The notes below the pieces were generated by a model. That model was given only the letters and a program-made list of their open reading frames with translations. It was not told the origin of the DNA and searched no databases. A DNA stretch of 64,000 nt from Blastococcus capsensis (GTDB lineage Bacteria; Actinomycetota; Actinomycetes; Mycobacteriales; Geodermatophilaceae): positions 186,001-250,000 of the forward strand of contig NZ_JASNNW010000006.1 of NCBI RefSeq assembly GCF_030165005.1, in the 5' to 3' direction. Numbering within the stretch: position 1 is the stretch's first letter; every line of letters begins with the position of its first letter. Position numbers and translations under genes: made by a program. Shown in pieces: positions 1-64,000 of this stretch.

Positions 1-269
1 GCGGCCTTGTTGGTGAAGGTGATCGCCAGGATCTCGCCCGGTTGCACGCCGCGGGCACCCAGCAGGTAGGCGATCCGGTGCGTCAGCACCCGGGTCTTGC
101 CCGACCCGGCACCCGCGACGATGAGCAGCGGGCTGCCCTCGTGGACGACGGCGTCCCGCTGGGGGCCGTTGAGGCCGGCGAGCATCCGGTCCAGCTCCCG
201 CCCCAGCGAGCCCGGTGCGGAGCGCTGCAGGGCGGCGGTGCCGGGGAGGGACTGCTGGAGGCTGCTCAT
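1..269 (-). CDS. pcrA: ATP-dependent DNA helicase PcrA/UvrD, N-terminal part (runs off the window)
   Basis: Only the first 89 or so codons are present; the rest lies beyond base 1. Reading from an ATG at 269, the protein has a flexible start, then [16 protein letters not shown] (Q motif) and a Walker A P-loop [15 protein letters not shown], followed by [11 protein letters not shown] (motif Ia). This is the UvrD/PcrA/Rep superfamily 1 signature, a 3'-5' helicase acting in nucleotide excision repair and replication-fork rescue. The neighbouring chorismate mutase matches the uvrD1-chorismate mutase pairing known in mycobacteria, which supports the PcrA/UvrD1 assignment. The gene is absent from simple ORF lists only because it is open at the edge. 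Family assignment is firm; the choice between PcrA and another UvrD paralogue rests on synteny. Confidence 0.9.
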
Positions 270-533
270 GCCGCGGCCCCCCGCGGAAACGTGGAGCGCC
301 AGCGGAGCGTTCTCGTGGGGTCGGTTCATGGACGCAGCTCCGCGACGCAGCTCCGCTGGGGATCAGGACACCTACGGCGCACTCCCGCTGGGGAACCGGA
401 AGTCTGCGACGCCTTCACCCCGCCACTGTAAGCCGGGCGGGTGACGGTCCCGGCGGCCGCTGGACCGCTCGCACCACCTGCCTCACCGGTGCGGCCGTGG
501 CGTCGGCGTCCGGCCGTGTGCCACACTCGTCCC
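270..533. other. Intergenic region between pcrA and the chorismate mutase leader
   Basis: These 264 bases lie between two divergent genes and must hold both promoters. I see a direct repeat of CGACGCAGCTCCG near 333-356 and, at 522-527, CACACT placed six bases before the GTG of the downstream leader peptide, which fits an actinobacterial -10 box for a leaderless transcript. No convincing -35 box is visible. No protein-coding signal is supported. Confidence 0.4.
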
Positions 534-596
534 GTGCTCGCCACGGTCAGCTTTTTCTACGGTCACCGGGATCCGGTGTCCGTCACCGCTGGCTGA
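534..596 (+). CDS. Candidate leader peptide with a Phe-Phe-Tyr run (attenuator control peptide)
   Basis: A 20-codon frame starts at GTG 534 and ends at TGA 594-596: V-L-A-T-V-S-F-F-Y-G-H-R-D-P-V-S-V-T-A-G. Codons 7-9 are TTT TTC TAC, three consecutive aromatic codons, and TTT is rare in this GC-rich genome. The gene downstream is chorismate mutase, the branch enzyme for Phe and Tyr. A perfect hairpin CACCGG-GAT-CCGGTG (564-578) begins right after the aromatic codons and a strong terminator follows at 614-650. This is the layout of ribosome-mediated attenuation. The start has no Shine-Dalgarno and a -10-like CACACT sits 6 bases upstream, so leaderless translation is likely. The peptide is inferred; I could not find a convincing antiterminator by eye. 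Confidence 0.6.
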   Translation: MLATVSFFYGHRDPVSVTAG

Positions 597-613
597 GCAC
601 ACGCCGCAACAGA

Positions 614-650
614 CGCCCCGGGCCCGAGGAGCCCGGGGCGTTTCTCGTTC
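614..650 (+). terminator. Intrinsic terminator/attenuator upstream of chorismate mutase
   Basis: A perfect 10-bp stem (CGCCCCGGGC at 614-623 with GCCCGGGGCG at 631-640, 7-base loop) is followed directly by TTTCTCGTTC. It lies between the FFY leader peptide and the chorismate mutase start at 687, so it would end transcription before the gene when the leader ribosome does not stall. A second GGGGCCCGGG block at 653-662 could pair competitively with the stem's left arm. Confidence 0.7.
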
Positions 651-686
651 TCGGGGCCCGGGTCCACGACCTCCCGAGGACCACCG

Positions 687-980
687 ATGAGCACCCTCAC
701 CACCTCCCCCGCCGCCGGCCCCACCGCCCCCGAGGACCCGGTCGAGCGGATCGGCGAGCTGCGCGGCGCGATCGACGCCTGCGACGCCGAGATCATCGAG
801 CTGGTGCGCCGCCGCCTGGAGATCTCCCAGGAGATCGGCGCGCTGCGCTCGGCCTCCGGCGGCACCCGCCTCTCCCTCGCCCGCGAGCAGCAGGTGCTGT
901 CCCGCTTCCGGGCCGAGCTGGGACCGGACGGCGCGGCACTGGGGATGATGCTGCTCCGACAGGGCCGCGGCCGGCTCTGA
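687..980 (+). CDS. Chorismate mutase (AroQ fold)
   Basis: 97 aa. Catalyses chorismate to prephenate, the committed step to phenylalanine and tyrosine, in the cytoplasm. After a Pro/Ala-rich start, IGELRGAIDACDAEIIELV and RRRLEISQEIGALR form the long helix 1 of the AroQ fold, with the conserved Arg, Asp and Arg-Arg positions; the length fits stand-alone actinobacterial enzymes. ATG 687 is preceded by GAGGA at a proper distance. It is alone in its unit, behind a Phe/Tyr leader peptide and terminator, so end-product control by attenuation is likely. A structured repeat starts three bases after the stop. Adjacent to a UvrD-type helicase as in mycobacteria. Confident on family; secreted or periplasmic variants are ruled out by the lack of a signal peptide. 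Confidence 0.92.
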   Translation: MSTLTTSPAAGPTAPEDPVERIGELRGAIDACDAEIIELVRRRLEISQEIGALRSASGGTRLSLAREQQVLSRFRAELGPDGAALGMMLLRQGRGRL

Positions 981-982
981 GA

Positions 983-1040
983 GAGGACCTCGCTGCCCCC
1001 CACCGCTCGCGAGCTCGCGGCGGGACCCTGCAGCGAGGCC
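983..1040. repeat. Family R1 structured repeat, copy a (terminator-like)
   Basis: Lies between the convergent ends of chorismate mutase and the 1041 gene. The outer stem CCTCGCTGC (988-996) pairs with GCAGCGAGG (1030-1038), enclosing CCCCCACCGCTCGC-GAGCTCGCGGCGGG, which can fold internally. Related copies lie at 14850, 16634, 46434 and 49397, where the outer stem has different bases that still pair. Probably works as a bidirectional terminator here. Confidence 0.6.
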
Positions 1041-1355
1041 TTACGGGCCGCTGCGCCAGACCTGGGAGTCGTCGTCGCCCATCGCGGCCACCTCGAACAC
1101 CCGGCCCGGGCAGGCCTCGTCGGCCTCGTCCGCCAGGTCCTTGCCGAGATCCAGCGCCGCATCGAGGTCGGCCGCCTCGCACTCGGTCACCACGCGCAGC
1201 ACCGCCCGGTCCGGCTCGCGCCAGAGCCGCAGCTCCGGGTCGTCGGGCCGGAGCACGGTGCGGAGGGCGTCGATCGCGGCGTCGTCCAGCGGCGCGGAGG
1301 AGCGCAACGCGACGGACAGGGTGAACGCAGGCACGTCCCGAGTCTGCGCGATCAC
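1041..1355 (-). CDS. Conserved hypothetical protein, about 104 aa
   Basis: I do not recognise a named family. The frame starts at GTG 1355 and has good actinobacterial codon use and a globular composition: a beta-like PAFTLSVALRSSAPLDDAAIDALR start, a central LRLWREPDRAVLRVVTECEA strand-rich part, a helix DLDAALDLGKDLADEADEA and a tail EVAAMGDDDSQVWRSGP. No transmembrane segment or signal peptide. A short alpha/beta sandwich (ACT- or YCII-like) is imaginable but not shown. Convergent with chorismate mutase and divergent from the PIG-L deacetylase, so probably a single-gene unit. Confidence 0.65.
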   Translation of the reverse strand: MIAQTRDVPAFTLSVALRSSAPLDDAAIDALRTVLRPDDPELRLWREPDRAVLRVVTECEAADLDAALDLGKDLADEADEACPGRVFEVAAMGDDDSQVWRSGP

Positions 1356-1433
1356 CGTCGTGCCGCCGCTCCCGCCCCCGGTGTTCCCTCACGACCCCGA
1401 CGGGTTCGCCGGGCCCTCCGTAGGCTCCGCCGG

Positions 1434-2174
1434 GTGAGTTCCCCGTTCCAGCCCCCGTCCGGTCCCGCCGCGCACGTCGAGCGCGTGCTGTGCGTCCTGG
1501 CCCACCCCGACGACGTCGACTTCGGCAGCGCGGGGACCGTCGCCACGTGGACCGCGGCGGGCACCGAGGTCACCTACCTGATCGTCACCGACGGCGACGC
1601 CGGCGGATTCGACGACACCCCCCGCGAGCAGATGGGGCCGCTGCGGCAGGCCGAGCAACGGGCGGCCGCCGCCGCGGTCGGGGTGACCGACGTGCGGTTC
1701 CTCGGCTACCCCGACGGCCGGCTCGAGCTCACCCTGGACCTGCGCCGCGACATCAGCCGGGTGATCCGGCAGGTGCGCCCGCAGCGGGTGCTCACCAGCT
1801 CGCCCGAGCGGTTCTGGGACCGGATCGGCGCCAGCCATCCCGACCACATGACCGTCGGCGAGTCGACCCTGCGGGCGGTCTACCCCGACGCCCGCAACCC
1901 GTTCGCCTTCCCCGAGCTGCTGGCCGACGAGGGGCTGGAGGCCTGGACCGTCGCGGAGGTGTGGCTGGGCGCCAGCCCGCGCCCCGACCACGCCGTCGAC
2001 GTCACCGACGTGGTCGACCGCAAGCTCGCGGCGCTGCGCTGCCACGTCACCCAGGTGAGCCACATGGAGAACCTGGACGAGTTCCTCACCGCCTGGATGC
2101 GGCAGACCGCCGAGCGGCTGGGGCTCCCCGCCGGCCGGCTGGCCGAGGCGTTCCACGTCGTCCACACGGCATGA
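1434..2174 (+). CDS. PIG-L (LmbE-like) family N-acetylglucosamine-type deacetylase
   Basis: 246 aa. The PIG-L family removes acetyl groups from N-acetylglucosaminyl substrates with a zinc; actinobacterial members include MshB and Mca of mycothiol metabolism. Visible motifs: VLAHPDDVDFGSAGT near residues 21-35 (zinc ligands His and Asp-Asp), TDGDAGG near 53, and SHPDHMTVGE near 126-135 supplying the third ligand His. Starts at GTG 1434; TAGGCT at 1421-1426 stands 7 bases before it, suggesting a leaderless transcript. It is too diverged and out of context to be called mshB, so the substrate is unknown. Ends just before a short inverted repeat (2178-2194). Confidence 0.88.
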   Translation: MSSPFQPPSGPAAHVERVLCVLAHPDDVDFGSAGTVATWTAAGTEVTYLIVTDGDAGGFDDTPREQMGPLRQAEQRAAAAAVGVTDVRFLGYPDGRLELTLDLRRDISRVIRQVRPQRVLTSSPERFWDRIGASHPDHMTVGESTLRAVYPDARNPFAFPELLADEGLEAWTVAEVWLGASPRPDHAVDVTDVVDRKLAALRCHVTQVSHMENLDEFLTAWMRQTAERLGLPAGRLAEAFHVVHTA

Positions 2175-2177
2175 TCC

Positions 2178-2194
2178 GTCGTCCTCCGGACGAC
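2178..2194 (-). repeat. Hairpin of repeat family R4 (copy C)
   Basis: GTCGTCC-TCC-GGACGAC; on the minus strand it reads with a GGA triloop and is preceded by GGCCGCGGG, as in the R4 copies at 11502-11520 and 63003-63021. It lies between the ends of the PIG-L gene and the truncated regulator and may act as a terminator. Confidence 0.5.
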
Positions 2195-2259
2195 CCCGCG
2201 GCCACGCGCCGGCCCGACCGACGTCGAGCCGCGGAGCCACCCCTGCGCGACAGGGCGTT

Positions 2260-2679
2260 CTACAACAGCCTGTTCGTCGCCGCCCAGCGGGTGAGCTCGT
2301 TGCGGTTGGACAGCTGCAGCTTCCGCAGCACGTTCGAGGCGTGGGACTCCACCGTCTTCACCGAGATGAACAGCCGGGAGCCGATCTCGCGGTAGGTGTA
2401 GCCGCGGGCCATCAGCTGCATCACCTCGCGCTCGCGGGCGCTGAGCAGGTCGAGCCCCGGGTCGGTGGCCTCCTCGGCCGGTGCGGGCGCGGCGCCCGGA
2501 CCGGCGGAGAACGCGTCGAGGACGAAGCCGGCCAACCGCGGGCTGAACACGACGTCGCCGTCGGCCACCCGGCGGACGGCGTCGAGCAGGTCCGGGCCCG
2601 AGATCGTCTTGGTCACGTAACCACGCGCGCCGGCCCGGATGACGGCGATGACGTCCTCGGCGGCGTCGGACACCGACAG
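2260..2679 (-). pseudogene. Truncated LuxR-family response regulator (N-terminal half of receiver missing)
   Basis: About 140 codons are recognisable. SVSDAAEDVIAVIRAGARGYVTK is the second half of a receiver domain, including the conserved Lys, and LLSAREREVMQLMARGYTYREIG with FISVKTVESHASNVLRKLQ is the LuxR/GerE helix-turn-helix. Homologues have about 80 more residues carrying the acidic pocket and phospho-acceptor Asp; here the frame upstream of about 2679 runs into the divergent pspC gene instead. The usual partner, a PspC-domain sensor kinase, is also missing. A deletion joining the regulator to pspC is the simplest explanation. An internal GTG at 2673 could still yield a free DNA-binding domain, but no good ribosome site is visible. 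Confidence 0.7.
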
Positions 2680-2706
2680 GCCCCGGCGGTCGGCAGGCTC
2701 CCTGGC

Positions 2707-3636
2707 ATGACATCCGCTCCTCCTCCTGCGCCACCCACGCTGGAACCGCCCGGCTGGCAGCCGCCGCCGGTCCGTCCGCAGCTGCGCCGCAGCCGCACCG
2801 ACAAGGTCATCGGCGGGGTGAACGGCGGCCTGGCCGACTACACCGGCATCGATGCACTGCTGTGGCGGGTGGGCTTCGTCGCCCTCGCGGTCGCCGGCGG
2901 CACCGGCGTCCTGGTCTACCTCCTGCTGTGGCTGCTGGTGCCGGCGGGCGCGGGCGGCCCCGCGCCGGGGCAAGCCCCATGGCAGCCGGCCGGCGCTGTG
3001 CGCCGGCGCGACCCCGCCGGTCCCCGGTCACCCGTTCCCGGACTCACGGTCGCCGGCCTGCTGATCGTCGTGGGCGTCCTCGTGCTGATCAGCCGGCTGA
3101 CCGGCTGGGAGATCGACGCGGTCGGTTGTCTCGGGAGCGCCCCGGTCGTGGTCGGCGCCGGACTCGTCGCGGCCGCGTTCAGCGGGGGCCGCACCGCCCG
3201 CGGCGGTCTGATCGCCCTGGGCGTGGTGCTGGCCCTGGCCCTGGCCATCGCCGCCGCGGCGCCGTCGATCGACGGCGGGGTGGGCGATCGCACGTTCCGG
3301 CCGCAGACCGTCAGCGACGTGCGCGAGGTCTACGCCGGCGGCGTCGGCGACCTCACCGTCGACCTCTCCGACGTCCCGATGGCCGATCTCGCCGACGCCC
3401 TCGACATCGAGGTGCAGCACGGCCTCGGGGACGTCGAGGTGGTCCTGCCGCGCTCCGCCGATGCCCGCATCCGGGTCCACCAGGGGCTCGGCGAGGCGGA
3501 TGTCCTCGACTCCGACGAGGTCGGCGGCGACTTCTTCCCCGGCAGCGGAACGGCGGACTGGACCGACGACGGCGAGGCGGAGATCGTGCTCGAGATCGAC
3601 ACCGGTATCGGACAGGTGGAGGTGTCCCGTGGCTGA
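2707..3636 (+). CDS. PspC-domain membrane protein with toast-rack-like C-terminus
   Basis: 309 aa, inner membrane. A proline-rich N-terminus precedes a PspC domain (about 30-80: RSRTDKVIGGVNGGLADYTG, then a hydrophobic VGFVALAVAGGTGVLVYLLLW segment). Further membrane segments lie near 110-130, 140-158 and 165-185. The last 110 residues (VREVYAGGVGDLTVDLS, HGLGDVEVVLP, HQGLGEADVLD, DTGIGQVEVS) form the repeated beta pattern of LiaF/DUF4097-type toast-rack domains. The family is linked to cell-envelope stress. Starts at ATG 2707; overlaps the next gene by 8 bases. In related bacteria a PspC sensor kinase and LuxR regulator are divergent neighbours; here only a stub of the regulator remains, so this operon may have lost its control. 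Confidence 0.85.
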   Translation: MTSAPPPAPPTLEPPGWQPPPVRPQLRRSRTDKVIGGVNGGLADYTGIDALLWRVGFVALAVAGGTGVLVYLLLWLLVPAGAGGPAPGQAPWQPAGAVRRRDPAGPRSPVPGLTVAGLLIVVGVLVLISRLTGWEIDAVGCLGSAPVVVGAGLVAAAFSGGRTARGGLIALGVVLALALAIAAAAPSIDGGVGDRTFRPQTVSDVREVYAGGVGDLTVDLSDVPMADLADALDIEVQHGLGDVEVVLPRSADARIRVHQGLGEADVLDSDEVGGDFFPGSGTADWTDDGEAEIVLEIDTGIGQVEVSRG

Positions 3637-3925
3637 CTACAGCGAGTTCCCGACCACCCCGACCGCGTGGCAGGAACAGCAGTGGCAGATGGTCGCCCCC
3701 CTGGAGACCGAGGACCGGCCGCAGCCGCAGCAGCGGCGGCGGAAACTCGACCTGCTGGCGCTCGTGGCGGGCCTGTTCTTCATCGTCCTGGCGGTCTCGA
3801 CGATGACCGGTCTGGACTTCCCGCTGGGCCTGCTCGACGACGGCGGCCTGCTGTGGGTGCTCCTCATCGGCGCGGGGATCGCGCTGCTGGTGAAGGAGCT
3901 GCGCGAGGCACGCACCCGCGGCTGA
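3629..3925 (+). CDS. Small membrane protein in the pspC operon
   Basis: 98 aa. Starts at GTG 3629 inside the end of the pspC-like gene, so translation is coupled. N-terminal half is polar and Gln-rich; two membrane segments follow (LDLLALVAGLFFIVLAVSTM about 41-60; GLLWVLLIGAGIALLVKEL about 74-92), ending in basic residues. Such small two-helix proteins often follow PspC genes in actinobacteria. No enzymatic motif; likely an accessory membrane component. Confidence 0.75.
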   Translation: MADYSEFPTTPTAWQEQQWQMVAPLETEDRPQPQQRRRKLDLLALVAGLFFIVLAVSTMTGLDFPLGLLDDGGLLWVLLIGAGIALLVKELREARTRG

Positions 3926-3950
3926 CCGGCCAGGAGGCTTGGCGGGCGGG

Positions 3951-3975
3951 GCCCGGGAGCGGTTCGCTCCCGGGC
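3951..3975. terminator. Hairpin terminator between convergent genes
   Basis: Perfect 11-bp stem GCCCGGGAGCG-GTT-CGCTCCCGGGC between the end of the pspC operon and the end of the antiporter; no T tract, as is common in high-GC actinobacteria. Confidence 0.65.
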
Positions 3976-3979
3976 GTGG

Positions 3980-5068
3980 TCACGCCACGAGGGCGAGGAC
4001 GACGGTGCCCACGTAGATCAGCGGGATGGAGACGCCCTCGAAGCCGATCCACTTCCGGTCGCGCATGAGCAGTCCGGCGGCCAGGACCGCCGTCATGACC
4101 AGCGTGCCGCCGAGGAGCACCAGGCTGGTCGGCCCGGCGTCCCGGTAGATCGGCCCGTCCAGGTAGCCGATGTCGGCCACGGAGATCATCAGGATGTCGT
4201 AGACGTTGCCGCCGACGATGTTGCCGACGCCGAGGGTGAGCTGGCCCATCCGCACGGCGGTCAGCAGGACCACGAGCTCGGGCAGCGAGCTGATCGCCGT
4301 GGTCAGGGTGAAGCCCACGACCCCGCTGTCGAGCCCGGCCCGCGCGATCACGCTCAGCCCGGCCCTGCCCACCAGCCAGCCGGCCACCCCGGTGACCAGC
4401 CCCATCACCGCGAGCAGGCCCCACAACCGGGCGGTCGAGCGATGGTCCCCACCGTCCGCGCCGTCGCCCGGACTGTCGGCGTCGCCCTTGCCGTTGCCGT
4501 TGCCGTCGTCGGCCGCGTCCTCGCCGTTGCCGTCGTCGTCGGCCGTCTGATCGGTGTGGACCGGCTGCCACATCGGCTCGTGCTGCATCCGCCGCAGCAG
4601 CGTCAAGCCGTAGGCGTAGAGGGCGGGGATCAGCAGCGTCATGGGGTGGATCCAGCCCAGCCGGAGATCGGGCGTGGCGTAGGCGACGACCGGGATCGCG
4701 AGCATCGCGATGAGCAGCACCGACTGGAGCACGTTCTGCAGGGACGCCGCCGCGTGCTCCAGGTTGACGCGGCGGTAGAGCAGGTCCGCGATCGCCAGCC
4801 AGACGGTCTGGAGGGCGATGCCGCCGATCGGGTTGGCCAGGGCGAAGCCGGCGTCGCCCTCCAGAGCGCCGGTGAGCACCGTGACGTTCCCCGGAAGCGA
4901 GGTCACCGCCCCGAGCAGCAGGGCACCGCCGATGGCGTCACCGAGCCCGGTGCGCTCGGCGAGGGTGTCGGCGACGCGGGTCAGCCGGACCCCCGCGATC
5001 ACGATGACGACGGCCATCGCGGCGAGGACGCCCAGGCTCGGGAGAAGAGGCCACGGCGAGGAGCTCAC
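3980..5068 (-). CDS. CaCA-superfamily sodium/calcium-type cation antiporter
   Basis: 362 aa, inner membrane. Two homologous halves with about five membrane helices each are joined by an acidic, low-complexity loop (about 170-210; Asp/Gly/Asn-rich with a Gly-Asn repeat). The second half carries the family motif TTAISSLPEL followed by VGNIVGGNVYDILM. The first half has LGAVTSLPGN, so the Glu expected after Ser-Leu-Pro is replaced by Gly (residue 60). That Glu coordinates Ca2+ in the exchangers of known structure, so specificity may differ or only one half may bind ion. Single gene, start at 5068. Family firm; the transported ion is not determinable. Confidence 0.85.
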   Translation of the reverse strand: MSSSPWPLLPSLGVLAAMAVVIVIAGVRLTRVADTLAERTGLGDAIGGALLLGAVTSLPGNVTVLTGALEGDAGFALANPIGGIALQTVWLAIADLLYRRVNLEHAAASLQNVLQSVLLIAMLAIPVVAYATPDLRLGWIHPMTLLIPALYAYGLTLLRRMQHEPMWQPVHTDQTADDDGNGEDAADDGNGNGKGDADSPGDGADGGDHRSTARLWGLLAVMGLVTGVAGWLVGRAGLSVIARAGLDSGVVGFTLTTAISSLPELVVLLTAVRMGQLTLGVGNIVGGNVYDILMISVADIGYLDGPIYRDAGPTSLVLLGGTLVMTAVLAAGLLMRDRKWIGFEGVSIPLIYVGTVVLALVA

Positions 5069-5177
5069 TCATTCCTCCGGGGTCCTCGACGGTGTGGCCG
5101 GCGACGAGCCCATCACAACCGGCGGCATCTGGCGCGCCGAGCCCCAGGTGGACGCCCACGGGAACCGGAGGGGGCCG

Positions 5178-5510
5178 GTGACGCGTCCTGTGGGTATGTG
5201 CCTGGTCGCCGTCCTGCTGCCGGCCGTCGCACTGCTCACCGCGTGCGGCGGCGGCACCGGCGGGCCCGACGTGGGGGCGAGTGGGAGCTGGCGGAAGGGA
5301 CCGTCGACGGAGCCACTCTCCCCCGGCACGGCGGCACGGCGGCACGGCGGCAGTTCGACGCCGCGGTCGGCCGCACCGAGATGGGCTGCGCGCCCGACGT
5401 CATGGCCGCGGAGACCGCCTTCCTGGACGCCCTCGGCCGCGCCGCCACGGTGACGCGGCGGCACGAGCAGCTCGTGCTCACCGGCGCCGCTGGGCCGCGG
5501 GGCGGTCGAG
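5178..5510 (+). pseudogene. Degraded META-domain lipoprotein gene
   Basis: A lipoprotein signal peptide is intact from GTG 5178 (CLVAVLLPAVALLTACGGG with a lipobox Cys). The frame then shifts: GSWELAEGTVDGATL-like residues appear in one frame and TEMGCAPDVMAAETAFLDALG, typical of META domains, in another. The middle of the domain is missing and replaced by three copies of the octamer CGGCACGG around 5326-5350. The surviving 3' frame runs open into the intact META gene at 5603. It is clearly a paralogue of that gene, with the same EMGCAPDVM/EMACAPELM block. Confidence 0.7.
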
Positions 5511-5602
5511 GATCCGGGGACCCCTGCGCACCCGGCCGCTGTTCGGTAACGGTGGGCACGGGTCGGTTGTGCCGCGCGGCGGGGCTCACCACATTGAGCG
5601 CC

Positions 5603-6391
5603 ATGGCGGCACAGATGGCGCGGGCATCGATCGCCTTGGCTGCCGCCCTCCTTCCCACCGCCTGCGCGGGAGTCCGTTCCGACGAGGTGACTGCCGGCCG
5701 GTCCGAGCTGCTCGGCGCCTGGGAGCTGACCGAGCTCAGGACCGGCGGGGCCCACGTCCCCCTACCCGACGGTGGCCGCGGAACGCTGGTCTTCGAAGAG
5801 GACCAGCTGAGCGGGACCGCGTTCTGCAATGGCTTCGGAGCGGGCCACCAGGTCACGGGCGGCGCCCTCGTCATCGACGGTCTGGCCAGCACGGAGATGG
5901 CTTGCGCCCCCGAGCTGATGTCGGCGGAGACCGCCTACCTGGCGGCCATCGACGCGGCGGACGACGGGCTGCAGGTCGAGGCCGGGGTTCTCGTGCTCAC
6001 CGGCGACGGCGTCCTGCTCCGGTTCCGGCCGTTGCCGCCGGTCCCGGTGAGCGACCTCATCACCACCCGGTGGGTGCTCGAGACCGTCGTCGATGGGGAG
6101 TCCGCAGCCACCCCGGTCGGCGTCGCCGCCGTCCTGCAGCTCGCCGAGGGTGGCACTTTCACCGGCTCAACCGGCTGCCGGGCGCTGTCCGGGACGTGGT
6201 CTGTCCACGGGGACACGGTGCACTTCCCGGAGATGGAGGCCGAGGGGCTCTGCCCGGACGAGCTGCGCGATCAGGACGCACACGTCATCACGGTTCTCGG
6301 TGACGGCTTCTCGGTCGAAATCGAAGGCGACCAGCTCATCGTCACCGATCCCGGTGGGGACGGTTTGATCTACCGGAACTCCCCCACCTGA
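5603..6391 (+). CDS. META-domain lipoprotein with two META repeats
   Basis: 262 aa, exported. ATG 5603 opens a signal peptide (MARASIALAAALLPTACAG) with a lipobox-like T-A-C, Cys about residue 21. First META domain about 30-140: LLGAWELTEL, GTLVFEEDQLSGTAFCNGF, STEMACAPELMSAETAYL. Second about 150-260: TRWVLETVVDG, LQLAEGGTFTGSTGCRALSG, EAEGLCPDEL. META domains of the HslJ type occur in heat-inducible or envelope proteins of unclear function. The second repeat has the Gly-Cys of the CNxxxG motif but is more diverged. A decayed paralogue sits directly upstream. Probable surface lipoprotein; ligand unknown. Confidence 0.85.
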   Translation: MAAQMARASIALAAALLPTACAGVRSDEVTAGRSELLGAWELTELRTGGAHVPLPDGGRGTLVFEEDQLSGTAFCNGFGAGHQVTGGALVIDGLASTEMACAPELMSAETAYLAAIDAADDGLQVEAGVLVLTGDGVLLRFRPLPPVPVSDLITTRWVLETVVDGESAATPVGVAAVLQLAEGGTFTGSTGCRALSGTWSVHGDTVHFPEMEAEGLCPDELRDQDAHVITVLGDGFSVEIEGDQLIVTDPGGDGLIYRNSPT

Positions 6392-6444
6392 CCAGGAGCG
6401 CTGCCGACCGAGGCCGCACGGGAGCCCCCGGGCGCCGTCGGACG

Positions 6445-8007
6445 CTACTCCCACTCGATGGTGCCCGGCGGCTTGCTGGTCACGTCCAGCGTCACCCGGT
6501 TGACCTCTTCCACCTCGTTGGTGATCCGGGTGGAGATCTTCGCCAGCACGTCGTAGGGCAGCCGGGTCCAGTCGGCGGTCATGGCGTCCTCGCTGGACAC
6601 CGGCCGCAGCACGATCGGGTGCCCGTACGTGCGCCCGTCGCCCTGCACCCCCACCGAGCGGACGTCGGCCAGGAGCACCACCGGGCACTGCCAGATCTCG
6701 CGGTCCAGCCCTGCGGCCGACAGCTCCGCCCGCACGATCGCGTCGGCCTTGCGCAGGATGTCCAGGCGCTCCTGGGTCACCTCGCCGACGATGCGGATGC
6801 CCAGGCCCGGGCCCGGGAACGGCTGTCGCCACACCAGAGTCTCCGGCAGGCCCAGCTGCAGGCCGACCTCCCGGACCTCGTCCTTGAACAGGGTGCGCAG
6901 CGGCTCGACGAGGGTGAAGGTGAGGTCCTCGGGAAGCCCGCCGACGTTGTGGTGGCTCTTGATGTTCGCCGTCCCGCTGCCGCCGCCGGACTCGACGACG
7001 TCGGGGTAGAGCGTGCCCTGCACCAGGAAGTCGACGGTCTCGCCGTGGCTCACGGCATCGGAGACGACGTCGAGCGCGGCCTGCTCGAACACCCGGATGA
7101 ACTCCCGGCCGATGACCTTCCGCTTCTCCTCGGGGTCGCTGACCCCGGCCAGCGCGGTGAGGAACTGCTCGCGGGCGTCGACGACCCGCAGGTCAGCACC
7201 GGTGACGGCGACGAAGTCGCGCTCGATCTGCTCGGTCTCGCCTTCTCGCATCAGCCCGTGGTCGACGTAGACGCAGGTGAGCCGGTCACCGATCGCGCGC
7301 TGGACCAGCGCCGCGGCGACGGCGGAGTCGACGCCGCCCGACAGCGCGCACAGCGCCCGGCGGTCCCCCACCTGGGCGCGGATCCGCTCGACCTGCTCCT
7401 CGACGACGTTGGCCATGGTCCAGGTGGGCTCCAGGCCCGCGATGTCGAACAGGAAGTGCTCGAGCACGCTCTGGCCGTGGGCGGTGTGCCGCACCTCCGG
7501 GTGGAACTGCACCCCGGCCAGCCGCCGGTCGACGTCCTCGAACGCCGCGACCGGCGCGCCGGTGGAGGTGGCGGTGACGGTGAACCCGGGCGGGGCCTGC
7601 GACACCGCGTCGCCGTGGCTCATCCAGACGTTCTGCTCGAACGGCAGGTCGCCGAACAGCCGGGCCCGGGTCGTGACGGTCAGCGGCGTCCCGCCGTACT
7701 CGCGGTCGCCGGTGCGCGCCACCGTTCCGCCGAGCGAGGCGGCCATCGCCTGGAAGCCGTAGCAGATGCCGAAAGCGGGCACGCCCGCCTCGAACAGCGT
7801 CGGGTCGACCGTGGGGGCCTCGGGTGCGTAGACGCTCGACGGCCCACCGGAGAGCACGATCGCGGCCGGTTTGCGGGCGAGGACCTCCTCGGCCGGCACC
7901 TCCGACGGGACGATCTCCGAGTAGACCCCGGCCTCGCGGATCCGCCGGGCGATCAGCTGGGCGTACTGGGCGCCGAAGTCGACGACGAGGACGGTCGGGA
8001 ACTCCAT
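6445..8007 (-). CDS. guaA: GMP synthase (glutamine-hydrolysing)
   Basis: 520 aa, cytoplasmic. Converts XMP + Gln + ATP to GMP. The N-terminal class I amidotransferase has nucleophile Cys82 in [10 protein letters not shown] and FHPEV with the catalytic His/Glu. The ATP-pyrophosphatase domain has the P-loop-like LSGGVDSAV near 230. The C-terminal dimer domain ends with [17 protein letters not shown] and [12 protein letters not shown], the conserved end of the family. The start ATG overlaps the stop of guaB3 by one base (TGATG), so these are translationally coupled. Third gene of a guaB-guaB3-guaA operon. Length and all motifs normal. Confidence 0.98.
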
Positions 8008-9143
8008 CAGTCGCCGGACCCACCGATGACGAGATCGACCCGCTGGAACTCCTTGAGGTCGCGGTACCCGGTCTTGGCCATGGTGCGGGCCAGGGCGCCG
8101 AACAGGTTGGTGCGCCCGTCGGCGGACTCCGCCGGGCCGAGCAGCACCTGCTCCAGCGAGCCGGCCGGCTCGACCGGCGCGGAGGCGGCGCCGCGCGGCA
8201 GCCGCGGGTGTGCGGCCACCGAGTCCCACCACACGCCCCCGGCGGGCGCCTCCGCGGCGACCCGCAGCGGCTCGCCCAGCTGGACGGCGTCCGCACCGCA
8301 GGCCAGCGCGCGGGCGATGGCGCCACTGGTCTCGATCCGGCCGTTGGCGATGACGTGCACGTACCGGCCACCGGTCTCGTCGAGGTAGTCGCGGCGGGCC
8401 GCGGCGGCGTCGGCGATCGCACTGGCCAGCGGCACCCGGATGCCCATGACCGCGTCGGTCGTGGAGTAGGCGTCGGCCCCGACGCCGACGATGACGCCCG
8501 CCGCGCCGGTGCGCATGAGGTGCAGCGCGGTGGTGTAGTTCGCGGCACCGCCCACGATCACCGGGACGTCGAGGTCGGCGATGAACTCCTTGAGGTTGAG
8601 CGCGTCACCCTGGCTCGTGACGTGCTCGGCCGAGACGATCGTGCCCTGGATGACCAGCAGGTCGACCCCGGCCGAGAGGGCCGCGGGCGCCAGCTGCTCG
8701 GTGTGCTGCGGGGAGATCCGGATCGCCGTGGTGACGCCGGCCTCGCGCATCTCCTTGATCCGCGCGGTGATCAGGTCGGTCTTCACCGGCTCGGCGTAGA
8801 CCTCCTGCAGCAGGGCCACGGGAGGGGCCCCGGCGGCAGCTGCCTCGGCGATGCGGCGGTACATCGGCGCCGGGTCGTCGTAACGGGTCCACAGGCCCTC
8901 GCCGTTCAGCACGCCGAGGCCACCGGCCTGGCCGACGGCGATCGCCGTCGCCGGGCTGACGACGGCGTCGCTCGGGCTGGTGACCAGCGGGAGGTCGAAC
9001 CGGAAGGCGTCGATCTGCCAGGCGGTCGAGACGTCGTCGACGTCGCGGGTGCGCCGGGAGGGGACGATCGAGACCTCGTCCAGGTCGTACCCCCGGCGGG
9101 CGAAGCGGTTGAGACCGATCTCGACGGTGTCACGCACGTTCAT
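8007..9143 (-). CDS. guaB3: GuaB3, IMP dehydrogenase-related protein
   Basis: 378 aa. TIM-barrel homologue of IMP dehydrogenase without CBS domains, universally linked to guaB in actinobacteria. N-terminus [27 protein letters not shown] and middle [35 protein letters not shown] match the mycobacterial GuaB3 family. The IMPDH catalytic loop GPGSICTTR is replaced by [15 protein letters not shown], with no Cys, so classical IMPDH chemistry is not expected; a GMP reductase role has been proposed for some members. Starts ATG 9143, four bases after guaB; overlaps guaA by one base. Confidence 0.93.
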
Positions 9144-9147
9144 CGGT

Positions 9148-10744
<1,597 letters not shown>

Positions 10745-10798
10745 GGCGGCGGCAGATCCGTGCGGTGTTCCGCCTGCGGGGCGGCTACCGTGGGAGCC

Positions 10799-11197
10799 GT
10801 GTCTCCGTTCGACGACGCCCTCGGCCCGGACTTCGGCTCGGCCGATCAGCCCGGCCCCCCACCGCTGACGATGGAGGAGCGCGCCGGGGTCCTCGACGAT
10901 CTCGCCGAGCTCGAGGTGTTCCGCACGCTGCTCGAGCCGACCGGCATCAAGGGCATCGTCGTCGACTGCCCCGACTGCGAGGAGGAGCACCACGTCGACT
11001 GGGCGCTGATGCAGGCCAACCTGCGGCAACTGCTCGACGAGGGGCAGACCGGGCGCCACGAGCCGCCGTTCGAGCCCGACCCCGACGACTACGTCAGCTG
11101 GGACTACGCCAGCGGCTACGCCGACGGGGTCGCGGCCCTCGCCGAGCGCGACGAGCCCGACGGCCAGCGCAGCGGCCGCCACGCCCGCGAGGAGTAG
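10799..11197 (+). CDS. DUF5319 family protein
   Basis: 132 aa, cytoplasmic, conserved in actinobacteria next to guaB (as in M. tuberculosis beside guaB2). Contains GIKGIVVDCPDCEEEHHVDWALM with a Cys-x2-Cys pair (about 61-64) and following His-His that could bind metal, an acidic PDPDDYVSWDYASGYADGV segment, and a charged tail. No membrane segments. GTG 10799 is preceded seven bases upstream by TACCGT, suggesting leaderless expression. Function unknown. Divergent from guaB, convergent with nothing; a long stem-loop follows eight bases after the stop. Confidence 0.85.
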   Translation: MSPFDDALGPDFGSADQPGPPPLTMEERAGVLDDLAELEVFRTLLEPTGIKGIVVDCPDCEEEHHVDWALMQANLRQLLDEGQTGRHEPPFEPDPDDYVSWDYASGYADGVAALAERDEPDGQRSGRHAREE

Positions 11198-11204
11198 AGA
11201 AGCG

Positions 11205-11264
11205 CCGAGATACGCCTGGGGGCGGTCACCCCGACTGGGATGACCGCCCTCAGGCGTATCTCGG
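11205..11264. repeat. 24-bp near-perfect inverted repeat (stem-loop)
   Basis: The left arm at 11205-11228 and the right arm at 11241-11264 pair over 24 bases with a single G.U, around a 12-base loop CCCCGACTGGGA. The outer half is CCGAGATACGCCTG / CAGGCGTATCTCGG; the inner half GGGCGGTCA / TGACCGCCC. There is no T tract. It starts 7 bases after the DUF5319 stop and could serve as a terminator, but its length and the AT-containing outer arm suggest a mobile palindromic (MITE- or REP-like) element. Confidence 0.75.
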
Positions 11265-11333
11265 TCCTCGCGCAGGGCATGACCCAGCGGCTCACCTCAG
11301 CTCGGGAGGAACGCGGGCTCGGTCAGGCCGAGT

Positions 11334-11520
11334 GGGGCCCGGAGGGTCCCGCGCAGGCATGACGGACGCGCTGAGCGCCGCCGGGGAACGGCCAGTGGCC
11401 GGTGAGCCGATGTGCCTGGTCGCGCCGAGTGGGGCCCGGAGGGTCCCGCGCAGGCATGACGGACGCGCTGAGCGCAGCTGGGGAACGGCACCTGGCCGCG
11501 GTGCGATCCGGAGGATCGCA
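11334..11520 (+). repeat. Family R4 structured repeat: two direct copies
   Basis: Two direct copies with a 97-base period (11334-11400 and 11431-11520). Each opens with GGGGCCC-GGA-GGGTCCC, a hairpin with a GGA loop, then GCGCAGGCATGACGGACGCG. The second copy ends with CTGGCCGCGG and a second hairpin TGCGATCC-GGA-GGATCGCA. A related full copy is at 62931-63021, where the last hairpin is TGTCGTCC-GGA-GGACGACA: different bases, same pairing. Lies between DUF5319 and the end of the BldM-like gene. Confidence 0.7.
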
Positions 11521-11523
11521 ATG

Positions 11524-12231
11524 TCATTGCATGATGCCGCGGCGGAAGCCCGTCGCGACCGCCTCGGCGCGGTCCTTCGCTCCCAGCTTGCGGAACAGCC
11601 GCCGGGCGTGGGTCTTGATCGTGTCCTCGGACAGGTAGAGCTCGCGGCCGATCTGCGCGTTGCTCTTCCCCTGGCTCATGCCGGTGAGCACCTGCATCTC
11701 GCGCATGGACAGCGCCACGGTCGGGGCGGCGTCGCGGACGGTCGAGCGCACCGTGGTGGGCGCCGAGCCGGCCAGCGGGGCGGCACCGCTCCACGCCGGC
11801 GTGGACGCCTGCTGCACCGGGATGCGGCCGTCGGCACGCAGGCCCACGCGGGAGAGGCCCAGGCCCATCTCGATGGCGGTGGCGTCCCAGCGCAGGTAGC
11901 CCCGGGCGCCGAAGGCGACGGCGGCCCGGACGCTGTCGGCGTCGTCGGGCGCACCGAGGACGAGGACCGGCAGGCCGGGGTGCGTCCGCAGCGCCTGCGT
12001 CGCGGCCGACAGGCCGGTGTCGACGGCCCGCTGGGTGCCGACGACGAGGACGTCGGGCGTCCGGGTCGCGAGGCGCGACGCCAGCGACTGCGCGTCGCCG
12101 ACGACCTCGACCCGACCGACGAAGGGAAGCGCGACCAGCCGTGAGGCGACGTCGTCACGGACCCGCCGTCGCTCGTCGTAGACCCACACGATCGCGCCCT
12201 GCACCGGGGCACGCATCCTGTCCTCGATCAC
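11524..12231 (-). CDS. BldM-like LuxR-family (atypical response) regulator
   Basis: 235 aa. The C-terminal LuxR domain (REMQVLTGMSQGKSNAQIG, LYLSEDTIKTHARRLFRKLG, DRAEAVATGFRRG) closely follows Streptomyces BldM, which also sits next to a WhiB gene between guaB and groEL. The receiver half is degenerate: the site of the phospho-acceptor Asp reads TPDVLVVGTQ, with Gly near residue 65, and the acidic pocket is not typical, so activity is probably not phosphorylation-controlled. Start at GTG 12231 with AGGAG five bases upstream; ATG 12216 is an alternative. BldM forms heterodimers with a second LuxR protein (WhiI) in Streptomyces. Divergent from the WhiB gene. Confidence 0.82.
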   Translation of the reverse strand: MIEDRMRAPVQGAIVWVYDERRRVRDDVASRLVALPFVGRVEVVGDAQSLASRLATRTPDVLVVGTQRAVDTGLSAATQALRTHPGLPVLVLGAPDDADSVRAAVAFGARGYLRWDATAIEMGLGLSRVGLRADGRIPVQQASTPAWSGAAPLAGSAPTTVRSTVRDAAPTVALSMREMQVLTGMSQGKSNAQIGRELYLSEDTIKTHARRLFRKLGAKDRAEAVATGFRRGIMQ

Positions 12232-12588
12232 GCCTGCTCCTCGCTCCTCCCGGCTCGTGGCCGGGTCCCCCACCGGCCGGGATGAGCCCGGCCGCGTGTC
12301 GCTCGGGTGGAGGGCCCCGCCCGGGGCCCTCCACCTCTGCGCAGGTCCTGCGACGCGTCCGGGTGTCTCCCCCTCCCGGACGTCGGCGCGGCCTGGAGCA
12401 ACCTTGATCGAGTTGCGGACGCTCCGACAGACGCTCTCACCCCCGGGGGTGAGCGGCCCGAAACGGTGGTGACGGACTGCACGCCGGCGAAAAGTTGCGA
12501 ATCGGCGGTGTTTGGCGGTCGGACGGCGAGGGCACCGGCCCTTGCAGCCGGACAGCCCCCTCCGGCTCGATCGAGTCCTGGAGGAGAC
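12232..12588. promoter_or_regulatory. Divergent regulatory region between the BldM-like and whiB genes
   Basis: 357 bases without a supported gene. It holds a perfect 14-bp palindrome GGTGGAGGGCCCCG-CC-CGGGGCCCTCCACC at 12306-12335, about 75 bases upstream of the BldM-like start, which could stop read-through or be a regulator site. A locally AT-richer stretch around 12490-12515 (GCGAAAAGTTGCGAATCGG) is a likely promoter region for whiB. I could not assign -35/-10 boxes with confidence. Confidence 0.45.
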
Positions 12589-12888
12589 ATGGCCGACATC
12601 CGCAGACTCCCGACGCCCGTCGCCGAGGTCTGGGACTGGCAGCTCCACGGCGCGTGCCGTGGCGAGAACACGTCCCTCTTCTTCCACCCCGACGGCGAGC
12701 GCGGGCCGGCCCGGGCGCGGCGGCAGACCGCGGCCAAGGCCGTGTGCGCGCGGTGCCCGGTCGTCGATGCGTGCCTCAAGCACGCCCTCGCCGTCCGTGA
12801 GCCGTACGGCGTCTGGGGCGGGATGAGCGAGGAGGAGCGGGCCCGGCTGATCGCGGCCGAACCCGCTGCCGTCGCCGCCGGGGTGTAG
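12589..12888 (+). CDS. WhiB-family iron-sulfur transcription regulator (WhiD/WhiB3 type)
   Basis: 99 aa. Binds a [4Fe-4S] cluster through Cys23, Cys53, Cys56 and Cys62 (HGACRG; CARCPVVDAC) and has the family turn YGVWGGMSEEER at about 73-84 that contacts sigma factor region 4. Position between groEL and guaB, beside a BldM-like gene, corresponds to Streptomyces whiD and M. tuberculosis whiB3, regulators of late development and redox metabolism. ATG 12589 has GGAGGAGA directly upstream. Ends before a strong terminator. Family certain; orthology from synteny. Confidence 0.93.
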   Translation: MADIRRLPTPVAEVWDWQLHGACRGENTSLFFHPDGERGPARARRQTAAKAVCARCPVVDACLKHALAVREPYGVWGGMSEEERARLIAAEPAAVAAGV

Positions 12889-12906
12889 TACCACCCCACG
12901 AACGCC

Positions 12907-12945
12907 GAGAGGGCCCGGTCCAGGAATCCTGGACCGGGCCCTCTC
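12907..12945 (+). terminator. Strong terminator after whiB
   Basis: Perfect 18-bp stem GAGAGGGCCCGGTCCAGG-AAT-CCTGGACCGGGCCCTCTC. It begins 18 bases after the whiB stop and is followed by GTGTGC rather than a T tract. Confidence 0.85.
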
Positions 12946-12984
12946 GTGTGCGCGGTACGCGGTGGCGTCCTCCCCCACCGTGAC

Positions 12985-13020
12985 GCGTCCTCCCTCGCCG
13001 TGGACGGTCAGGGAGGACGC
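12985..13020 (-). terminator. Terminator downstream of groEL
   Basis: GCGTCCTCCCT (12985-12995) pairs with AGGGAGGACGC (13010-13020), 11 bp, in the gap between the convergent ends of whiB and groEL. Confidence 0.65.
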
Positions 13021-13107
13021 GCCATGCCCTGACCCCCAGCTCAGTCAGGGTGTTGCGACCACCCCCTGAGCCCGAGTCACCTGATCATGGCGATGCGGCG
13101 GGTCAGC

Positions 13108-15217
<2,110 letters not shown>

Positions 15218-15322
15218 GTCGGTGACGCCCCCTTCGGTGTAGGACGGCAGGGATTCTTCGATGCTGTGGCACGGGAACCGGGCACCCGCCGTCGCGGGGG
15301 TCGGGCGCCTGCCCGTGTCGCT

Positions 15323-15349
15323 TTGGCACTCTACCCAGGAGAGTGCCAG
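15323..15349 (-). promoter_or_regulatory. CIRCE operator (HrcA binding site) of groES-groEL
   Basis: TTGGCACTC-N9-GAGTGCCAG: inverted repeat with the 9-base spacer of the CIRCE consensus TTAGCACTC-N9-GAGTGCTAA, 8 of 9 pairs intact. It overlaps the promoter, so HrcA bound here would block transcription until heat shock. No hrcA gene is in the window. Confidence 0.92.
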
Positions 15350-15357
15350 CCGCTCAA
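15328..15357 (-). promoter_or_regulatory. groES-groEL promoter
   Basis: On the minus strand TTGAGC (-35, 15352-15357), an 18-base spacer and TAGAGT (-10, 15328-15333). The CIRCE arms cover the -10 box and spacer. Predicted start near 15321 gives a leader of roughly 100 bases. Confidence 0.7.
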
Positions 15358-15416
15358 CCTGGTCCCCCGGGGTGGGTGACGTCGGGGCGGCCCGGCCCGT
15401 GCGCCACGCTTGGCCG

Positions 15417-16673
15417 GTGGCCCCCGACTTCCCGGAGAACGTCCTCCTGCCCCGGCTCGCCTGGCTGCTGGGTCCCGAGGGGGCGGCTGCGGTCGCGCTG
15501 GCGGCGCGGCTGCAGGGCGACGGGACCGACCTGCTCCCCGGCCTGGGCCGGCTGCGCGCCGAGGTGGGGGCGGACAACGCCGGTGCGGCGTGGGAGCTGG
15601 CCCGGCTCCGGGCGCGGGCGCGGCCGGTGTTCGGCGCGGACGCCGACGTCCTGTTCTTCACCGCCGACACCCTCGAGCAGGCCGGGCGCCCCCGGCTCGC
15701 CGAGCGCCGGGCCGCCCGGCTGCTGGCCGGGGGCGCGGACTCGGTGGCCGATCTGGGCTGCGCCTCGGGCACCGACACCGTGGCCCTCGCCCGGGCCGGG
15801 GCCCGCGTGCTGGCCGTCGACGTCGACCCGGTCGCTCGCGAGCTGACCGCCGCCAACGCCGAGGCCCTCGGCGTCGCCGACGACGTCTGGGTGGTCGCCG
15901 GGGACGCCGTCGAGCTGGTCGCCGCCGCCCGGGGGGGCGAGGTGGCCGGATGCGGCGCCGCCGTCCTCGACCCCGCCCGCCGCGCCGGCGGACGCCGCCA
16001 GCTGGACCCCGACCGCTGGTCACCCCCGTGGTCGACGGTCGCCCTGCTGCTGGACCGGATGCCGACCTGCGTGGTGAAGGTGGCCCCCGGGCTCGACCAC
16101 GACCGGGTGCCCGACGGCGTCGAGGCCGAATGGGTCTCGGTCGGCGGCTCGATCGTCGAGGCACTGCTGTGGGGCCGCGCGGTCTCCTCGACCTGGCGGC
16201 GGGCCACCCTGGTGCACGACGGCGAGGTGCACGAGATGACCGCGGATGCCGATCCCGGACCGGCGACGGCGGGACCGGTGCGCAGCTGGCTGCACGAGCC
16301 GGACCCGGCGGTCATCCGTTCCGGGCTGGTGTCACTGGTGGCCGCGGACCTCGACGCGACGCTGGTCGATCCCACGATCGCCTACCTGACCTCCGACGCC
16401 CGCGCGGGCACACCCTGGGTCAGCTCCTACCGCGTCGACGAGGTGCTGCCGTTCAACCTCAAGAAGCTCAAGGCGCTGCTGCGCGAGCGCGGGGTCGGCC
16501 GGGTGGTGGTGAAGAAGCGCGGCTCGGCCATCGAGCCGGAGACGTTGGCCCGCCGGCTCCGCGGCGACGGCGCGCGGACGGCCACCGTCGTCGTCACCCG
16601 CGTCGCCGGCGCCCCGACCGCGCTGGTCTGTTCGGCCCCGTCCGGAGGCTCACCCCGAGCTGGCGAGGGATGA
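15417..16673 (+). CDS. Class I SAM-dependent methyltransferase with THUMP-like C-terminal domain
   Basis: 418 aa, cytoplasmic. Middle region has the SAM-binding core: [20 protein letters not shown] (motif I, about 102-121), VLAVDVDP (motif II) and [14 protein letters not shown] (motif IV-like) near 182. The C-terminal part ([38 protein letters not shown]) is the THUMP-like domain of actinobacterial proteins, suggesting an RNA substrate. GTG 15417 with CACGCT as a -10-like box 6 bases upstream suggests leaderless expression. Divergent from groES; its 3' end overlaps the convergent tsaD by 24 bases, within a structured repeat. Confidence 0.85.
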
Positions 16674-16690
16674 GGGGGACGGGGTCCTTC
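16634..16690. repeat. Family R1 repeat, copy c, spanning two convergent gene ends
   Basis: GGCCCCGTCC (16634-16643) and GGACGGGGTCC (16677-16687) form the outer stem, with CTCACCCCGAG / CGAGGGATGAG inside. It overlaps the last codons of both the methyltransferase and tsaD, so the repeat contributes to both C-termini ([11 protein letters not shown] and [12 protein letters not shown]), consistent with a later insertion or a terminator shared by both. Confidence 0.6.
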
Positions 16691-17723
16691 TACTGATGAC
16701 GTCGATCGGCAGGGAGCTGTCCGCGCCCAGGTCGGGCCCCGACGGCGCGACGCCGGCGGCGACCAGCCGCGAGCCGAGCGCGGCGACCATCGCCCCGTTG
16801 TCGGTGCACAACCGCGGGCTGGGCACCCGCAGCACGATGCCGGCCTCGGCGCACCGCTCCTCGGCCAGCGCCCGCAGCCGCGAGTTGGCCGCCACTCCCC
16901 CACCGAGCACCAGGTGGTCGACGCCGCGGTCCTTGCAGGCGCGCACCGCCTTGGCGGTGAGGACGTCGGCGACGGCCTCCTGGAACGAGGCAGCGACGTC
17001 GGCGACCGGGACCGGCTCGCCGGAGCGCTCGCGGGCTTCCACCCAGCGCGCGACGGCGGTCTTCAGCCCGGAGAAGGAGAAGTCGTAGGCCGGGTCGCGG
17101 GGGCCGGTGAGGCCGCGTGGGAAGGCGATCGCCGACGGGTCGCCGTCGCGCGCGGCCCGGTCGATCGGCGGGCCGCCGGGGAAGGGCAGCCCCAGCACGC
17201 GGGCGACCTTGTCGAAGGCCTCCCCCGCGGCGTCGTCGATCGTGCGTCCGAGGGACTGCACCTCCTGCGCCAGGTCGGGCACCAGCAGCAGCGAGCTGTG
17301 CCCGCCGGACACCAGCATCGCGATGGAGGGCTCGGCCAGCGGGCCGTGCTGCAGCTCGTCGACGGCGACGTGCGCGGCCAGGTGGTTGACCCCGTACAGC
17401 GGCTTGCCCAGCGCCAGCGCGTAGGCCTTGGCCGCCGCCACCCCCACCAGCAGTGCGCCGGTGAGGCCCGGACCGGAGGTGACGGCGACGGCGTCGACGT
17501 CGGAGGCGGCGATCCCGGCGTCGGCGAGCGCCCGGTGCACCGTCGGCACCATCGCCTCCAGGTGTGCGCGGGAGGCGATCTCGGGGACGACTCCGCCGAA
17601 GCGCTCGTGCTCGGCCACCGAGGTCGCCAGCGCGTCGGCGAGCAGCGTGTGGCCCTGGACGATGCCCACGCCGGTCTCGTCGCACGAGGTCTCGAAGCCC
17701 AGGACGATCGGTTGGTCAGGCAT
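16650..17723 (-). CDS. tsaD: tRNA N6-adenosine threonylcarbamoyltransferase TsaD
   Basis: 357 aa. Transfers threonylcarbamoyl to A37 of ANN-decoding tRNAs (t6A), working with TsaB and Tsa[16 protein letters not shown] at the start, metal-binding His pair in [13 protein letters not shown] (about 110-122), [25 protein letters not shown] and [12 protein letters not shown] are canonical Kae1/Qri7 motifs. The Ser/Pro-rich last 20 residues derive from a repeat. Start at ATG 17723. Third of the tsaB-rimI-tsaD group; a 77-bp tandem repeat separates it from rimI. Confidence 0.97.
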
Positions 17724-17724
17724 G

Positions 17725-17878
17725 TGTCCGTTCCCTGCTGTCGGTCGCTCCCGCGGGGCGCTCCGCTCCTCGCTCGTTCCTCGCTGCGATGCTCACGCCC
17801 CTGTCCGCTCCCTGCTGTCGGTCGCTCCCGCGGGGCGCTCCGCTCCTCGCTCGTTCCTCGCTGCGATGCTCACGCCCC
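17725..17878 (-). repeat. Family R3 structured repeat, two tandem copies (77-bp period), between rimI and tsaD
   Basis: Two near-identical 77-base units (17725-17801, 17802-17878). On the minus strand each is GGGGCG-TGAGCATCGCAGCGAG...GCGAGGAGCGGAG-CGCCCC, an outer stem GGGGCG/CGCCCC around a conserved interior, followed by about 30 bases ending GGGAGCGGACA or GGGAACGGACA. That ending copies the last bases of rimI before its stop, and the rimI stop TGA is the TGA of the first unit. Same element as at 27057-27230, where the outer stem is GGCCTCG/CGAGGCC. Confidence 0.75.
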
Positions 17879-18319
17879 TGTCCGCTCCCGTCTCATCACG
17901 ACCGCGTCGGTACCGCTCGGCTGGTAGTAGCCGCGCCGGCGGCCGACCTCGGCGAAGCCGCGCCGCCGGTAGAGGCCCTGCGCCGTCTCGTTGTCCGCCC
18001 GCACCTCCAGCAGCACCACCGGCGAGCGGCGGTCGGCCTCGGCCAGCAGCGCGTCCAGCAGCAAGGCCCCGATCCCCTCGCCCTGCCGGGCGGCCGCGAC
18101 CCCGATCGTGGCCACGTGCGCCTCGTCGTCGTAGGCGATCAGGCCGGCGTAGCCCACGACGGCCTCGTCGTCCTCGGCCACGAGGTAGTGCCGGGTGCCG
18201 GTCTGCGAGAGCTCGTCGCGGTACATCGCCGCGGTCCAGGTGTCGGGCGCGAAGAGCTCCTCCTCGAGCTCCATCACCCGCGGCAGGTCGGCGAGCGCCA
18301 TCGGCCGCAGCCGGGTCAC
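17870..18319 (-). CDS. rimI: Ribosomal protein S18 alanine N-acetyltransferase RimI (GNAT)
   Basis: 149 aa. GNAT acetyltransferase; RimI acetylates the N-terminus of S18 and is constantly found between tsaB and tsaD in actinobacteria. Acetyl-CoA site IGVAAARQGEGIGALLLDALL (about 71-91), LEVRADNETAQGLYRRRGFAEVGRRRGYY motif B. GTG 18319 overlaps the tsaB stop (GTGA); ATG six codons on is possible. The stop codon lies inside an R3 repeat, so the last residues (Thr-Gly-Ala) may be repeat-derived. Confidence 0.92.
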   Translation of the reverse strand: MTRLRPMALADLPRVMELEEELFAPDTWTAAMYRDELSQTGTRHYLVAEDDEAVVGYAGLIAYDDEAHVATIGVAAARQGEGIGALLLDALLAEADRRSPVVLLEVRADNETAQGLYRRRGFAEVGRRRGYYQPSGTDAVVMRRERTGA

Positions 18320-18951
18320 CGCGTCACCGGCTTGATCGACGTCGGCGGCACGGCGTCGGGACGCCGCAGGTACAGCGGCACCAGCGGTGCCGCCGACCCT
18401 GGATCGGCCAGCTGCGGGGCCGCGGCGCGCAGCAGCCCCGTGGTGGTGACGTCGGCCGGGGTCACCGGCGCGCCGAGCCGCTCGGCGAAGGCCGGGTCGC
18501 CGCTGAACGGACCGGGCAGCCGGAGCTCCTCGGGCCGGACGACCGAGGGCCCGTCGGTGCGCATCCCGTCGGCGTCGTAGGTGGCCCAGTAGACCTCCTT
18601 GCGCCGGGCATCGGTGATGACTGTGCGGGCAGCGGAGCCGACGGCATCGAGCGAGCAGACCCCGACGACGGGGATCCCCCGGGCGTCGGCGAGAGCGGCC
18701 GCGGTGACGACGCCGACCCGCAGCCCGGTGAACGGTCCGGGGCCGAGGCCGGTGACGACCGCCTCCACCGCACCGAGCGCGACGCCGGCGTCGGCGAGCA
18801 CGCCCTCGATGGCCGGCGCCAGCAGCTCGGCGTGCCTCGTCCCCGACGGGACGGCGCGCTCGGCGAGCACCGAGGTGCCGCCGTCGGCCGACCAGCGCGC
18901 CAGCCCGGCGACGAGCCTCGGGGTGGCGGTGTCGAGCGCGAGGACCAGCAC
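18316..18951 (-). CDS. tsaB: tRNA t6A biosynthesis protein TsaB
   Basis: 211 aa. TsaD paralogue that scaffolds the TsaB-TsaD-TsaE complex. LVLALDTATPRLVAGL, RHAELLAPAIEGVL, VVTGLGPGPFTGLRVGVVTA and AVGSAARTVITDARRKEVYWA are family motifs; the TsaD metal site is absent, as expected. Start at GTG 18951. TACCCT (18960-18965, minus strand) stands 8 bases upstream, so this gene probably has its own promoter now that a vapBC pair separates it from tsaE. Confidence 0.94.
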   Translation of the reverse strand: MLVLALDTATPRLVAGLARWSADGGTSVLAERAVPSGTRHAELLAPAIEGVLADAGVALGAVEAVVTGLGPGPFTGLRVGVVTAAALADARGIPVVGVCSLDAVGSAARTVITDARRKEVYWATYDADGMRTDGPSVVRPEELRLPGPFSGDPAFAERLGAPVTPADVTTTGLLRAAAPQLADPGSAAPLVPLYLRRPDAVPPTSIKPVTR

Positions 18952-19000
18952 GGACGCTCAGGGTAGTGGGACACGGTTGGCCGTGGACGGCGACGTCGAT

Positions 19001-19028
19001 TGATGCGCTGATGCGTTAACATCACGCG
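19001..19028 (+). promoter_or_regulatory. vapBC promoter with overlapping palindromic operator
   Basis: TAACAT (19017-19022) is six bases before the GTG of vapB, fitting a -10 box of a leaderless transcript. TGATG (19009-19013) and CATCA (19020-19024) are inverted repeats around CGTTAA and cover that -10 box; another TGATG half-site lies at 19001-19005. This is the layout expected for autorepression by a ribbon-helix-helix antitoxin. Confidence 0.6.
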
Positions 19029-19250
19029 GTGCGCACCACCCTGGATATCGATGACGACGTCGTCGCTGCGGCTCGGGAGCTCGCCGCTGGTGAGCGCCGC
19101 TCTCTCGGTGCGGTCATCTCCGAGCTCGCCCGCCGAGGGCTGACGCCGGCCCGGGTGGAGAGCGAGGACGGGCTACCGGTGATCCGCGTGCCGAACGGGA
19201 CTCCCCCCATCACCCCGGGGATGGTGGCCCGGGCCCTCGAGGAGGCCTGA
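19029..19250 (+). CDS. vapB: VapB-type ribbon-helix-helix antitoxin
   Basis: 73 aa. The N-terminus RTTLDIDDDVVAAARELAAGERRSLGAVISELARRGL is a classic RHH/CopG fold: one beta strand and two helices, DNA-binding as a dimer. The C-terminal part (about 45-73: LPVIRVPNGTPPITPGMVARALEEA) would wrap the toxin. Starts at GTG 19029, probably leaderless; six bases before vapC. It neutralises the PIN toxin and represses the pair. Confidence 0.9.
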   Translation: MRTTLDIDDDVVAAARELAAGERRSLGAVISELARRGLTPARVESEDGLPVIRVPNGTPPITPGMVARALEEA

Positions 19251-19256
19251 CCGACC

Positions 19257-19673
19257 GTGGGACTCCTCGACGTCAACGCGCTGGTCGCGCTGGCGTGGGA
19301 CTCGCACGTCCACCATGTCGCGATCCGGAACTGGTTCGCCGCCCACCGATCGTCGGGCTGGGCCACCTGCCCGATCACCGAGAGCGGCTTCGTGCGGATC
19401 TCCTCCAACCCCACGGTGCTGCCCAGCCCGCTGGCTCCTGCTGCCGCTCGAAACGTCCTTGCCGGACTGCGCAGCGCAGGCGACCACCGGTTCCTGGTCG
19501 ACGACGTATCGATCGTCGATACCGACGTGCCGGCGACGAGCGGGCACCGCCAGGTGACCGATGCGCATCTGCTGACGCTCGCCCGCCGCCGAGGCGTCCG
19601 GCTGGTCACCTTCGACGCGGGGCTCGCCTCGCTGGCCGGCAATCGGGACGTCGAGCTGCTCACCGTTCTGTAG
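19257..19673 (+). CDS. vapC: VapC-type PIN-domain ribonuclease toxin
   Basis: 138 aa. PIN-domain Mg2+-dependent RNase; VapC toxins usually cut tRNA or rRNA. Acidic active-site residues Asp5 (LLDVNALVAL), Glu42 (TESGFVRI), Asp102 (TDAHLLTLAR) and Asp120 (FDAGLASL) are all present, so the toxin looks functional. Start GTG 19257. The pair lies on the plus strand between tsaB and tsaE, which are minus-strand and normally close, so it was inserted into the t6A cluster. Convergent with tsaE with 26 bases between. Confidence 0.92.
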   Translation: MGLLDVNALVALAWDSHVHHVAIRNWFAAHRSSGWATCPITESGFVRISSNPTVLPSPLAPAAARNVLAGLRSAGDHRFLVDDVSIVDTDVPATSGHRQVTDAHLLTLARRRGVRLVTFDAGLASLAGNRDVELLTVL

Positions 19674-19699
19674 CGCCGTCTGCCCGAGCCGGTGCCACC

Positions 19700-20149
19700 T
19701 CAGCCGTCGATCCGCTGCTCCCAGCCCGGACCGGAGGGCACGAGCAGCGCCGTCCGGACGTCGTCGTCGCGCCGGTCCAGCCGCACCTCGAGGTGTTCGT
19801 CGGCCAGCTGCTCCACGAGCCCCCGCCCCCACTCCACCACGGTGAGCGACTCGTCGGTGGAGGCGTCGAGATCCAGGTCGTCGACGTCGGCGTGCCCGCC
19901 GAGCCGGTAGGCGTCGACGTGCACGAGCGGGATGCGCCCGTCGCGGTGCACCCGGGCGATGACGAAGGTCGGCGAGGTGACCGGCTCGCGGACGCCGAGC
20001 CCGGCCCCGATCCCCTGGGTGAGGGCGGTCTTGCCCGCACCCAGCGGCCCGACGAGCACCAGCAGGTCCCCCGGCCGCGCCAGCGCGGCCAGCGCGCGGC
20101 CCAGGGCGTGGGTGTCGGCGAGCGTCGGCAGCACGTGCTCCCGCTTCAC
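19700..20149 (-). CDS. tsaE: tRNA t6A biosynthesis ATPase TsaE
   Basis: 149 aa. ATPase of the t6A complex. Walker A VGPLGAGKTALTQGIGAG (about 34-51), TSPTFVIARVHRDGRIPLVHVDAYRL with the conserved HxDxYRL, and VVEWGRGLVE (Walker B-like). Start ATG 20149 overlaps the stop of the glycosylase gene (ATGA). Last gene of the alr-hydrolase-udg-tsaE run. Confidence 0.95.
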   Translation of the reverse strand: MKREHVLPTLADTHALGRALAALARPGDLLVLVGPLGAGKTALTQGIGAGLGVREPVTSPTFVIARVHRDGRIPLVHVDAYRLGGHADVDDLDLDASTDESLTVVEWGRGLVEQLADEHLEVRLDRRDDDVRTALLVPSGPGWEQRIDG

Positions 20150-20796
20150 CGCGCCTCCCGGGCGCCGACCAGGTACGCGACCTGGCGCAGGTCAGCGGCC
20201 AGCGCGGCCCGTGGGGCGCCGTTCGGACCGAACCGGATGGCCGCCGACGGGTGGTAGGTCACGTACAGGCCGCGTCCCTCCCAGGGCACGGGCCCCTGCT
20301 CCCGCGCGCGGGCGAGCACCGTGCGCGGGCCGAGGAACCACTTCGCGGCCGAGAGCCCGAGCGCGATCACCGCCGGCGGATCGAGCAGCTGCAGCTGACG
20401 GCGCAGCCATCCGCTGCAGCGGGCCACCTCGTCGGCCTTCGGCGTCCGGTTGCCCGGCGGACGGCACTTCACCACGTTGAGGACGGCGGCCTGCCCACGG
20501 TCCAGTCCGGCCTCGGCCAGCAGCTGGTCCAGCAGCGCGCCGCTCCGGCCGACGAACGGCCGGCCGGTCTCGTCCTCCGTGGCCCCGGGAGCCTCTCCGA
20601 CGATCGCCACGAGCGGCCTCCCCGACACGGGCACGTCGCCGACGACGACGTGCCGGCGCGTCGCCGCCAGCTCCGGGCAGGCCAGGCACCCGCTCGCGGA
20701 CCGGGCGAGGGACGGCCAGTCCGGGGCGGCCGCGGCCGTCCGCGCGACCTCTTCGGCGGCGGCGTCGAACCGGGGCGGACGGGGTGCGGCCACCAC
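20146..20796 (-). CDS. Family 4-type uracil-DNA glycosylase (Fe-S)
   Basis: 216 aa. Removes uracil from DNA. Motif A VGEAPGATEDETGRPFVGRSG (about 66-86), motif B TYHPSAAIRF near 190, and four Cys placed for a [4Fe-4S] cluster: Cys37, Cys40 (GCLACPE), Cys111 (VVKCRPPGNRTP) and Cys127. No UdgX Arg-x-x-x-His insertion is seen. Start about 20796 (GTG). Coupled to tsaE by a 4-base overlap and placed 6 bases after the hydrolase gene. Confidence 0.92.
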   Translation of the reverse strand: MVAAPRPPRFDAAAEEVARTAAAAPDWPSLARSASGCLACPELAATRRHVVVGDVPVSGRPLVAIVGEAPGATEDETGRPFVGRSGALLDQLLAEAGLDRGQAAVLNVVKCRPPGNRTPKADEVARCSGWLRRQLQLLDPPAVIALGLSAAKWFLGPRTVLARAREQGPVPWEGRGLYVTYHPSAAIRFGPNGAPRAALAADLRQVAYLVGAREAR

Positions 20797-20802
20797 CGCA
20801 CC

Positions 20803-21996
20803 CTAACCGCGTGCGCTCGCCGTCCGACCGGCCACGACCCGGCGGAGCAGCCGGGTCAGCGCGCTGCTGACCTCGTCCGGCGCCTCGAGCAGCACCATGT
20901 GGCCGGCGCCGGGGACGACGACGTGCTCGACGGCGTTCTCGCCGGAGTGCGCCAGGCGCTCGACGATCAGCTCGCTGTGCTCCTTGGGGATCATCGTGTC
21001 CCGGTCGCCGGTGAGCACGAGCGTGGGCACCTGACCCAGCGGCTCCAGGCGGCCGGTCTCGTCCAGGCCGGCCAGGGCCGGGTAGAACTCCGCGATGACG
21101 TCGACCGGCGTACCGGCGATCATCGCGTCGACGTAGCGGACCAGCGCCGGGTCGACGTCGGCCGAGCCGAAGGACAACGCCTTGGTCGCGGCCGACACCA
21201 GGTCGGCGGCGATCCGCCGGGTGCGCTCGGCGATCGTCGGCCGGTGCCGCATCGTCCAGGCGGCGACGGGGAGGACCGCGGCGCGCAGCCGGGTGAGCAT
21301 CTCCGGCAGCCCGAACCTCAGCTCGGCGAGGTTGCCGCTGGAGGTGGACAGCAGGGCGGACCCGACGACGCGGGTACCGAACAGCTCGGGACGTGCGGCG
21401 GCCAGCCCCATGATGGTCATGCCGCCCATGGAGTGGCCGACCAGCACGACCGGTCCCCGCGGCGCGCGGGCGTCCAGGACCGTCTCGAGGTCGGCGGCCA
21501 GCTGCTCGATCGTGGAGCGCGCGGCGGCGCCCCGGCCCGAGGAGCCGTGTCCCCGCTGGTCGTAGAACACCAGCCGCGCCTGCGGCCGGTGCCCGTTCTC
21601 GGTCGCCAGCTCCGCGGCCAGCGTGCGTCGCTGGAAGGTCCAGGAGGCCATCGACAGCGTGTAGCCGTGCACGAAGACGACCGTCAGGGGGGCGTCCCGC
21701 GGTCCGATCTCCTCCACCGAGAGGAGCACCCCGTCGTCGGCCTCGACCAGGGCGGTGCGGTCGGCGGGACGGGCCTCGGCGCCGAGCGGGTCGACCTGGC
21801 GCAACCGCCCCTCGGACGGACCGGACGGCAGCTCGGCGGCCGGCCCCAGCTCCGCGGCACGCACCCGCCGTGCGGCGATCCGGCTCACGGCCACCCCCGC
21901 GGCGGTACCGGCAGCGGCCAGCCCGACGACCGCACCGACGAGGCCGGCGGTGACCCCGCGGGGATGCCTGGTCGGCGGCGGCTGCTTCCGCGCCAT
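20803..21996 (-). CDS. Alpha/beta hydrolase, membrane-anchored
   Basis: 397 aa. One N-terminal hydrophobic segment (GVTAGLVGAVVGLAAAGTAAGVAV about 14-37) likely anchors it; no lipobox. Hydrolase fold from about 105: VVFVHGYTLSMASW (oxyanion loop), LVFYDQRGHGSSGRG, nucleophile elbow VLVGHSMGGMTIMGLA (Ser about 190), TLVLTGDRDTMIP (acid) and GAGHMVLLEAPDEV (His). The catalytic triad is complete. Start ATG 21996 (MARKQPPPTRHP) overlaps the alr stop by one base. Substrate unknown; the same gene recurs beside alr in other actinobacteria. Confidence 0.88.
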   Translation of the reverse strand: MARKQPPPTRHPRGVTAGLVGAVVGLAAAGTAAGVAVSRIAARRVRAAELGPAAELPSGPSEGRLRQVDPLGAEARPADRTALVEADDGVLLSVEEIGPRDAPLTVVFVHGYTLSMASWTFQRRTLAAELATENGHRPQARLVFYDQRGHGSSGRGAAARSTIEQLAADLETVLDARAPRGPVVLVGHSMGGMTIMGLAAARPELFGTRVVGSALLSTSSGNLAELRFGLPEMLTRLRAAVLPVAAWTMRHRPTIAERTRRIAADLVSAATKALSFGSADVDPALVRYVDAMIAGTPVDVIAEFYPALAGLDETGRLEPLGQVPTLVLTGDRDTMIPKEHSELIVERLAHSGENAVEHVVVPGAGHMVLLEAPDEVSSALTRLLRRVVAGRTASARG

Positions 21997-23132
21997 CAGA
22001 CCGCCCCCGCGGAGCCGACGTACCGCCGGGTGAACCGGCCGCCGATCCGGGTGACCAGCTCGTAGTGGATGGTGTCGACCGCATCGGCCCAGTCCTGGGC
22101 GGTCGGCTCCCCCCGGTCGCCCGGGCCCCACAGGACCACCTCGTCCCCGGGCGCCACCGGGTCGTCCCCGACGTCCAGGACGAACTGGTCCATGCAGACC
22201 CGCCCGGCGATCGTCCGCCGGGCGCCGGCGGCGAGGACCGGCGCCCGGTTGCCACCGGCCCGAGGCACGCCGTCGGCGTAGCCGACCGGCACCAGCGCCA
22301 GCGTGGTGCCGGCGGCCGTCGAGTACGTGTGCCCGTAGGACACGCCGGCCCCGGCCGGCACGCGCTTGGCCAGCGCGACGGCGGCCCGCACCGTCATCGC
22401 CGGCCGGAGGCCGGAGGCGGCGGCGTCCCCGCCGAGTGGGTCCAGCCCGTAGACGGCGATGCCCGGGCGCACCATGTCGTACCAGGTCTCCGGCAGCGCC
22501 ACGGTGGCCGCGGAGTTGGCCAGGTGCCGGCGGGCGCCGGTGAGGCCGGCGGCGCGCGCGACCGCGACCGCCTCCTCGAACACCCGCACCTGCGCGCCGA
22601 TGGTGGGGTGCGTCGGGGAGTCGGCGTAGGCCATGTGGCTCCACAGCCCGGCGACCTCGACGTCGCCGTCGGCCTGGGCCCGCGCCGCCGCGGCGACCAG
22701 TTGCGGCCACTCGGCGACGGTCGCGCCTTCGCGGGAGAGCCCGGTGTCGACGCACAGGTGCAGCCGGGCGGTGCGGCCGGTGGCCCGGGCGGCGGCGACC
22801 ACCTCGGCCAGCCCCCACGCCGCGTTGACCGACACCTCGACGTCCGCGGCGAGCGCGGCGGTGAAGTCGGCGCCGGGGCCGTGCAGCCAGGCCAGCACCG
22901 GCGCCGTCACCCCGGCGGCGCGCAGCGCCAGCGCCTCGTGCAGCACGGCGACGCCGAGCTGGTCGGCTCCCCCGGCCAGCGCCGCGCGCGCGGCCGGCAC
23001 CAGGCCGTGGCCGTAGCCGTCGGCCTTCACCACCGCCATCAGCGGGCGGGCGACCCGTTCGCGCAGCACCGCGGTGTTCGCCGCGATCGCGTCGAGGTCG
23101 ACCACCACCTCGGCCCCGGTCCCGTTGGTCAC
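21996..23132 (-). CDS. alr: Alanine racemase
   Basis: 378 aa. PLP enzyme making D-Ala for peptidoglycan. PLP lysine Lys36 in AVVKADGYGHG, HLANSAATVALP, YDMVRPGIAVYG, catalytic Tyr in GVSYGHTYST, and IAGRVCMDQFVLDVGD are canonical; length typical. Stop overlaps the hydrolase start (TGATG), its own start overlaps nnr's stop, so nnr-alr-hydrolase-udg-tsaE are translated as one chain. Confidence 0.97.
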   Translation of the reverse strand: MTNGTGAEVVVDLDAIAANTAVLRERVARPLMAVVKADGYGHGLVPAARAALAGGADQLGVAVLHEALALRAAGVTAPVLAWLHGPGADFTAALAADVEVSVNAAWGLAEVVAAARATGRTARLHLCVDTGLSREGATVAEWPQLVAAAARAQADGDVEVAGLWSHMAYADSPTHPTIGAQVRVFEEAVAVARAAGLTGARRHLANSAATVALPETWYDMVRPGIAVYGLDPLGGDAAASGLRPAMTVRAAVALAKRVPAGAGVSYGHTYSTAAGTTLALVPVGYADGVPRAGGNRAPVLAAGARRTIAGRVCMDQFVLDVGDDPVAPGDEVVLWGPGDRGEPTAQDWADAVDTIHYELVTRIGGRFTRRYVGSAGAV

Positions 23133-24595
23133 GGCCCCGAGTCTGGCAGGCCGTCCGGCCGGGCCCCGCGCACCCGGCTGATCGCCTCGGGGAGGTGGCG
23201 CACCACGTCGCCGGCCACGAAGGGGCCCCGCGCCGCGGCGACCTGGCCGGCCCGGCCGTGCACGTGCGCGGCCACGGCCGCCGCCTCCACGGCCGGCAGC
23301 CCCGTGGCCAGCAGGGCGCCGGTGATCCCCGACAGGACGTCACCGGTGCCGGCCGTTGCGAGCCACGGCGTGCCGGTGGCGTTGACGAAGGCGGCGCCAC
23401 CGGGGTCGGCGACGACGGTCGCCTCGCCCTTGAGCAGGACGACGGCGCCCAGGTCGGCCGCCAGCCGGCGGGCGGCACCGAGGCGGTCGGGGCCCACCTC
23501 GTATCCGAACCGCGCGAACTCCCGGTCGTGCGGGGTCAGCACGGTCGGCCCGGAACGGCCGCGGAGGAGATCCGGTTCGCGGGCCAGCATCGTCAGCGCG
23601 TCGGCGTCCACGAGCACCGGCAGATCGGTGGCCAGGACCTCGGCCAGCACGCTGCGGGCGTCGTCATCGGTGCCCATGCCCGGGCCCACCACCCACGCCT
23701 GCACCCGGCCGGCATCGCCGGGCCGGCCGTCGGTGACGATCGCCTCGGGCCACGCGGCGCGCACCCCGTCGGCGGCCGTCCCGGCGTAGCGCACCAGCCC
23801 GGGGCGGGTGCGCAGCGCGGCTCCGGTGCACAGCACGCCGGCGCCGGGATAGGTGGCCGATCCGGCGACGATCCCGACCACGCCCTGGGTGTACTTGTCG
23901 TCGTCGGCGTCCGGGCTCGGCAGCCGGGCCGCGGCGTCCGCGTCGGCGAGCTGCCACGCGGAGGGGGCCGGCAGGTGCTCGTCCAGGCCGATGTCGATGA
24001 GGTGCACCTCGCCGGCGGAGCCGCGCCCCTCCCCTACGACCAGTCCCGCCTTGACCGCCCCGAAGGTCACGGTGTGCGTGGCGGGGAAGGCTGCCCCGTC
24101 GACCGCGCCCGTGTCGGCGTCCACCCCGCTGGGCACGTCCACGGCCACCATCAGCGCCGGTCCCGCGGCAGCCCGGTCCACCAGCGCGGCGGCGTCCGGC
24201 CGCAGCCTGCCGGAGCCACCGATCCCGACGACCCCGTCGAGCACGAGGTCGGTGCGGTCGAGGACGGGCCCGGCCGCCTCGAGGGCGACCGTGCGGCCAC
24301 CGGCCCGCCGGAACGCCGTCAGCCCCGCCTCGTGAGCCCGCGCGGGAGCCAGCAGGACGGCGGTGACGTGCGTGCCGCGGGCGGCCAGTCGCGCTCCGGC
24401 GAACAGTGCGTCACCGCCGTTGGCGCCCGAGCCCACCAGGGCGGTGACGCGGGCGCCGTAGGAGCGGCCGAGCAGGCGCAGGCAGACGGTGGCCAGCCCG
24501 GTCGCCGCGCGCTGCATCAGGGCGCCGTCCGGCAGCGCTGCCAGCAGCGGGGCCTCCGCCGCGCGGATCTCCGCCGCCGTGAACAGCCCGATCAC
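23129..24595 (-). CDS. nnr: Bifunctional NAD(P)H-hydrate epimerase/dehydratase
   Basis: 488 aa. Repairs hydrated NAD(P)H. N-terminal YjeF_N epimerase domain (VGSGANGGDALFAGARLAARG; VAVDVPSGVDADTG) and C-terminal ADP-dependent dehydratase about 225-475 (GVVGIVAGSATYPGAGVL, VLTPHDREFARF, LKGEATVVADP, ATAGTGDVLSGITGALLA). Start GTG 24595 with GGAGGAGAC just upstream, which lies in an R2 repeat. First of the overlapping nnr-alr chain. Confidence 0.95.
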   Translation of the reverse strand: MIGLFTAAEIRAAEAPLLAALPDGALMQRAATGLATVCLRLLGRSYGARVTALVGSGANGGDALFAGARLAARGTHVTAVLLAPARAHEAGLTAFRRAGGRTVALEAAGPVLDRTDLVLDGVVGIGGSGRLRPDAAALVDRAAAGPALMVAVDVPSGVDADTGAVDGAAFPATHTVTFGAVKAGLVVGEGRGSAGEVHLIDIGLDEHLPAPSAWQLADADAAARLPSPDADDDKYTQGVVGIVAGSATYPGAGVLCTGAALRTRPGLVRYAGTAADGVRAAWPEAIVTDGRPGDAGRVQAWVVGPGMGTDDDARSVLAEVLATDLPVLVDADALTMLAREPDLLRGRSGPTVLTPHDREFARFGYEVGPDRLGAARRLAADLGAVVLLKGEATVVADPGGAAFVNATGTPWLATAGTGDVLSGITGALLATGLPAVEAAAVAAHVHGRAGQVAAARGPFVAGDVVRHLPEAISRVRGARPDGLPDSGP

Positions 24596-24597
24596 GT

Positions 24598-24675
24598 CTC
24601 CTCCTCGCCGGCGCTCGTCAGATCCGTGATCGGTCGCGGTGCTCTGCGCCTGCACGACCTCGCAGGCTCGGTCAT
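24598..24675 (-). repeat. Family R2 intercistronic repeat between acpS and nnr
   Basis: Minus strand: TGACC-GAGCCTGCGA-GGTCG, then GAGCACCGCGACC, and near the end GACGAGCGCCGGCGAGGAG directly before the nnr start. The copy between rplM and rpsI (31012-31087) reads TGACT-GAGCTTGCGA-AGTCA and ends GACGAGCGCCAGCGAGGAG. The stem bases differ but pair in both; the repeat carries the ribosome-binding site of the next gene in both. Confidence 0.65.
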
Positions 24676-25058
24676 GTGGTCTCCCGGCCCAGGCCCTCGG
24701 CGACGACGACGGCGGAGGCGATGCCCCCGTCGTGGCTGAGGGAGACGTGCCAGGACGTGACGCCCAGCTGAGCCGCCCGCCCGGCCACGGAGCCCCGTAC
24801 CTCCAGGTGCGGGCGGCCGCGCTCGCCGACGGTGACCTCGGCGTCGTGCCAGCGCAGGTCGCCCGGCGCACCGAGCGCCTTGGCCAGTGCTTCCTTCGCC
24901 GCGAACCGGGCGGCCAGCGACTCACCGGTGCGCGGACCACCCGACGGCGTGCACTGCTCGGCCGCGGTGAACAGCCGGTCCCGCAGCCCCGGTGTGCGGG
25001 TGAGCGACCGCGCGAAGCGCTCGACCGGCACGACGTCGATCCCGACCCCGATGATCAC
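24672..25058 (-). CDS. acpS: Holo-[acyl-carrier-protein] synthase
   Basis: 128 aa. Transfers 4'-phosphopantetheine from CoA to acyl carrier protein. [11 protein letters not shown] with Mg2+-binding Asp8, [14 protein letters not shown] with the Glu, and [19 protein letters not shown] are family motifs; length typical. GTG 25058. Upstream of nnr on the same strand, separated by an R2 repeat. Confidence 0.96.
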
Positions 25059-25204
25059 GCTGGCCAGTCTGCCCCGCCGCCGCCCGGCCCGCCGTCCCGG
25101 CTCGGCCGCCGGCGGGCCACGGCGCCGGAGGGACGCTGTGCCGTTCCCGACGGACGTGCGAGAGTGGGCGGCGGCCTGGGCGGGCTCGGATCGGAGGACG
25201 ACAG

Positions 25205-27034
25205 GTGTACGAGTACGTGCGCGCGCCGGCCCGCCTGGCCGCCGTCGAGGCCGCCGGCCTGCTCGACGCCGAGAGCGAGGAGGCGTTCGACCGACTGGCC
25301 GCCCTCGCCCGGCAGCTGCTCCGTGCGCCGTTCGCGTTCCTGACGGTCGTGGACGACCGGCGGTCGTTCTGGATGGCCTGCCTGGGCATCGCCGAGGGCG
25401 GCCCCCGGCAGAACGCCCTGGAGGAGTCCTTCTGCCAGTACGTGGTCGAGACCCGCGAGCCGCTGGTGCTCCCCGACGTCCGGGTGGACGAGCGGACCAG
25501 GGACAACCCGTCGATCGTCTCCATGGGCGTCGTCGCGTGGGCCGGCTACCCGGTCCACGACCCGGACGGCCACGTCCTCGGCACGTTGTGCGTGGTGGAC
25601 ACCGTCGTCCGGCACTGGACCGACGACGAGGTCCAGATCCTGGCGAGCCTGGCGGCGATCGCGACCCGCGAGGTGGCGCTGCGCGCCGCCGCCACCACGG
25701 CGGCCGAGGCCGCGCGCATGGCCGAGGAGGCGACGGCGCAGGCCGAGCAGGACCGTGCCCGCGCCGAACTCCTCGCCTGCATCGGTGAACTGCTCGTCGC
25801 GGGGCTCGACCTGGACGCCATCTGGCAGGCGGTGGTCCACCTCGCCGTTCCCACGCTCGGTCAGTACGCCTTCATCTACTCGATCCCCGGCGACGGCTCG
25901 ATCACCCCTCAGGCCGTCCTCCACGGCGACCCGGCCGAGCAGGAACGGCTGGAGGAGTACGTGCGCGTACGGGAGCGCCGGGTGGGCGAGACCCACGGGC
26001 CGGGTCGTGTCGCCGCCACCGGCCGGACAGAGGTCCTGACGGACCTGACCACCTCCACCACGGGGCTGATCGCCGCGCAGCAGGACGGGGTCCGCGCCCT
26101 CCGGGCGGTGCACAGCGTCACCGTTCCGCTGCGGGCCCGCAACCAGCTGATCGCCGTGCTGAGCGTCGTCCGGGTGGCCGGTTCCCCGGCCTACGAGGAC
26201 GGCGACGTGGAGCTCATCGAGGCGATCGCGGACCGCGCCGCCCTGGCCATCGACAACGCGCTGGCCTACGACCAGGAGCGCACCCTGTCGCTACGTCTCC
26301 AGCAGTCCCTGCTGCCGGGGCTGCTGCCCCGGCCCCCTCACCTGCACGTCGCCTCCCGCTACCAGCCCGCCGCCAGCGCGCAGCTGGTCGGAGGCGACTG
26401 GTACGACGCCTACATCGACGCGCACGGCACCACCGCCGTCGTCATCGGCGACGTCGCCGGGCACGACATCGACGCCGCCGCAGCCATGGGGCAGCTGCGC
26501 ACGATGCTCCGGATGGCCGGGCACGGCGGTGGCCAGCCCCCGTCCGGCGTGCTCGCGACGGTCGACGCCGCCACGCGCACCCTCGGGGTGTCGGTGTTCG
26601 CCACCGCGCTCCTCGCGCAGGTAGCGCCGTTCGACGCCTCCCGACCCGACGGGAGCCGACGGGTGGCCTGGGCCTCGGCCGGGCATCCGCCGCCCGTGCT
26701 CGTGTCTGCCGACGGCGTCGTCACGCTGCTGGACAGCCGGCCCGGCCGGGCTCTGGGGCTGGACCTCGATGCACCGGACGACGACCGGCCCCGCACCGAC
26801 CACCAGCTCGACCTGGCACCAGGTGACACGCTGCTGCTCTACACCGACGGGCTCGTGGAGCGGCGTGACGAGGACCTCGACACCGGGCTCAGCCGCCTCC
26901 GGGACACGGTCACGGCACTGCGGCGCCTGCCGCTGGAGGCTCTCTGCGACGCGGTCCTCGCCTGGATGACGCCCGACGGCCGCGATGACATCGCGCTCAT
27001 CGCCGTCCGGGCGACCGACGACGACGGGGCATGA
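25205..27034 (+). CDS. GAF-GAF-SpoIIE (PP2C-type) serine phosphatase
   Basis: 609 aa, cytoplasmic. Two GAF-like sensor domains (about 15-155: [54 protein letters not shown]; about 190-350 after a short coiled linker) and a SpoIIE/RsbU phosphatase (about 375-603: [64 protein letters not shown]) with the metal-binding Asp residues. Such proteins dephosphorylate anti-sigma-factor antagonists in partner-switching. GTG 25205 has GGAGGACGACAG upstream. No kinase or antagonist gene is nearby, so its partner is elsewhere. Opposite in strand to its neighbours acpS and glmS. Confidence 0.9.
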
Positions 27035-27056
27035 CCCCGGCCCGCGCCGCGGCCCT

Positions 27057-27230
27057 ACTCGACGGTGCCCCTGCGTCGGTTCCGGCCTCGCTCCAATCCT
27101 CGCTCGCTGGCGCTCGCTGCGATGCTCACGAGGCCGTGACTCGACGGTGCCCCTGCGTCGGTTCCGGCCTCGCTCCGCTCCTCGCTCGCTGGCGCTCGCT
27201 GCGATGCTCACGAGGCCGTCACTCGACGGT
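27057..27230 (-). repeat. Family R3 structured repeat, tandem (82-bp period), at the glmS 3' end
   Basis: Two 82-base units (27057-27138, 27139-27220) and the start of a third that is the glmS 3' end itself. Minus strand: GGCCTCG-TGAGCATCGCAGCGAG-CGCCAGCGAGCGAGGAGCGGAG-CGAGGCC then GGAACCGACGCAGGGGCACCGTCGAGT. The final ACCGTCGAGT copies the last glmS codons, so each unit is flanked by a copy of the gene end. The outer stem is GGCCTCG/CGAGGCC here and GGGGCG/CGCCCC at 17725. Confidence 0.75.
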
Positions 27231-29096
27231 GACGCTCTTGGCCAGGTTCCGCGGCTGGTCGACGTCGTAGCCACGCGTGTCGGCGATCTCGCAGGCCAGG
27301 ATCTGCAGCGGCACGGTGGTGACCACCGGCGCGAGCAAGGTCGGCGTGCGCGGCACCCGGATGAGGTGGTCGGCGTAGGGGACGACGTCGTCGTCGCCCT
27401 CCTCGGCGATCACGATCGTGCGCGCCCCGCGGGCCCGCACCTCCTGGATGTTCGAGACGACCTTGCCGTGCACCGAGTTGCGGCTGCGCGGCGACGGCAC
27501 GACGACGACCACCGGGGTGCCCTGGTCGATGACCGCGATCGGCCCGTGCTTGAGCTCGCCGGCCGCGAACCCCTCGGCGTGGATGTAGGCCAGCTCCTTG
27601 AGCTTCAGCGCGCCCTCCAGGGCGACCGGGAAACCGACGTGCCGGCCGAGGAAGAGGATCGTGTTCGCGTCGGCCAGCGACCGGGCGAGCTCACGCACCG
27701 GCTCCATGTTCTCCAGCACCCGCGCCACGGCGTCGGGCAGCTGCCGGAGGTCGTCGACGATCGCAGCGATCTCGTCCTCGTACTTCACCCCGCGCACCTG
27801 TGCCAGGAAGAGGCCCACCAGGTAGCAGGCCACGATCTGGGCGAGGAACGCCTTGGTCGACGCGACCGCGATCTCCGGGCCCGCGTGGGTGTAGAGGACG
27901 GCGTCGGACTCCCGCGGGATGGTGGATCCGTTGGCGTTGCAGATCGCCAGGACCCGGGCCTTCTGGTCCTTGGCGTGCCGCAGCGCCATGAGGGTGTCCA
28001 TGGTCTCGCCGGACTGGCTGATGACGACCACCAGCGTCGAGCGGTCCAGGACGGGATCGCGGTAGCGGAACTCGCTGGCGACCTCGACCTCGACGGGGAT
28101 GCGGGTCCAGTGCTCGATGGCGTACTTCGCGATCAGCCCGGCGTGGTAGGAGGTGCCGCAGGAGACGACGAAGATCTTGTCGATGTCGCGCAGTTCCTGG
28201 TCCGACAGCCGGACCTCGTCGAGGACCAGCTCGCCGTCCTCACCCAGCCGGCCCAGCAGCGTGTCGGCGATCGCCTGGGGCTGCTCGGCGATCTCCTTGA
28301 GCATGAACCAGTCGTAGCCACCCTTCTCGGCGGCGGCGGCGTCCCAGTCGACCGTGTAGGCGGTGGGCTCGGCCGGCGTGCCATCGAAGCCGGTGACTGC
28401 CAGGCCGCGGGTGCGGTCGATCTCGACGACCTGGTCCTGCCCGAGCTCGCGGGCCTCGCGGGTGTGCCCGATGAAAGCGGCGACGTCGGAGCCGAGAAAA
28501 TACTCAGCAGTACCGTCGGCCGTCTCTCCGATGCCCACCACGAGCGGGCTGCTGCGACGGGCGGCGACGAGGGTGTCGGGCTCGGCGACGTGCGTGGCGA
28601 CGAGGGTGAACGCGCCCTCCAGCCGCTGGCAGACACCCCGCATGGTCTCGGCCAGCCGGCCCTCGCCCTCGGGGGTGGACTCGTACACCGCGGCCAGCAG
28701 GTGGGCGACCACCTCGGTGTCGGTCTCGGAGGTGAACTCCACGCCGGCCGTCTCGCACTCGGCACGCAGGGAGGCGAAGTTCTCGATGATCCCGTTGTGG
28801 ATCACCGCCACCGAGCCGTCCGCGGACAGGTGCGGGTGCGCGTTCCGGTCGGTCGGACCGCCGTGGGTGGCCCACCGGGTGTGCCCGATGCCGACCGTCG
28901 CCTCGGGCAGCGGCTCCTCGGCCAGGACCTTCTCCAGGTTGGCCAGCTTGCCGGCCTTCTTGGCCGAGCTCAGCTCACCGTCGGCGACGACGGCGATGCC
29001 AGCCGAGTCGTAGCCCCGGTACTCCAGTCGACGCAGACCTGCCAGGACGACGTCCCGGGCGTCCTGCGGGCCCACGTATCCCACGATGCCGCACAT
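27219..29096 (-). CDS. glmS: Glutamine-fructose-6-phosphate aminotransferase
   Basis: 625 aa. Makes glucosamine-6-phosphate for peptidoglycan. Nucleophile Cys2 in MCGIVGYVG, RRLEYRGYDSAGIAV, GHTRWATHG; two SIS domains in the C-terminal half (CGTSYHAGLIAKYAIE, ISQSGETMDTLMALRHA; LGRHVGFPVALEGALKLKE) and the conserved end RNLAKSVTVE. Full length. TAGCCT (minus, about 29104-29109) stands seven bases before the ATG, so expression may be leaderless. I see no glmS ribozyme upstream. Downstream of glmM on the same strand. Confidence 0.97.
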   Translation of the reverse strand: MCGIVGYVGPQDARDVVLAGLRRLEYRGYDSAGIAVVADGELSSAKKAGKLANLEKVLAEEPLPEATVGIGHTRWATHGGPTDRNAHPHLSADGSVAVIHNGIIENFASLRAECETAGVEFTSETDTEVVAHLLAAVYESTPEGEGRLAETMRGVCQRLEGAFTLVATHVAEPDTLVAARRSSPLVVGIGETADGTAEYFLGSDVAAFIGHTREARELGQDQVVEIDRTRGLAVTGFDGTPAEPTAYTVDWDAAAAEKGGYDWFMLKEIAEQPQAIADTLLGRLGEDGELVLDEVRLSDQELRDIDKIFVVSCGTSYHAGLIAKYAIEHWTRIPVEVEVASEFRYRDPVLDRSTLVVVISQSGETMDTLMALRHAKDQKARVLAICNANGSTIPRESDAVLYTHAGPEIAVASTKAFLAQIVACYLVGLFLAQVRGVKYEDEIAAIVDDLRQLPDAVARVLENMEPVRELARSLADANTILFLGRHVGFPVALEGALKLKELAYIHAEGFAAGELKHGPIAVIDQGTPVVVVVPSPRSRNSVHGKVVSNIQEVRARGARTIVIAEEGDDDVVPYADHLIRVPRTPTLLAPVVTTVPLQILACEIADTRGYDVDQPRNLAKSVTVE

Positions 29097-29236
29097 TTGA
29101 CTCAGGCTACCGGCAGTGGCGGACCGATCCGTCTACAACACGGTCCTCATCCGCAGGGCACCGTCACCACTGGCCGCCCGCTGTCACGTGGGAACCAGCA
29201 GTCCCACCTCGCGGTACGGCCATCCGCCCGTCGGGG

Positions 29237-30580
29237 TCAGCGGACGTTCGCGACCACCGTCGCCAGACCCTGGGCCATCGCGTCGGCCTGCTCCTGGGTG
29301 GGCGCCTCGATCATGACCCGCACCAGCTGCTCGGTGCCCGAGGGGCGCAGCAGGACCCGGCCGGAGTCGCCCAGCTCGGCCGCCACCGCGTTGACGGCGG
29401 CGGCGACGTCGTCGCTCGCGGCCACTGCGAGCCGGTCGTGGACCGGCACGTTGATCAGCACCTGCGGAAGCCGCTGGACGACGGAGGCCAGCTCGGCCAG
29501 CGAGGTGCCGGTCGCGGCCATCCGCGACAGCAGGGCCAGCCCGGTGAGCAGGCCGTCCCCGGTGGTGGCGTGCTCCAGGAACACCAGGTGCCCGCTCTGC
29601 TCGCCGCCCAGGCTGAAATCCTGGGCCCGCAGGGCTTCCAGCACGTACCGGTCGCCGACGGCGGTCGTGTGCACGGAGATCCCCGCGTCGCGCATGGTGT
29701 GGTGGAAGCCCAGGTTGCTCATCACCGTCGCCACGACAGCGTCGGACTTCAGCGCGCCCCGCTCGTGCAGCGCGAGCGCGCAGACCGCGAGGATGGCGTC
29801 GCCGTCGACGACCTCACCCGTGGCGGTCACGGCCAGGCAGCGGTCGGCGTCGCCGTCGTGCGCGATGCCGATGTCGGCGCCCCGTTCCCGGACCGCCTCG
29901 ATGAGCGGGCCCAGGTGCGTGGAGCCGATCCCGTCGTTGATGTTCCAGCCGTCGGGGGCGCAGCCGATGGCGTGCACCGTGGCCCCGGCGCGGCGGTACA
30001 CCTCCGGTGCCGCGGTGGCGGCCGCGCCGTGGGCCGCGTCGACGACCACGGTCAGGCCGTTCAGGGGCCGGTCGACGGTGGTCAGCAGGTGCTCGACGTA
30101 GGCGTCGGTGCCGTCGACGAGGGCCCGGACCCGGCCGATCCCGGCCCCGGTGGGACGGTGCGCGTCGGAGGAGCCGGAGGTCACGGTCTGCTCGACGGCG
30201 GCCTCGACGGCGTCGGGCAGCTTGTGCCCGCCCCGGCTGAACAACTTGATGCCGTTGTCGGGCATCGGGTTGTGGCTGGCCGAGATCATGATGCCGAGAT
30301 CGGCGCCGCTCCGGGCGGTGAGATAGGCAAGTGCCGGCGTGGGGACCACCCCGGCCAGGAGCACCTCGGCGCCGGCGCTCGTGAGGCCCGCGATGACCGC
30401 GGCCTCCAGCATCTCCCCGCTGGCACGGGGATCGCGGCCGACGACCGCGACGGGACGCGAGGTCCCGTCGCGGTCGGCGAGCACGCTGGCGGCGGCACGT
30501 GCCACCGTGAGGGCCAGCTCCGGCGTGAGGTCGGAGTTGGCCCGACCCCGGACGCCGTCGGTCCCGAAGAGGCGACCCAC
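29237..30580 (-). CDS. glmM: Phosphoglucosamine mutase
   Basis: 447 aa. Converts GlcN-6-P to GlcN-1-[13 protein letters not shown] at the start, phosphoserine loop [19 protein letters not shown] near 100, metal loop [12 protein letters not shown] near 240, sugar loop [20 protein letters not shown] and phosphate loop [12 protein letters not shown] at the end. Start GTG 30580. Follows rpsI by 11 bases, completing the rplM-rpsI-glmM run. Confidence 0.97.
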
Positions 30581-30591
30581 GGACGTGCCGG

Positions 30592-31011
30592 TCAGCGCTT
30601 GGAGTACTGAGGCGCCTTGCGGGCCTTCTTGAGCCCGTACTTCTTGCGCTCCTTGACCCGCGCGTCACGGGTGAGGAAGCCGGCCTTCTTGAGGGCCGGG
30701 CGGTCCTCGGCCTCGACCTCGATGAGGGCGCGGGCGATGGCCAGGCGCAGCGCGCCGGCCTGGCCGGTCACGCCGCCGCCCTTGAGCAGGCCGACGACGT
30801 CGTACTGCTCGGCCTTCTCCAGGGTCACGAACGGCTCACGGATGAGCTGCTGGTGCACCTTGTTCGGGAAGTACTGCTCCAGGGTGCGGCCGTTCAGGGT
30901 GAACTGGCCGGTGCCGGGCAGCAGCCGCACGCGGACGACGGCCTCCTTGCGCCGGCCGACGGTCTGCACCGGACGCCCCTCGGCGTCGGTCACGGTCAGT
31001 GCGCTGGTCAC
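30592..31011 (-). CDS. rpsI: 30S ribosomal protein S9
   Basis: 139 aa. [50 protein letters not shown] and the conserved tail [17 protein letters not shown], whose final Lys-Arg reaches the P site. GTG 31011 with GAGGAGAG upstream, supplied by an R2 repeat. Partner of rplM. Confidence 0.98.
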
Positions 31012-31087
31012 TTGCTCTCCTCGCTGGCGCTCGTCGGCGTCGTGACCGACGGTGCTGTGCTCATCGGTGACTTCGCAAGCTCAGTCA
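31012..31087 (-). repeat. Family R2 intercistronic repeat between rplM and rpsI
   Basis: Minus strand from the rplM stop: GTGACT-GAGCTTGCGA-AGTCAC (6-bp stem), GATGAGCACAGCACCG, then GACGAGCGCCAGCGAGGAG and the rpsI start. Homologous to 24598-24675 with paired base changes in the stem. rplM and rpsI are usually only a few bases apart, so this looks like an insertion that now provides the ribosome site. Confidence 0.65.
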
Positions 31088-31528
31088 CTGAGCCACCTGC
31101 TTGATCTCGTAGGTCTGGGGCTGCTGCGCAGCGTGCGGGTGCTCCGGGCCGGCGTAGACCTTGAGCTTCTTGAGCATCTGCCGCCCGAGGGTGTTGTGCG
31201 GCAGCATCCCCTTGATCGCGCGCTCGATGACGCGGTCGGGGTGCGTGCGCAACTGGTCGCCCACGTTGATGGTCTTGAGACCACCCGGGTGACCGGAGTG
31301 CCGGTAGGCGACCTTGTCGTCCCGCTTGGAACCGGTCAGGGCGACCTTGCCTGCGTTGACGATGACGACGAAGTCGCCGACGTCCACGTGCGGGGCGTAC
31401 TGGGGCTTGTGCTTGCCGCGCAGGAGCTGCGCGGTCTGGCTGGCCAGTCGACCGAGCACCACGTCAGTGGCGTCGATGACGTGCCACGCCCGGGCTACCT
31501 CGCCGGGCTTGGGGGTGTACGTGCGCAC
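31085..31528 (-). CDS. rplM: 50S ribosomal protein L13
   Basis: 147 aa. [69 protein letters not shown] and [24 protein letters not shown] are canonical. Start taken at GTG 31528. First gene of the rplM-rpsI-glmM run; the preceding 183 bases (to 31711) hold its promoter but I could not assign boxes. Confidence 0.98.
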
Positions 31529-31711
31529 GGCGCTCGTGTCCTCCGTCGTCGTCGGGATGGCTGGTGGGATCGCCTCACCGAGCACGGGAGACAGCAACGA
31601 CGCGCGGGCACCAGCCGGCTTGCGCGCGCCAGCCGGTCACGATACCAGCAGGCGGCACACCGCATCCCGGGCGCGGGACGGGCCAGGGAGCCCTCCCACC
31701 TCCGCGGACCG

Positions 31712-32206
31712 CTACGCGTCCTCGCGCACCTCGCGCAGCCGCCCGGTATCCACGTCGTACACGGCACCGCGGACATCGTGGGACAGCAGGTACGGGCACG
31801 CCCGCAGCACCCGGATCGACTCGCGGACGTCCTCGTCGACGTCGGCGAACGCCTGCACCGGCCAGGTCGGCCGGGCCCCGGTGGCCTGCTCGACGCGCGC
31901 CAGGAAGGCGGCCTCGTCAGCGCCCTGCATGCCGCAGCGGGTGTGGTGGACGAGCACCACCTCACGGGTGCCGAGCAGGTGCTGGGAGATGGTCAGCGAC
32001 CGGAGGGTGTCGTCGGTGACCACCCCTCCGGCGTTGCGGAGGACGTGGGCATCGCCGGGCTGAAGTCCGAGAAGGCGGTAGACGTCCATTCGCGCGTCCA
32101 TGCAGGTCACGACGGCGACCGCCCGGAGGGGGCGCGCCTGGAGCCCCTGCGGGGCCTCCTGCGCCCACTGCTGGTTCGCCTCGAGCATCCGGTCGATCTC
32201 AGCCAC
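31712..32206 (-). CDS. Beta-class carbonic anhydrase
   Basis: 164 aa. Interconverts CO2 and bicarbonate with zinc. Ligands Cys35, His88 and Cys91 (VVTCMDARMDV; VHHTRCGM), with the Asp37-Arg39 dyad of beta-carbonic anhydrases and VLRNAGGVVTDDTLRSL. Short form like M. tuberculosis Rv1284. Start GTG 32206. 20 bases downstream of the sugar kinase on the same strand, possibly cotranscribed. Confidence 0.93.
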   Translation of the reverse strand: MAEIDRMLEANQQWAQEAPQGLQARPLRAVAVVTCMDARMDVYRLLGLQPGDAHVLRNAGGVVTDDTLRSLTISQHLLGTREVVLVHHTRCGMQGADEAAFLARVEQATGARPTWPVQAFADVDEDVRESIRVLRACPYLLSHDVRGAVYDVDTGRLREVREDA

Positions 32207-32226
32207 GACCGGACCATAACCGGACC

Positions 32227-33204
32227 TCACCCCGGCCGATGCCTCCGGACCTCCTCCCCCAGTGCCGCGGGGTCCAGATCGGGGCGCCCGCCGGCGTGGG
32301 CGACCGTGGCTGCCGCGGCCGCCGCCGCCACCCAGGCGGCGTCCTCGGGGCCGGCTCCACCCAGGAGGGTCGCGACGAGCGCGGCGACCCACACGTCCCC
32401 GGCGCCCGTGGGATCGACCGGCGCATCCCCCAGCAGAGGGACGAGAACCTCGCCGTCGGCCCACCGGGGATCGGCCTCCCACGCCGCGGCGGCTCCGCCC
32501 GGCCGCGCGCCCGCCCGCCACGCCACGAGGTCGCCGTCCCCACCCACCGAGAGCGCGACCAGTCGCGGGCCCCGGGTCAGCAGCTCGGCCGCGGCCTCGC
32601 GGGCTTCCTCGACGCCCGGCAGGTCCCTGCCGATCAGCTGCGCCGCCTCCGCAGCGTCGGCCCGGATGACGTCGGCGCGTGCCAGCACCGCGGTCCGGGT
32701 GCCGGCGTCCGCGGGAGCCCCGTCGGCCACCACGAGCGCCGGGCGCGGCGCCCGCTCCAGCGCGGCACGCACCGCCGCGCCGGGCTGCTGGAGCTGGAGG
32801 CTCAGCACCTGGCACGCCGCCAGCTGTGCGTCGGCTGCCGCCACGTCGGCGGCGGTCAGGAGCACGTCGGGCGGCACGTCCTCGACCAGCCGGCGGCGGC
32901 CGCCGTCCGCCACGAGGTCCAGCAGCAGGGCGGTCGCAGCACCCCGGCGCACCACCCCGGAGACGTCGATCCCGTCCGCGGCCGCCTGCGCCAGCGCACT
33001 GCGGCCGGCGTCGTCGTCCCCCACGACCCCCACCAGGGCCACCGGGACGCCCAGCTGGCTCAGGGCCACGGCCTGGTTGGCACCCTTGCCGCCGAGGATC
33101 TCCCGCCGCTCGCCGGCGGCGACCGCGCCCCCGGGGGCGGGCAGCTCCGGCACCCGCAGCACGAGGTCCCGACCGACCTGCCCCAGCACGGTCACGCCGG
33201 CCAT
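32227..33204 (-). CDS. PfkB-family carbohydrate kinase (ribokinase-like)
   Basis: 325 aa. GGKGANQAVALSQLGVPVALVGVVGDDDAG (PfkB signature 1, about 38-67) and DPTGAGDVWVAALVATLLGG (signature 2, with catalytic Asp about 266) are clear. GQVGRDLVLRVPELPAPGGAVAA and the overall layout resemble ribokinase, but the length and Ala-rich middle do not settle the sugar. ATG 33204. Divergent from moeA with about 60 bases between. Confidence 0.9.
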   Translation of the reverse strand: MAGVTVLGQVGRDLVLRVPELPAPGGAVAAGERREILGGKGANQAVALSQLGVPVALVGVVGDDDAGRSALAQAAADGIDVSGVVRRGAATALLLDLVADGGRRRLVEDVPPDVLLTAADVAAADAQLAACQVLSLQLQQPGAAVRAALERAPRPALVVADGAPADAGTRTAVLARADVIRADAAEAAQLIGRDLPGVEEAREAAAELLTRGPRLVALSVGGDGDLVAWRAGARPGGAAAAWEADPRWADGEVLVPLLGDAPVDPTGAGDVWVAALVATLLGGAGPEDAAWVAAAAAAATVAHAGGRPDLDPAALGEEVRRHRPG

Positions 33205-33264
33205 CGGTGCCCTCCCGGTTCCCGCCGGCGACGCCCCGGCCCCCGATCAGCGAGGATGTGCCCC

Positions 33265-34467
33265 GTGCGCACGGTCGAGGAACACCAGGCGGTCGTGAAC
33301 GCCTTGCTGCCCGCATCCCCGGAGGAGACGGTGCCGCTCGCCGCGGCGCACGGGCGGGTGCTCGCCCGCGACGTCGTCGCCCGGGTGCCGCTGCCCGGCT
33401 TCGACAACTCGGCGATGGACGGCTACGCCGCCCGCTGGGCCGAGGTGGGCCGCGCCGCGGACTCCCCCGTGCGCTTGCGGGTGGCCGAGGACATCCCCGC
33501 CGGGCGGTCCGACGTCGTCCCGCTGGAGCCGGGCACCGTGCACCGCATCATGACCGGCGCACCGCTGCCCCCGGGGGCCGACGTCGTCGTCCCCGTGGAG
33601 CTCACCGACGGCGGCACGGACGTCGTGGAACTGCGCGACTGCCCGCCCGCCGGGAGCCATCTGCGTCGCGCCGGTGAGGACATCGCCGCGGGCACCGTCG
33701 CACTGGTCGCGGGTGCGCCGCTCGGGGCGTCGCAGCTGGGACTGGCCGCCGCCGTGGGGATCACCCGGCTGCCGGTCCGCCGCCGTCCCCGCGTGCTGGT
33801 CCTCTCCACGGGCAGCGAGCTCGTCGCCCCCGGGGAGGAGCTCGCCCCCGGGCAGATCTACGAGTCCAACTCCACCCTGCTGGCCGCGGCCGTCGACGAG
33901 GCCGGCGGCATCCCGCGCCGGCTGCACTTCGTGCCCGACGACGTCGACCAGTTCCTCGCCACGGTGCGGGCGGAACTGGCGACGGCCGACCTGCTCGTCA
34001 CCAGCGGGGGCGTGAGCGCCGGCGCGTACGAGGTGGTGAAGGACGCGTTCCGGACGCTGGGCACCGTCGACTTCGGCAAGGTGGCCATGCAGCCCGGCGG
34101 ACCGCAGGGGGCCGGGACCGTCGAGGGCGTCCCGGTGGTCACGCTGCCCGGGAACCCGGTGAGCGCGTTCGTGTCTTTCGAGGTCTTCGTCCGCCCGGCC
34201 CTGCGCCGCGCCCTCGGGCACGCGTTCCCCGACCGGCTGCGGGTGCCCGCCCGGCTCGCCGGCCCGCTGCGCTCCCCCGCCGGCCGCCGCCAGTTCCTGC
34301 GCGGCCGCTACGACGGCGGAGTGGTGTCCCAGGTCGGCGGCCCCGGCTCGCACCTGGTCGCGCACCTGGCGCGCGCGAACTGCTTGGTCGTCGTCCCCGA
34401 GGACGTGACCGAACTGCCCGCCGGCGCCGAGGTCGACGTCGTCCTGATCGAGGGAGCGCTCCAGTGA
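33265..34467 (+). CDS. moeA: Molybdopterin molybdenumtransferase MoeA (Glp)
   Basis: 400 aa. Inserts molybdate into adenylylated molybdopterin. LPGFDNSAMDGYAAR, EDIPAG, HRIMTGAPLPPGADVVVPVE, LSTGSELVAPGEELAPGQIYESN, TSGGVSAGAYEVVKD and LPGNPVSAFVSFEVFVRPALR match the family, with the C-terminal barrel at about 320-400. Start chosen at GTG 33265 with GAGG nine bases upstream; ATG 33256 is too close to that site but possible. First of a Mo-cofactor run with moaC and mogA; a long repeat-filled gap follows. Confidence 0.94.
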   Translation: MRTVEEHQAVVNALLPASPEETVPLAAAHGRVLARDVVARVPLPGFDNSAMDGYAARWAEVGRAADSPVRLRVAEDIPAGRSDVVPLEPGTVHRIMTGAPLPPGADVVVPVELTDGGTDVVELRDCPPAGSHLRRAGEDIAAGTVALVAGAPLGASQLGLAAAVGITRLPVRRRPRVLVLSTGSELVAPGEELAPGQIYESNSTLLAAAVDEAGGIPRRLHFVPDDVDQFLATVRAELATADLLVTSGGVSAGAYEVVKDAFRTLGTVDFGKVAMQPGGPQGAGTVEGVPVVTLPGNPVSAFVSFEVFVRPALRRALGHAFPDRLRVPARLAGPLRSPAGRRQFLRGRYDGGVVSQVGGPGSHLVAHLARANCLVVVPEDVTELPAGAEVDVVLIEGALQ

Positions 34468-34624
34468 GTCGACGCCTGAGCGACCATCGCAGCGAGCGCC
34501 GGAGCCGACAGCGAGTGAGCATCGAGCGAACGCCGGCGAGTGAGGAGCGGAGCGACCGCGGAGGCGACCTGTGACGGGGCGAGCGAGGAGCGCCAGCGAT
34601 GGCGGAGACGAACCGGAGGACACA
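34468..34624 (+). repeat. Repeat-derived intercistronic segment between moeA and moaC (diverged R3)
   Basis: 157 bases after the moeA stop, made of R3-like pieces: ATCGCAGCGAGCGCC (34489-34503), GTGAGCATCGAGCG (34515-34528) with GAGTGAGGAGCGGAGCG (34538-34554), and GCGAGCGAGGAGCGCCAGCGA (34578-34598). It is open in one frame and would extend moaC by 18 codons, but the moaC start with a good ribosome site is at 34625. Confidence 0.55.
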
Positions 34625-35098
34625 GTGACAGACCCCCGGTTCACCCACGTCGACGAGAGCGGCGCCGCGCGGATGGTCGACGTGAGCGCCAAGGAGGTCA
34701 CCGCACGGGAGGCCACCGCCGGGGGGCGGGTGCTGGTCAGCGCCGAGGTGGTCGACCTGCTGCGCGGGAAGGGCGTGCCCAAGGGCGACGCGGTCGCCGT
34801 GGCCCGCATCGCCGGCATCGCCGGGGCCAAGCGGACGCCGGACCTCGTGCCGCTGTGCCACCCGATCGCGCTGCACGGCGTCACCGTCGACATCGAGGTC
34901 GCCGACGACGCCGTCGAGATCACCGCCACCGCGCGCACCGCCGACCGGACGGGTGTGGAGATGGAGGCGCTCACCTCGGTCGCGGTGGCCGGGCTGACCC
35001 TGATCGACATGGTCAAGGCGGTGGACCCGCGCGCGGCGATCACCGACGTCCGGCTGCTGCGCAAGAGCGGCGGCAAGAACGGGGAGTGGACCCGGTGA
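34625..35098 (+). CDS. moaC: Cyclic pyranopterin monophosphate synthase
   Basis: 157 aa. Second step of molybdopterin synthesis. FTHVDESGAARMVDVSAKEVTAREA, IAGIAGAKRTPDLVPLCHPI with the catalytic His, MEALTSVAVAGLTLIDMVKAVD and RLLRKSGGKNGEW are canonical. GTG 34625 with GGAGG five bases upstream; the longer frame from 34571 is repeat-derived. Overlaps mogA by 4 bases. Confidence 0.97.
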   Translation: MTDPRFTHVDESGAARMVDVSAKEVTAREATAGGRVLVSAEVVDLLRGKGVPKGDAVAVARIAGIAGAKRTPDLVPLCHPIALHGVTVDIEVADDAVEITATARTADRTGVEMEALTSVAVAGLTLIDMVKAVDPRAAITDVRLLRKSGGKNGEWTR

Positions 35099-35592
35099 GC
35101 GCTTCCCTGCCGGACGGCGCACGCGCCGTCGTGGTCACCGCCTCCAACCGTGCCGCAGCGGGCGTCTACGAGGACCGCAGCGGTCAGGCGCTCGCCACCG
35201 GGCTGCGGGAGCTCCGGTTCGCCGTCGAGGGTCCGCACGTCCGGCCCGACGACGTCGAGGCGCTGACCGCCGTCCTGCGAGAGGCCGTGGAGTCAGGCGC
35301 CGACGTCGTGCTCACCACCGGCGGAACGGGCCTCACTCCCACCGACGTGACCCCCGAGGCGACCCGCGCCGTCCTGGAGAGGGAGGCGCCGGGCATCGCC
35401 GAGGCGGTCCGTCGCTACGGCGCCGAGAACGGGGTACCGACAGCGGTGCTCTCCCGTGGTCTGGCCGGGACGGCCGGCCGCACGCTGATCGTCAACCTGC
35501 CCGGCTCCACCGGCGGCGTGCAGGACGGCCTCGCCGTCCTCGGTCCGCTGTTCCCCCACGTGGTCAGCCAGCTCCGCGGCGGCGATCACTGA
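35095..35592 (+). CDS. mog: Molybdopterin adenylyltransferase (MogA/MoaB family)
   Basis: 165 aa. Adenylylates molybdopterin before Mo insertion. VVTASNRAAAGVYEDRSGQAL, DVVLTTGGTGLTPTDVTPEATR (the GGTG substrate loop) and VNLPGSTGGVQDGLAVL are family motifs. GTG start overlaps the moaC stop (GTGA). Confidence 0.94.
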   Translation: MSASLPDGARAVVVTASNRAAAGVYEDRSGQALATGLRELRFAVEGPHVRPDDVEALTAVLREAVESGADVVLTTGGTGLTPTDVTPEATRAVLEREAPGIAEAVRRYGAENGVPTAVLSRGLAGTAGRTLIVNLPGSTGGVQDGLAVLGPLFPHVVSQLRGGDH

Positions 35593-35637
35593 GGTCCCGG
35601 AACCCGGAACCAGGAACACGGCCACTGCCCGGCCAGG

Positions 35638-35742
35638 TCAGGAATCCCTCTTCTTCCGCGCGAACCTGGTGATCAGCGTGTACCTGGCCGCGATCAGGAG
35701 CACAACCAGGACGCCCAGTCCGACCACGAGCAGCGTCTCCAT
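35638..35742 (-). CDS. Possible 34-aa single-pass membrane peptide
   Basis: ATG 35742 to TGA 35638. METLLVVGLGVLVVLLIAAR is an uninterrupted hydrophobic helix, followed by YTLITRFARKKRDS with a positive cytoplasmic tail, a typical topology for small membrane proteins. The upstream sequence has GGAGGTGC about 8 bases before the ATG (minus strand, about 35746-35753), which supports translation. Sits alone between the convergent mogA and fdhD. No named family; function unknown. Confidence 0.5.
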   Translation of the reverse strand: METLLVVGLGVLVVLLIAARYTLITRFARKKRDS

Positions 35743-35914
35743 CGTGCACCTCCAACGGTTGCGGCCGACTCCTGGGCCTGCGACGCACGCCGTCACGACG
35801 TGCGTCGGCGGCGGTCGGGCAACGACCCTTCCGGCAGGGAGCGCTGCGCGCAAGCGGGGGCACGTCGACCAGCCGATCGAGCGGCCCGTCACCGCACCGC
35901 ACAGGTAGGCAGCG

Positions 35915-36748
<834 letters not shown>

Positions 36749-36789
36749 GGCGTGGACGGTACCCAGGTCCGTCGGCCTACGGTGCTGCC

Positions 36790-37380
36790 ATGGAGCAGCT
36801 CCCCCCGTACGGGGCCGTGGTACTGGCCGGCGGCCGGGCCGCTCGGCTCGGCGGCCAGCACAAACCGCAGCTCCGGGTCGGGGACCGTACGCTGCTCGCG
36901 GCTGCGCTGGCCGCCGTCGCCGACGCCACCTCCCGGGTGGTCGTCGGCCCGCCGCAGGACGTGCCGGCCGGGGTGATCCGCACCCGGGAGGACCCGCCCG
37001 GCGGCGGCCCGGTGTCCGCACTCCGGGCCGGGCTGGCCGCCGTGCAGACCGACGTCGTCGCCGTCCTGGCCGGCGACCTGCCGTTCGTCACCGGGTCGCT
37101 CATCGGGGAGCTCCGCCGGCGGCTGCACCGGGACGGCGTCCTCGTCGTCGACGACACCGGCCGCGATCAGGTCCTCCTCGGTGTCTGGCGGTCCGCGGCC
37201 CTGCGCCGCGCCGTGGGCGACCCGGCCGGCCCAACGGCCCTTTTCCGGGCGCTGTCCGACCTCGCGATCGACCGGTACCAGCCCCCGGTGGCACCGGGCG
37301 AGGCGCCGCCGTGGCTCGACTGCGACACCGCCGAGGAGCTCGCCCGGGCCCGGGAGGTAGCCACCCGCACTCCCGGGTAG
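36790..37380 (+). CDS. mobA: Molybdenum cofactor guanylyltransferase (MobA-like)
   Basis: 196 aa. Adds GMP to Mo-molybdopterin. VLAGGRAARLGGQHKPQL is the nucleotidyltransferase loop (usually LAGGxSxRMGxDK, here diverged), with EDPPGGGPVSALRAGL and VAVLAGDLPFVT (metal-binding Asp) and LDCDTAEEL at the end. Somewhat short but complete. Pairs with fdhD to make the bis-MGD cofactor. Confidence 0.88.
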   Translation: MEQLPPYGAVVLAGGRAARLGGQHKPQLRVGDRTLLAAALAAVADATSRVVVGPPQDVPAGVIRTREDPPGGGPVSALRAGLAAVQTDVVAVLAGDLPFVTGSLIGELRRRLHRDGVLVVDDTGRDQVLLGVWRSAALRRAVGDPAGPTALFRALSDLAIDRYQPPVAPGEAPPWLDCDTAEELARAREVATRTPG

Positions 37381-37389
37381 GGCCGGTCC

Positions 37390-38055
37390 ATGCGCATCGT
37401 CCTCGCCGGCGCCCACGGGCAGGTCGCCCGCCGCCTCGGCCGTCTGCTGTCCGACCGCGGCGACACCGTCCTCGGCCTCGTCCGCAATCCCGACCACCGG
37501 GCCGATCTGGAAGCCGACGGCGTCACGCCGGTGGTCCTCGACCTGGAGTCCGCCGCGGTCGACCAGGTCGCCGACGTCGCGTCCGGGGCCGACGCCGTGG
37601 TGTTCGCCGCGGGCGCGGGGCCGGGCAGCGGCGCCGCCCGCAAGGACACCGTCGACCGCGGCGCGGCCGTCCTGCTCGCCGACGCAGCCGAGCGGGCCGG
37701 GGTCCGCAGCTACCTCCTCGTCTCCTCCATGGGCGCCGACCTGGTCGCCGACGGGGCCTCACCCGAGGGCGTCGACGAGGTCTTCACCGCCTACCTGCGG
37801 GCGAAGCTGGCCGCGGAGCAGGACCTGCTGGCCCGTCCGGGCCTCGCGGTGACGGTGCTGCGGCCGGGCGGCCTCACCGACGATGAGGGGACCGGGCGGG
37901 TCACGCTCGACCGGCACGTCGAGCGCGGCGAGATCCCCCGCGACGACGTGGCCGCGGTGCTGCTCGCGTTCCTGGACTCGCCGCGGGAGGGCGCCGTCGT
38001 CGAACTCGTCGCCGGGAAGACGCCCGTGGCCGAGGCGGTCGCGTCCGTGCCGTGA
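37390..38055 (+). CDS. NAD(P)-binding SDR-family protein (YwnB/HSCARG-like)
   Basis: 221 aa. Rossmann start RIVLAGAHGQVARRLGRLLSDRGDTVLGLVRNPDH; VLDLESAAVDQVADVASGADAVVFAAG; no classical catalytic Tyr-x-x-x-Lys but YLRAKLAAEQDLL occupies a similar position. Belongs to atypical NAD(P)H-binding proteins acting as reductases or redox sensors. ATG 37390, 9 bases after mobA, so probably cotranscribed, though no role in Mo metabolism is evident. Convergent with truA. Confidence 0.85.
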   Translation: MRIVLAGAHGQVARRLGRLLSDRGDTVLGLVRNPDHRADLEADGVTPVVLDLESAAVDQVADVASGADAVVFAAGAGPGSGAARKDTVDRGAAVLLADAAERAGVRSYLLVSSMGADLVADGASPEGVDEVFTAYLRAKLAAEQDLLARPGLAVTVLRPGGLTDDEGTGRVTLDRHVERGEIPRDDVAAVLLAFLDSPREGAVVELVAGKTPVAEAVASVP

Positions 38056-38100
38056 GCGGGATGCCCGGTCTGCTGGACCGGCTGTTCGACGGCCGGCCCG

Positions 38101-38946
38101 TCAGGCCCGCCGGGCGCGGGTGACCTCGGTGCGGGCGGCGAGATCGGCGTCGGGGGGATAGTCCACCGCGACCAGGGTCAGGCCGTGCGCCGGCGCAACC
38201 GGCACCTCGCTGGACCGCTCGGTGCGGGAGAGCAGGCTCGCCGGCCAGTCCAGCGGCCGACGTCCTTCTCCGACGGCGATCAGCCCGCCGACGAGGCTGC
38301 GCACCATCGAATGGCAGAACGCGTCCGCCGACGCATCGATCCGAACCGTCTGCGAGCCGTCGTCCTCCAGGTGCCGTGCCGCCGTCAGCCGCAGCAGCGT
38401 CCGGATCGTCGTCGCGCCTTCCCGCCGCCGGCAGTAGGCCGCGAAGTCGTTCTGACCGAGCAGCAGCGCGGCCGCGAGGTCCATGGCGGCTGCGTCGAGG
38501 CGCCGGGGCCAGGCGGCCGTGTCGGCCCGGCGCAGCGGGGATGGACCCGCTGGGTCGTCGGTGAGCCGGTAGACGTAGTGGCGGGCCAGCGCGCCGAACC
38601 GCGCGTCGAACGCCGGGTGGGCCTCCGTCACGGCCCGGACGGCGATGTCGGGCGGCAGCACCCCGCGGAGCCGGCGGAGGAGCTTGGGGCCCTGCTCCGC
38701 CCAGACCATGGCGGGCACGTCCACGTGCACCACCTGGCCGGTCGCGTGCACGCCGGCGTCGGTGCGGCCGGCGACGGTCAGCTCCACGTCGCCGCGCAGC
38801 ACGGTCGACAGGCCTTGCTCGAGCGCGGCCTGCACGGTGCGCACCGCCGGCTGACGGGCCCAGCCGTGGAAGCCCGTGCCGTTGTACTGCACGTCCATGC
38901 GAAGACGGATGAGCCCGCCACCGGTGTCGGTGGCGGGCTCATCCAT
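38101..38946 (-). CDS. truA: tRNA pseudouridine(38-40) synthase
   Basis: 281 aa. YNGTGFHGWARQP at the start, catalytic Asp in AGRTDAGVHATGQV (about 75), ARHYVYRL, FAAYCRRRE and DAFCHSMVRSLVGGLIAVGEG are TruA motifs. Start at ATG 38946 keeps the IRLRMDVQYNG strand that begins most TruA proteins; ATG 38898 would cut it. The first 12 codons after the start form a perfect 15-bp RNA hairpin, unusual for a coding start. Follows the rpoA-rplQ operon, as in mycobacteria. Confidence 0.93.
   Translation of the reverse strand: MDEPATDTGGGLIRLRMDVQYNGTGFHGWARQPAVRTVQAALEQGLSTVLRGDVELTVAGRTDAGVHATGQVVHVDVPAMVWAEQGPKLLRRLRGVLPPDIAVRAVTEAHPAFDARFGALARHYVYRLTDDPAGPSPLRRADTAAWPRRLDAAAMDLAAALLLGQNDFAAYCRRREGATTIRTLLRLTAARHLEDDGSQTVRIDASADAFCHSMVRSLVGGLIAVGEGRRPLDWPASLLSRTERSSEVPVAPAHGLTLVAVDYPPDADLAARTEVTRARRA
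38908..38943 (-). terminator. Perfect 15-bp hairpin inside the truA start
   Basis: GATGAGCCCGCCACC (38908-38922) pairs with GGTGGCGGGCTCATC (38929-38943) around a 6-base loop. It encodes DEPATDTGGGLI of TruA but has the look of the terminator that should end the rplQ transcript. Read as RNA it would bury the truA start codon region. Confidence 0.5.
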
Positions 38947-38986
38947 GTCGCGCTCGGCGGTCAGCGGGCGATCGCGTTCTCGAGTG

Positions 38987-39376
38987 TCACTGCGGGTCGG
39001 GCGCGGCGTCGCCGCCCTGGTACTGCCGGCCGGCGGTCGCGGCGTCACCGAGCTCGGCGGCCTCGACCTCGGCCGCTGCGGCGCTCGCGAGCTCCGGCGA
39101 CAGCGCGGGGTCCTCGACGATCGCGGCGTTCTGCCGCTCCGGCTGAGGGGTGACCTCGCCGTCGTCCTGACGGTCGCCGTCGGGGTTGAAGAGGTCGGTC
39201 ACGACCTCCTGCGCCTCGTCGGTGACGCTCGGGTGGGTGGGCGACGACTCGACCACGGCCGGCGAGGTGTCCCCGCCAGGCCCGGTGACCTCACCCTCGA
39301 ACGTGGCTCCCTGGTCGCCGCCACCGGCGGACACGCCGGCCGCGCCCGCACCGGCGACGTTCTCGGGGTTGCTCAT
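38987..39376 (-). CDS. Small acidic, disordered hypothetical protein coupled to rplQ
   Basis: 129 aa. ATG 39376 overlaps the rplQ stop (ATGA), and GC-rich codon use continues, so it is probably translated. Composition is rich in Ala, Gly, Glu, Asp and Pro with no Cys and no predicted fold: [59 protein letters not shown]. No membrane or signal segment. No family recognised. It sits where other actinobacteria go from rplQ directly to truA. Confidence 0.55.
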
Positions 39377-40014
39377 CGTGCGTCCGTGCCCTCGTCGTCG
39401 GCGGCCGGCGCCTCGGCGACGACCTCGTCCGGGGTGTCCGCGGAGTCAGCGCTGTCCGAGTCGGCACTGTCGACCGAGTCGGCACTGTCGACCGAGTCGG
39501 CACTGTCGACCGAGTCGGCGGAGTCGCTCGGCTCGACGGTGGCCGGCTCGGCGGTGTCGGCGGCGACCTCACCGGCGGCGGAGGCGGCACCAGCCCCCGC
39601 GGCGAACTTCGTGCCGCGCGCTCGCTCGGCCTCGCCGACGGCCTGCTGCCCGACGGTCAGGGCCTCGACGAGCTCGATGACCGCCATGGGGGCGTTGTCG
39701 CCCTTGCGGGGGCCCACCTTGGTGATCCGGGTGTAGCCACCGGGACGGTTCTCGTAGCGAGGACCGATCTCGGCGAAGAGGGTGTGGACGACGTCCTTGT
39801 CACGGATGGTCGTCATGACCTGACGACGAGCGTGGAGGTCACCGCGCTTGGCGAACGTCACCAGCTTCTCGGCCAGGGGACGCAGGCGCTTCGCCTTGGT
39901 CTCGGTGGTGGTGATCCGCCCGTGCTCGAACAGCGAGGTGGCCAGGTTCGCCAGCATCAACCGCTCGTGCGCGGGGGACCCGCCGAGACGGGGGCCCTTG
40001 GTGGGGGTGGGCAT
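39373..40014 (-). CDS. rplQ: 50S ribosomal protein L17 with long acidic C-terminal extension
   Basis: 213 aa against about 120 for E. coli L17. Core (1-120): [81 protein letters not shown]. Residues about 130-213 are Ala/Glu-rich and contain SVDSAD repeats from three exact 18-bp DNA repeats (39457-39510). Actinobacterial L17 often has some extension; this one is long and repetitive. Downstream of rpoA. Confidence 0.96.
39457..39510 (-). repeat. Three tandem 18-bp repeats within rplQ
   Basis: CGAGTCGGCACTGTCGAC three times in exact copy, with degenerate copies either side, encoding VDSADS on the minus strand. Likely prone to copy-number change by slippage without breaking the frame. Confidence 0.9.
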
Positions 40015-40169
40015 GTCGGTCCTTCCTCAGGCGGCCGGGCGCTCTCTGCCGGCTGCATCCGTGATGCTGCTGTCGTCCGTACTGCGGTGGTGCTGCACTG
40101 CTCGTGGCGCCAGTGTGGCGCGCCCCGGGGCCGGGCCGGACGGCGGGGTGGCCGCCCGGCCCGCGCCGC

Positions 40170-41246
40170 TCAGAGCTGCTCGGTCTCCTGGTAGGAGCCC
40201 TCGTCGTACTGCGCCTGGTCGTAGCCGGCGGCGTACTCGCCGGTGCCCTGGTACGCGTCGGTCTCGTAGCCCTCGTCGTAGCTCTCGATCGACGTGGGGA
40301 TGAACCCGGGCGGGCTGTCCTTGAGGGCCAGGCCCATGGCCGCCAGCTTCATCTTGACCTCGTCGATGGACTTGGCCCCGAAGTTCCGGATGTCCAGCAG
40401 GTCGGCCTCGGAACGGGTGACGAGCTCACCGACGGTGTGCACGCCCTCGCGCTTGAGGCAGTTGTAGGACCGGACGGTGAGGTCCATGTCCTCGATCGGC
40501 ATCGAGAAGTTGGCGATGTCGGCGGCCTCGGCCGGGCTCGGCCCGACCTCGATGCCCTCGGCCTCGATGTTGAGCTCGCGCAGCAGGCCGAACAGCTCGA
40601 CCAGGGTCGACCCCGCCGAGGCGATGGCGTCCCGCGGGGCGATCGACGGCTTGCTCTCGACGTCGACGACCAGACGGTCGAAGTCGGTGCGCTGCTCGAC
40701 GCGGGTCGCCTCGACGGCGTAGGTGACCTTCAGGACCGGCGAGTAGATCGAGTCCACGGGAATCCGGCCGATCTCCTGGCCGGGCTGCTTGTTCTGCGGC
40801 GCGGGCACGTAGCCCCGGCCCCGCTCGACGACGAGCTCGATCTCGAGCCGGCCCTTCCCGTTCAGCGTGGCGATGTGCAGCTCCGGGTTGTGCACCTCGA
40901 CACCGGCCGGCGGAGCGATGTCCGCGGCGGTCACCTCACCGGGGCCCTGCTTGCGCAGGTACATGGTCACCGGCTCGTCGGAGTCGGAGCTGACCACGAG
41001 ACCCTTGAGGTTGAGGATGATCTCGGTGACGTCCTCCTTCACCCCCGGCACGGTGGTGAACTCGTGCAGGGTGCCCTCGATGCGGATGCTGGTGACCGCG
41101 GCACCCGGGATGGAGGACAGCAGGGTCCGCCGCAGGGAGTTGCCGAGGGTGTAGCCGAAACCCGGCTCGAGCGGCTCGATGATGAACCGCGAGCGCTGCT
41201 CCGAGATGGTCTCCTCGGTCAGCGTCGGGCGCTGTGCGATGAGCAT
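40170..41246 (-). CDS. rpoA: RNA polymerase alpha subunit
   Basis: 358 aa. N-terminal dimerisation domain ([41 protein letters not shown]) and C-terminal domain about 250-315 ([39 protein letters not shown]) that contacts DNA and activators. The last 40 residues are an acidic Tyr/Asp/Glu-rich tail, common in actinobacteria. ATG 41246. Between rpsD and rplQ as usual. Confidence 0.98.
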
Positions 41247-41352
41247 TGCTTCTCCTTCAGGTCCTCCGGCACCCGCCATATGACGCCGTGAGGGATGGTG
41301 CTGGCTCCGGCGGGCATCTGTCCGCCCGCCGGAGCCGGTGGTGCTGTGGGGC

Positions 41353-41979
41353 CTACTTCGAGTACAGCTCGACGATCAGCTGTTCCTGGACCGGGGTGTC
41401 GATCACCTGACGGGCCGGGATGGTGTGCACGAGCACGCGCAGCTGGCTGCTGATGACCTCCAGCCACGGCGGCACGGGGCGCTCGCCGGCGCGGGCCTGG
41501 GCGATCTCGAACGGCAGCATGGTGCGCGACTTCTCCGCGACCTCGACGATGTCGTTCTCGCCCACCCGGTAGGACGGGATGTCGACCTTGCGGCCGTTCA
41601 CCCGGATGTGGCCGTGGCGCACCAGCTGGCGGGCCATGTCGCGGGATTCGGCGAAGCCGGCCCGGTAGACCACGTTGTCCAGCCGCGACTCCAGGATCTG
41701 GAGCAGGACCTCGCCGGTCTTGCCGGTCTTGCGGTTGGCCTCTTCGTAGTACCCGCGGAACTGCTTCTCCAGCACGCCGTAGATGCGGCGGGCCTTCTGC
41801 TTCTCGCGCAGCTGGAGCAGGTACTCGCTGTCCTTGGTGCGGCCGCGGCCGTGCTCGCCCGGCGGGTAGGGCCGGATCTCGATCGGGCACTTCGCGGACT
41901 CGCACTTGCTGCCCTTGAGGAACAGCTTCATCTTCTCGCGCCTGCAGAGGCGGCAATCGGCTCCGGTGTAACGGGCCAC
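41353..41979 (-). CDS. rpsD: 30S ribosomal protein S4 (zinc-binding form)
   Basis: 208 aa. Primary 16S-binding protein. Four N-terminal Cys (ADCRLCRRE at 9 and 12; [11 protein letters not shown]) form a zinc site. S4 RNA-binding domain about 95-155: [39 protein letters not shown]. Ends [10 protein letters not shown] and QLIVELYSK. Confidence 0.98.
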
Positions 41980-42014
41980 GTCAAATACTCCTGTTTCGTC
42001 TCGTCAGTGACCGG

Positions 42015-42422
42015 TCAGACCCGGCGGCGCTTCTTGGGCCGGCAGCCGTTGTGCGGCTGCGGCGTCACGTCCTGGATCTGCCCGACCTCGAGGCCGGTGG
42101 CCTGCAGGGAGCGGATGGCCGTCTCGCGACCGGAACCAGGGCCCTTCACGAAGACGTCGACCTTGCGCATGCCGTGCTCCTGCGCCTTGCGCGCGGCGTT
42201 CTCGGCAGCCATCTGCGCCGCGAACGGCGTGGACTTGCGCGAGCCCTTGAAGCCGACGTGGCCGGCGGAAGCCCAGCTGATCACGTTCCCGTTCGGATCG
42301 GTGATCGACACGATCGTGTTGTTGAACGTGCTCTTGATGTGCGCGGCGCCGTGGGCGACGTTCTTCTTCTCCTTGCGGCGGACCTTCTTGGCACCTGCCG
42401 CGGTGCGAGCCCTGGGAGGCAT
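42015..42422 (-). CDS. rpsK: 30S ribosomal protein S11
   Basis: 135 aa. [70 protein letters not shown] and the end [19 protein letters not shown] are canonical. Confidence 0.98.
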
Positions 42423-42539
42423 GTCTCTCCGGTTTCCTTCAGTTGCTGTGGCCTGGGGGTGCTGCTGAAGAGCAGCACACGTCTCGCACCGTCACTCCCG
42501 CCCTCACGGGTCGCTGTGACAGCACGTCGACGTGCTGGG

Positions 42540-42914
42540 TCAGCGAGCCTTCTTCTTGCCCGCGATGGTCTTGCGCGGGCCCTTGCTCGAGCGCGCGTTG
42601 GTCTTGGTGCGCTGACCGTGCACCGGGAGACCGCGGCGGTGCCGCAGGCCCTGGTAGCAACCGATCTCGATCTTCCGGCGGATGTCGCCGGCGACCTCGC
42701 GACGGAGGTCACCTTCGACGCGGAAGTGCTCGTCGATGTAGTCACGCAGCTTCAGCAGGTCCTCGTCACTGAGGTCCTTGGCTCGCAGGTCCGGGCTGAC
42801 GCCCGTCGCGGCCAGGGTCTCCTTGGCGTGGTGCTTGCCGATGCCGTAGATGTAGGTGAGCGCGATCTCCATCCGCTTCTCGCGGGGCAGGTCGACGCCG
42901 GCCAGTCGTGCCAT
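42540..42914 (-). CDS. rpsM: 30S ribosomal protein S13
   Basis: 124 aa from ATG 42914. [72 protein letters not shown] and a Lys-rich tail. Usual neighbour of rpmJ and rpsK. Confidence 0.98.
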
Positions 42915-42928
42915 GTTCCGGTACTCCC

Positions 42929-43042
42929 TCAGCCCTGGCGCTGCTTGTGCCGGGCGTTGTCGCAGATGACCATGACCCGGCCGTGCCGGCGGATCACCTT
43001 GCACTTGTCGCAGATTGTCTTCACCGACGGCTGGACCTTCAC
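42929..43042 (-). CDS. rpmJ: 50S ribosomal protein L36 (zinc-binding form)
   Basis: 37 aa, too short for many gene finders. From GTG 43042 it reads [20 protein letters not shown] followed by [16 protein letters not shown]. Three Cys and one His (11, 14, 27, 32) make the zinc ribbon. Located between infA and rpsM as in nearly all bacteria. Confidence 0.96.
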
Positions 43043-43107
43043 CGGTGCCGCCCCTCATTCCTCAGATCGATGTGCCGGGATCCGGGCGTGCTGCCCGGAC
43101 CGGACGG

Positions 43108-43329
43108 TCACTTGTAGCGGTAGACGATGCGACCGCGCGTCAGGTCGTAGGGCGAGAGCTCCACGACCACGCGGTCCTCGGGCAGGATGCGGATGTAGTG
43201 CTGCCGCATCTTGCCGCTGATGTGGGCGAGCACCCGGTGCCCGTTCTGCAGCTCGACCCGGAACATCGCATTGGGCAGCGGCTCGACGACGCGACCCTCG
43301 ACCTCGATGGCCCCGTCCTTCTTCGCCAT
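43108..43329 (-). CDS. infA: Translation initiation factor IF-1
   Basis: 73 aa, OB fold. [51 protein letters not shown] and [17 protein letters not shown] are canonical. First gene of the infA-rpmJ-rpsM-rpsK-rpsD-rpoA-rplQ unit. Confidence 0.98.
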
Positions 43330-43500
43330 GCCCTACACGCGCTCCCTGACTCGGTGGTACTGGATCCTCGTGCGCCCACGCCGGTACCCGGCTGGATGCA
43401 CGCGGAGATTGCAGAACAGGTGGTGCTGACGCTCTCGCAGAGGGCGTTCCCGGTCATGCGGCCACAGCACGACGGAGGAACGGCGCTAGCGCCACAGAAG

Positions 43501-43530
43501 ATCGTACCCCGCTGCCCCACGCGTCACCAA
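43501..43530 (-). promoter_or_regulatory. Promoter of the infA-rpoA operon
   Basis: Minus strand TTGGTG (-35, 43525-43530), 18-base spacer, TACGAT (-10, 43501-43506). Predicted start near 43494 gives a leader of about 165 bases before infA. It lies in the 245-base gap after map, which holds nothing else I recognise. Confidence 0.6.
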
Positions 43531-43574
43531 CCCGCCCCCGATGAGGGCTGGGCCACGCTCGGCGCGTGAGCGCC

Positions 43575-44378
43575 CTAGGTGCGCGGGGTGATGCCGAACG
43601 GAGCGAGCCCCGCCACGCCACCGTCCTCGGCCGTGAGGACCCACGGGCCCTCCGGCGTGATCGCCACCGAGTGCTCGAAGTGCGCGGCCCGGGATCCGTC
43701 CTTCGTGACCACGGTCCACCCGTCCTCGAGCTCGACGGTCGCGGGGTCGCCGACCGTCACCATCGGCTCGATGGCCAGCACAAGCCCGGGGACCAGCTTC
43801 GGGCCCCTGCCTGGCCGCCCGTAGTTCAGGACGTGCGGGTCCTGGTGCATCTCCGTGCCGATGCCGTGGCCGCCGTAGTTGTCGACGATCCCGTACCTGT
43901 GCGACTCCGCGGTGATGATCTCCTCGACGGCGTGGCTGATGTCGGTCAGCCGGCCGCCCGCGACGGCCCGGGCCAGCCCGGCCCACATCGAGCGCTCGGT
44001 CACCTCCAGCAGCGCGGCGTCCCCGGCCGAGGGCTCCCCCACCGTGACGGTGACGGCGGAGTCGCTGTGCCAGCCGTCGAGGATCGCGCCGCAGTCGATC
44101 GAGATGTTGTCGCCCGCTGCCAGCCGGCGCTCCGGGTTCGGGATGCCGTGGACGATCTCCTCGTTGATCGACGCGCAGATCGTCCCGGTGAAGCCGTGGT
44201 AACCCAGGAAGTTGGGCACGGCGCCGCGCGAGCGGATGTAGTCCTCCGCCACGGCGTCGAGCTCACCGGTGCTGACCCCGGGCGCGACGGCGGCCTTGAC
44301 GGCCTTGAGCGCCCCGGCCGTGATCAGCCCCGAGGCACGCATGAGCTCGATCTCGTGCGCGGTCTTGATCTGGATCAT
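43575..44378 (-). CDS. map: Methionine aminopeptidase
   Basis: 267 aa. Removes initiator Met. FLGYHGFTGTICASINEEIVHGIP, metal ligands in NISIDCGAILDGWHSDSAVT, GGHGIGTEMHQDPHVLNYG, VLAIEPMVTVG and FEHSVAITPEGPWVLT are all present. Start at ATG 44378 (MIQIKTAHEIELMRASG) by homology and a GGAG seven bases upstream; ATG 44432 would add 18 residues. Downstream of adk. Confidence 0.95.
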   Translation of the reverse strand: MIQIKTAHEIELMRASGLITAGALKAVKAAVAPGVSTGELDAVAEDYIRSRGAVPNFLGYHGFTGTICASINEEIVHGIPNPERRLAAGDNISIDCGAILDGWHSDSAVTVTVGEPSAGDAALLEVTERSMWAGLARAVAGGRLTDISHAVEEIITAESHRYGIVDNYGGHGIGTEMHQDPHVLNYGRPGRGPKLVPGLVLAIEPMVTVGDPATVELEDGWTVVTKDGSRAAHFEHSVAITPEGPWVLTAEDGGVAGLAPFGITPRT

Positions 44379-44470
44379 GCGTCCACTCCACTTCGCCAGC
44401 AGCGGGATGCGACCGAGGATTCCTGTCGTCATCTGCCGCGCTGCTCCTTCACCGGGCCCGGAGGCCGGCG

Positions 44471-45085
44471 TCAGTCGGTGGCCGGCTGCCCGGCCTCGCC
44501 GTCCCCGTCGACACCCAGCGCGCGCAGCGCGCGGGCAGTGACCTCCTCGACCGCACCGATCGCGTCGATCCGGGCCAGCAGGCCATCCTCCTCGTAGAAG
44601 CTGGAGAGCGGGGCCGTCTGTTCCCGGTACACCGCGAGCCGGTGCCGGACGGTCTCGGGCTTGTCGTCGTCGCGCTGCACCTCCTGGCCGTCGACGATCA
44701 TCCGCCGCCCGGAGAGCCGGCGGACCAGCTCCTCCTCGTCGACGACGAGCTCGAGGACCCGGTCCAGCGCGTGCCCGAGCTCGCCGAGCGACTCCCGGAG
44801 CTGTTCGGCCTGCGGAATGCTGCGCGGGAAGCCGTCCAGCAGGAACCCTGCCTTGGCGTCCGGTTCGGCCAGCCGGTCCTTGACCATCGCGACGGTGATC
44901 TCGTCGGGGACGAGGTTGCCGGCATCCAGGTAGGTCTTTACCTGCTTGCCGAGCTCGGTCTGGCCGCTCACGTTCGCCCGGAAGATGTCTCCCGTCGAGA
45001 TCGCGGGCACGCCCAGCTCGCCGGCGATGATCTGCGCCTGGGTGCCCTTGCCCGCTCCGGGAGGGCCCAGGAGGACGACGCGCAC
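44471..45085 (-). CDS. adk: Adenylate kinase (short, zinc-free lid)
   Basis: 204 aa. P-loop [48 protein letters not shown] and a lid [25 protein letters not shown] lacking the four Cys of zinc-binding forms. Start GTG 45085 overlaps the secY stop by one base. Confidence 0.97.
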
Positions 45086-46395
45086 TACTTCAGGAACCCT
45101 TCGTAGTTGCGCTGGTTGAGCTGCGTCTCGATCTGCTTCACCGTCTCCAACCCCACTCCGACCATGATCAGGACTGCGACCCCGCCGAAGGGGAAGTTCT
45201 GGTTCTGCCCCGGCTGCGTCACGGCCAGGAAGAAGTTCGGCAGGACGGCGACCAGGCCCAGGTAGATCGACCCGGGCAGGGTGATCCGCGACAGCACGTA
45301 CTGCAGGTACTCCGCGGTCGGCCGCCCGGGCCGGATGCCCGGGATGAAACCGCCGTACCGCTTCATGTCGTCGGCCCGCTCCTCGGGGTTGAACGTGATC
45401 GACACGTAGAAGTACGTGAAGAACACGATCAGACCGAAGAACACCGCGATGTGGACCGGGCTGCTCTGGTCGATGATGTAGCTCTCGAAGAACTGGCGGA
45501 CTCCGCCGGTCTCGCTGCCCTGCAGCTGGATGATCAGCTGCGGCAGGTACAGCAGCGACGACGCGAAGATGACCGGGATGACACCGGCCTGGTTCACCTT
45601 CAGCGGCAGGTAGGTGGAGGTACCGCCGTACATCCGGCGGCCGACCATGCGCTTGGCGTACTGGACGGGGATCCGGCGCTGCGCCTGCTCCACGTACACG
45701 ACCGTGCCGATGATCACGACGGCGAAGGCGCAGACGACGGCGAAGACGATGCCGCCGCGGGTCTGCAGGATCGAGCCGCCCTCGGCGGGGATGCGGGCCG
45801 CGATCGAGGTGAAGATCAGCACGGACATGCCGTTGCCGATCCCCTTCTCGGTGAGCAGCTCACCGAGCCACATGATCAGCGCGGTGCCGGCGGTCAGCGC
45901 GACCACCAGGACCACCGTCGTCCAGACCGACTGCGAGGGGATGATCGACGCGCTGCAGTTCGGGAACAGCTGACCGCTGCGCGCCAGGGCGATGATGCCG
46001 GTGCTCTGCAGGACGGCGAGCGCGATGGTGAGGTACCGGGTGTACTGGGTCAGCTTGGCCTGACCCGACTGCCCTTCCTTCTTCAGCTGCTCGAACCGTG
46101 GGATGACCACCACCAGCAGCTGCACGATGATGCTCGCCGTGATGTACGGCATGATCCCCAGCGCGAACACGCTCAACCGCAGCAGCGCGCCGCCGGAGAA
46201 CAGGTTCACCAGCGAGTAGATGTCGCGCTGGTCGGACGCCTGTGCCTGCTCGAGGCAGCTGTTGATCGCCTCCACCGAGACGCCAGGCCCCGGGACGGCG
46301 GCACCCAGCCGGTAGACGGCGATGATCGCCAGGGAGAACAGCAGCTTGCGCCGGAGGTCTGGCGTCCGGAACGCCGCGGCGAACGCCTGCAGCAC
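45085..46395 (-). CDS. secY: Protein translocase subunit SecY
   Basis: 436 aa, ten membrane helices. Channel of the Sec translocon. [24 protein letters not shown], the plug region, [40 protein letters not shown] and the cytoplasmic loop [31 protein letters not shown] are typical. Start GTG 46395. Separated from rplO by a 162-base gap with a repeat and a terminator. Confidence 0.97.
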
Positions 46396-46433
46396 GTGCC
46401 CTCCCCTGATCGGTCGAGTGAGGTTAGCAATGA

Positions 46434-46486
46434 AGAAGGACCCCCCTGCTCCCCGCCACTCGCAAGCTCGCGGCGAGGCCCTGCAG
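46434..46486 (+). repeat. Family R1 structured repeat, copy d, upstream of secY
   Basis: GAAGGACCCCCCTGC...CCCTGCAGG with the interior CCCCGCCACTCGCAAGCTCGCGGCG, in plus orientation inside the rplO-secY gap. Outer stem CCTGC/GCAGG. It interrupts the minus-strand spc operon. Confidence 0.55.
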
Positions 46487-46515
46487 GCGGGCCATGGCGG
46501 CACCGGGCAGCAGAC

Positions 46516-46550
46516 GACCCCCGCGGGCGCGATGCGCGCCCGCGGGGGTC
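46516..46550 (-). terminator. Terminator between rplO and secY
   Basis: Perfect 16-bp stem GACCCCCGCGGGCGCG (46516-46531) with CGCGCCCGCGGGGGTC (46535-46550) and a 3-base loop, seven bases after the rplO stop. Suggests secY-adk-map have their own promoter or depend on partial read-through. Confidence 0.8.
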
Positions 46551-46557
46551 GCCGGCG

Positions 46558-47001
46558 TCAGACGCGGGTCGTGCTGCCTCCGGCCGCGGTGATCTTCTCG
46601 GCCGCGGACGCGGAGAAGGCGTGCGCGTGGACGTCGACCTTGACGCCGCCCAGCTCACCGGTGCCGAGCACCTTGACCGGCTGACCGCGCCGCACGGCGC
46701 CGGCCTCGGCCAGGGTGTCCGGGTTGACCGGTCCGCCCTGCGGGAACAGGGACGCGATCCGGTCGAGGTTGACGACCTGGAAGACGACCTTGTTGTTGTT
46801 CTTGAAGCCCGAGAGCTTGGGCAGCCGCATGTTCAGCGGGGTCTGCCCACCCTCGAACCGCGCGGAGACGGTGCCCCGCGCGCCGGTGCCCTTGGTGCCG
46901 CGCCCGGCGGTCTTGCCCTTCGAACCCTCACCGCGACCCACACGGGTCTTGCGGGTGTGGGCACCGGGGGCCGGACGCAGGTGGTGAACCTTCAGAGTCA
47001 T
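46558..47001 (-). CDS. rplO: 50S ribosomal protein L15
   Basis: 147 aa. [83 protein letters not shown] are canonical. Confidence 0.98.
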
Positions 47002-47014
47002 AGCGAGTCTTTCC

Positions 47015-47194
47015 TCAGACTTCTTCGACGCGCACGAGATGCGGCACCGTCGCGACCATCCCGCGGATCTCGGGACGGTCCTCCTGAACGACCGAGTCGT
47101 TGATCTTCTTCAGGCCCAGCGAGCGCAGCGTCTGGCGCTGGTTGGGCTTGGTGCCGATCGCGGACTTGACCTGGGTGACCTTCAGCTGCGCCAT
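47015..47194 (-). CDS. rpmD: 50S ribosomal protein L30
   Basis: 59 aa from ATG 47194: [38 protein letters not shown] and [10 protein letters not shown]. One base after rpsE. Confidence 0.97.
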
Positions 47195-47195
47195 C

Positions 47196-47810
47196 TCAGA
47201 TCCCCTGACCCGCACGGGCACGGAGCATGGCGGCCGGGGCGACGTCCTCGAGGGGCAGGCCGCGGCGGGCCGCGATCTCCTCGGGGCGGACGAGGTCCTC
47301 CAGCGCCTGCATCGTGGCGTGCACGATGTTGATCGGGTTCGACGAGCCGAGGCTCTTGGAGAGCACGTCGTGGATCCCGGCGCACTCCAGCACGGCACGG
47401 ACCGGGCCACCGGCGATGACACCGGTACCGGGGCTGGCCGGCTTCAGCAGCACGACACCGGCGGCCGCCTCACCCTGCACCGGGTGCGGGATGGTGCTGG
47501 CGATGCGCGGCACCTTGTAGAAGCGCTTCTTGGCCTCCTCGACGCCCTTGGCGATGGCCGCGGGCACCTCCTTGGCCTTGCCGTAACCGACGCCCACGGT
47601 GCCGTCGCCGTCGCCCACGATCACCAGGGCGGTGAAGCTGAAGCGCCGACCGCCCTTGACGACCTTGGACACGCGGTTGATGGCCACCACGCGCTCGATG
47701 TAGTTGCTCTTCTCGGCGGGAGCGCCTCCGGGGCCCCGCCCGCCGTCACGGCGGTCACGGCGGTCGTTACCGCCGCCGGCGCCGCCGCCGCGTCGCTGTG
47801 GTCCTGGCAT
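47196..47810 (-). CDS. rpsE: 30S ribosomal protein S5
   Basis: 204 aa. Gly/Arg-rich N-terminal tail (1-30), then [66 protein letters not shown] and [19 protein letters not shown] 47810. Confidence 0.98.
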
Positions 47811-47859
47811 CAGACGTCCCTCTCGATCTGCTCGCTGCTGCTGGTGGGGTGGGAGATCA

Positions 47860-48282
47860 TCAGAAGTCCAGCCCACCCTCGCGGGCACCGTCGGCCAGGG
47901 CGGCGATCCGCCCGGCGTAACGGTTGCCACCGCGGTCGAAGACGACCGACGTGATGCCGGCGGCTTTTGCGCGTTCGGCCACCAGCGCACCCACCTGACG
48001 GGCCAGGGCGGACTTGTCGCCCTCGGCGCCGCGCAGGCCGGCGTCCATGGTGGACGCGTTCACCACGGTGCGGCCGACGGTGTCGTCGACCACCTGCACG
48101 TGGATGTGCCGCGAGCTGCGCTTGACCACCAGGCGCGGACGCTCCGGCGTGCCGGAGACCCGCTTGCGCAGCCGGTTGTGACGGCGGAGCCGCGAAACGC
48201 GCCGCGCCGTGCTGATGTCGGTGCCGACGGGCTTGTGTCCGCCGGCGGTCTTCCCGTTCGTGGGAGTTGCTGCCTGAGCCAT
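47860..48282 (-). CDS. rplR: 50S ribosomal protein L18
   Basis: 140 aa. [83 protein letters not shown] 48282 overlaps the rplF stop (TGATG). Binds 5S rRNA. Confidence 0.98.
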
Positions 48283-48821
48283 CACTTACCCGTCTTCCCG
48301 ACCTTGCGCTTGACGACCTCGCCCTGGTACCGCACGCCCTTGCCCTTGTACGGGTCCGGCTTGCGGATCTTGCGGATCTTGGCCGCCACCTCGCCGACCA
48401 GCTGCTTGTCGATGCCGCTGACCCGCAGGCGGGTGGGCGACTCGACCGCGAAGGCGATCCCCTCGGGGGCCTTCACCGGAACGGGGTGGCTGAAGCCCAG
48501 GGCGAACTCGAGGTCCGAGCCGCGCGCCTGGACGCGGTAACCGACACCGACGATCTCGAGGGTCTTGGTGTATCCCTCGGTCACGCCGGTGATCATGTTG
48601 GCGATCAGAGTCCGCGAGAGCCCGTGCAGGGCGCGGTTCTGACGCTCGTCGTTGGGGCGCTGCACCCGCAGCGTGCCGTCCTCGTCGCGCTCGACGGTGA
48701 TCGGTGCCGCGACGGTGTGGCTCAAGGAACCCTTGGGTCCCTTCACGCTGACCATCTGGCCGTCGATCGTGACGTCCACACCACTGGGCACGGCGATCGG
48801 GAGTCGTCCGATCCGTGACAT
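48282..48821 (-). CDS. rplF: 50S ribosomal protein L6
   Basis: 179 aa. [54 protein letters not shown] and the end [29 protein letters not shown] are canonical. Confidence 0.98.
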
Positions 48822-48836
48822 CTTCGCTCGCTCCTC

Positions 48837-49247
48837 TTACCAGACGTAGGCGAGGACTTCCCCGCCCACGCCCTTCTTGTTCGCCTGCTTGTCGGTCAGC
48901 AGCCCGGTCGAGGTCGAGATGATCGCCACGCCGAGACCGCCGAGCACCTTGGGCAGTGCGGTGGACTTCGCGTACACCCGCAGGCCGGGCTTGGAGACCC
49001 GGCGCACCCCAGCGATGCTCCGCTCGCGGTTGGGGCCGTACTTCAGGTCGATGACCAGCTGCTTGAACGGGTTGCCGTCCTTGTCGGTGTCGTCGACGCG
49101 CCAGCCGGCGATGTAGCCCTCCTGCTGGAGGATCTCGGCGATGTGCGTCTTGAGCTTCGACGACGGCATAACCGCGGAGTCGTGGTACGCCTGGTTGGCG
49201 TTCCGCAGACGCGTGAGCATGTCTGCGATCGGGTCGGTCATGGTCAT
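48837..49247 (-). CDS. rpsH: 30S ribosomal protein S8
   Basis: 136 aa from ATG 49247: [91 protein letters not shown]. Preceded by an unusual 210-base gap after rpsZ that contains an R1 repeat. Confidence 0.98.
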
Positions 49248-49396
49248 GGCGTAGTGGTGCCTCTCTCGCCGCGGTTCCTCATGCGTCGGGTCATCCCGGA
49301 CTTGGCGCGTGGGCCTCTCGGCGATCGGTGGTGCGTTGGTGAGGGGATGGAGCGGCTGGTGACTTGATGGACCGGCCCGGCTGCAGGCCACTCCGT

Positions 49397-49450
49397 GGCC
49401 CCGTCCCGGGTCCCGCCCTGAGTGTGCGAAGGGTGGGGAGGACGGGGTCC
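49397..49450 (-). repeat. Family R1 structured repeat, copy e, between rpsZ and rpsH
   Basis: Minus strand GGACCCCGTCC (from 49450) pairs with GGACGGGGCC (to 49397) around CCCCACCCTTCGCACACTCAGGGCGGG. It lies seven bases after the rpsZ stop. The rest of the gap to rpsH (49248-49396) shows no gene. Confidence 0.55.
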
Positions 49451-49457
49451 TCTTACT

Positions 49458-49643
49458 TCACCAGCTGGACTTGCGGACGCCGGGGAGCTCCCCGGCGTGG
49501 GCCATCTCCCGGAGGCAGATCCGGCACAGGCCGAACTTGCGGAAGACAGCGTGCGGGCGGCCGCACCGCTGGCAGCGGGTGTAGCCACGGACCGCGAACT
49601 TCGGCTTGCGGGCCGCCTTGTTGATCAGAGCCTTCTTGGCCAT
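49458..49643 (-). CDS. rpsZ: 30S ribosomal protein S14, type Z (zinc-binding)
   Basis: 61 aa. [60 protein letters not shown] pattern in short: Cys at about 24, 27, 40 and 43 bind zinc. The zinc-free long S14 paralogue, if any, is elsewhere. Confidence 0.98.
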
Positions 49644-49660
49644 GGTTGTCTCCTACCGGC

Positions 49661-50245
49661 TCAGCGGATGGTGGTCACGACGGGCTGGCCGGCGAAAGGG
49701 AAGCCGAGCTGGCGGAGCAGCTCGCGGCCCTCGTCGTCGTTCGTGGCGGTGGTGACCAGCGTGATGTCCATGCCGCGCTGCCGGTCGATCTTGTCGACGT
49801 CGATCTCGCGGAACATCGACTGCTCGTTCAGGCCGAACGTGTAGTTGCCGTGGCCGTCGAACTGCTTGGGGTTCAGGCCCCGGAAGTCGCGGATACGGGG
49901 CAGGGCCAGCGACAGCAGCCGGTCCAGGAACTCCCACATCCGGTCGCCGCGGAGGGTGACCTTCGCGCCGATCGGCATGCCCTCGCGCAGCTTGAACTGG
50001 GCGATGGACTTGCGGGCCCGGACGACGGCCGGCTTCTGACCGGTGATGGCGGTGAGGTCGCGGACCGCGCCGTCCATCAGCTTCGCGTCACGGGTCGCCT
50101 CGCCGACGCCCATGTTGACGACGATCTTGGTCAGCCGCGGGATCTGCATGACGTTCTCGTAGCCGAACTCGCGCTGCAGCGCCGGCGCGATCGTCTCGCG
50201 GTAGTTGGCGAGCATGCGGGGCAGCTCACGGGTGGGTGCGCTCAT
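49661..50245 (-). CDS. rplE: 50S ribosomal protein L5
   Basis: 194 aa. [85 protein letters not shown] and [28 protein letters not shown]. Binds 5S rRNA. Confidence 0.98.
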
Positions 50246-50250
50246 GAGGG

Positions 50251-50601
50251 TCAGAGGTCCTTACCGGTGCGCCGCGAAACCCGGATGTTGCGGCCTTCCT
50301 CGTCCTTGCGGTAGCCGACCCGGGTCGGCTTGTCCTCGGAGTCGATCACCATCACGTTGCTCACGTGGATGGGCGCCTCCTGCGTGACGATCCCGCCCTG
50401 CTGGGCGCCGCGCTGCGTCGAGCTGATGCGGGTGTGCTTCTTCACCCGTCCGACGCCCTCCACGAGCACCTTCTGGAGCTTGGGGTAGGCGGCGATGACA
50501 CGGCCCTTCGCGCCCTTGTCCTTACCGGAGAGCACGAGGACGGTGTCGCCCTTCTTGACCTTCATCGACGGGGTCTTCCCGCTCTGCGCACTGGCAGCCA
50601 T
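50251..50601 (-). CDS. rplX: 50S ribosomal protein L24
   Basis: 116 aa from ATG 50601, or from the internal Met of [28 protein letters not shown] (KOW motif). [37 protein letters not shown] is canonical. Confidence 0.97.
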
Positions 50602-50603
50602 GA

Positions 50604-50972
50604 TCACAACACCTCCGGGGCGAGCGAGATGATCCGCATGAAGCGCTTGTCGCGGAGCTCCCGGCCGACCGGCCCGAAGATGCGCGTGCCGCGCGGGTCA
50701 CCGCTGTCACGGATGATCACCGCGGCGTTCTCGTCGAAGCGGATGTAGGAACCGTCGGGACGACGGCGCTCCTTCACCGTGCGGACGACGACGGCCTTGA
50801 CCACGTCGCCCTTCTTGACGCCGGCACCCGGCAGCGCGTCCTTGACGGTGCCGACGATGACGTCGCCGATGCCCGCGTAGCGTCGCCCGGAACCGCCGAG
50901 CACCCGGATGCAGAGGATCTCCTTCGCACCGGTGTTGTCGGCGACTCGCAGCCGCGACTCCTGCTGGATCAC
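50604..50972 (-). CDS. rplN: 50S ribosomal protein L14
   Basis: 122 aa. [83 protein letters not shown]. Follows a 210-base gap after rpsQ. Confidence 0.98.
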
Positions 50973-51040
50973 GTCCTACTCCCAAATCTTGTGGTGACAG
51001 CCGGGCCGGAACGGTGAACCGGCTGTCCGGAACCCGCGTG

Positions 51041-51118
51041 CCGACGCACCGGCGGCGGAAGCCGCCGGTGCGTCGGACTGCGGAGACCGGGATGTGGCGC
51101 GCGCCCAGGGTGCGCGCC
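51041..51118 (-). terminator. Two hairpins in the rpsQ-rplN gap
   Basis: CCGACGCACCGGCGGC-GGAA-GCCGCCGGTGCGTCGG (51041-51076) is a perfect 16-bp stem; GGCGCGC/GCGCGCC (51096-51102 with 51112-51118) is a second. They divide the S10-side genes (rpsJ to rpsQ) from the spc-side genes (rplN onward), so the hairpins likely end the first transcript. GTAGGAGTACCCT (minus, about 51127-51139) may be part of a new promoter. Confidence 0.65.
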
Positions 51119-51182
51119 AGTCGTTCAGGGTACTCCTACCCGCCGCAGCCCCGGAGAGCCGGGGGCGGGCACGAGGCCTTCG

Positions 51183-51476
51183 CTACTTCGCCTTCTCCAG
51201 GACCTCGACCAGCCGCCACCGCTTGGTGGCGGACGTCGGCCGGGTCTCCATGATCTGCACGCGGTCACCGATCCCGGCGACCCCCTGCTCGTCGTGGGCC
51301 TTCAGCTTGCTCGTCCGGCGGATGACCTTGCCGTAGAGACCGTGCTTCACGCGGTCCTCGACCTCGACGACGATGGTCTTCTCCATCTTGTCGCTGACGA
51401 CCAGGCCCTCGCGGACCTTCCGGTAGCCCCGGCCGACCAGGCCGGGGCCGGTGGCCGACGTCTGGGTCTCGCTCAT
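51183..51476 (-). CDS. rpsQ: 30S ribosomal protein S17
   Basis: 97 aa. [45 protein letters not shown] and [28 protein letters not shown]. Overlaps rpmC by 4 bases. Last gene before a terminator-like gap. Confidence 0.98.
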
Positions 51477-51706
51477 GCCACACCCTCACTCGGGGCGACC
51501 GAGAGACCCAGCTCGCGCTCGCGCATGATCGTGTAGATCCGGGCGATGTCGCGGCGGACGGTCTGCAGTCGCCGGTTGTTGTCCAGCTGGCCGGTGGCCA
51601 CCTGGAACCGCAGGTTGAACAGTTCTTCCTTCGACTCGCGCAGCCGCGAGGCGAGCTCGTCAGCAGAGAGCTCGCGCAGCTCGGGAGCGGTCAGACCAGC
51701 GGCCAT
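51473..51706 (-). CDS. rpmC: 50S ribosomal protein L29
   Basis: 77 aa from ATG 51706. [61 protein letters not shown]: two-helix L29. Overlaps rplP's stop by one base. Confidence 0.97.
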
Positions 51707-52122
51707 CACACTTCTCCTTCACGCGTGATGAAGCGGCACTTCATCGGCAGCTTGTGGATTGCACGGCGCATGGCCTCGCGGGCCACGGGCTCGGCGACAC
51801 CGGACAGCTCGAACAGCACGCGGCCGGGCTTGACGTTGGCCACCCACCACTCGGGGGAACCCTTACCGGAACCCATGCGGGTCTCGGCCGGCTTCTTGGT
51901 CAGCGGACGGTCGGGGTAGATGGAGATCCACACCTTTCCGCCACGCTTGATGTGCCGGGTCATGGCGATACGCGCGGACTCGATCTGCCGGTTGGTGACG
52001 TACGCCGGCTCGAGCGCCTGGATGGCGTACTCGCCGAAGTTGATCTCGGTCCCGCCCTTGGCCCGGCCGGACCGGCTCGGGTGGTGCTGCTTGCGGTGCT
52101 TGACGCGCCTGGGAATCAGCAC
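51706..52122 (-). CDS. rplP: 50S ribosomal protein L16
   Basis: 138 aa. [106 protein letters not shown] are canonical. Confidence 0.98.
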
Positions 52123-52124
52123 GG

Positions 52125-53069
52125 TCAGCTCCCCTGCTCGTTCGTGGTGGCGTTCTGGACGGGCGGGTTCGAAGCCACGGTCTCCGCGGCCGCGGTGGCC
52201 CGGGGGCCCACGGCCTCGGCGACGGTCTGCTCGGGCGCAACCTCGCCGGAGGTCTGCGCCACGGTGCTCTCGGCGGCCGCGGTGCCGGCGACCGGCCCGG
52301 TCGTGGACTGGGCAGCGCGACCGGCCTCGGTCCCGCCGGCGGTGGTGCCGGAGGAGCCCGAACGGCGCTGCGGACGCTGGGCCCGCTCACGACGCTGCTG
52401 GCGGTCGGCGAGAGCCTCGAGGGCCGCACGCTCGGCGCGCGAGCCGCTGACGTCACCCTTGTAGATCCACACCTTGACGCCGATGCGGCCGAAGGTCGTG
52501 CGAGCCTCGTAGATGCCGTAGTCGATGTTCGCGCGAAGCGTGTGCAGCGGCACACGGCCCTCGCGGTAGAACTCCGACCGGCTCATCTCCGTGCCACCCA
52601 GGCGACCCGAGCACTGCACCCGGATGCCCTTGACCTGCGGACTCCGCTGGGCCGACTGCATCGCCTTGCGCATGGCACGACGGAAGCTGACGCGGCTGGA
52701 CAGCTGCTCCGCGACGCCCTGGGCGACCAGTTGCGCATCGGACTCGGGGTTCTTGACCTCGAGGATGTTCAGCTGCACCTGCTTGCCGGTGAGCTTCTCC
52801 AGCTCCCCGCGGATGCGGTCGGCCTCGGCACCGCGACGGCCGATGACGATACCCGGCCGGGCGGTGTGGATGTCGACGCGGACCCGGTCACGGGTGCGCT
52901 CGATCTCCACCTTGGAGATGCCGGCCCGCTCCATGCCCTTGGACATGAGCTTGCGGATCGCGACGTCTTCCTTGACGTAGTCCTTGTACAGCTTGTCCGC
53001 GTACCACCGGGACTTGTAGTCGGTGGTGATCCCGAGTCGGAACCCGTGCGGGTTGACCTTCTGACCCAC
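52125..53069 (-). CDS. rpsC: 30S ribosomal protein S3 with C-terminal extension
   Basis: 314 aa. KH domain and core (1-215): [40 protein letters not shown]-type KH motif, [43 protein letters not shown]. Residues 220-314 are Arg-rich then Ala/Thr/Glu-rich and low-complexity, longer than most S3 tails. GTG 53069 overlaps rplV's stop by one base. Confidence 0.98.
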
Positions 53070-53533
53070 TAGCGGGTCCCTCCCCTCGTGTTGTTCGTCT
53101 GCTGGGTGGCCGGGCCGGACTGGCCGGTGTCCCGACGCGCCTTCCGCGACTTCTGCGCGAGCTCGGCGCTGCTGGCGACCTCGCTCACCTCGACGGTGAT
53201 GTGGCTGGTCCGCTTGTTGATGCGGAACGCCCGGCCCTGGGCCCGCGGACGGATCCGCTTGAGCGTGGGGCCCTCGTCGACGTAGGCCGCGCTGACCACC
53301 AGTGCAGCCGGGTCCAGCTGCAGGTTGTGCTCGGCGTTGGCCACCGCGCTGGCGACGACCTTGGCGACCGGCTCGCTGGCCGACTGCGGAGCGAACCGCA
53401 GCAGCGCCAGGGCCTCGTCGGTCGGCAGGTAGCGGATGAGATCCACCACCCGGCGGGCCTTCATGGGGGTCACGCGGACGAAGCGGGCCGTAGCCCGAGC
53501 GACCGGCGCCTCCTGTCCCAACTGGGAAGTCAT
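53069..53533 (-). CDS. rplV: 50S ribosomal protein L22
   Basis: 154 aa. [89 protein letters not shown]. Short Gln/Thr-rich tail. Lines the exit tunnel. Confidence 0.98.
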
Positions 53534-53553
53534 CTGAATCTCTCTCTACCTGG

Positions 53554-53835
53554 TCAGCCCCGCCGCGAGCGGCGGTCGTCCTTGATGTGCCCGCGGAAGG
53601 TGCGCGTGGGCGCGAACTCCCCGAGCTTGTGCCCGACCATCGCCTCGGTGACGAACACCGGGACGTGCTTGCGGCCGTCGTGCACCGCGAGGGTGTGACC
53701 CAGCATGTCCGGGATGATCGTCGAGCGGCGTGACCAGGTACGGATCACGTTCTTGGTGCCCTTTTCGTTCTGAGCGTCCACCTTCTTGAGCAGGTGGTCG
53801 TCGACGAACGGGCCCTTCTTCAGGCTGCGTGGCAT
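53554..53835 (-). CDS. rpsS: 30S ribosomal protein S19
   Basis: 93 aa. [79 protein letters not shown], canonical throughout. Confidence 0.98.
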
Positions 53836-53858
53836 GTCTGTCGGACTCCTCTACCCGC

Positions 53859-54692
53859 TCAGCGCTTCTTGTTGGTGCGCCGGCGGCGCACGATCAGGGC
53901 GTCACTGGCCTTCCGCTTGCGCGTCCGGCCCTCCGGCTTGCCCTTCGGGTTCACCGGGTGGCGACCACCGGAGGTCTTGCCCTCACCACCACCGTGCGGG
54001 TGGTCGACCGGGTTCATCGCGACACCGCGGACGGTCGGGCGCTTGCCCTTCCACCGCATACGGCCGGCCTTCCCCCAGTTGATGTTCGACTGCTCGGCGT
54101 TGCCCACCTCGCCGACCGTGGCGCGGCAGCGCACGTCGACGTTGCGGATCTCGCCCGACGGCATGCGCAGCTGGGCGAACCGGCCCTCACGGGCGACGAG
54201 CTGGACGCTCGTGCCCGCGGAGCGGGCGATCTTCGCGCCGCCACCTGGACGGAGCTCGATGGCGTGAACGACCGTACCGACGGGGATGTTCCGCAGCGGC
54301 AGGTTGTTGCCCGGCTTGATGTCGGCCGCGGGGCCGCACTCGACCGTGTCGCCCTGCTTGAGCCGGGCCGGCGCGATGATGTAGCGCTTCTCGCCGTCGG
54401 CGTAGTGCAGGAGCGCGATCCGCGACGTGCGGTTGGGGTCGTACTCGATGTGCGCGACCTTGGCCGGCACGCCGTCCTTGTCGGCGCGACGGAAGTCGAT
54501 CACCCGGTACGCGCGCTTGTGACCACCGCCCTGGTGACGAGCGGTGACCTTTCCGTGCACGTTGCGCCCGCCACGACCGTGCAGCGGCCGGACCAGCGAC
54601 TTCTCGGGGTGGTCGCGGGTGACCTCGGCGAAGTCGGCGACGCTGGAGCCGCGTCGGCCCGGCGTCGTCGGCTTGTACTTGCGGATAGCCAT
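53859..54692 (-). CDS. rplB: 50S ribosomal protein L2
   Basis: 277 aa. [74 protein letters not shown] and [29 protein letters not shown] with the peptidyl-transferase His. Full length. Confidence 0.98.
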
Positions 54693-54765
54693 TGCTGACT
54701 CAGTCCCTGTCTTCTATCTCTGGTCCGTGGATCCGGGTGGAGGGGTGGGCCGGCTGCCCAGCCGC

Positions 54766-55068
54766 TCAGGCGCCCGGGCCCCCGAAGATCTCGATGCGGT
54801 CGCCGGCAGCCACGGAGACGATGGCGCGCTTGGTGTCCTTGCGCTTGCCCATCTGCGTGCCGCGGCTGCGCTTGCGCTTCCCCTGGCGGTTGATCGTGTT
54901 CACGCCGAGGACCTTCACGTTGAAGATCTGCTCGACCGCGATCTTGATCTGCGTCTTGTTGGCATCCGGCCGCACGATGAACGTGTACTGGTTGCCGTCG
55001 AGCAGGCCGTAGCTCTTCTCGGAGATCACCGGGGCGAGCAGGACGTCCCGGGGGTCGCGGACGCTCAT
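54766..55068 (-). CDS. rplW: 50S ribosomal protein L23
   Basis: 100 aa. [93 protein letters not shown]. Start overlaps rplD's stop (ATGA). Confidence 0.98.
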
Positions 55069-55856
55069 GCCTTCTCCTCGGTGGTCTCTTCGACGGTGCC
55101 CTCACCGGCGGCGGGGGCGATGGACGGGACGCCACCGGCGATCTCGTGGGTGGCGAGGTCCGGCAGGTCGGTGCCCGAGCGCTTGCCCTTGACCGGCCCG
55201 GCCACGAACTCGGCCAGCGCGGCCTCGGTGAAGATGACCTCGTCGGACACCAGCACGTCGTAGGTGTTGAGCTGGCCGGCCTCGATGAGGTGGACCTCGG
55301 GCACGTTGCGCAGGCTGACCCAGTTGAGCACGTCGTCCCGGTCGAGGACGATCAGGACCCGCTTGGCCTGCGTCACCGCGTTCAGCGTGGCGAGGGCGGC
55401 CTTGGTCTTCGGGGCATCGCCGTCCACGAACGCCGAGACCACGTGCACCCGACCCTCGCGAGCCCGGTCGGACAGGGCACCGCGTAGCGCGGCGGCCTTC
55501 ATCTTCTTCGGGGTCCGCTGGGTGTAGTCCCGCGGCTGCGGGCCGTGCACGGTGCCACCGCCGGTGAACTGCGGCGCGCGGATCGAGCCCTGACGGGCCC
55601 GCCCGGTGCCCTTCTGCCGGTACGGCTTCACGCCACCACCGCGGACCTGGGCCCGCGTCTTGGTCGCGTGCGTGCCCTGGCGGGCCGCGGCCAGCTGGGC
55701 CACGACGACCTGGTGCATGAGCGAGACGTTGGCGTTGGCGTCGAAGAGCTCACCGGGGAGCGTGACGCTGCCGGAGGTCTCCCCCGCCGGGGTGCGCACG
55801 TCGACCTGGCGGTCGGTACGCGTCTCGGTGGACCCTGCACTCGTAGAAGCTGTCAC
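55065..55856 (-). CDS. rplD: 50S ribosomal protein L4
   Basis: 263 aa. Core: [80 protein letters not shown]-terminal 20 residues and the last 40 (Glu/Thr-rich) are extensions usual in actinobacteria. GTG 55856 overlaps rplC's stop. Confidence 0.98.
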
Positions 55857-56518
55857 TTGTCGTCACTCCCCACGGGCCCACCCTTGACGGCCGAACGGAC
55901 CAGCACGAGGCCGCCCTTCGGGCCGGGGATGGCGCCCTTGATCAGCAGCAGGCCCCGCTCGGCGTCCACCTTGTGGACGTTGAGCGAGAGGGTCGTGGTC
56001 TTGACCGCGCCCATGCGGCCGGCCATGCGGAGGCCCTTGAACACCCGGCCGGGCGTGGACGCGCCACCGATGGAGCCGGGGGCACGGTGCTTGCGGTGGG
56101 TGCCGTGGCCGGCGCCCAGCCCCTTGAAGCCGTGACGCTTCATGACACCCGCGGTGCCCTTGCCCTTGCTGGTGCCGATGACGTCGACCTTGGCCACGCC
56201 GTCGAAGACCTCGGTGGTCAGCTCCTGGCCGACCGTGTAGTTGCCGGCGTCCTCGGTGCGCAGTTCCACCAGGTGCCGCCGCGGCGTCACGCCCGCCTTG
56301 GTGAAGTGCCCGCCCTCGGGACGGTTCACCTTGCGCGGGTCGATCTCACCGAAACCGAGCTGGACGGCGGAGTAGCCGTCGACTTCGGGGGTGCGCACCT
56401 GGGTCACCACACACGGGCCCGCCTTGACGACGGTCACCGGCACGAGACGGTTGTTCTCGTCGAAAACCTGGGTCATCCCCAGCTTCTCGCCGAGGAGACC
56501 GCGAAATGTGCTCGCCAT
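55853..56518 (-). CDS. rplC: 50S ribosomal protein L3
   Basis: 221 aa. [88 protein letters not shown] are canonical. Confidence 0.98.
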
Positions 56519-56533
56519 GTCTGCTGACTGCCC

Positions 56534-56839
56534 TTACTGAATGTTGACGTCGACCGAGGCCGGCAGGTCGATGCGCATGAGCGCGTCGACCGTCTTCGGC
56601 GTCGGGTCGAGGATGTCGATGAGCCGCTTGTGGGTCCGCATCTCGAAGTGCTCGAAAGAGTCCTTGTACTTGTGCGGAGACCGGATCACGGCATAGACGT
56701 TCTTCTCGGTCGGCAGCGGCACCGGGCCGACGACGCGCGCTCCGGTCTTCGTCACCGTCTCCACGATGCGCCGCGCCGAGGCGTCGATGGCCTCGTGGTC
56801 ATAGGCCTTCAGCCGGATGCGGATCTTCTGTCCCGCCAT
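56534..56839 (-). CDS. rpsJ: 30S ribosomal protein S10
   Basis: 101 aa. [100 protein letters not shown]. First gene of the S10 operon; AGGAGCGAGAACAGGCG precedes the ATG. Also the NusE antitermination factor. Confidence 0.98.
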
Positions 56840-56933
56840 CGCCTGTTCTCGCTCCTGCCGATCGGTTGTAAAAGTTCACGAGGGTCTGCTGACCCGTGGG
56901 CGCGGCTCCGGGCGGGTGGGCCCGGGCACCGCA

Positions 56934-56968
56934 GACGAGCGGCGGCCGGTCCCCGGCCGCCGCCCGTC
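56934..56968 (-). terminator. Terminator after tuf
   Basis: GACGAGCGGCGGCCGG (56934-56949) pairs with CCGGCCGCCGCCCGTC (56953-56968), 15 of 16 pairs, triloop, six bases after the tuf stop. Separates the str operon from the S10 operon. Confidence 0.8.
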
Positions 56969-56974
56969 AGGGTG

Positions 56975-58168
56975 TTACTTGAGGATCTTCGTGACGCGCC
57001 CGGCGCCGACGGTACGGCCACCCTCACGGATGGCGAAGCGCAGGCCCTCCTCCATGGCGATGGGCTGGATGAGCTCCACCGTCATCTCGGTGTTGTCGCC
57101 CGGCATGACCATCTCGGTGCCGGCCGGCAGGGTCACGACGCCGGTCACGTCCGTCGTCCGGAAGTAGAACTGGGGACGGTAGTTGTTGAAGAACGGCGTG
57201 TGACGGCCACCCTCGTCCTTCGAGAGGATGTAGACCGAACCCTCGAAGTTGGTGTGCGGGGTGATCGAACCGGGCTTCACGACGACCTGGCCGCGCTCCA
57301 CGTCCTCGCGCTTGATCCCGCGGAGGAGCAGACCCACGTTGTCGCCGGCCTGACCCTGATCGAGCAGCTTGCGGAACATCTCGACGCCGGTGACGGTCGT
57401 CTTCGTCGACCCCTCGCGGATGCCGACGATCTCGATCTCCTCGGAGACCTTGACGATGCCGCGCTCGACGCGACCCGTGACGACGGTGCCACGACCGGTG
57501 ATCGTGAAGACGTCCTCGACGGGCATGAGGAACGGCTTGTCGATCTCGCGCTCCGGCTCGGGGATGGCCGAGTCGACGGCGTCCATGAGCTCCATGAGCT
57601 TGTTGCCCCACTCGGCGTCGCCCTCGAGCGCCTTCAGCGCCGACACTCGGACCACGGGGACGTCGTCACCCGGGAACTCGTACTCGGAGAGCAGCTCGCG
57701 GACCTCGAGCTCGACGAGCTCCAGGATCTCCTCGTCGTCGACCATGTCGGCCTTGTTCAGCGCCACGACGATGTAGGGGACGCCGACCTGGCGGGCCAGG
57801 AGGACGTGCTCCTTGGTCTGCGGCATCGGGCCGTCGGTGGCGGCCACGACGAGGATGGCGCCGTCCATCTGGGCCGCACCGGTGATCATGTTCTTGATGT
57901 AGTCGGCGTGCCCGGGGCAGTCGACGTGCGCGTAGTGCCGGTTCTCGGTCTGGTACTCGACGTGTGCGATCGAGATCGTGATGCCGCGAGCCTTCTCCTC
58001 GGGCGCCTTGTCGATCTGGTCGAACGCCGAGGCCTCGTTGAGGTTCGGGTACTTGTCGTGCAGGACCTTGGTAATCGCCGCGGTCAGCGTCGTCTTGCCG
58101 TGGTCGATGTGCCCGATGGTGCCGATGTTGACGTGCGGCTTGGTCCGCTCGAACTTGGCCTTGGCCAC
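56975..58168 (-). CDS. tuf: Elongation factor Tu
   Basis: 397 aa. GTPase delivering aminoacyl-tRNA. P-loop [18 protein letters not shown], effector Thr in [47 protein letters not shown] and [10 protein letters not shown]. Domains 2-3 complete, ending [17 protein letters not shown] 58168 by homology. Confidence 0.98.
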
Positions 58169-58268
58169 TGGGTTCCTCTCCTCGTGGTTACGCAGGTGGT
58201 GCGTGCTCTGGGGTGGGGCTCTGCTCGTGGAACGCGGACGGTGGGCCCGCATTCCGGTTCTTCGACTG

Positions 58269-60368
<2,100 letters not shown>

Positions 60369-60453
60369 TACTTCTCCTCTTTGTTCTGGTCCGCGAGCGG
60401 GTTCCGGGGATGGCCCGGACTTCCCGCCGGCCGCGGGTGCTGGTGGACGGACG

Positions 60454-60924
60454 TCACCAGCGGTAGTGCGCGAAGGCCTTGTTCGACTCGGCCATCTTGT
60501 GCGTGTCCTCGCGCCGCTTGACGGCGGCACCCAGACCGTTGCTCGCGTCGAGCAGCTCGTTCATCAGGCGCTCGGTCATCGTCTTCTCGCGCCGTCCCCG
60601 GCTGTACTGGATCAGCCAGCGCAGGCCCAGCGTGGTGCTGCGCGAGGCACGGACCTCGACGGGAACCTGGTAGGTCGCACCACCGACGCGGCGGCTGCGG
60701 ACCTCGAGGGCCGGCTTCACGTTGTCCAGCGCGCGCTTGAGCGTGACGACCGGGTCGGTGTCGCTCTTCGCGCGGCAGCCCTCGAGGGCGCCGTAGACGA
60801 TCGCCTCGGCGACCGACCGCTTGCCGTCGACCAGCACCTTGTTCACCAGCTGGGTGACCAGCGGCGACTGGTAGACCGGGTCGGCGACGAGCGGACGCTT
60901 CGGGGCAGGGCCCTTGCGCGGCAT
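60454..60924 (-). CDS. rpsG: 30S ribosomal protein S7
   Basis: 156 aa. [110 protein letters not shown] overlaps the rpsL stop by one base. Confidence 0.98.
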
Positions 60925-61298
60925 TAGCTCTTCTCCTTCTTCGCGCCGTAGCGGCTGCGAGCCTGCTTGCGGTTGCGGACACCCTGGGTGTCCAGCGAGC
61001 CGCGGATGATCTTGTAGCGCACGCCGGGCAGGTCCTTCACGCGGCCGCCGCGCACGAGCACCATCGAGTGCTCCTGCAGGTTGTGGCCGACGCCCGGGAT
61101 GTACGCGGTCACCTCGATGCCACTGGTGAGGCGGACGCGAGCGACCTTGCGCAGCGCGGAGTTCGGCTTCTTCGGCGTCGTCGTGTACACGCGCGTGCAG
61201 ACTCCGCGACGCTGGGGCGAACCCTTCAGCGCCGGGGTCTTGGTCTTCTCGACCTTGTCCTCGCGGCCCTTGCGGACCAGCTGGTTGATCGTGGGCAT
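60924..61298 (-). CDS. rpsL: 30S ribosomal protein S12
   Basis: 124 aa from ATG 61298. [59 protein letters not shown] and [25 protein letters not shown]. The two Lys whose change gives streptomycin resistance (about 43 and 88) are wild type. First gene of the str operon. Confidence 0.98.
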
Positions 61299-61834
61299 GG
61301 GTGGCCTGGATCTCCTACCTGCGCTGGGGTGGTGCTGCCTGTGGGTCCTGCTGACTGTGCTGCTCTGCTGTGGTGCTCGGGTGCCGGCTCCTGGCGGAAC
61401 CTTGCCGAACGCGGCCGTGTTCCGCCGTCCGGCCCCCGCGGTCGGGCGTGTCGCCCTTCCCGGGACCGGCCCGGTGTCGGACCGAACTCGGTTGCCCCTC
61501 GCGACTCGGCGCCGCCACCCTCCGGCCGGGCCGGATGGACGGTCCCCGGCGGCCAGGAGGACGAGTCCTCCGGCCACCCAGGCGCACCGCGAACGGGAGC
61601 AGGCCCAGGGCACCCTGGGCACGGCTGACCACGATACCCGCGCCTTCGGAACGGGTCAAAGCCGGGTCCCTCACACCTGCGTCGACACGTCGACCGCTGG
61701 AGGGCAGCAGGCGTCCGAGATCCCGGACGCTACCGCCCGCGACCGCTGCACGACAGCTCGGCGGCTCCCCCGCGCGCCGCCCGATACCGTGCGGGCGGCG
61801 CCAACGGTGGTGCCGCGAGAACAGAGGAGTGCAC
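61299..61834. promoter_or_regulatory. 536-base divergent region between rpsL and the LLM gene
   Basis: No supported gene. It contains a good sigma-A-type promoter for the str operon (61631-61659), a short palindrome GCCCAGGG-CA-CCCTGGGC at 61603-61620 at the very start of that transcript, and, near the other end, GATACCGT (about 61784) that may belong to the LLM promoter. The str leader would be about 325 bases. Confidence 0.5.
61631..61659 (-). promoter_or_regulatory. str operon (rpsL-rpsG-fusA-tuf) promoter
   Basis: Minus strand TTGACC (-35, 61654-61659), exactly 17 bases, TATCGT (-10, 61631-61636). The best consensus match I found in the window. Confidence 0.72.
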
Positions 61835-62875
61835 GTGCGCATCGGCATCCAGGCCAGCTACAGCGGGGGCTTCCAGGAGACCGCGGCAGAGATCCGCGAC
61901 CTGGAGGCCGCGGGTCTCGACCTCGCCATGGTGGCGGAGGTGTACACCTTCGACGCGGTGAGCCAGCTGGGGTACCTGGCGGCGGTGACGGAGCGGGTGG
62001 AGCTCCTCAGCGGCATCCTGCCCATCTACAGCCGCACCCCCGCCCTCACCGCGATGACGGCGGCCGGCCTGGACTTCGTCTCCGGCGGACGCTTCACCCT
62101 GGGCCTGGGCGCCTCCGGCCCGCAGGTGATCGAGGGCTGGCACGGGCTCCCCTACGACGCCCCGCTGCAGCGAACCCGGGAGATCGTGGAGATCTGCCGC
62201 CAGGTGTGGCGCCGGGAGCGCCTGGACCACGCCGGCAAGAAGTACACCGTTCCCCTGCCGGCCGACCAGGGAACCGGCCTCGGCAAGCCGCTGAAGCTGA
62301 TCAACACGCCCGTGCGCGAACGCATCCCCGTCATGCTGGCCGCGCTGGGCCCGAAGAACGTCGAGCTGGCCGGGGAGATCGCCGAGGCCTGGGAGCCGAT
62401 CTTCTTCGTGCCCGAGAAGGCGGGCTCCGTGTGGGGCGACTCCCTCGCCGCCGGCAAGGCCAAGCGCGACCCCGCACTGGGTGATCTGCAGGTCATCACC
62501 GGTGTGCCCGTGGCCATCGGGGAGGACGTCGAGCCGCTGCTGGACTTGGTCCGGCCGACGCTGGCGCTGTACATCGGGGGCATGGGCGCCCGGGGGAAGA
62601 ACTTCTACAACGACCTCGCCGTGCGCTACGGCTACGAGGCCGAGGCCGAGCAGATCCAGGACCTGTACCTCGACGGCAAGAAGGACGAGGCGGCCGCCGC
62701 GGTCCCCGAGGAATTGGTGCGGGCAGCGTCGCTCATCGGTCCGGAGGGCCACGTCGCCGAGCGCATCGCCGCCTTCGCCGAGGCCGGCGTGACGACGCTG
62801 GTGCTCCAGCCCCTCGACGGCACCCGCGAGGGCCGCCTGAAGACCGTGGAGACCATGAAGCGCCTCGGGGGGTGA
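61835..62875 (+). CDS. LLM-class F420-dependent oxidoreductase
   Basis: 346 aa. Luciferase-like TIM barrel that uses coenzyme F420 (or FMN). RIGIQASYSGGFQETAAEIRDLEAAGLDLAMVAEVYTFDAVSQLGYLAAVTERVELLSGI, SGGRFTLGLGASGPQVIEGWHG, PVMLAALGPKNVELAGEIAEAW and GKNFYNDLAVRYGYE place it with the Rv3520c-like group. GTG 61835 with GAGGAG upstream. Lies on the opposite strand between rpoC and rpsL. Substrate unknown. Confidence 0.9.
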   Translation: MRIGIQASYSGGFQETAAEIRDLEAAGLDLAMVAEVYTFDAVSQLGYLAAVTERVELLSGILPIYSRTPALTAMTAAGLDFVSGGRFTLGLGASGPQVIEGWHGLPYDAPLQRTREIVEICRQVWRRERLDHAGKKYTVPLPADQGTGLGKPLKLINTPVRERIPVMLAALGPKNVELAGEIAEAWEPIFFVPEKAGSVWGDSLAAGKAKRDPALGDLQVITGVPVAIGEDVEPLLDLVRPTLALYIGGMGARGKNFYNDLAVRYGYEAEAEQIQDLYLDGKKDEAAAAVPEELVRAASLIGPEGHVAERIAAFAEAGVTTLVLQPLDGTREGRLKTVETMKRLGG

Positions 62876-62930
62876 GCTGAGCGGTACACCCCTCCCCGGG
62901 TGCGGTAGGCCGCCAGGGTGGAATGGTCGC

Positions 62931-63021
62931 GGGGCCCGGAGGGTCCCCGACCGGGACACGGGCAGCGGCTCAGCCGGGCAGGGGGACGGCAACTGGCCGC
63001 GGTGTCGTCCGGAGGACGACA
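62931..63021 (+). repeat. Family R4 structured repeat, copy B
   Basis: Begins GGGGCCC-GGA-GGGTCCC and ends CTGGCCGCGG with hairpin TGTCGTCC-GGA-GGACGACA (63003-63021). Same ends and similar length (91 against 90 bases) as 11431-11520, with compensatory changes in the last stem. Sits between the LLM gene and the rpoC terminator. Confidence 0.7.
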
Positions 63022-63027
63022 GACGAA

Positions 63028-63060
63028 AGGGCCCCCAGGTCATCGCAACCTGGGGGCCCT
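63028..63060. terminator. Bidirectional terminator between the LLM gene and rpoC
   Basis: AGGGCCCCCAGGT (63028-63040) pairs perfectly with ACCTGGGGGCCCT (63048-63060), loop CATCGCA; GAAAGGG and CTGTCGTC flank it. Serves the convergent LLM and rpoC transcripts. Confidence 0.85.
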
Positions 63061-63081
63061 GTCGTCACTGCTTACCGGGGC

Positions 63082-64000
63082 TCAGCCTCGCCAGTCGTAC
63101 TCCTCGAGACGCACGGCCTCACCGGTGCCCTGACCGAAGACCTCCGGGCTGTAATACTGCCCGTCCTCGTAGCCGGCCATGGTGTAGACGGCGGCACGCG
63201 CCTCCTCGGTCGGCTCGACCGCGATGTTCCGGTAGCGGCTGATGCCGGTACCTGCCGGGATCAGCTTTCCGATGATCACGTTCTCCTTGAGCCCGAGCAG
63301 GCTGTCGCTCTTGCCCTGGATCGCCGCGTCGGTGAGCACCTTGGTCGTCTCCTGGAAGGAGGCTGCCGACAGCCACGACTCGGTCGCGAGCGAGGCCTTG
63401 GTGATGCCCATGAGCACCGGACGGGCCGAGGCCGGCTCGGCGCCCTCGGCGACGACCCGACGGTTCTCGGTCTCGAACAGCGTCCGCTCGACCAGCGCAC
63501 CCGGCAGGAACTCCGTGGCGCCCGAGTCGATGATGGTCACCCGCTTCAGCATCTGGCGGATGATCACCTCGATGTGCTTGTCGTGGATCGACACGCCCTG
63601 GCTGCGGTAGACCTCCTGGACTTCGCGGACGAGGTGCAGCTGCACCTCGCGCGGGCCCATGATCCGCAGCACCTCGTGCGGGTCCACCGCGCCCTCGGTG
63701 AGCTGCTCGCCGACCTCGACGTGCGCGCCGTCCTCGACCCGCAGCCGCGAGCGACGCGACAGCTTGTCGTAGACGACCTCGTCGGAGCCGTCGTCCGGGG
63801 TGATCGTGAGCTTGCGGAACTGCTCGCCGTCCTCGATGCGGACGGAGCCGGCCAGCTCGGCGATCGGTGCCTTGCCCTTGGGCACGCGGGCCTCGAAGAG
63901 CTCCACCACACGCGGCAGACCGTGGGTGATGTCCTCACCCGCGACACCACCGGTGTGGAAGGTGCGCATCGTCAGCTGGGTGCCGGGCTCACCGATCGAC
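63082..64000 (-). CDS. rpoC: RNA polymerase beta' subunit, C-terminal part (runs off the window)
   Basis: About 305 residues of the C-terminus; the rest lies beyond 64000. [94 protein letters not shown] and [17 protein letters not shown] are canonical beta' motifs. Ends [10 protein letters not shown]. Followed by a strong terminator, then the opposite-strand LLM gene, before rpsL. Confidence 0.97.

Follow-up and report, generated by a model that had tools for sequence, protein, structure and literature searches.

A putative phenylalanine/tyrosine leader-peptide attenuator upstream of the stand-alone chorismate mutase gene of Blastococcus capsensis and related actinobacteria

Results

Organization of the chorismate mutase locus

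The window analyzed here is a 64,000-nucleotide stretch of the Blastococcus capsensis genome, and all coordinates refer to its first base. Close to its left end lies a gene whose product matches PF01817 (E 1.1e-11) and, above their cut-offs, the NCBIfam models NF005894 and TIGR01808, in agreement with the chorismate mutase assignment made in a preliminary description based on the letters alone; at E<=0.001 the genome has no other CM_2 match. The features of the locus are as follows.

522..527, +, -10-like element CACACT, ending 6 nt 5' of the leader GTG (sequence)
534..596, +, leader peptide frame of 20 codons, GTG to TGA (594-596), VLATVSFFYGHRDPVSVTAG (sequence; conserved in relatives)
552..560, +, putative regulatory codons TTT (552-554), TTC (555-557) and TAC (558-560), encoding Phe Phe Tyr (sequence, codon counts)
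534..600, +, possible outer helix in untranslated RNA, start-codon region 534-547 with stop-codon region 584-600 (fold)
559..583, +, predicted pause/anti-antiterminator hairpin (1:2), 559-562 with 580-583 and 564-569 with 573-578 (fold, covariation)
567..626, +, predicted antiterminator (2:3), 567-570 with 623-626, A571 bulged, 572-576 with 618-622, and 581-584 with 612-615 (fold, covariation)
611..649, +, predicted intrinsic terminator (3:4), stem 611-623 with 631-643, loop 624-630, U-rich broken tail (fold, covariation)
676..680, +, Shine-Dalgarno-like GAGGA before chorismate mutase (sequence)
687..980, +, stand-alone chorismate mutase, ATG start at 687 (PF01817, NF005894, TIGR01808)

The divergent neighbor, a minus-strand frame starting at 270, has no Pfam match. 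Adjoining the chorismate mutase gene on its other side is a 104-residue frame (1041-1355, minus strand) with no Pfam or NCBIfam match; similar DNA is also found 3' of chorismate mutase in another of the loci gathered below (L010), and the frame may encode a conserved protein without an assigned family. No aromatic-run leader was found before the type II DAHP synthase or the prephenate dehydratase gene of this genome.

An aromatic-codon leader is conserved upstream of chorismate mutase

We gathered 169 chorismate mutase loci from relatives, from the order and from a named GTDB collection, five of them fetched twice, giving 164 distinct loci; within the order, 385 of the 397 genomes searched had a chorismate mutase. 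In 132 of the 169 loci (128 of the 164 distinct ones), the upstream DNA contains a frame of 8-45 codons with no fewer than three consecutive Phe/Tyr codons; among controls, such a frame occurred in 6 of 3360 dinucleotide shuffles and in 1 of 169 reversed-and-complemented sequences. The 20-codon frame with TTT TTC TAC, pointed out in the preliminary description, is thus confirmed as a conserved feature well beyond chance. A relaxed leader motif was found in 158 of 163 distinct loci with upstream DNA, in 14 of 3260 shuffles and in none of 163 reverse complements. Its five failures were L027 (CFFHH), L075 (RYFARG) and the frame-changed loci L090, L137 and L140; together with L010, which has no upstream DNA, these are the six loci without a called leader. 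One relaxed hit, upstream of a second chorismate mutase copy in Actinoplanes italicus (L092), was discarded as a false positive, this paralog having no terminator.

Leaders from a wide range of loci share the peptide core F-F-Y-G-x-[R/G]-x-P-x-x-V; the leader of Geodermatophilus sp. DF01-2 (L162), for example, reads VLASFSFYYGHRVPVSVTAG. A Tyr codon directly precedes the Gly codon in 157 of 161 rows (duplicates included), and Phe or Tyr stands three codons before Gly in 154 of 156 loci, a count partly built in because the leaders were called by a Phe/Tyr motif. TTT is the third codon before Gly in 134 of 156 loci, and it is scarce in the window, where the long high-GC3 frames contain 2 TTT and 220 TTC codons. 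In L068, L074, L082, L151 and L090, and in L204 compared with L205, an indel past the aromatic codons rewrites the remainder of the peptide while the RNA segments described below are kept.

In L137, L140 and L090 the T-rich codon run is altered and the leader is put out of frame; read from its GTG, the frame of L137 and L140 bypasses the aromatic codons. These shifts may reflect sequencing error, slippage or decay.

Upstream of the frame, 131 of 156 usable distinct loci have a -10-like element (pattern [TC]AN[AC][ACT]T, chosen after inspection of the sequences) that ends 6-7 nt ahead of the start codon; at random positions the frequency is 2.6%. Because the element of the window sits 6 nt before the GTG, transcription is suggested to start at or adjacent to this codon, which would make the leader mRNA leaderless, as the preliminary description had called it. 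A consensus scanner reported no promoter here, and its one terminator-like hit (532-546) was not the terminator described below, which it missed.

Three competing RNA helices are predicted between the leader codons and the gene

The RNA downstream of the aromatic codons can fold into a pause hairpin and a terminator. The segment 558-585 folds at -16.4 kcal/mol (z -4.1) and 600-650 at -28.3 kcal/mol (z -3.45), in neither case equaled by any of 200 shuffles. A hairpin starting just after the aromatic codons had been noted before; the hairpin is there, although its start lies within the Tyr codon, at 559, so that two bases of this codon are taken into the stem. Similarly, the terminator had been described as a perfect 10-bp stem with a T-rich run, and while the terminator itself stands, its stem has 11 uninterrupted pairs (613-623 with 631-641), or 13 when one G-T and one A-T at the base are included, and its U-tract, TTTCTCGTT, is interrupted.

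The antiterminator, which the preliminary description could not recognize by eye, has since been identified as a pairing of 567-576 with 618-626 and of 581-584 with 612-615. Counted from the first base of the Gly codon, its 5' segment begins 7 nt downstream, and its 3' segment occupies part of the terminator 5' arm and part of the loop. The core pairing in the window is CGGG-A-UCCGG:CCGGG-CCCG, with the bulged A. By energy alone the segment 566-630 is no better than shuffled sequence (-25.8, z -0.35, 69 of 200 shuffles as good). Compensated forms are found in Micromonosporaceae (GGAGUCCGG:CCGGGCUCC, GAAGUCCGG:CCGGGCUUC, GCAGUCCGG:CCGGGCUGC and, further, GGAAUCCGG:CCGGGUUCC), in family f15, probably Pseudonocardiaceae (GGACUCCGG:CCGGAGUCC), and in a mycobacteria-like locus (GGUCCGCGG:CCGCGGUCC), and several of the compensated changes fall in the terminator loop, a place unconstrained by the terminator itself.

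To quantify this complementarity, leader segments were re-paired at random with the terminators of other loci. Across 62 unique leader-terminator pairs, 466 of 558 antiterminator cells were complementary, compared with 424.7 (sd 5.2) after partner shuffling, and none of 10,000 shuffles reached as high. The Micromonosporaceae group alone (family f16, probably Micromonosporaceae, plus the named loci L090-L169 minus three Geodermatophilaceae, including a few MAGs not named Micromonosporaceae) gave 299 of 351 cells compared with 281.6, again with 0 of 10,000 as high. Within the family of the window the test was not significant (74 of 99 cells compared with 71.9; 570 of 10,000 shuffles), since the sequences hardly vary there and the pairing needs the bulged A.

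All three competing helices covary. In an alignment of 57 rows picked from 161, of which 82 were counted as non-redundant, the antiterminator was paired in 87.9% of cells, compared with 80.2% after shuffling and 20-71% with slid partners, and contained 39 doubly changed cells where shuffling gave 15.1. Pause hairpin and terminator together were paired in 88.3% compared with 80.8%, with 76 doubly changed cells compared with 28.9. The numbers of pairs changed on both sides were unexceptional: four for the antiterminator, a value reached by 44 of 500 shuffles, and eight for the other two helices, reached by 105 of 500. Partner shuffles and slides do not remove the effect of shared ancestry. Within the pause hairpin, the third base of the Tyr codon (column 12) covaries with its partner (C-G 47, U-G 6, U-A 4), and the Tyr codon would therefore also be a structural element.

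Terminators for these tests were placed by a sequence anchor: a first finder chose long imperfect hairpins and was replaced, and its successor still misplaced some terminators (L066 and L073, for example). Left out were L083 (no arm), L092 (no terminator) and the six loci without a called leader. L083, from a mycobacteria-like genome (G137), retains an RFFYGYR leader with no terminator hairpin found, possibly a natural loss of the terminator or a sign of another mode of termination.

When the untranslated RNA was folded as a whole (534-650; -65.2, z -5.2), the structure contained the pause hairpin, the terminator and the possible outer helix. Across the family of the window this outer helix averaged -18.2 kcal/mol; shuffled partners gave -10.9, but partners exchanged between loci of the family gave -17.3. 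Such pairing of the start and stop regions (534-600) would conceal the 5' end of a leaderless RNA that is not being translated.

Distribution of the leader RNA

A covariance model, R1, was built from the 57-row alignment. In the genome of the window it has one convincing site (E 6.9e-26), the other sites examined (L172-L176, L178, L179) lacking an aromatic-run leader. At E<=1e-6, R1 has matches in 164 of 200 genomes scanned within the order, and all 70 matches cross-checked against chorismate mutase coordinates lie 2-249 nt upstream of the gene on the same strand. At the looser E<=0.01 it matches 242 of 394 genomes of the class; many of those between E 0.01 and 1e-5 are probably plain terminators, and later scans were therefore run at E<=1e-6. 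Three class matches (L265, L266, L267) were set aside, matching neither chorismate mutase nor DAHP synthase. In genus g102 (large genomes, probably Streptomyces), 30 of the 38 matching genomes listed reach E 1.2e-7, and all 12 loci examined there had leaders such as MLTHPTFLFTYGNRPTGCHGRAA with chorismate mutase downstream.

The leader is also missing from several genera. No Phe/Tyr-run leader was found before chorismate mutase in seven of seven genomes examined of g65 (small genomes, probably Corynebacterium), in four of four of g28 (at one of these loci, L212, a short frame with two isolated Tyr codons persists), in three of g45, in two each of g63, g81 and g42, and in one each of g70, g76 and g85. 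The leader is present in L217 of g82 and in loci of families f2, f5, f9 and f12, and the absences look like loss within one family. At one locus without an aromatic leader (L220, of g42), chorismate mutase is preceded by a GC hairpin with T's behind it, which may be a terminator remnant. Genome G163 carries an R1 leader (VRRQRFLYGSRTPVAVTAA, L247), and the order search listed no chorismate mutase for it; the gene may lie in a gap, as only about 120 nt of the contig remain beyond the leader.

Rfam gave no match at gathering threshold in the window, and the seven sub-threshold matches to 480-720 belong to unrelated families, placing the element in neither the T-box nor any other family in Rfam.

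Related leaders precede type I DAHP synthase

R1 also finds leaders before type I DAHP synthase genes, in family f31 of the window's class (L195, L248-L263) and in family f67 of another class of the phylum (L242-L246); 12 of 149 genomes of the latter class matched at E<=1e-6, five of them of family f67. The downstream gene was identified by PF00793 for L195, L242 and L245, and by tblastn for L248-L263, L195 and L242-L246. The codon runs of these leaders read WFFYG, FWRFYG, WSFWYG, FWFWYG and similar, with 11 distinct runs, eight containing Trp.

Trp occurs in the six codons before Gly/Asp in 19 of 22 DAHP synthase leaders, compared with 1 of 156 chorismate mutase leaders, the latter having been called by a Phe/Tyr motif that disfavors Trp. 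Among 18 other chorismate mutase leaders, one (L217) has Trp within six codons. This motif, and the origin of all 22 leaders in just two lineages, leave the direction of the contrast clear but make it weaker than the count would indicate; a Fisher value calculated from these counts does not represent a fair probability. DAHP synthase feeds the synthesis of Trp, Phe and Tyr, whereas chorismate mutase feeds that of Phe and Tyr only, and the difference in codons fits these pathway positions.

Discussion

A model for ribosome-mediated attenuation of chorismate mutase

Several elements by which such a switch would be recognized can be read in the sequence: a leader frame with start signals, a cluster of codons for the products of the pathway, an intrinsic terminator, and a competing antiterminator and pause hairpin. 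We consider it very probable that the locus is a ribosome-mediated transcription attenuator of chorismate mutase. The comparison of upstream regions supports the Phe/Tyr leader-peptide attenuation put forward in the preliminary description, since, in families of the order and outside it, frame, aromatic codons, hairpin, antiterminator and terminator are retained and covary. In B. capsensis and many relatives, the leader probably acts as a gauge of Phe/Tyr supply, chorismate mutase being made only when these amino acids are scarce.

In the proposed mechanism, transcription would start at or adjacent to the leader GTG, and translation would proceed without a 5' UTR. When charged Phe-tRNA is scarce, the ribosome would stall at TTT or TTC and cover the 5' side of the pause hairpin, leaving 567-584 free to pair with 612-626; the antiterminator would then take up part of the terminator 5' arm and part of the loop before the 3' arm is synthesized, allowing read-through into the gene. 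When Phe (and Tyr) is ample, the ribosome would reach the stop codon and cover the 3' part of the antiterminator segment, and the terminator would form, ending the transcript near 645. If the leader is left untranslated, the pause hairpin would form, with termination as the default.

We modeled the stalls by folding only the RNA 3' of the ribosome, up to base 630, with the front edge assumed to lie 12 nt past the first base of the A-site codon. For a ribosome holding TTT or TTC there, the minimum-energy fold of the freed RNA is the antiterminator (-25.8 and -23.6), whereas with TAC its outer helix is lost (-18.0), and Phe is therefore predicted to be the main signal. Once the ribosome has reached the stop codon, this model leaves the terminator as the sole structure able to form downstream. 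At equilibrium the segment 565-650 (-42.9) has the terminator formed even with a stalled ribosome, and antitermination would therefore have to be kinetic, relying on the order of synthesis. The comparison shows conservation, codon content, the place of the promoter-like element and three competing helices that covary, and we infer stalling, termination and a response to amino acids in which Phe would weigh more than Tyr.

The antiterminator and terminator would answer any stall at that place, and the leader could accordingly be a general translation sensor like that of whiB7, for which uORF-mediated control has been described (PMC13236596), with any slowing of ribosomes opening the gene and the aromatic codons being incidental. 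This reading is improbable in view of the codons themselves, the identity of which is kept (Phe or Tyr three codons before Gly, even if the 154 of 156 is partly built in by the motif) and changes with the gene, Trp appearing before DAHP synthase. Still less credit is due to an arrest peptide, in which the nascent chain and not uncharged tRNA would halt the ribosome: the conserved core from F-F-Y-G to the final Val counts in its favor, but the indels that rewrite the peptide after the aromatic codons while sparing the RNA segments speak against it. We likewise give very little weight to control of chorismate mutase translation through a hidden ribosome-binding site or re-initiation, the hairpin being merely structural. 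Cysteine leaders of Mycobacterium smegmatis are said to use translation attenuation (PMC13236596), and L083 has a leader without a terminator; the Shine-Dalgarno-like sequence at 676-680, however, lies about 30 nt past the terminator stem, outside the covarying helices. Finally, an intergenic terminator could serve another use, such as ending a stray transcript next to a divergent neighbor without a Pfam match, with the short frame arising by chance, yet this is extremely unlikely given the 132 of 169 loci compared with 6 of 3360 shuffles, and it is largely contradicted by the covariation of leader and terminator.

Relationship to known leaders

Attenuation of chorismate mutase by a leader peptide would place a known mechanism at a gene for which we found, in the open-access papers searched, no such description in actinobacteria. 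Neshat et al. (2014) is the primary paper on the most similar system, the aroR leader of Corynebacterium glutamicum. The accounts consulted describe aroR as a leader with Phe-Tyr-Phe in the aroF (DAHP synthase) operon, at which stalling under Phe limitation, and not under Tyr limitation, is said to raise transcription (PMC4046766, PMC11802643). The leader studied here is likewise an actinobacterial leader peptide with Phe/Tyr codons and Phe as the predicted main signal; unlike aroR, it precedes chorismate mutase and not DAHP synthase, and it is not of the aroR type in this respect. The pheL-pheA attenuator of Escherichia coli, described as a leader peptide regulated by the supply of Phe-tRNA (PMC11802643), resembles it in preceding a gene for the chorismate mutase step. 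E. coli pheA encodes a bifunctional chorismate mutase-prephenate dehydratase and the enzyme of the window is a stand-alone chorismate mutase, and we claim no homology between the leaders.

Other actinobacterial leader peptides, including leuL1, leuL2, trpL1, trpL2 and ilvL of Streptomyces lividans and that of ilvB1 in Mycobacterium tuberculosis, are also short and serve other amino acids and genes; the five S. lividans leaders are reported to be leaderless, and terminators to occur in some actinobacterial leaders (PMC8079986, PMC13236596). The list of eight S. lividans leaders given in one of these sources does not include chorismate mutase (PMC8079986), and in Seliverstov 2005 no conserved RNA structure was found ahead of the Phe or Tyr operons of actinobacteria (PMC1262725). 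The word "chorismate" is absent from the main texts of PMC2965389, PMC4046766, PMC3890552, PMC4833913, PMC13236596, PMC9094748 and PMC4633059. In the open-access papers to which the search was confined, we found no description of an actinobacterial leader-peptide switch for chorismate mutase, in line with the earlier remark that none was known; the C. glutamicum aroF leader is the one close relative.

A possible family of aromatic-codon attenuators

The leaders before DAHP synthase are an unplanned second result. Combined with those before chorismate mutase, they raise a broader proposal, for and against which we see the balance as even: that an old family of aromatic-codon attenuators exists in the phylum, sharing one RNA architecture before DAHP synthase and chorismate mutase, with codons matching the products, UUU as the main sensor and the Tyr codon partly structural, and that some lineages, probably including Corynebacterium, have lost the chorismate mutase copy. 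If this is true, Trp, Phe and Tyr codons would stand before the entry enzyme of the pathway and Phe and Tyr codons before the branch enzyme, and the loss of the chorismate mutase leader, probably in Corynebacterium among others, would help to explain the lack of an earlier description.

The two kinds of leader, Phe/Tyr and Trp/Phe/Tyr, make the matching of attenuator codons to pathway position testable, and the natural frame-changed variants allow the sensing of codons to be told apart from effects of the peptide sequence. Chorismate mutase occupies the point at which the pathway branches to Phe and Tyr. A cis-acting switch before its gene in most sampled genomes of the order and in the genus that is probably Streptomyces would offer a means of influencing the supply of aromatic compounds, from which many natural products are fed.
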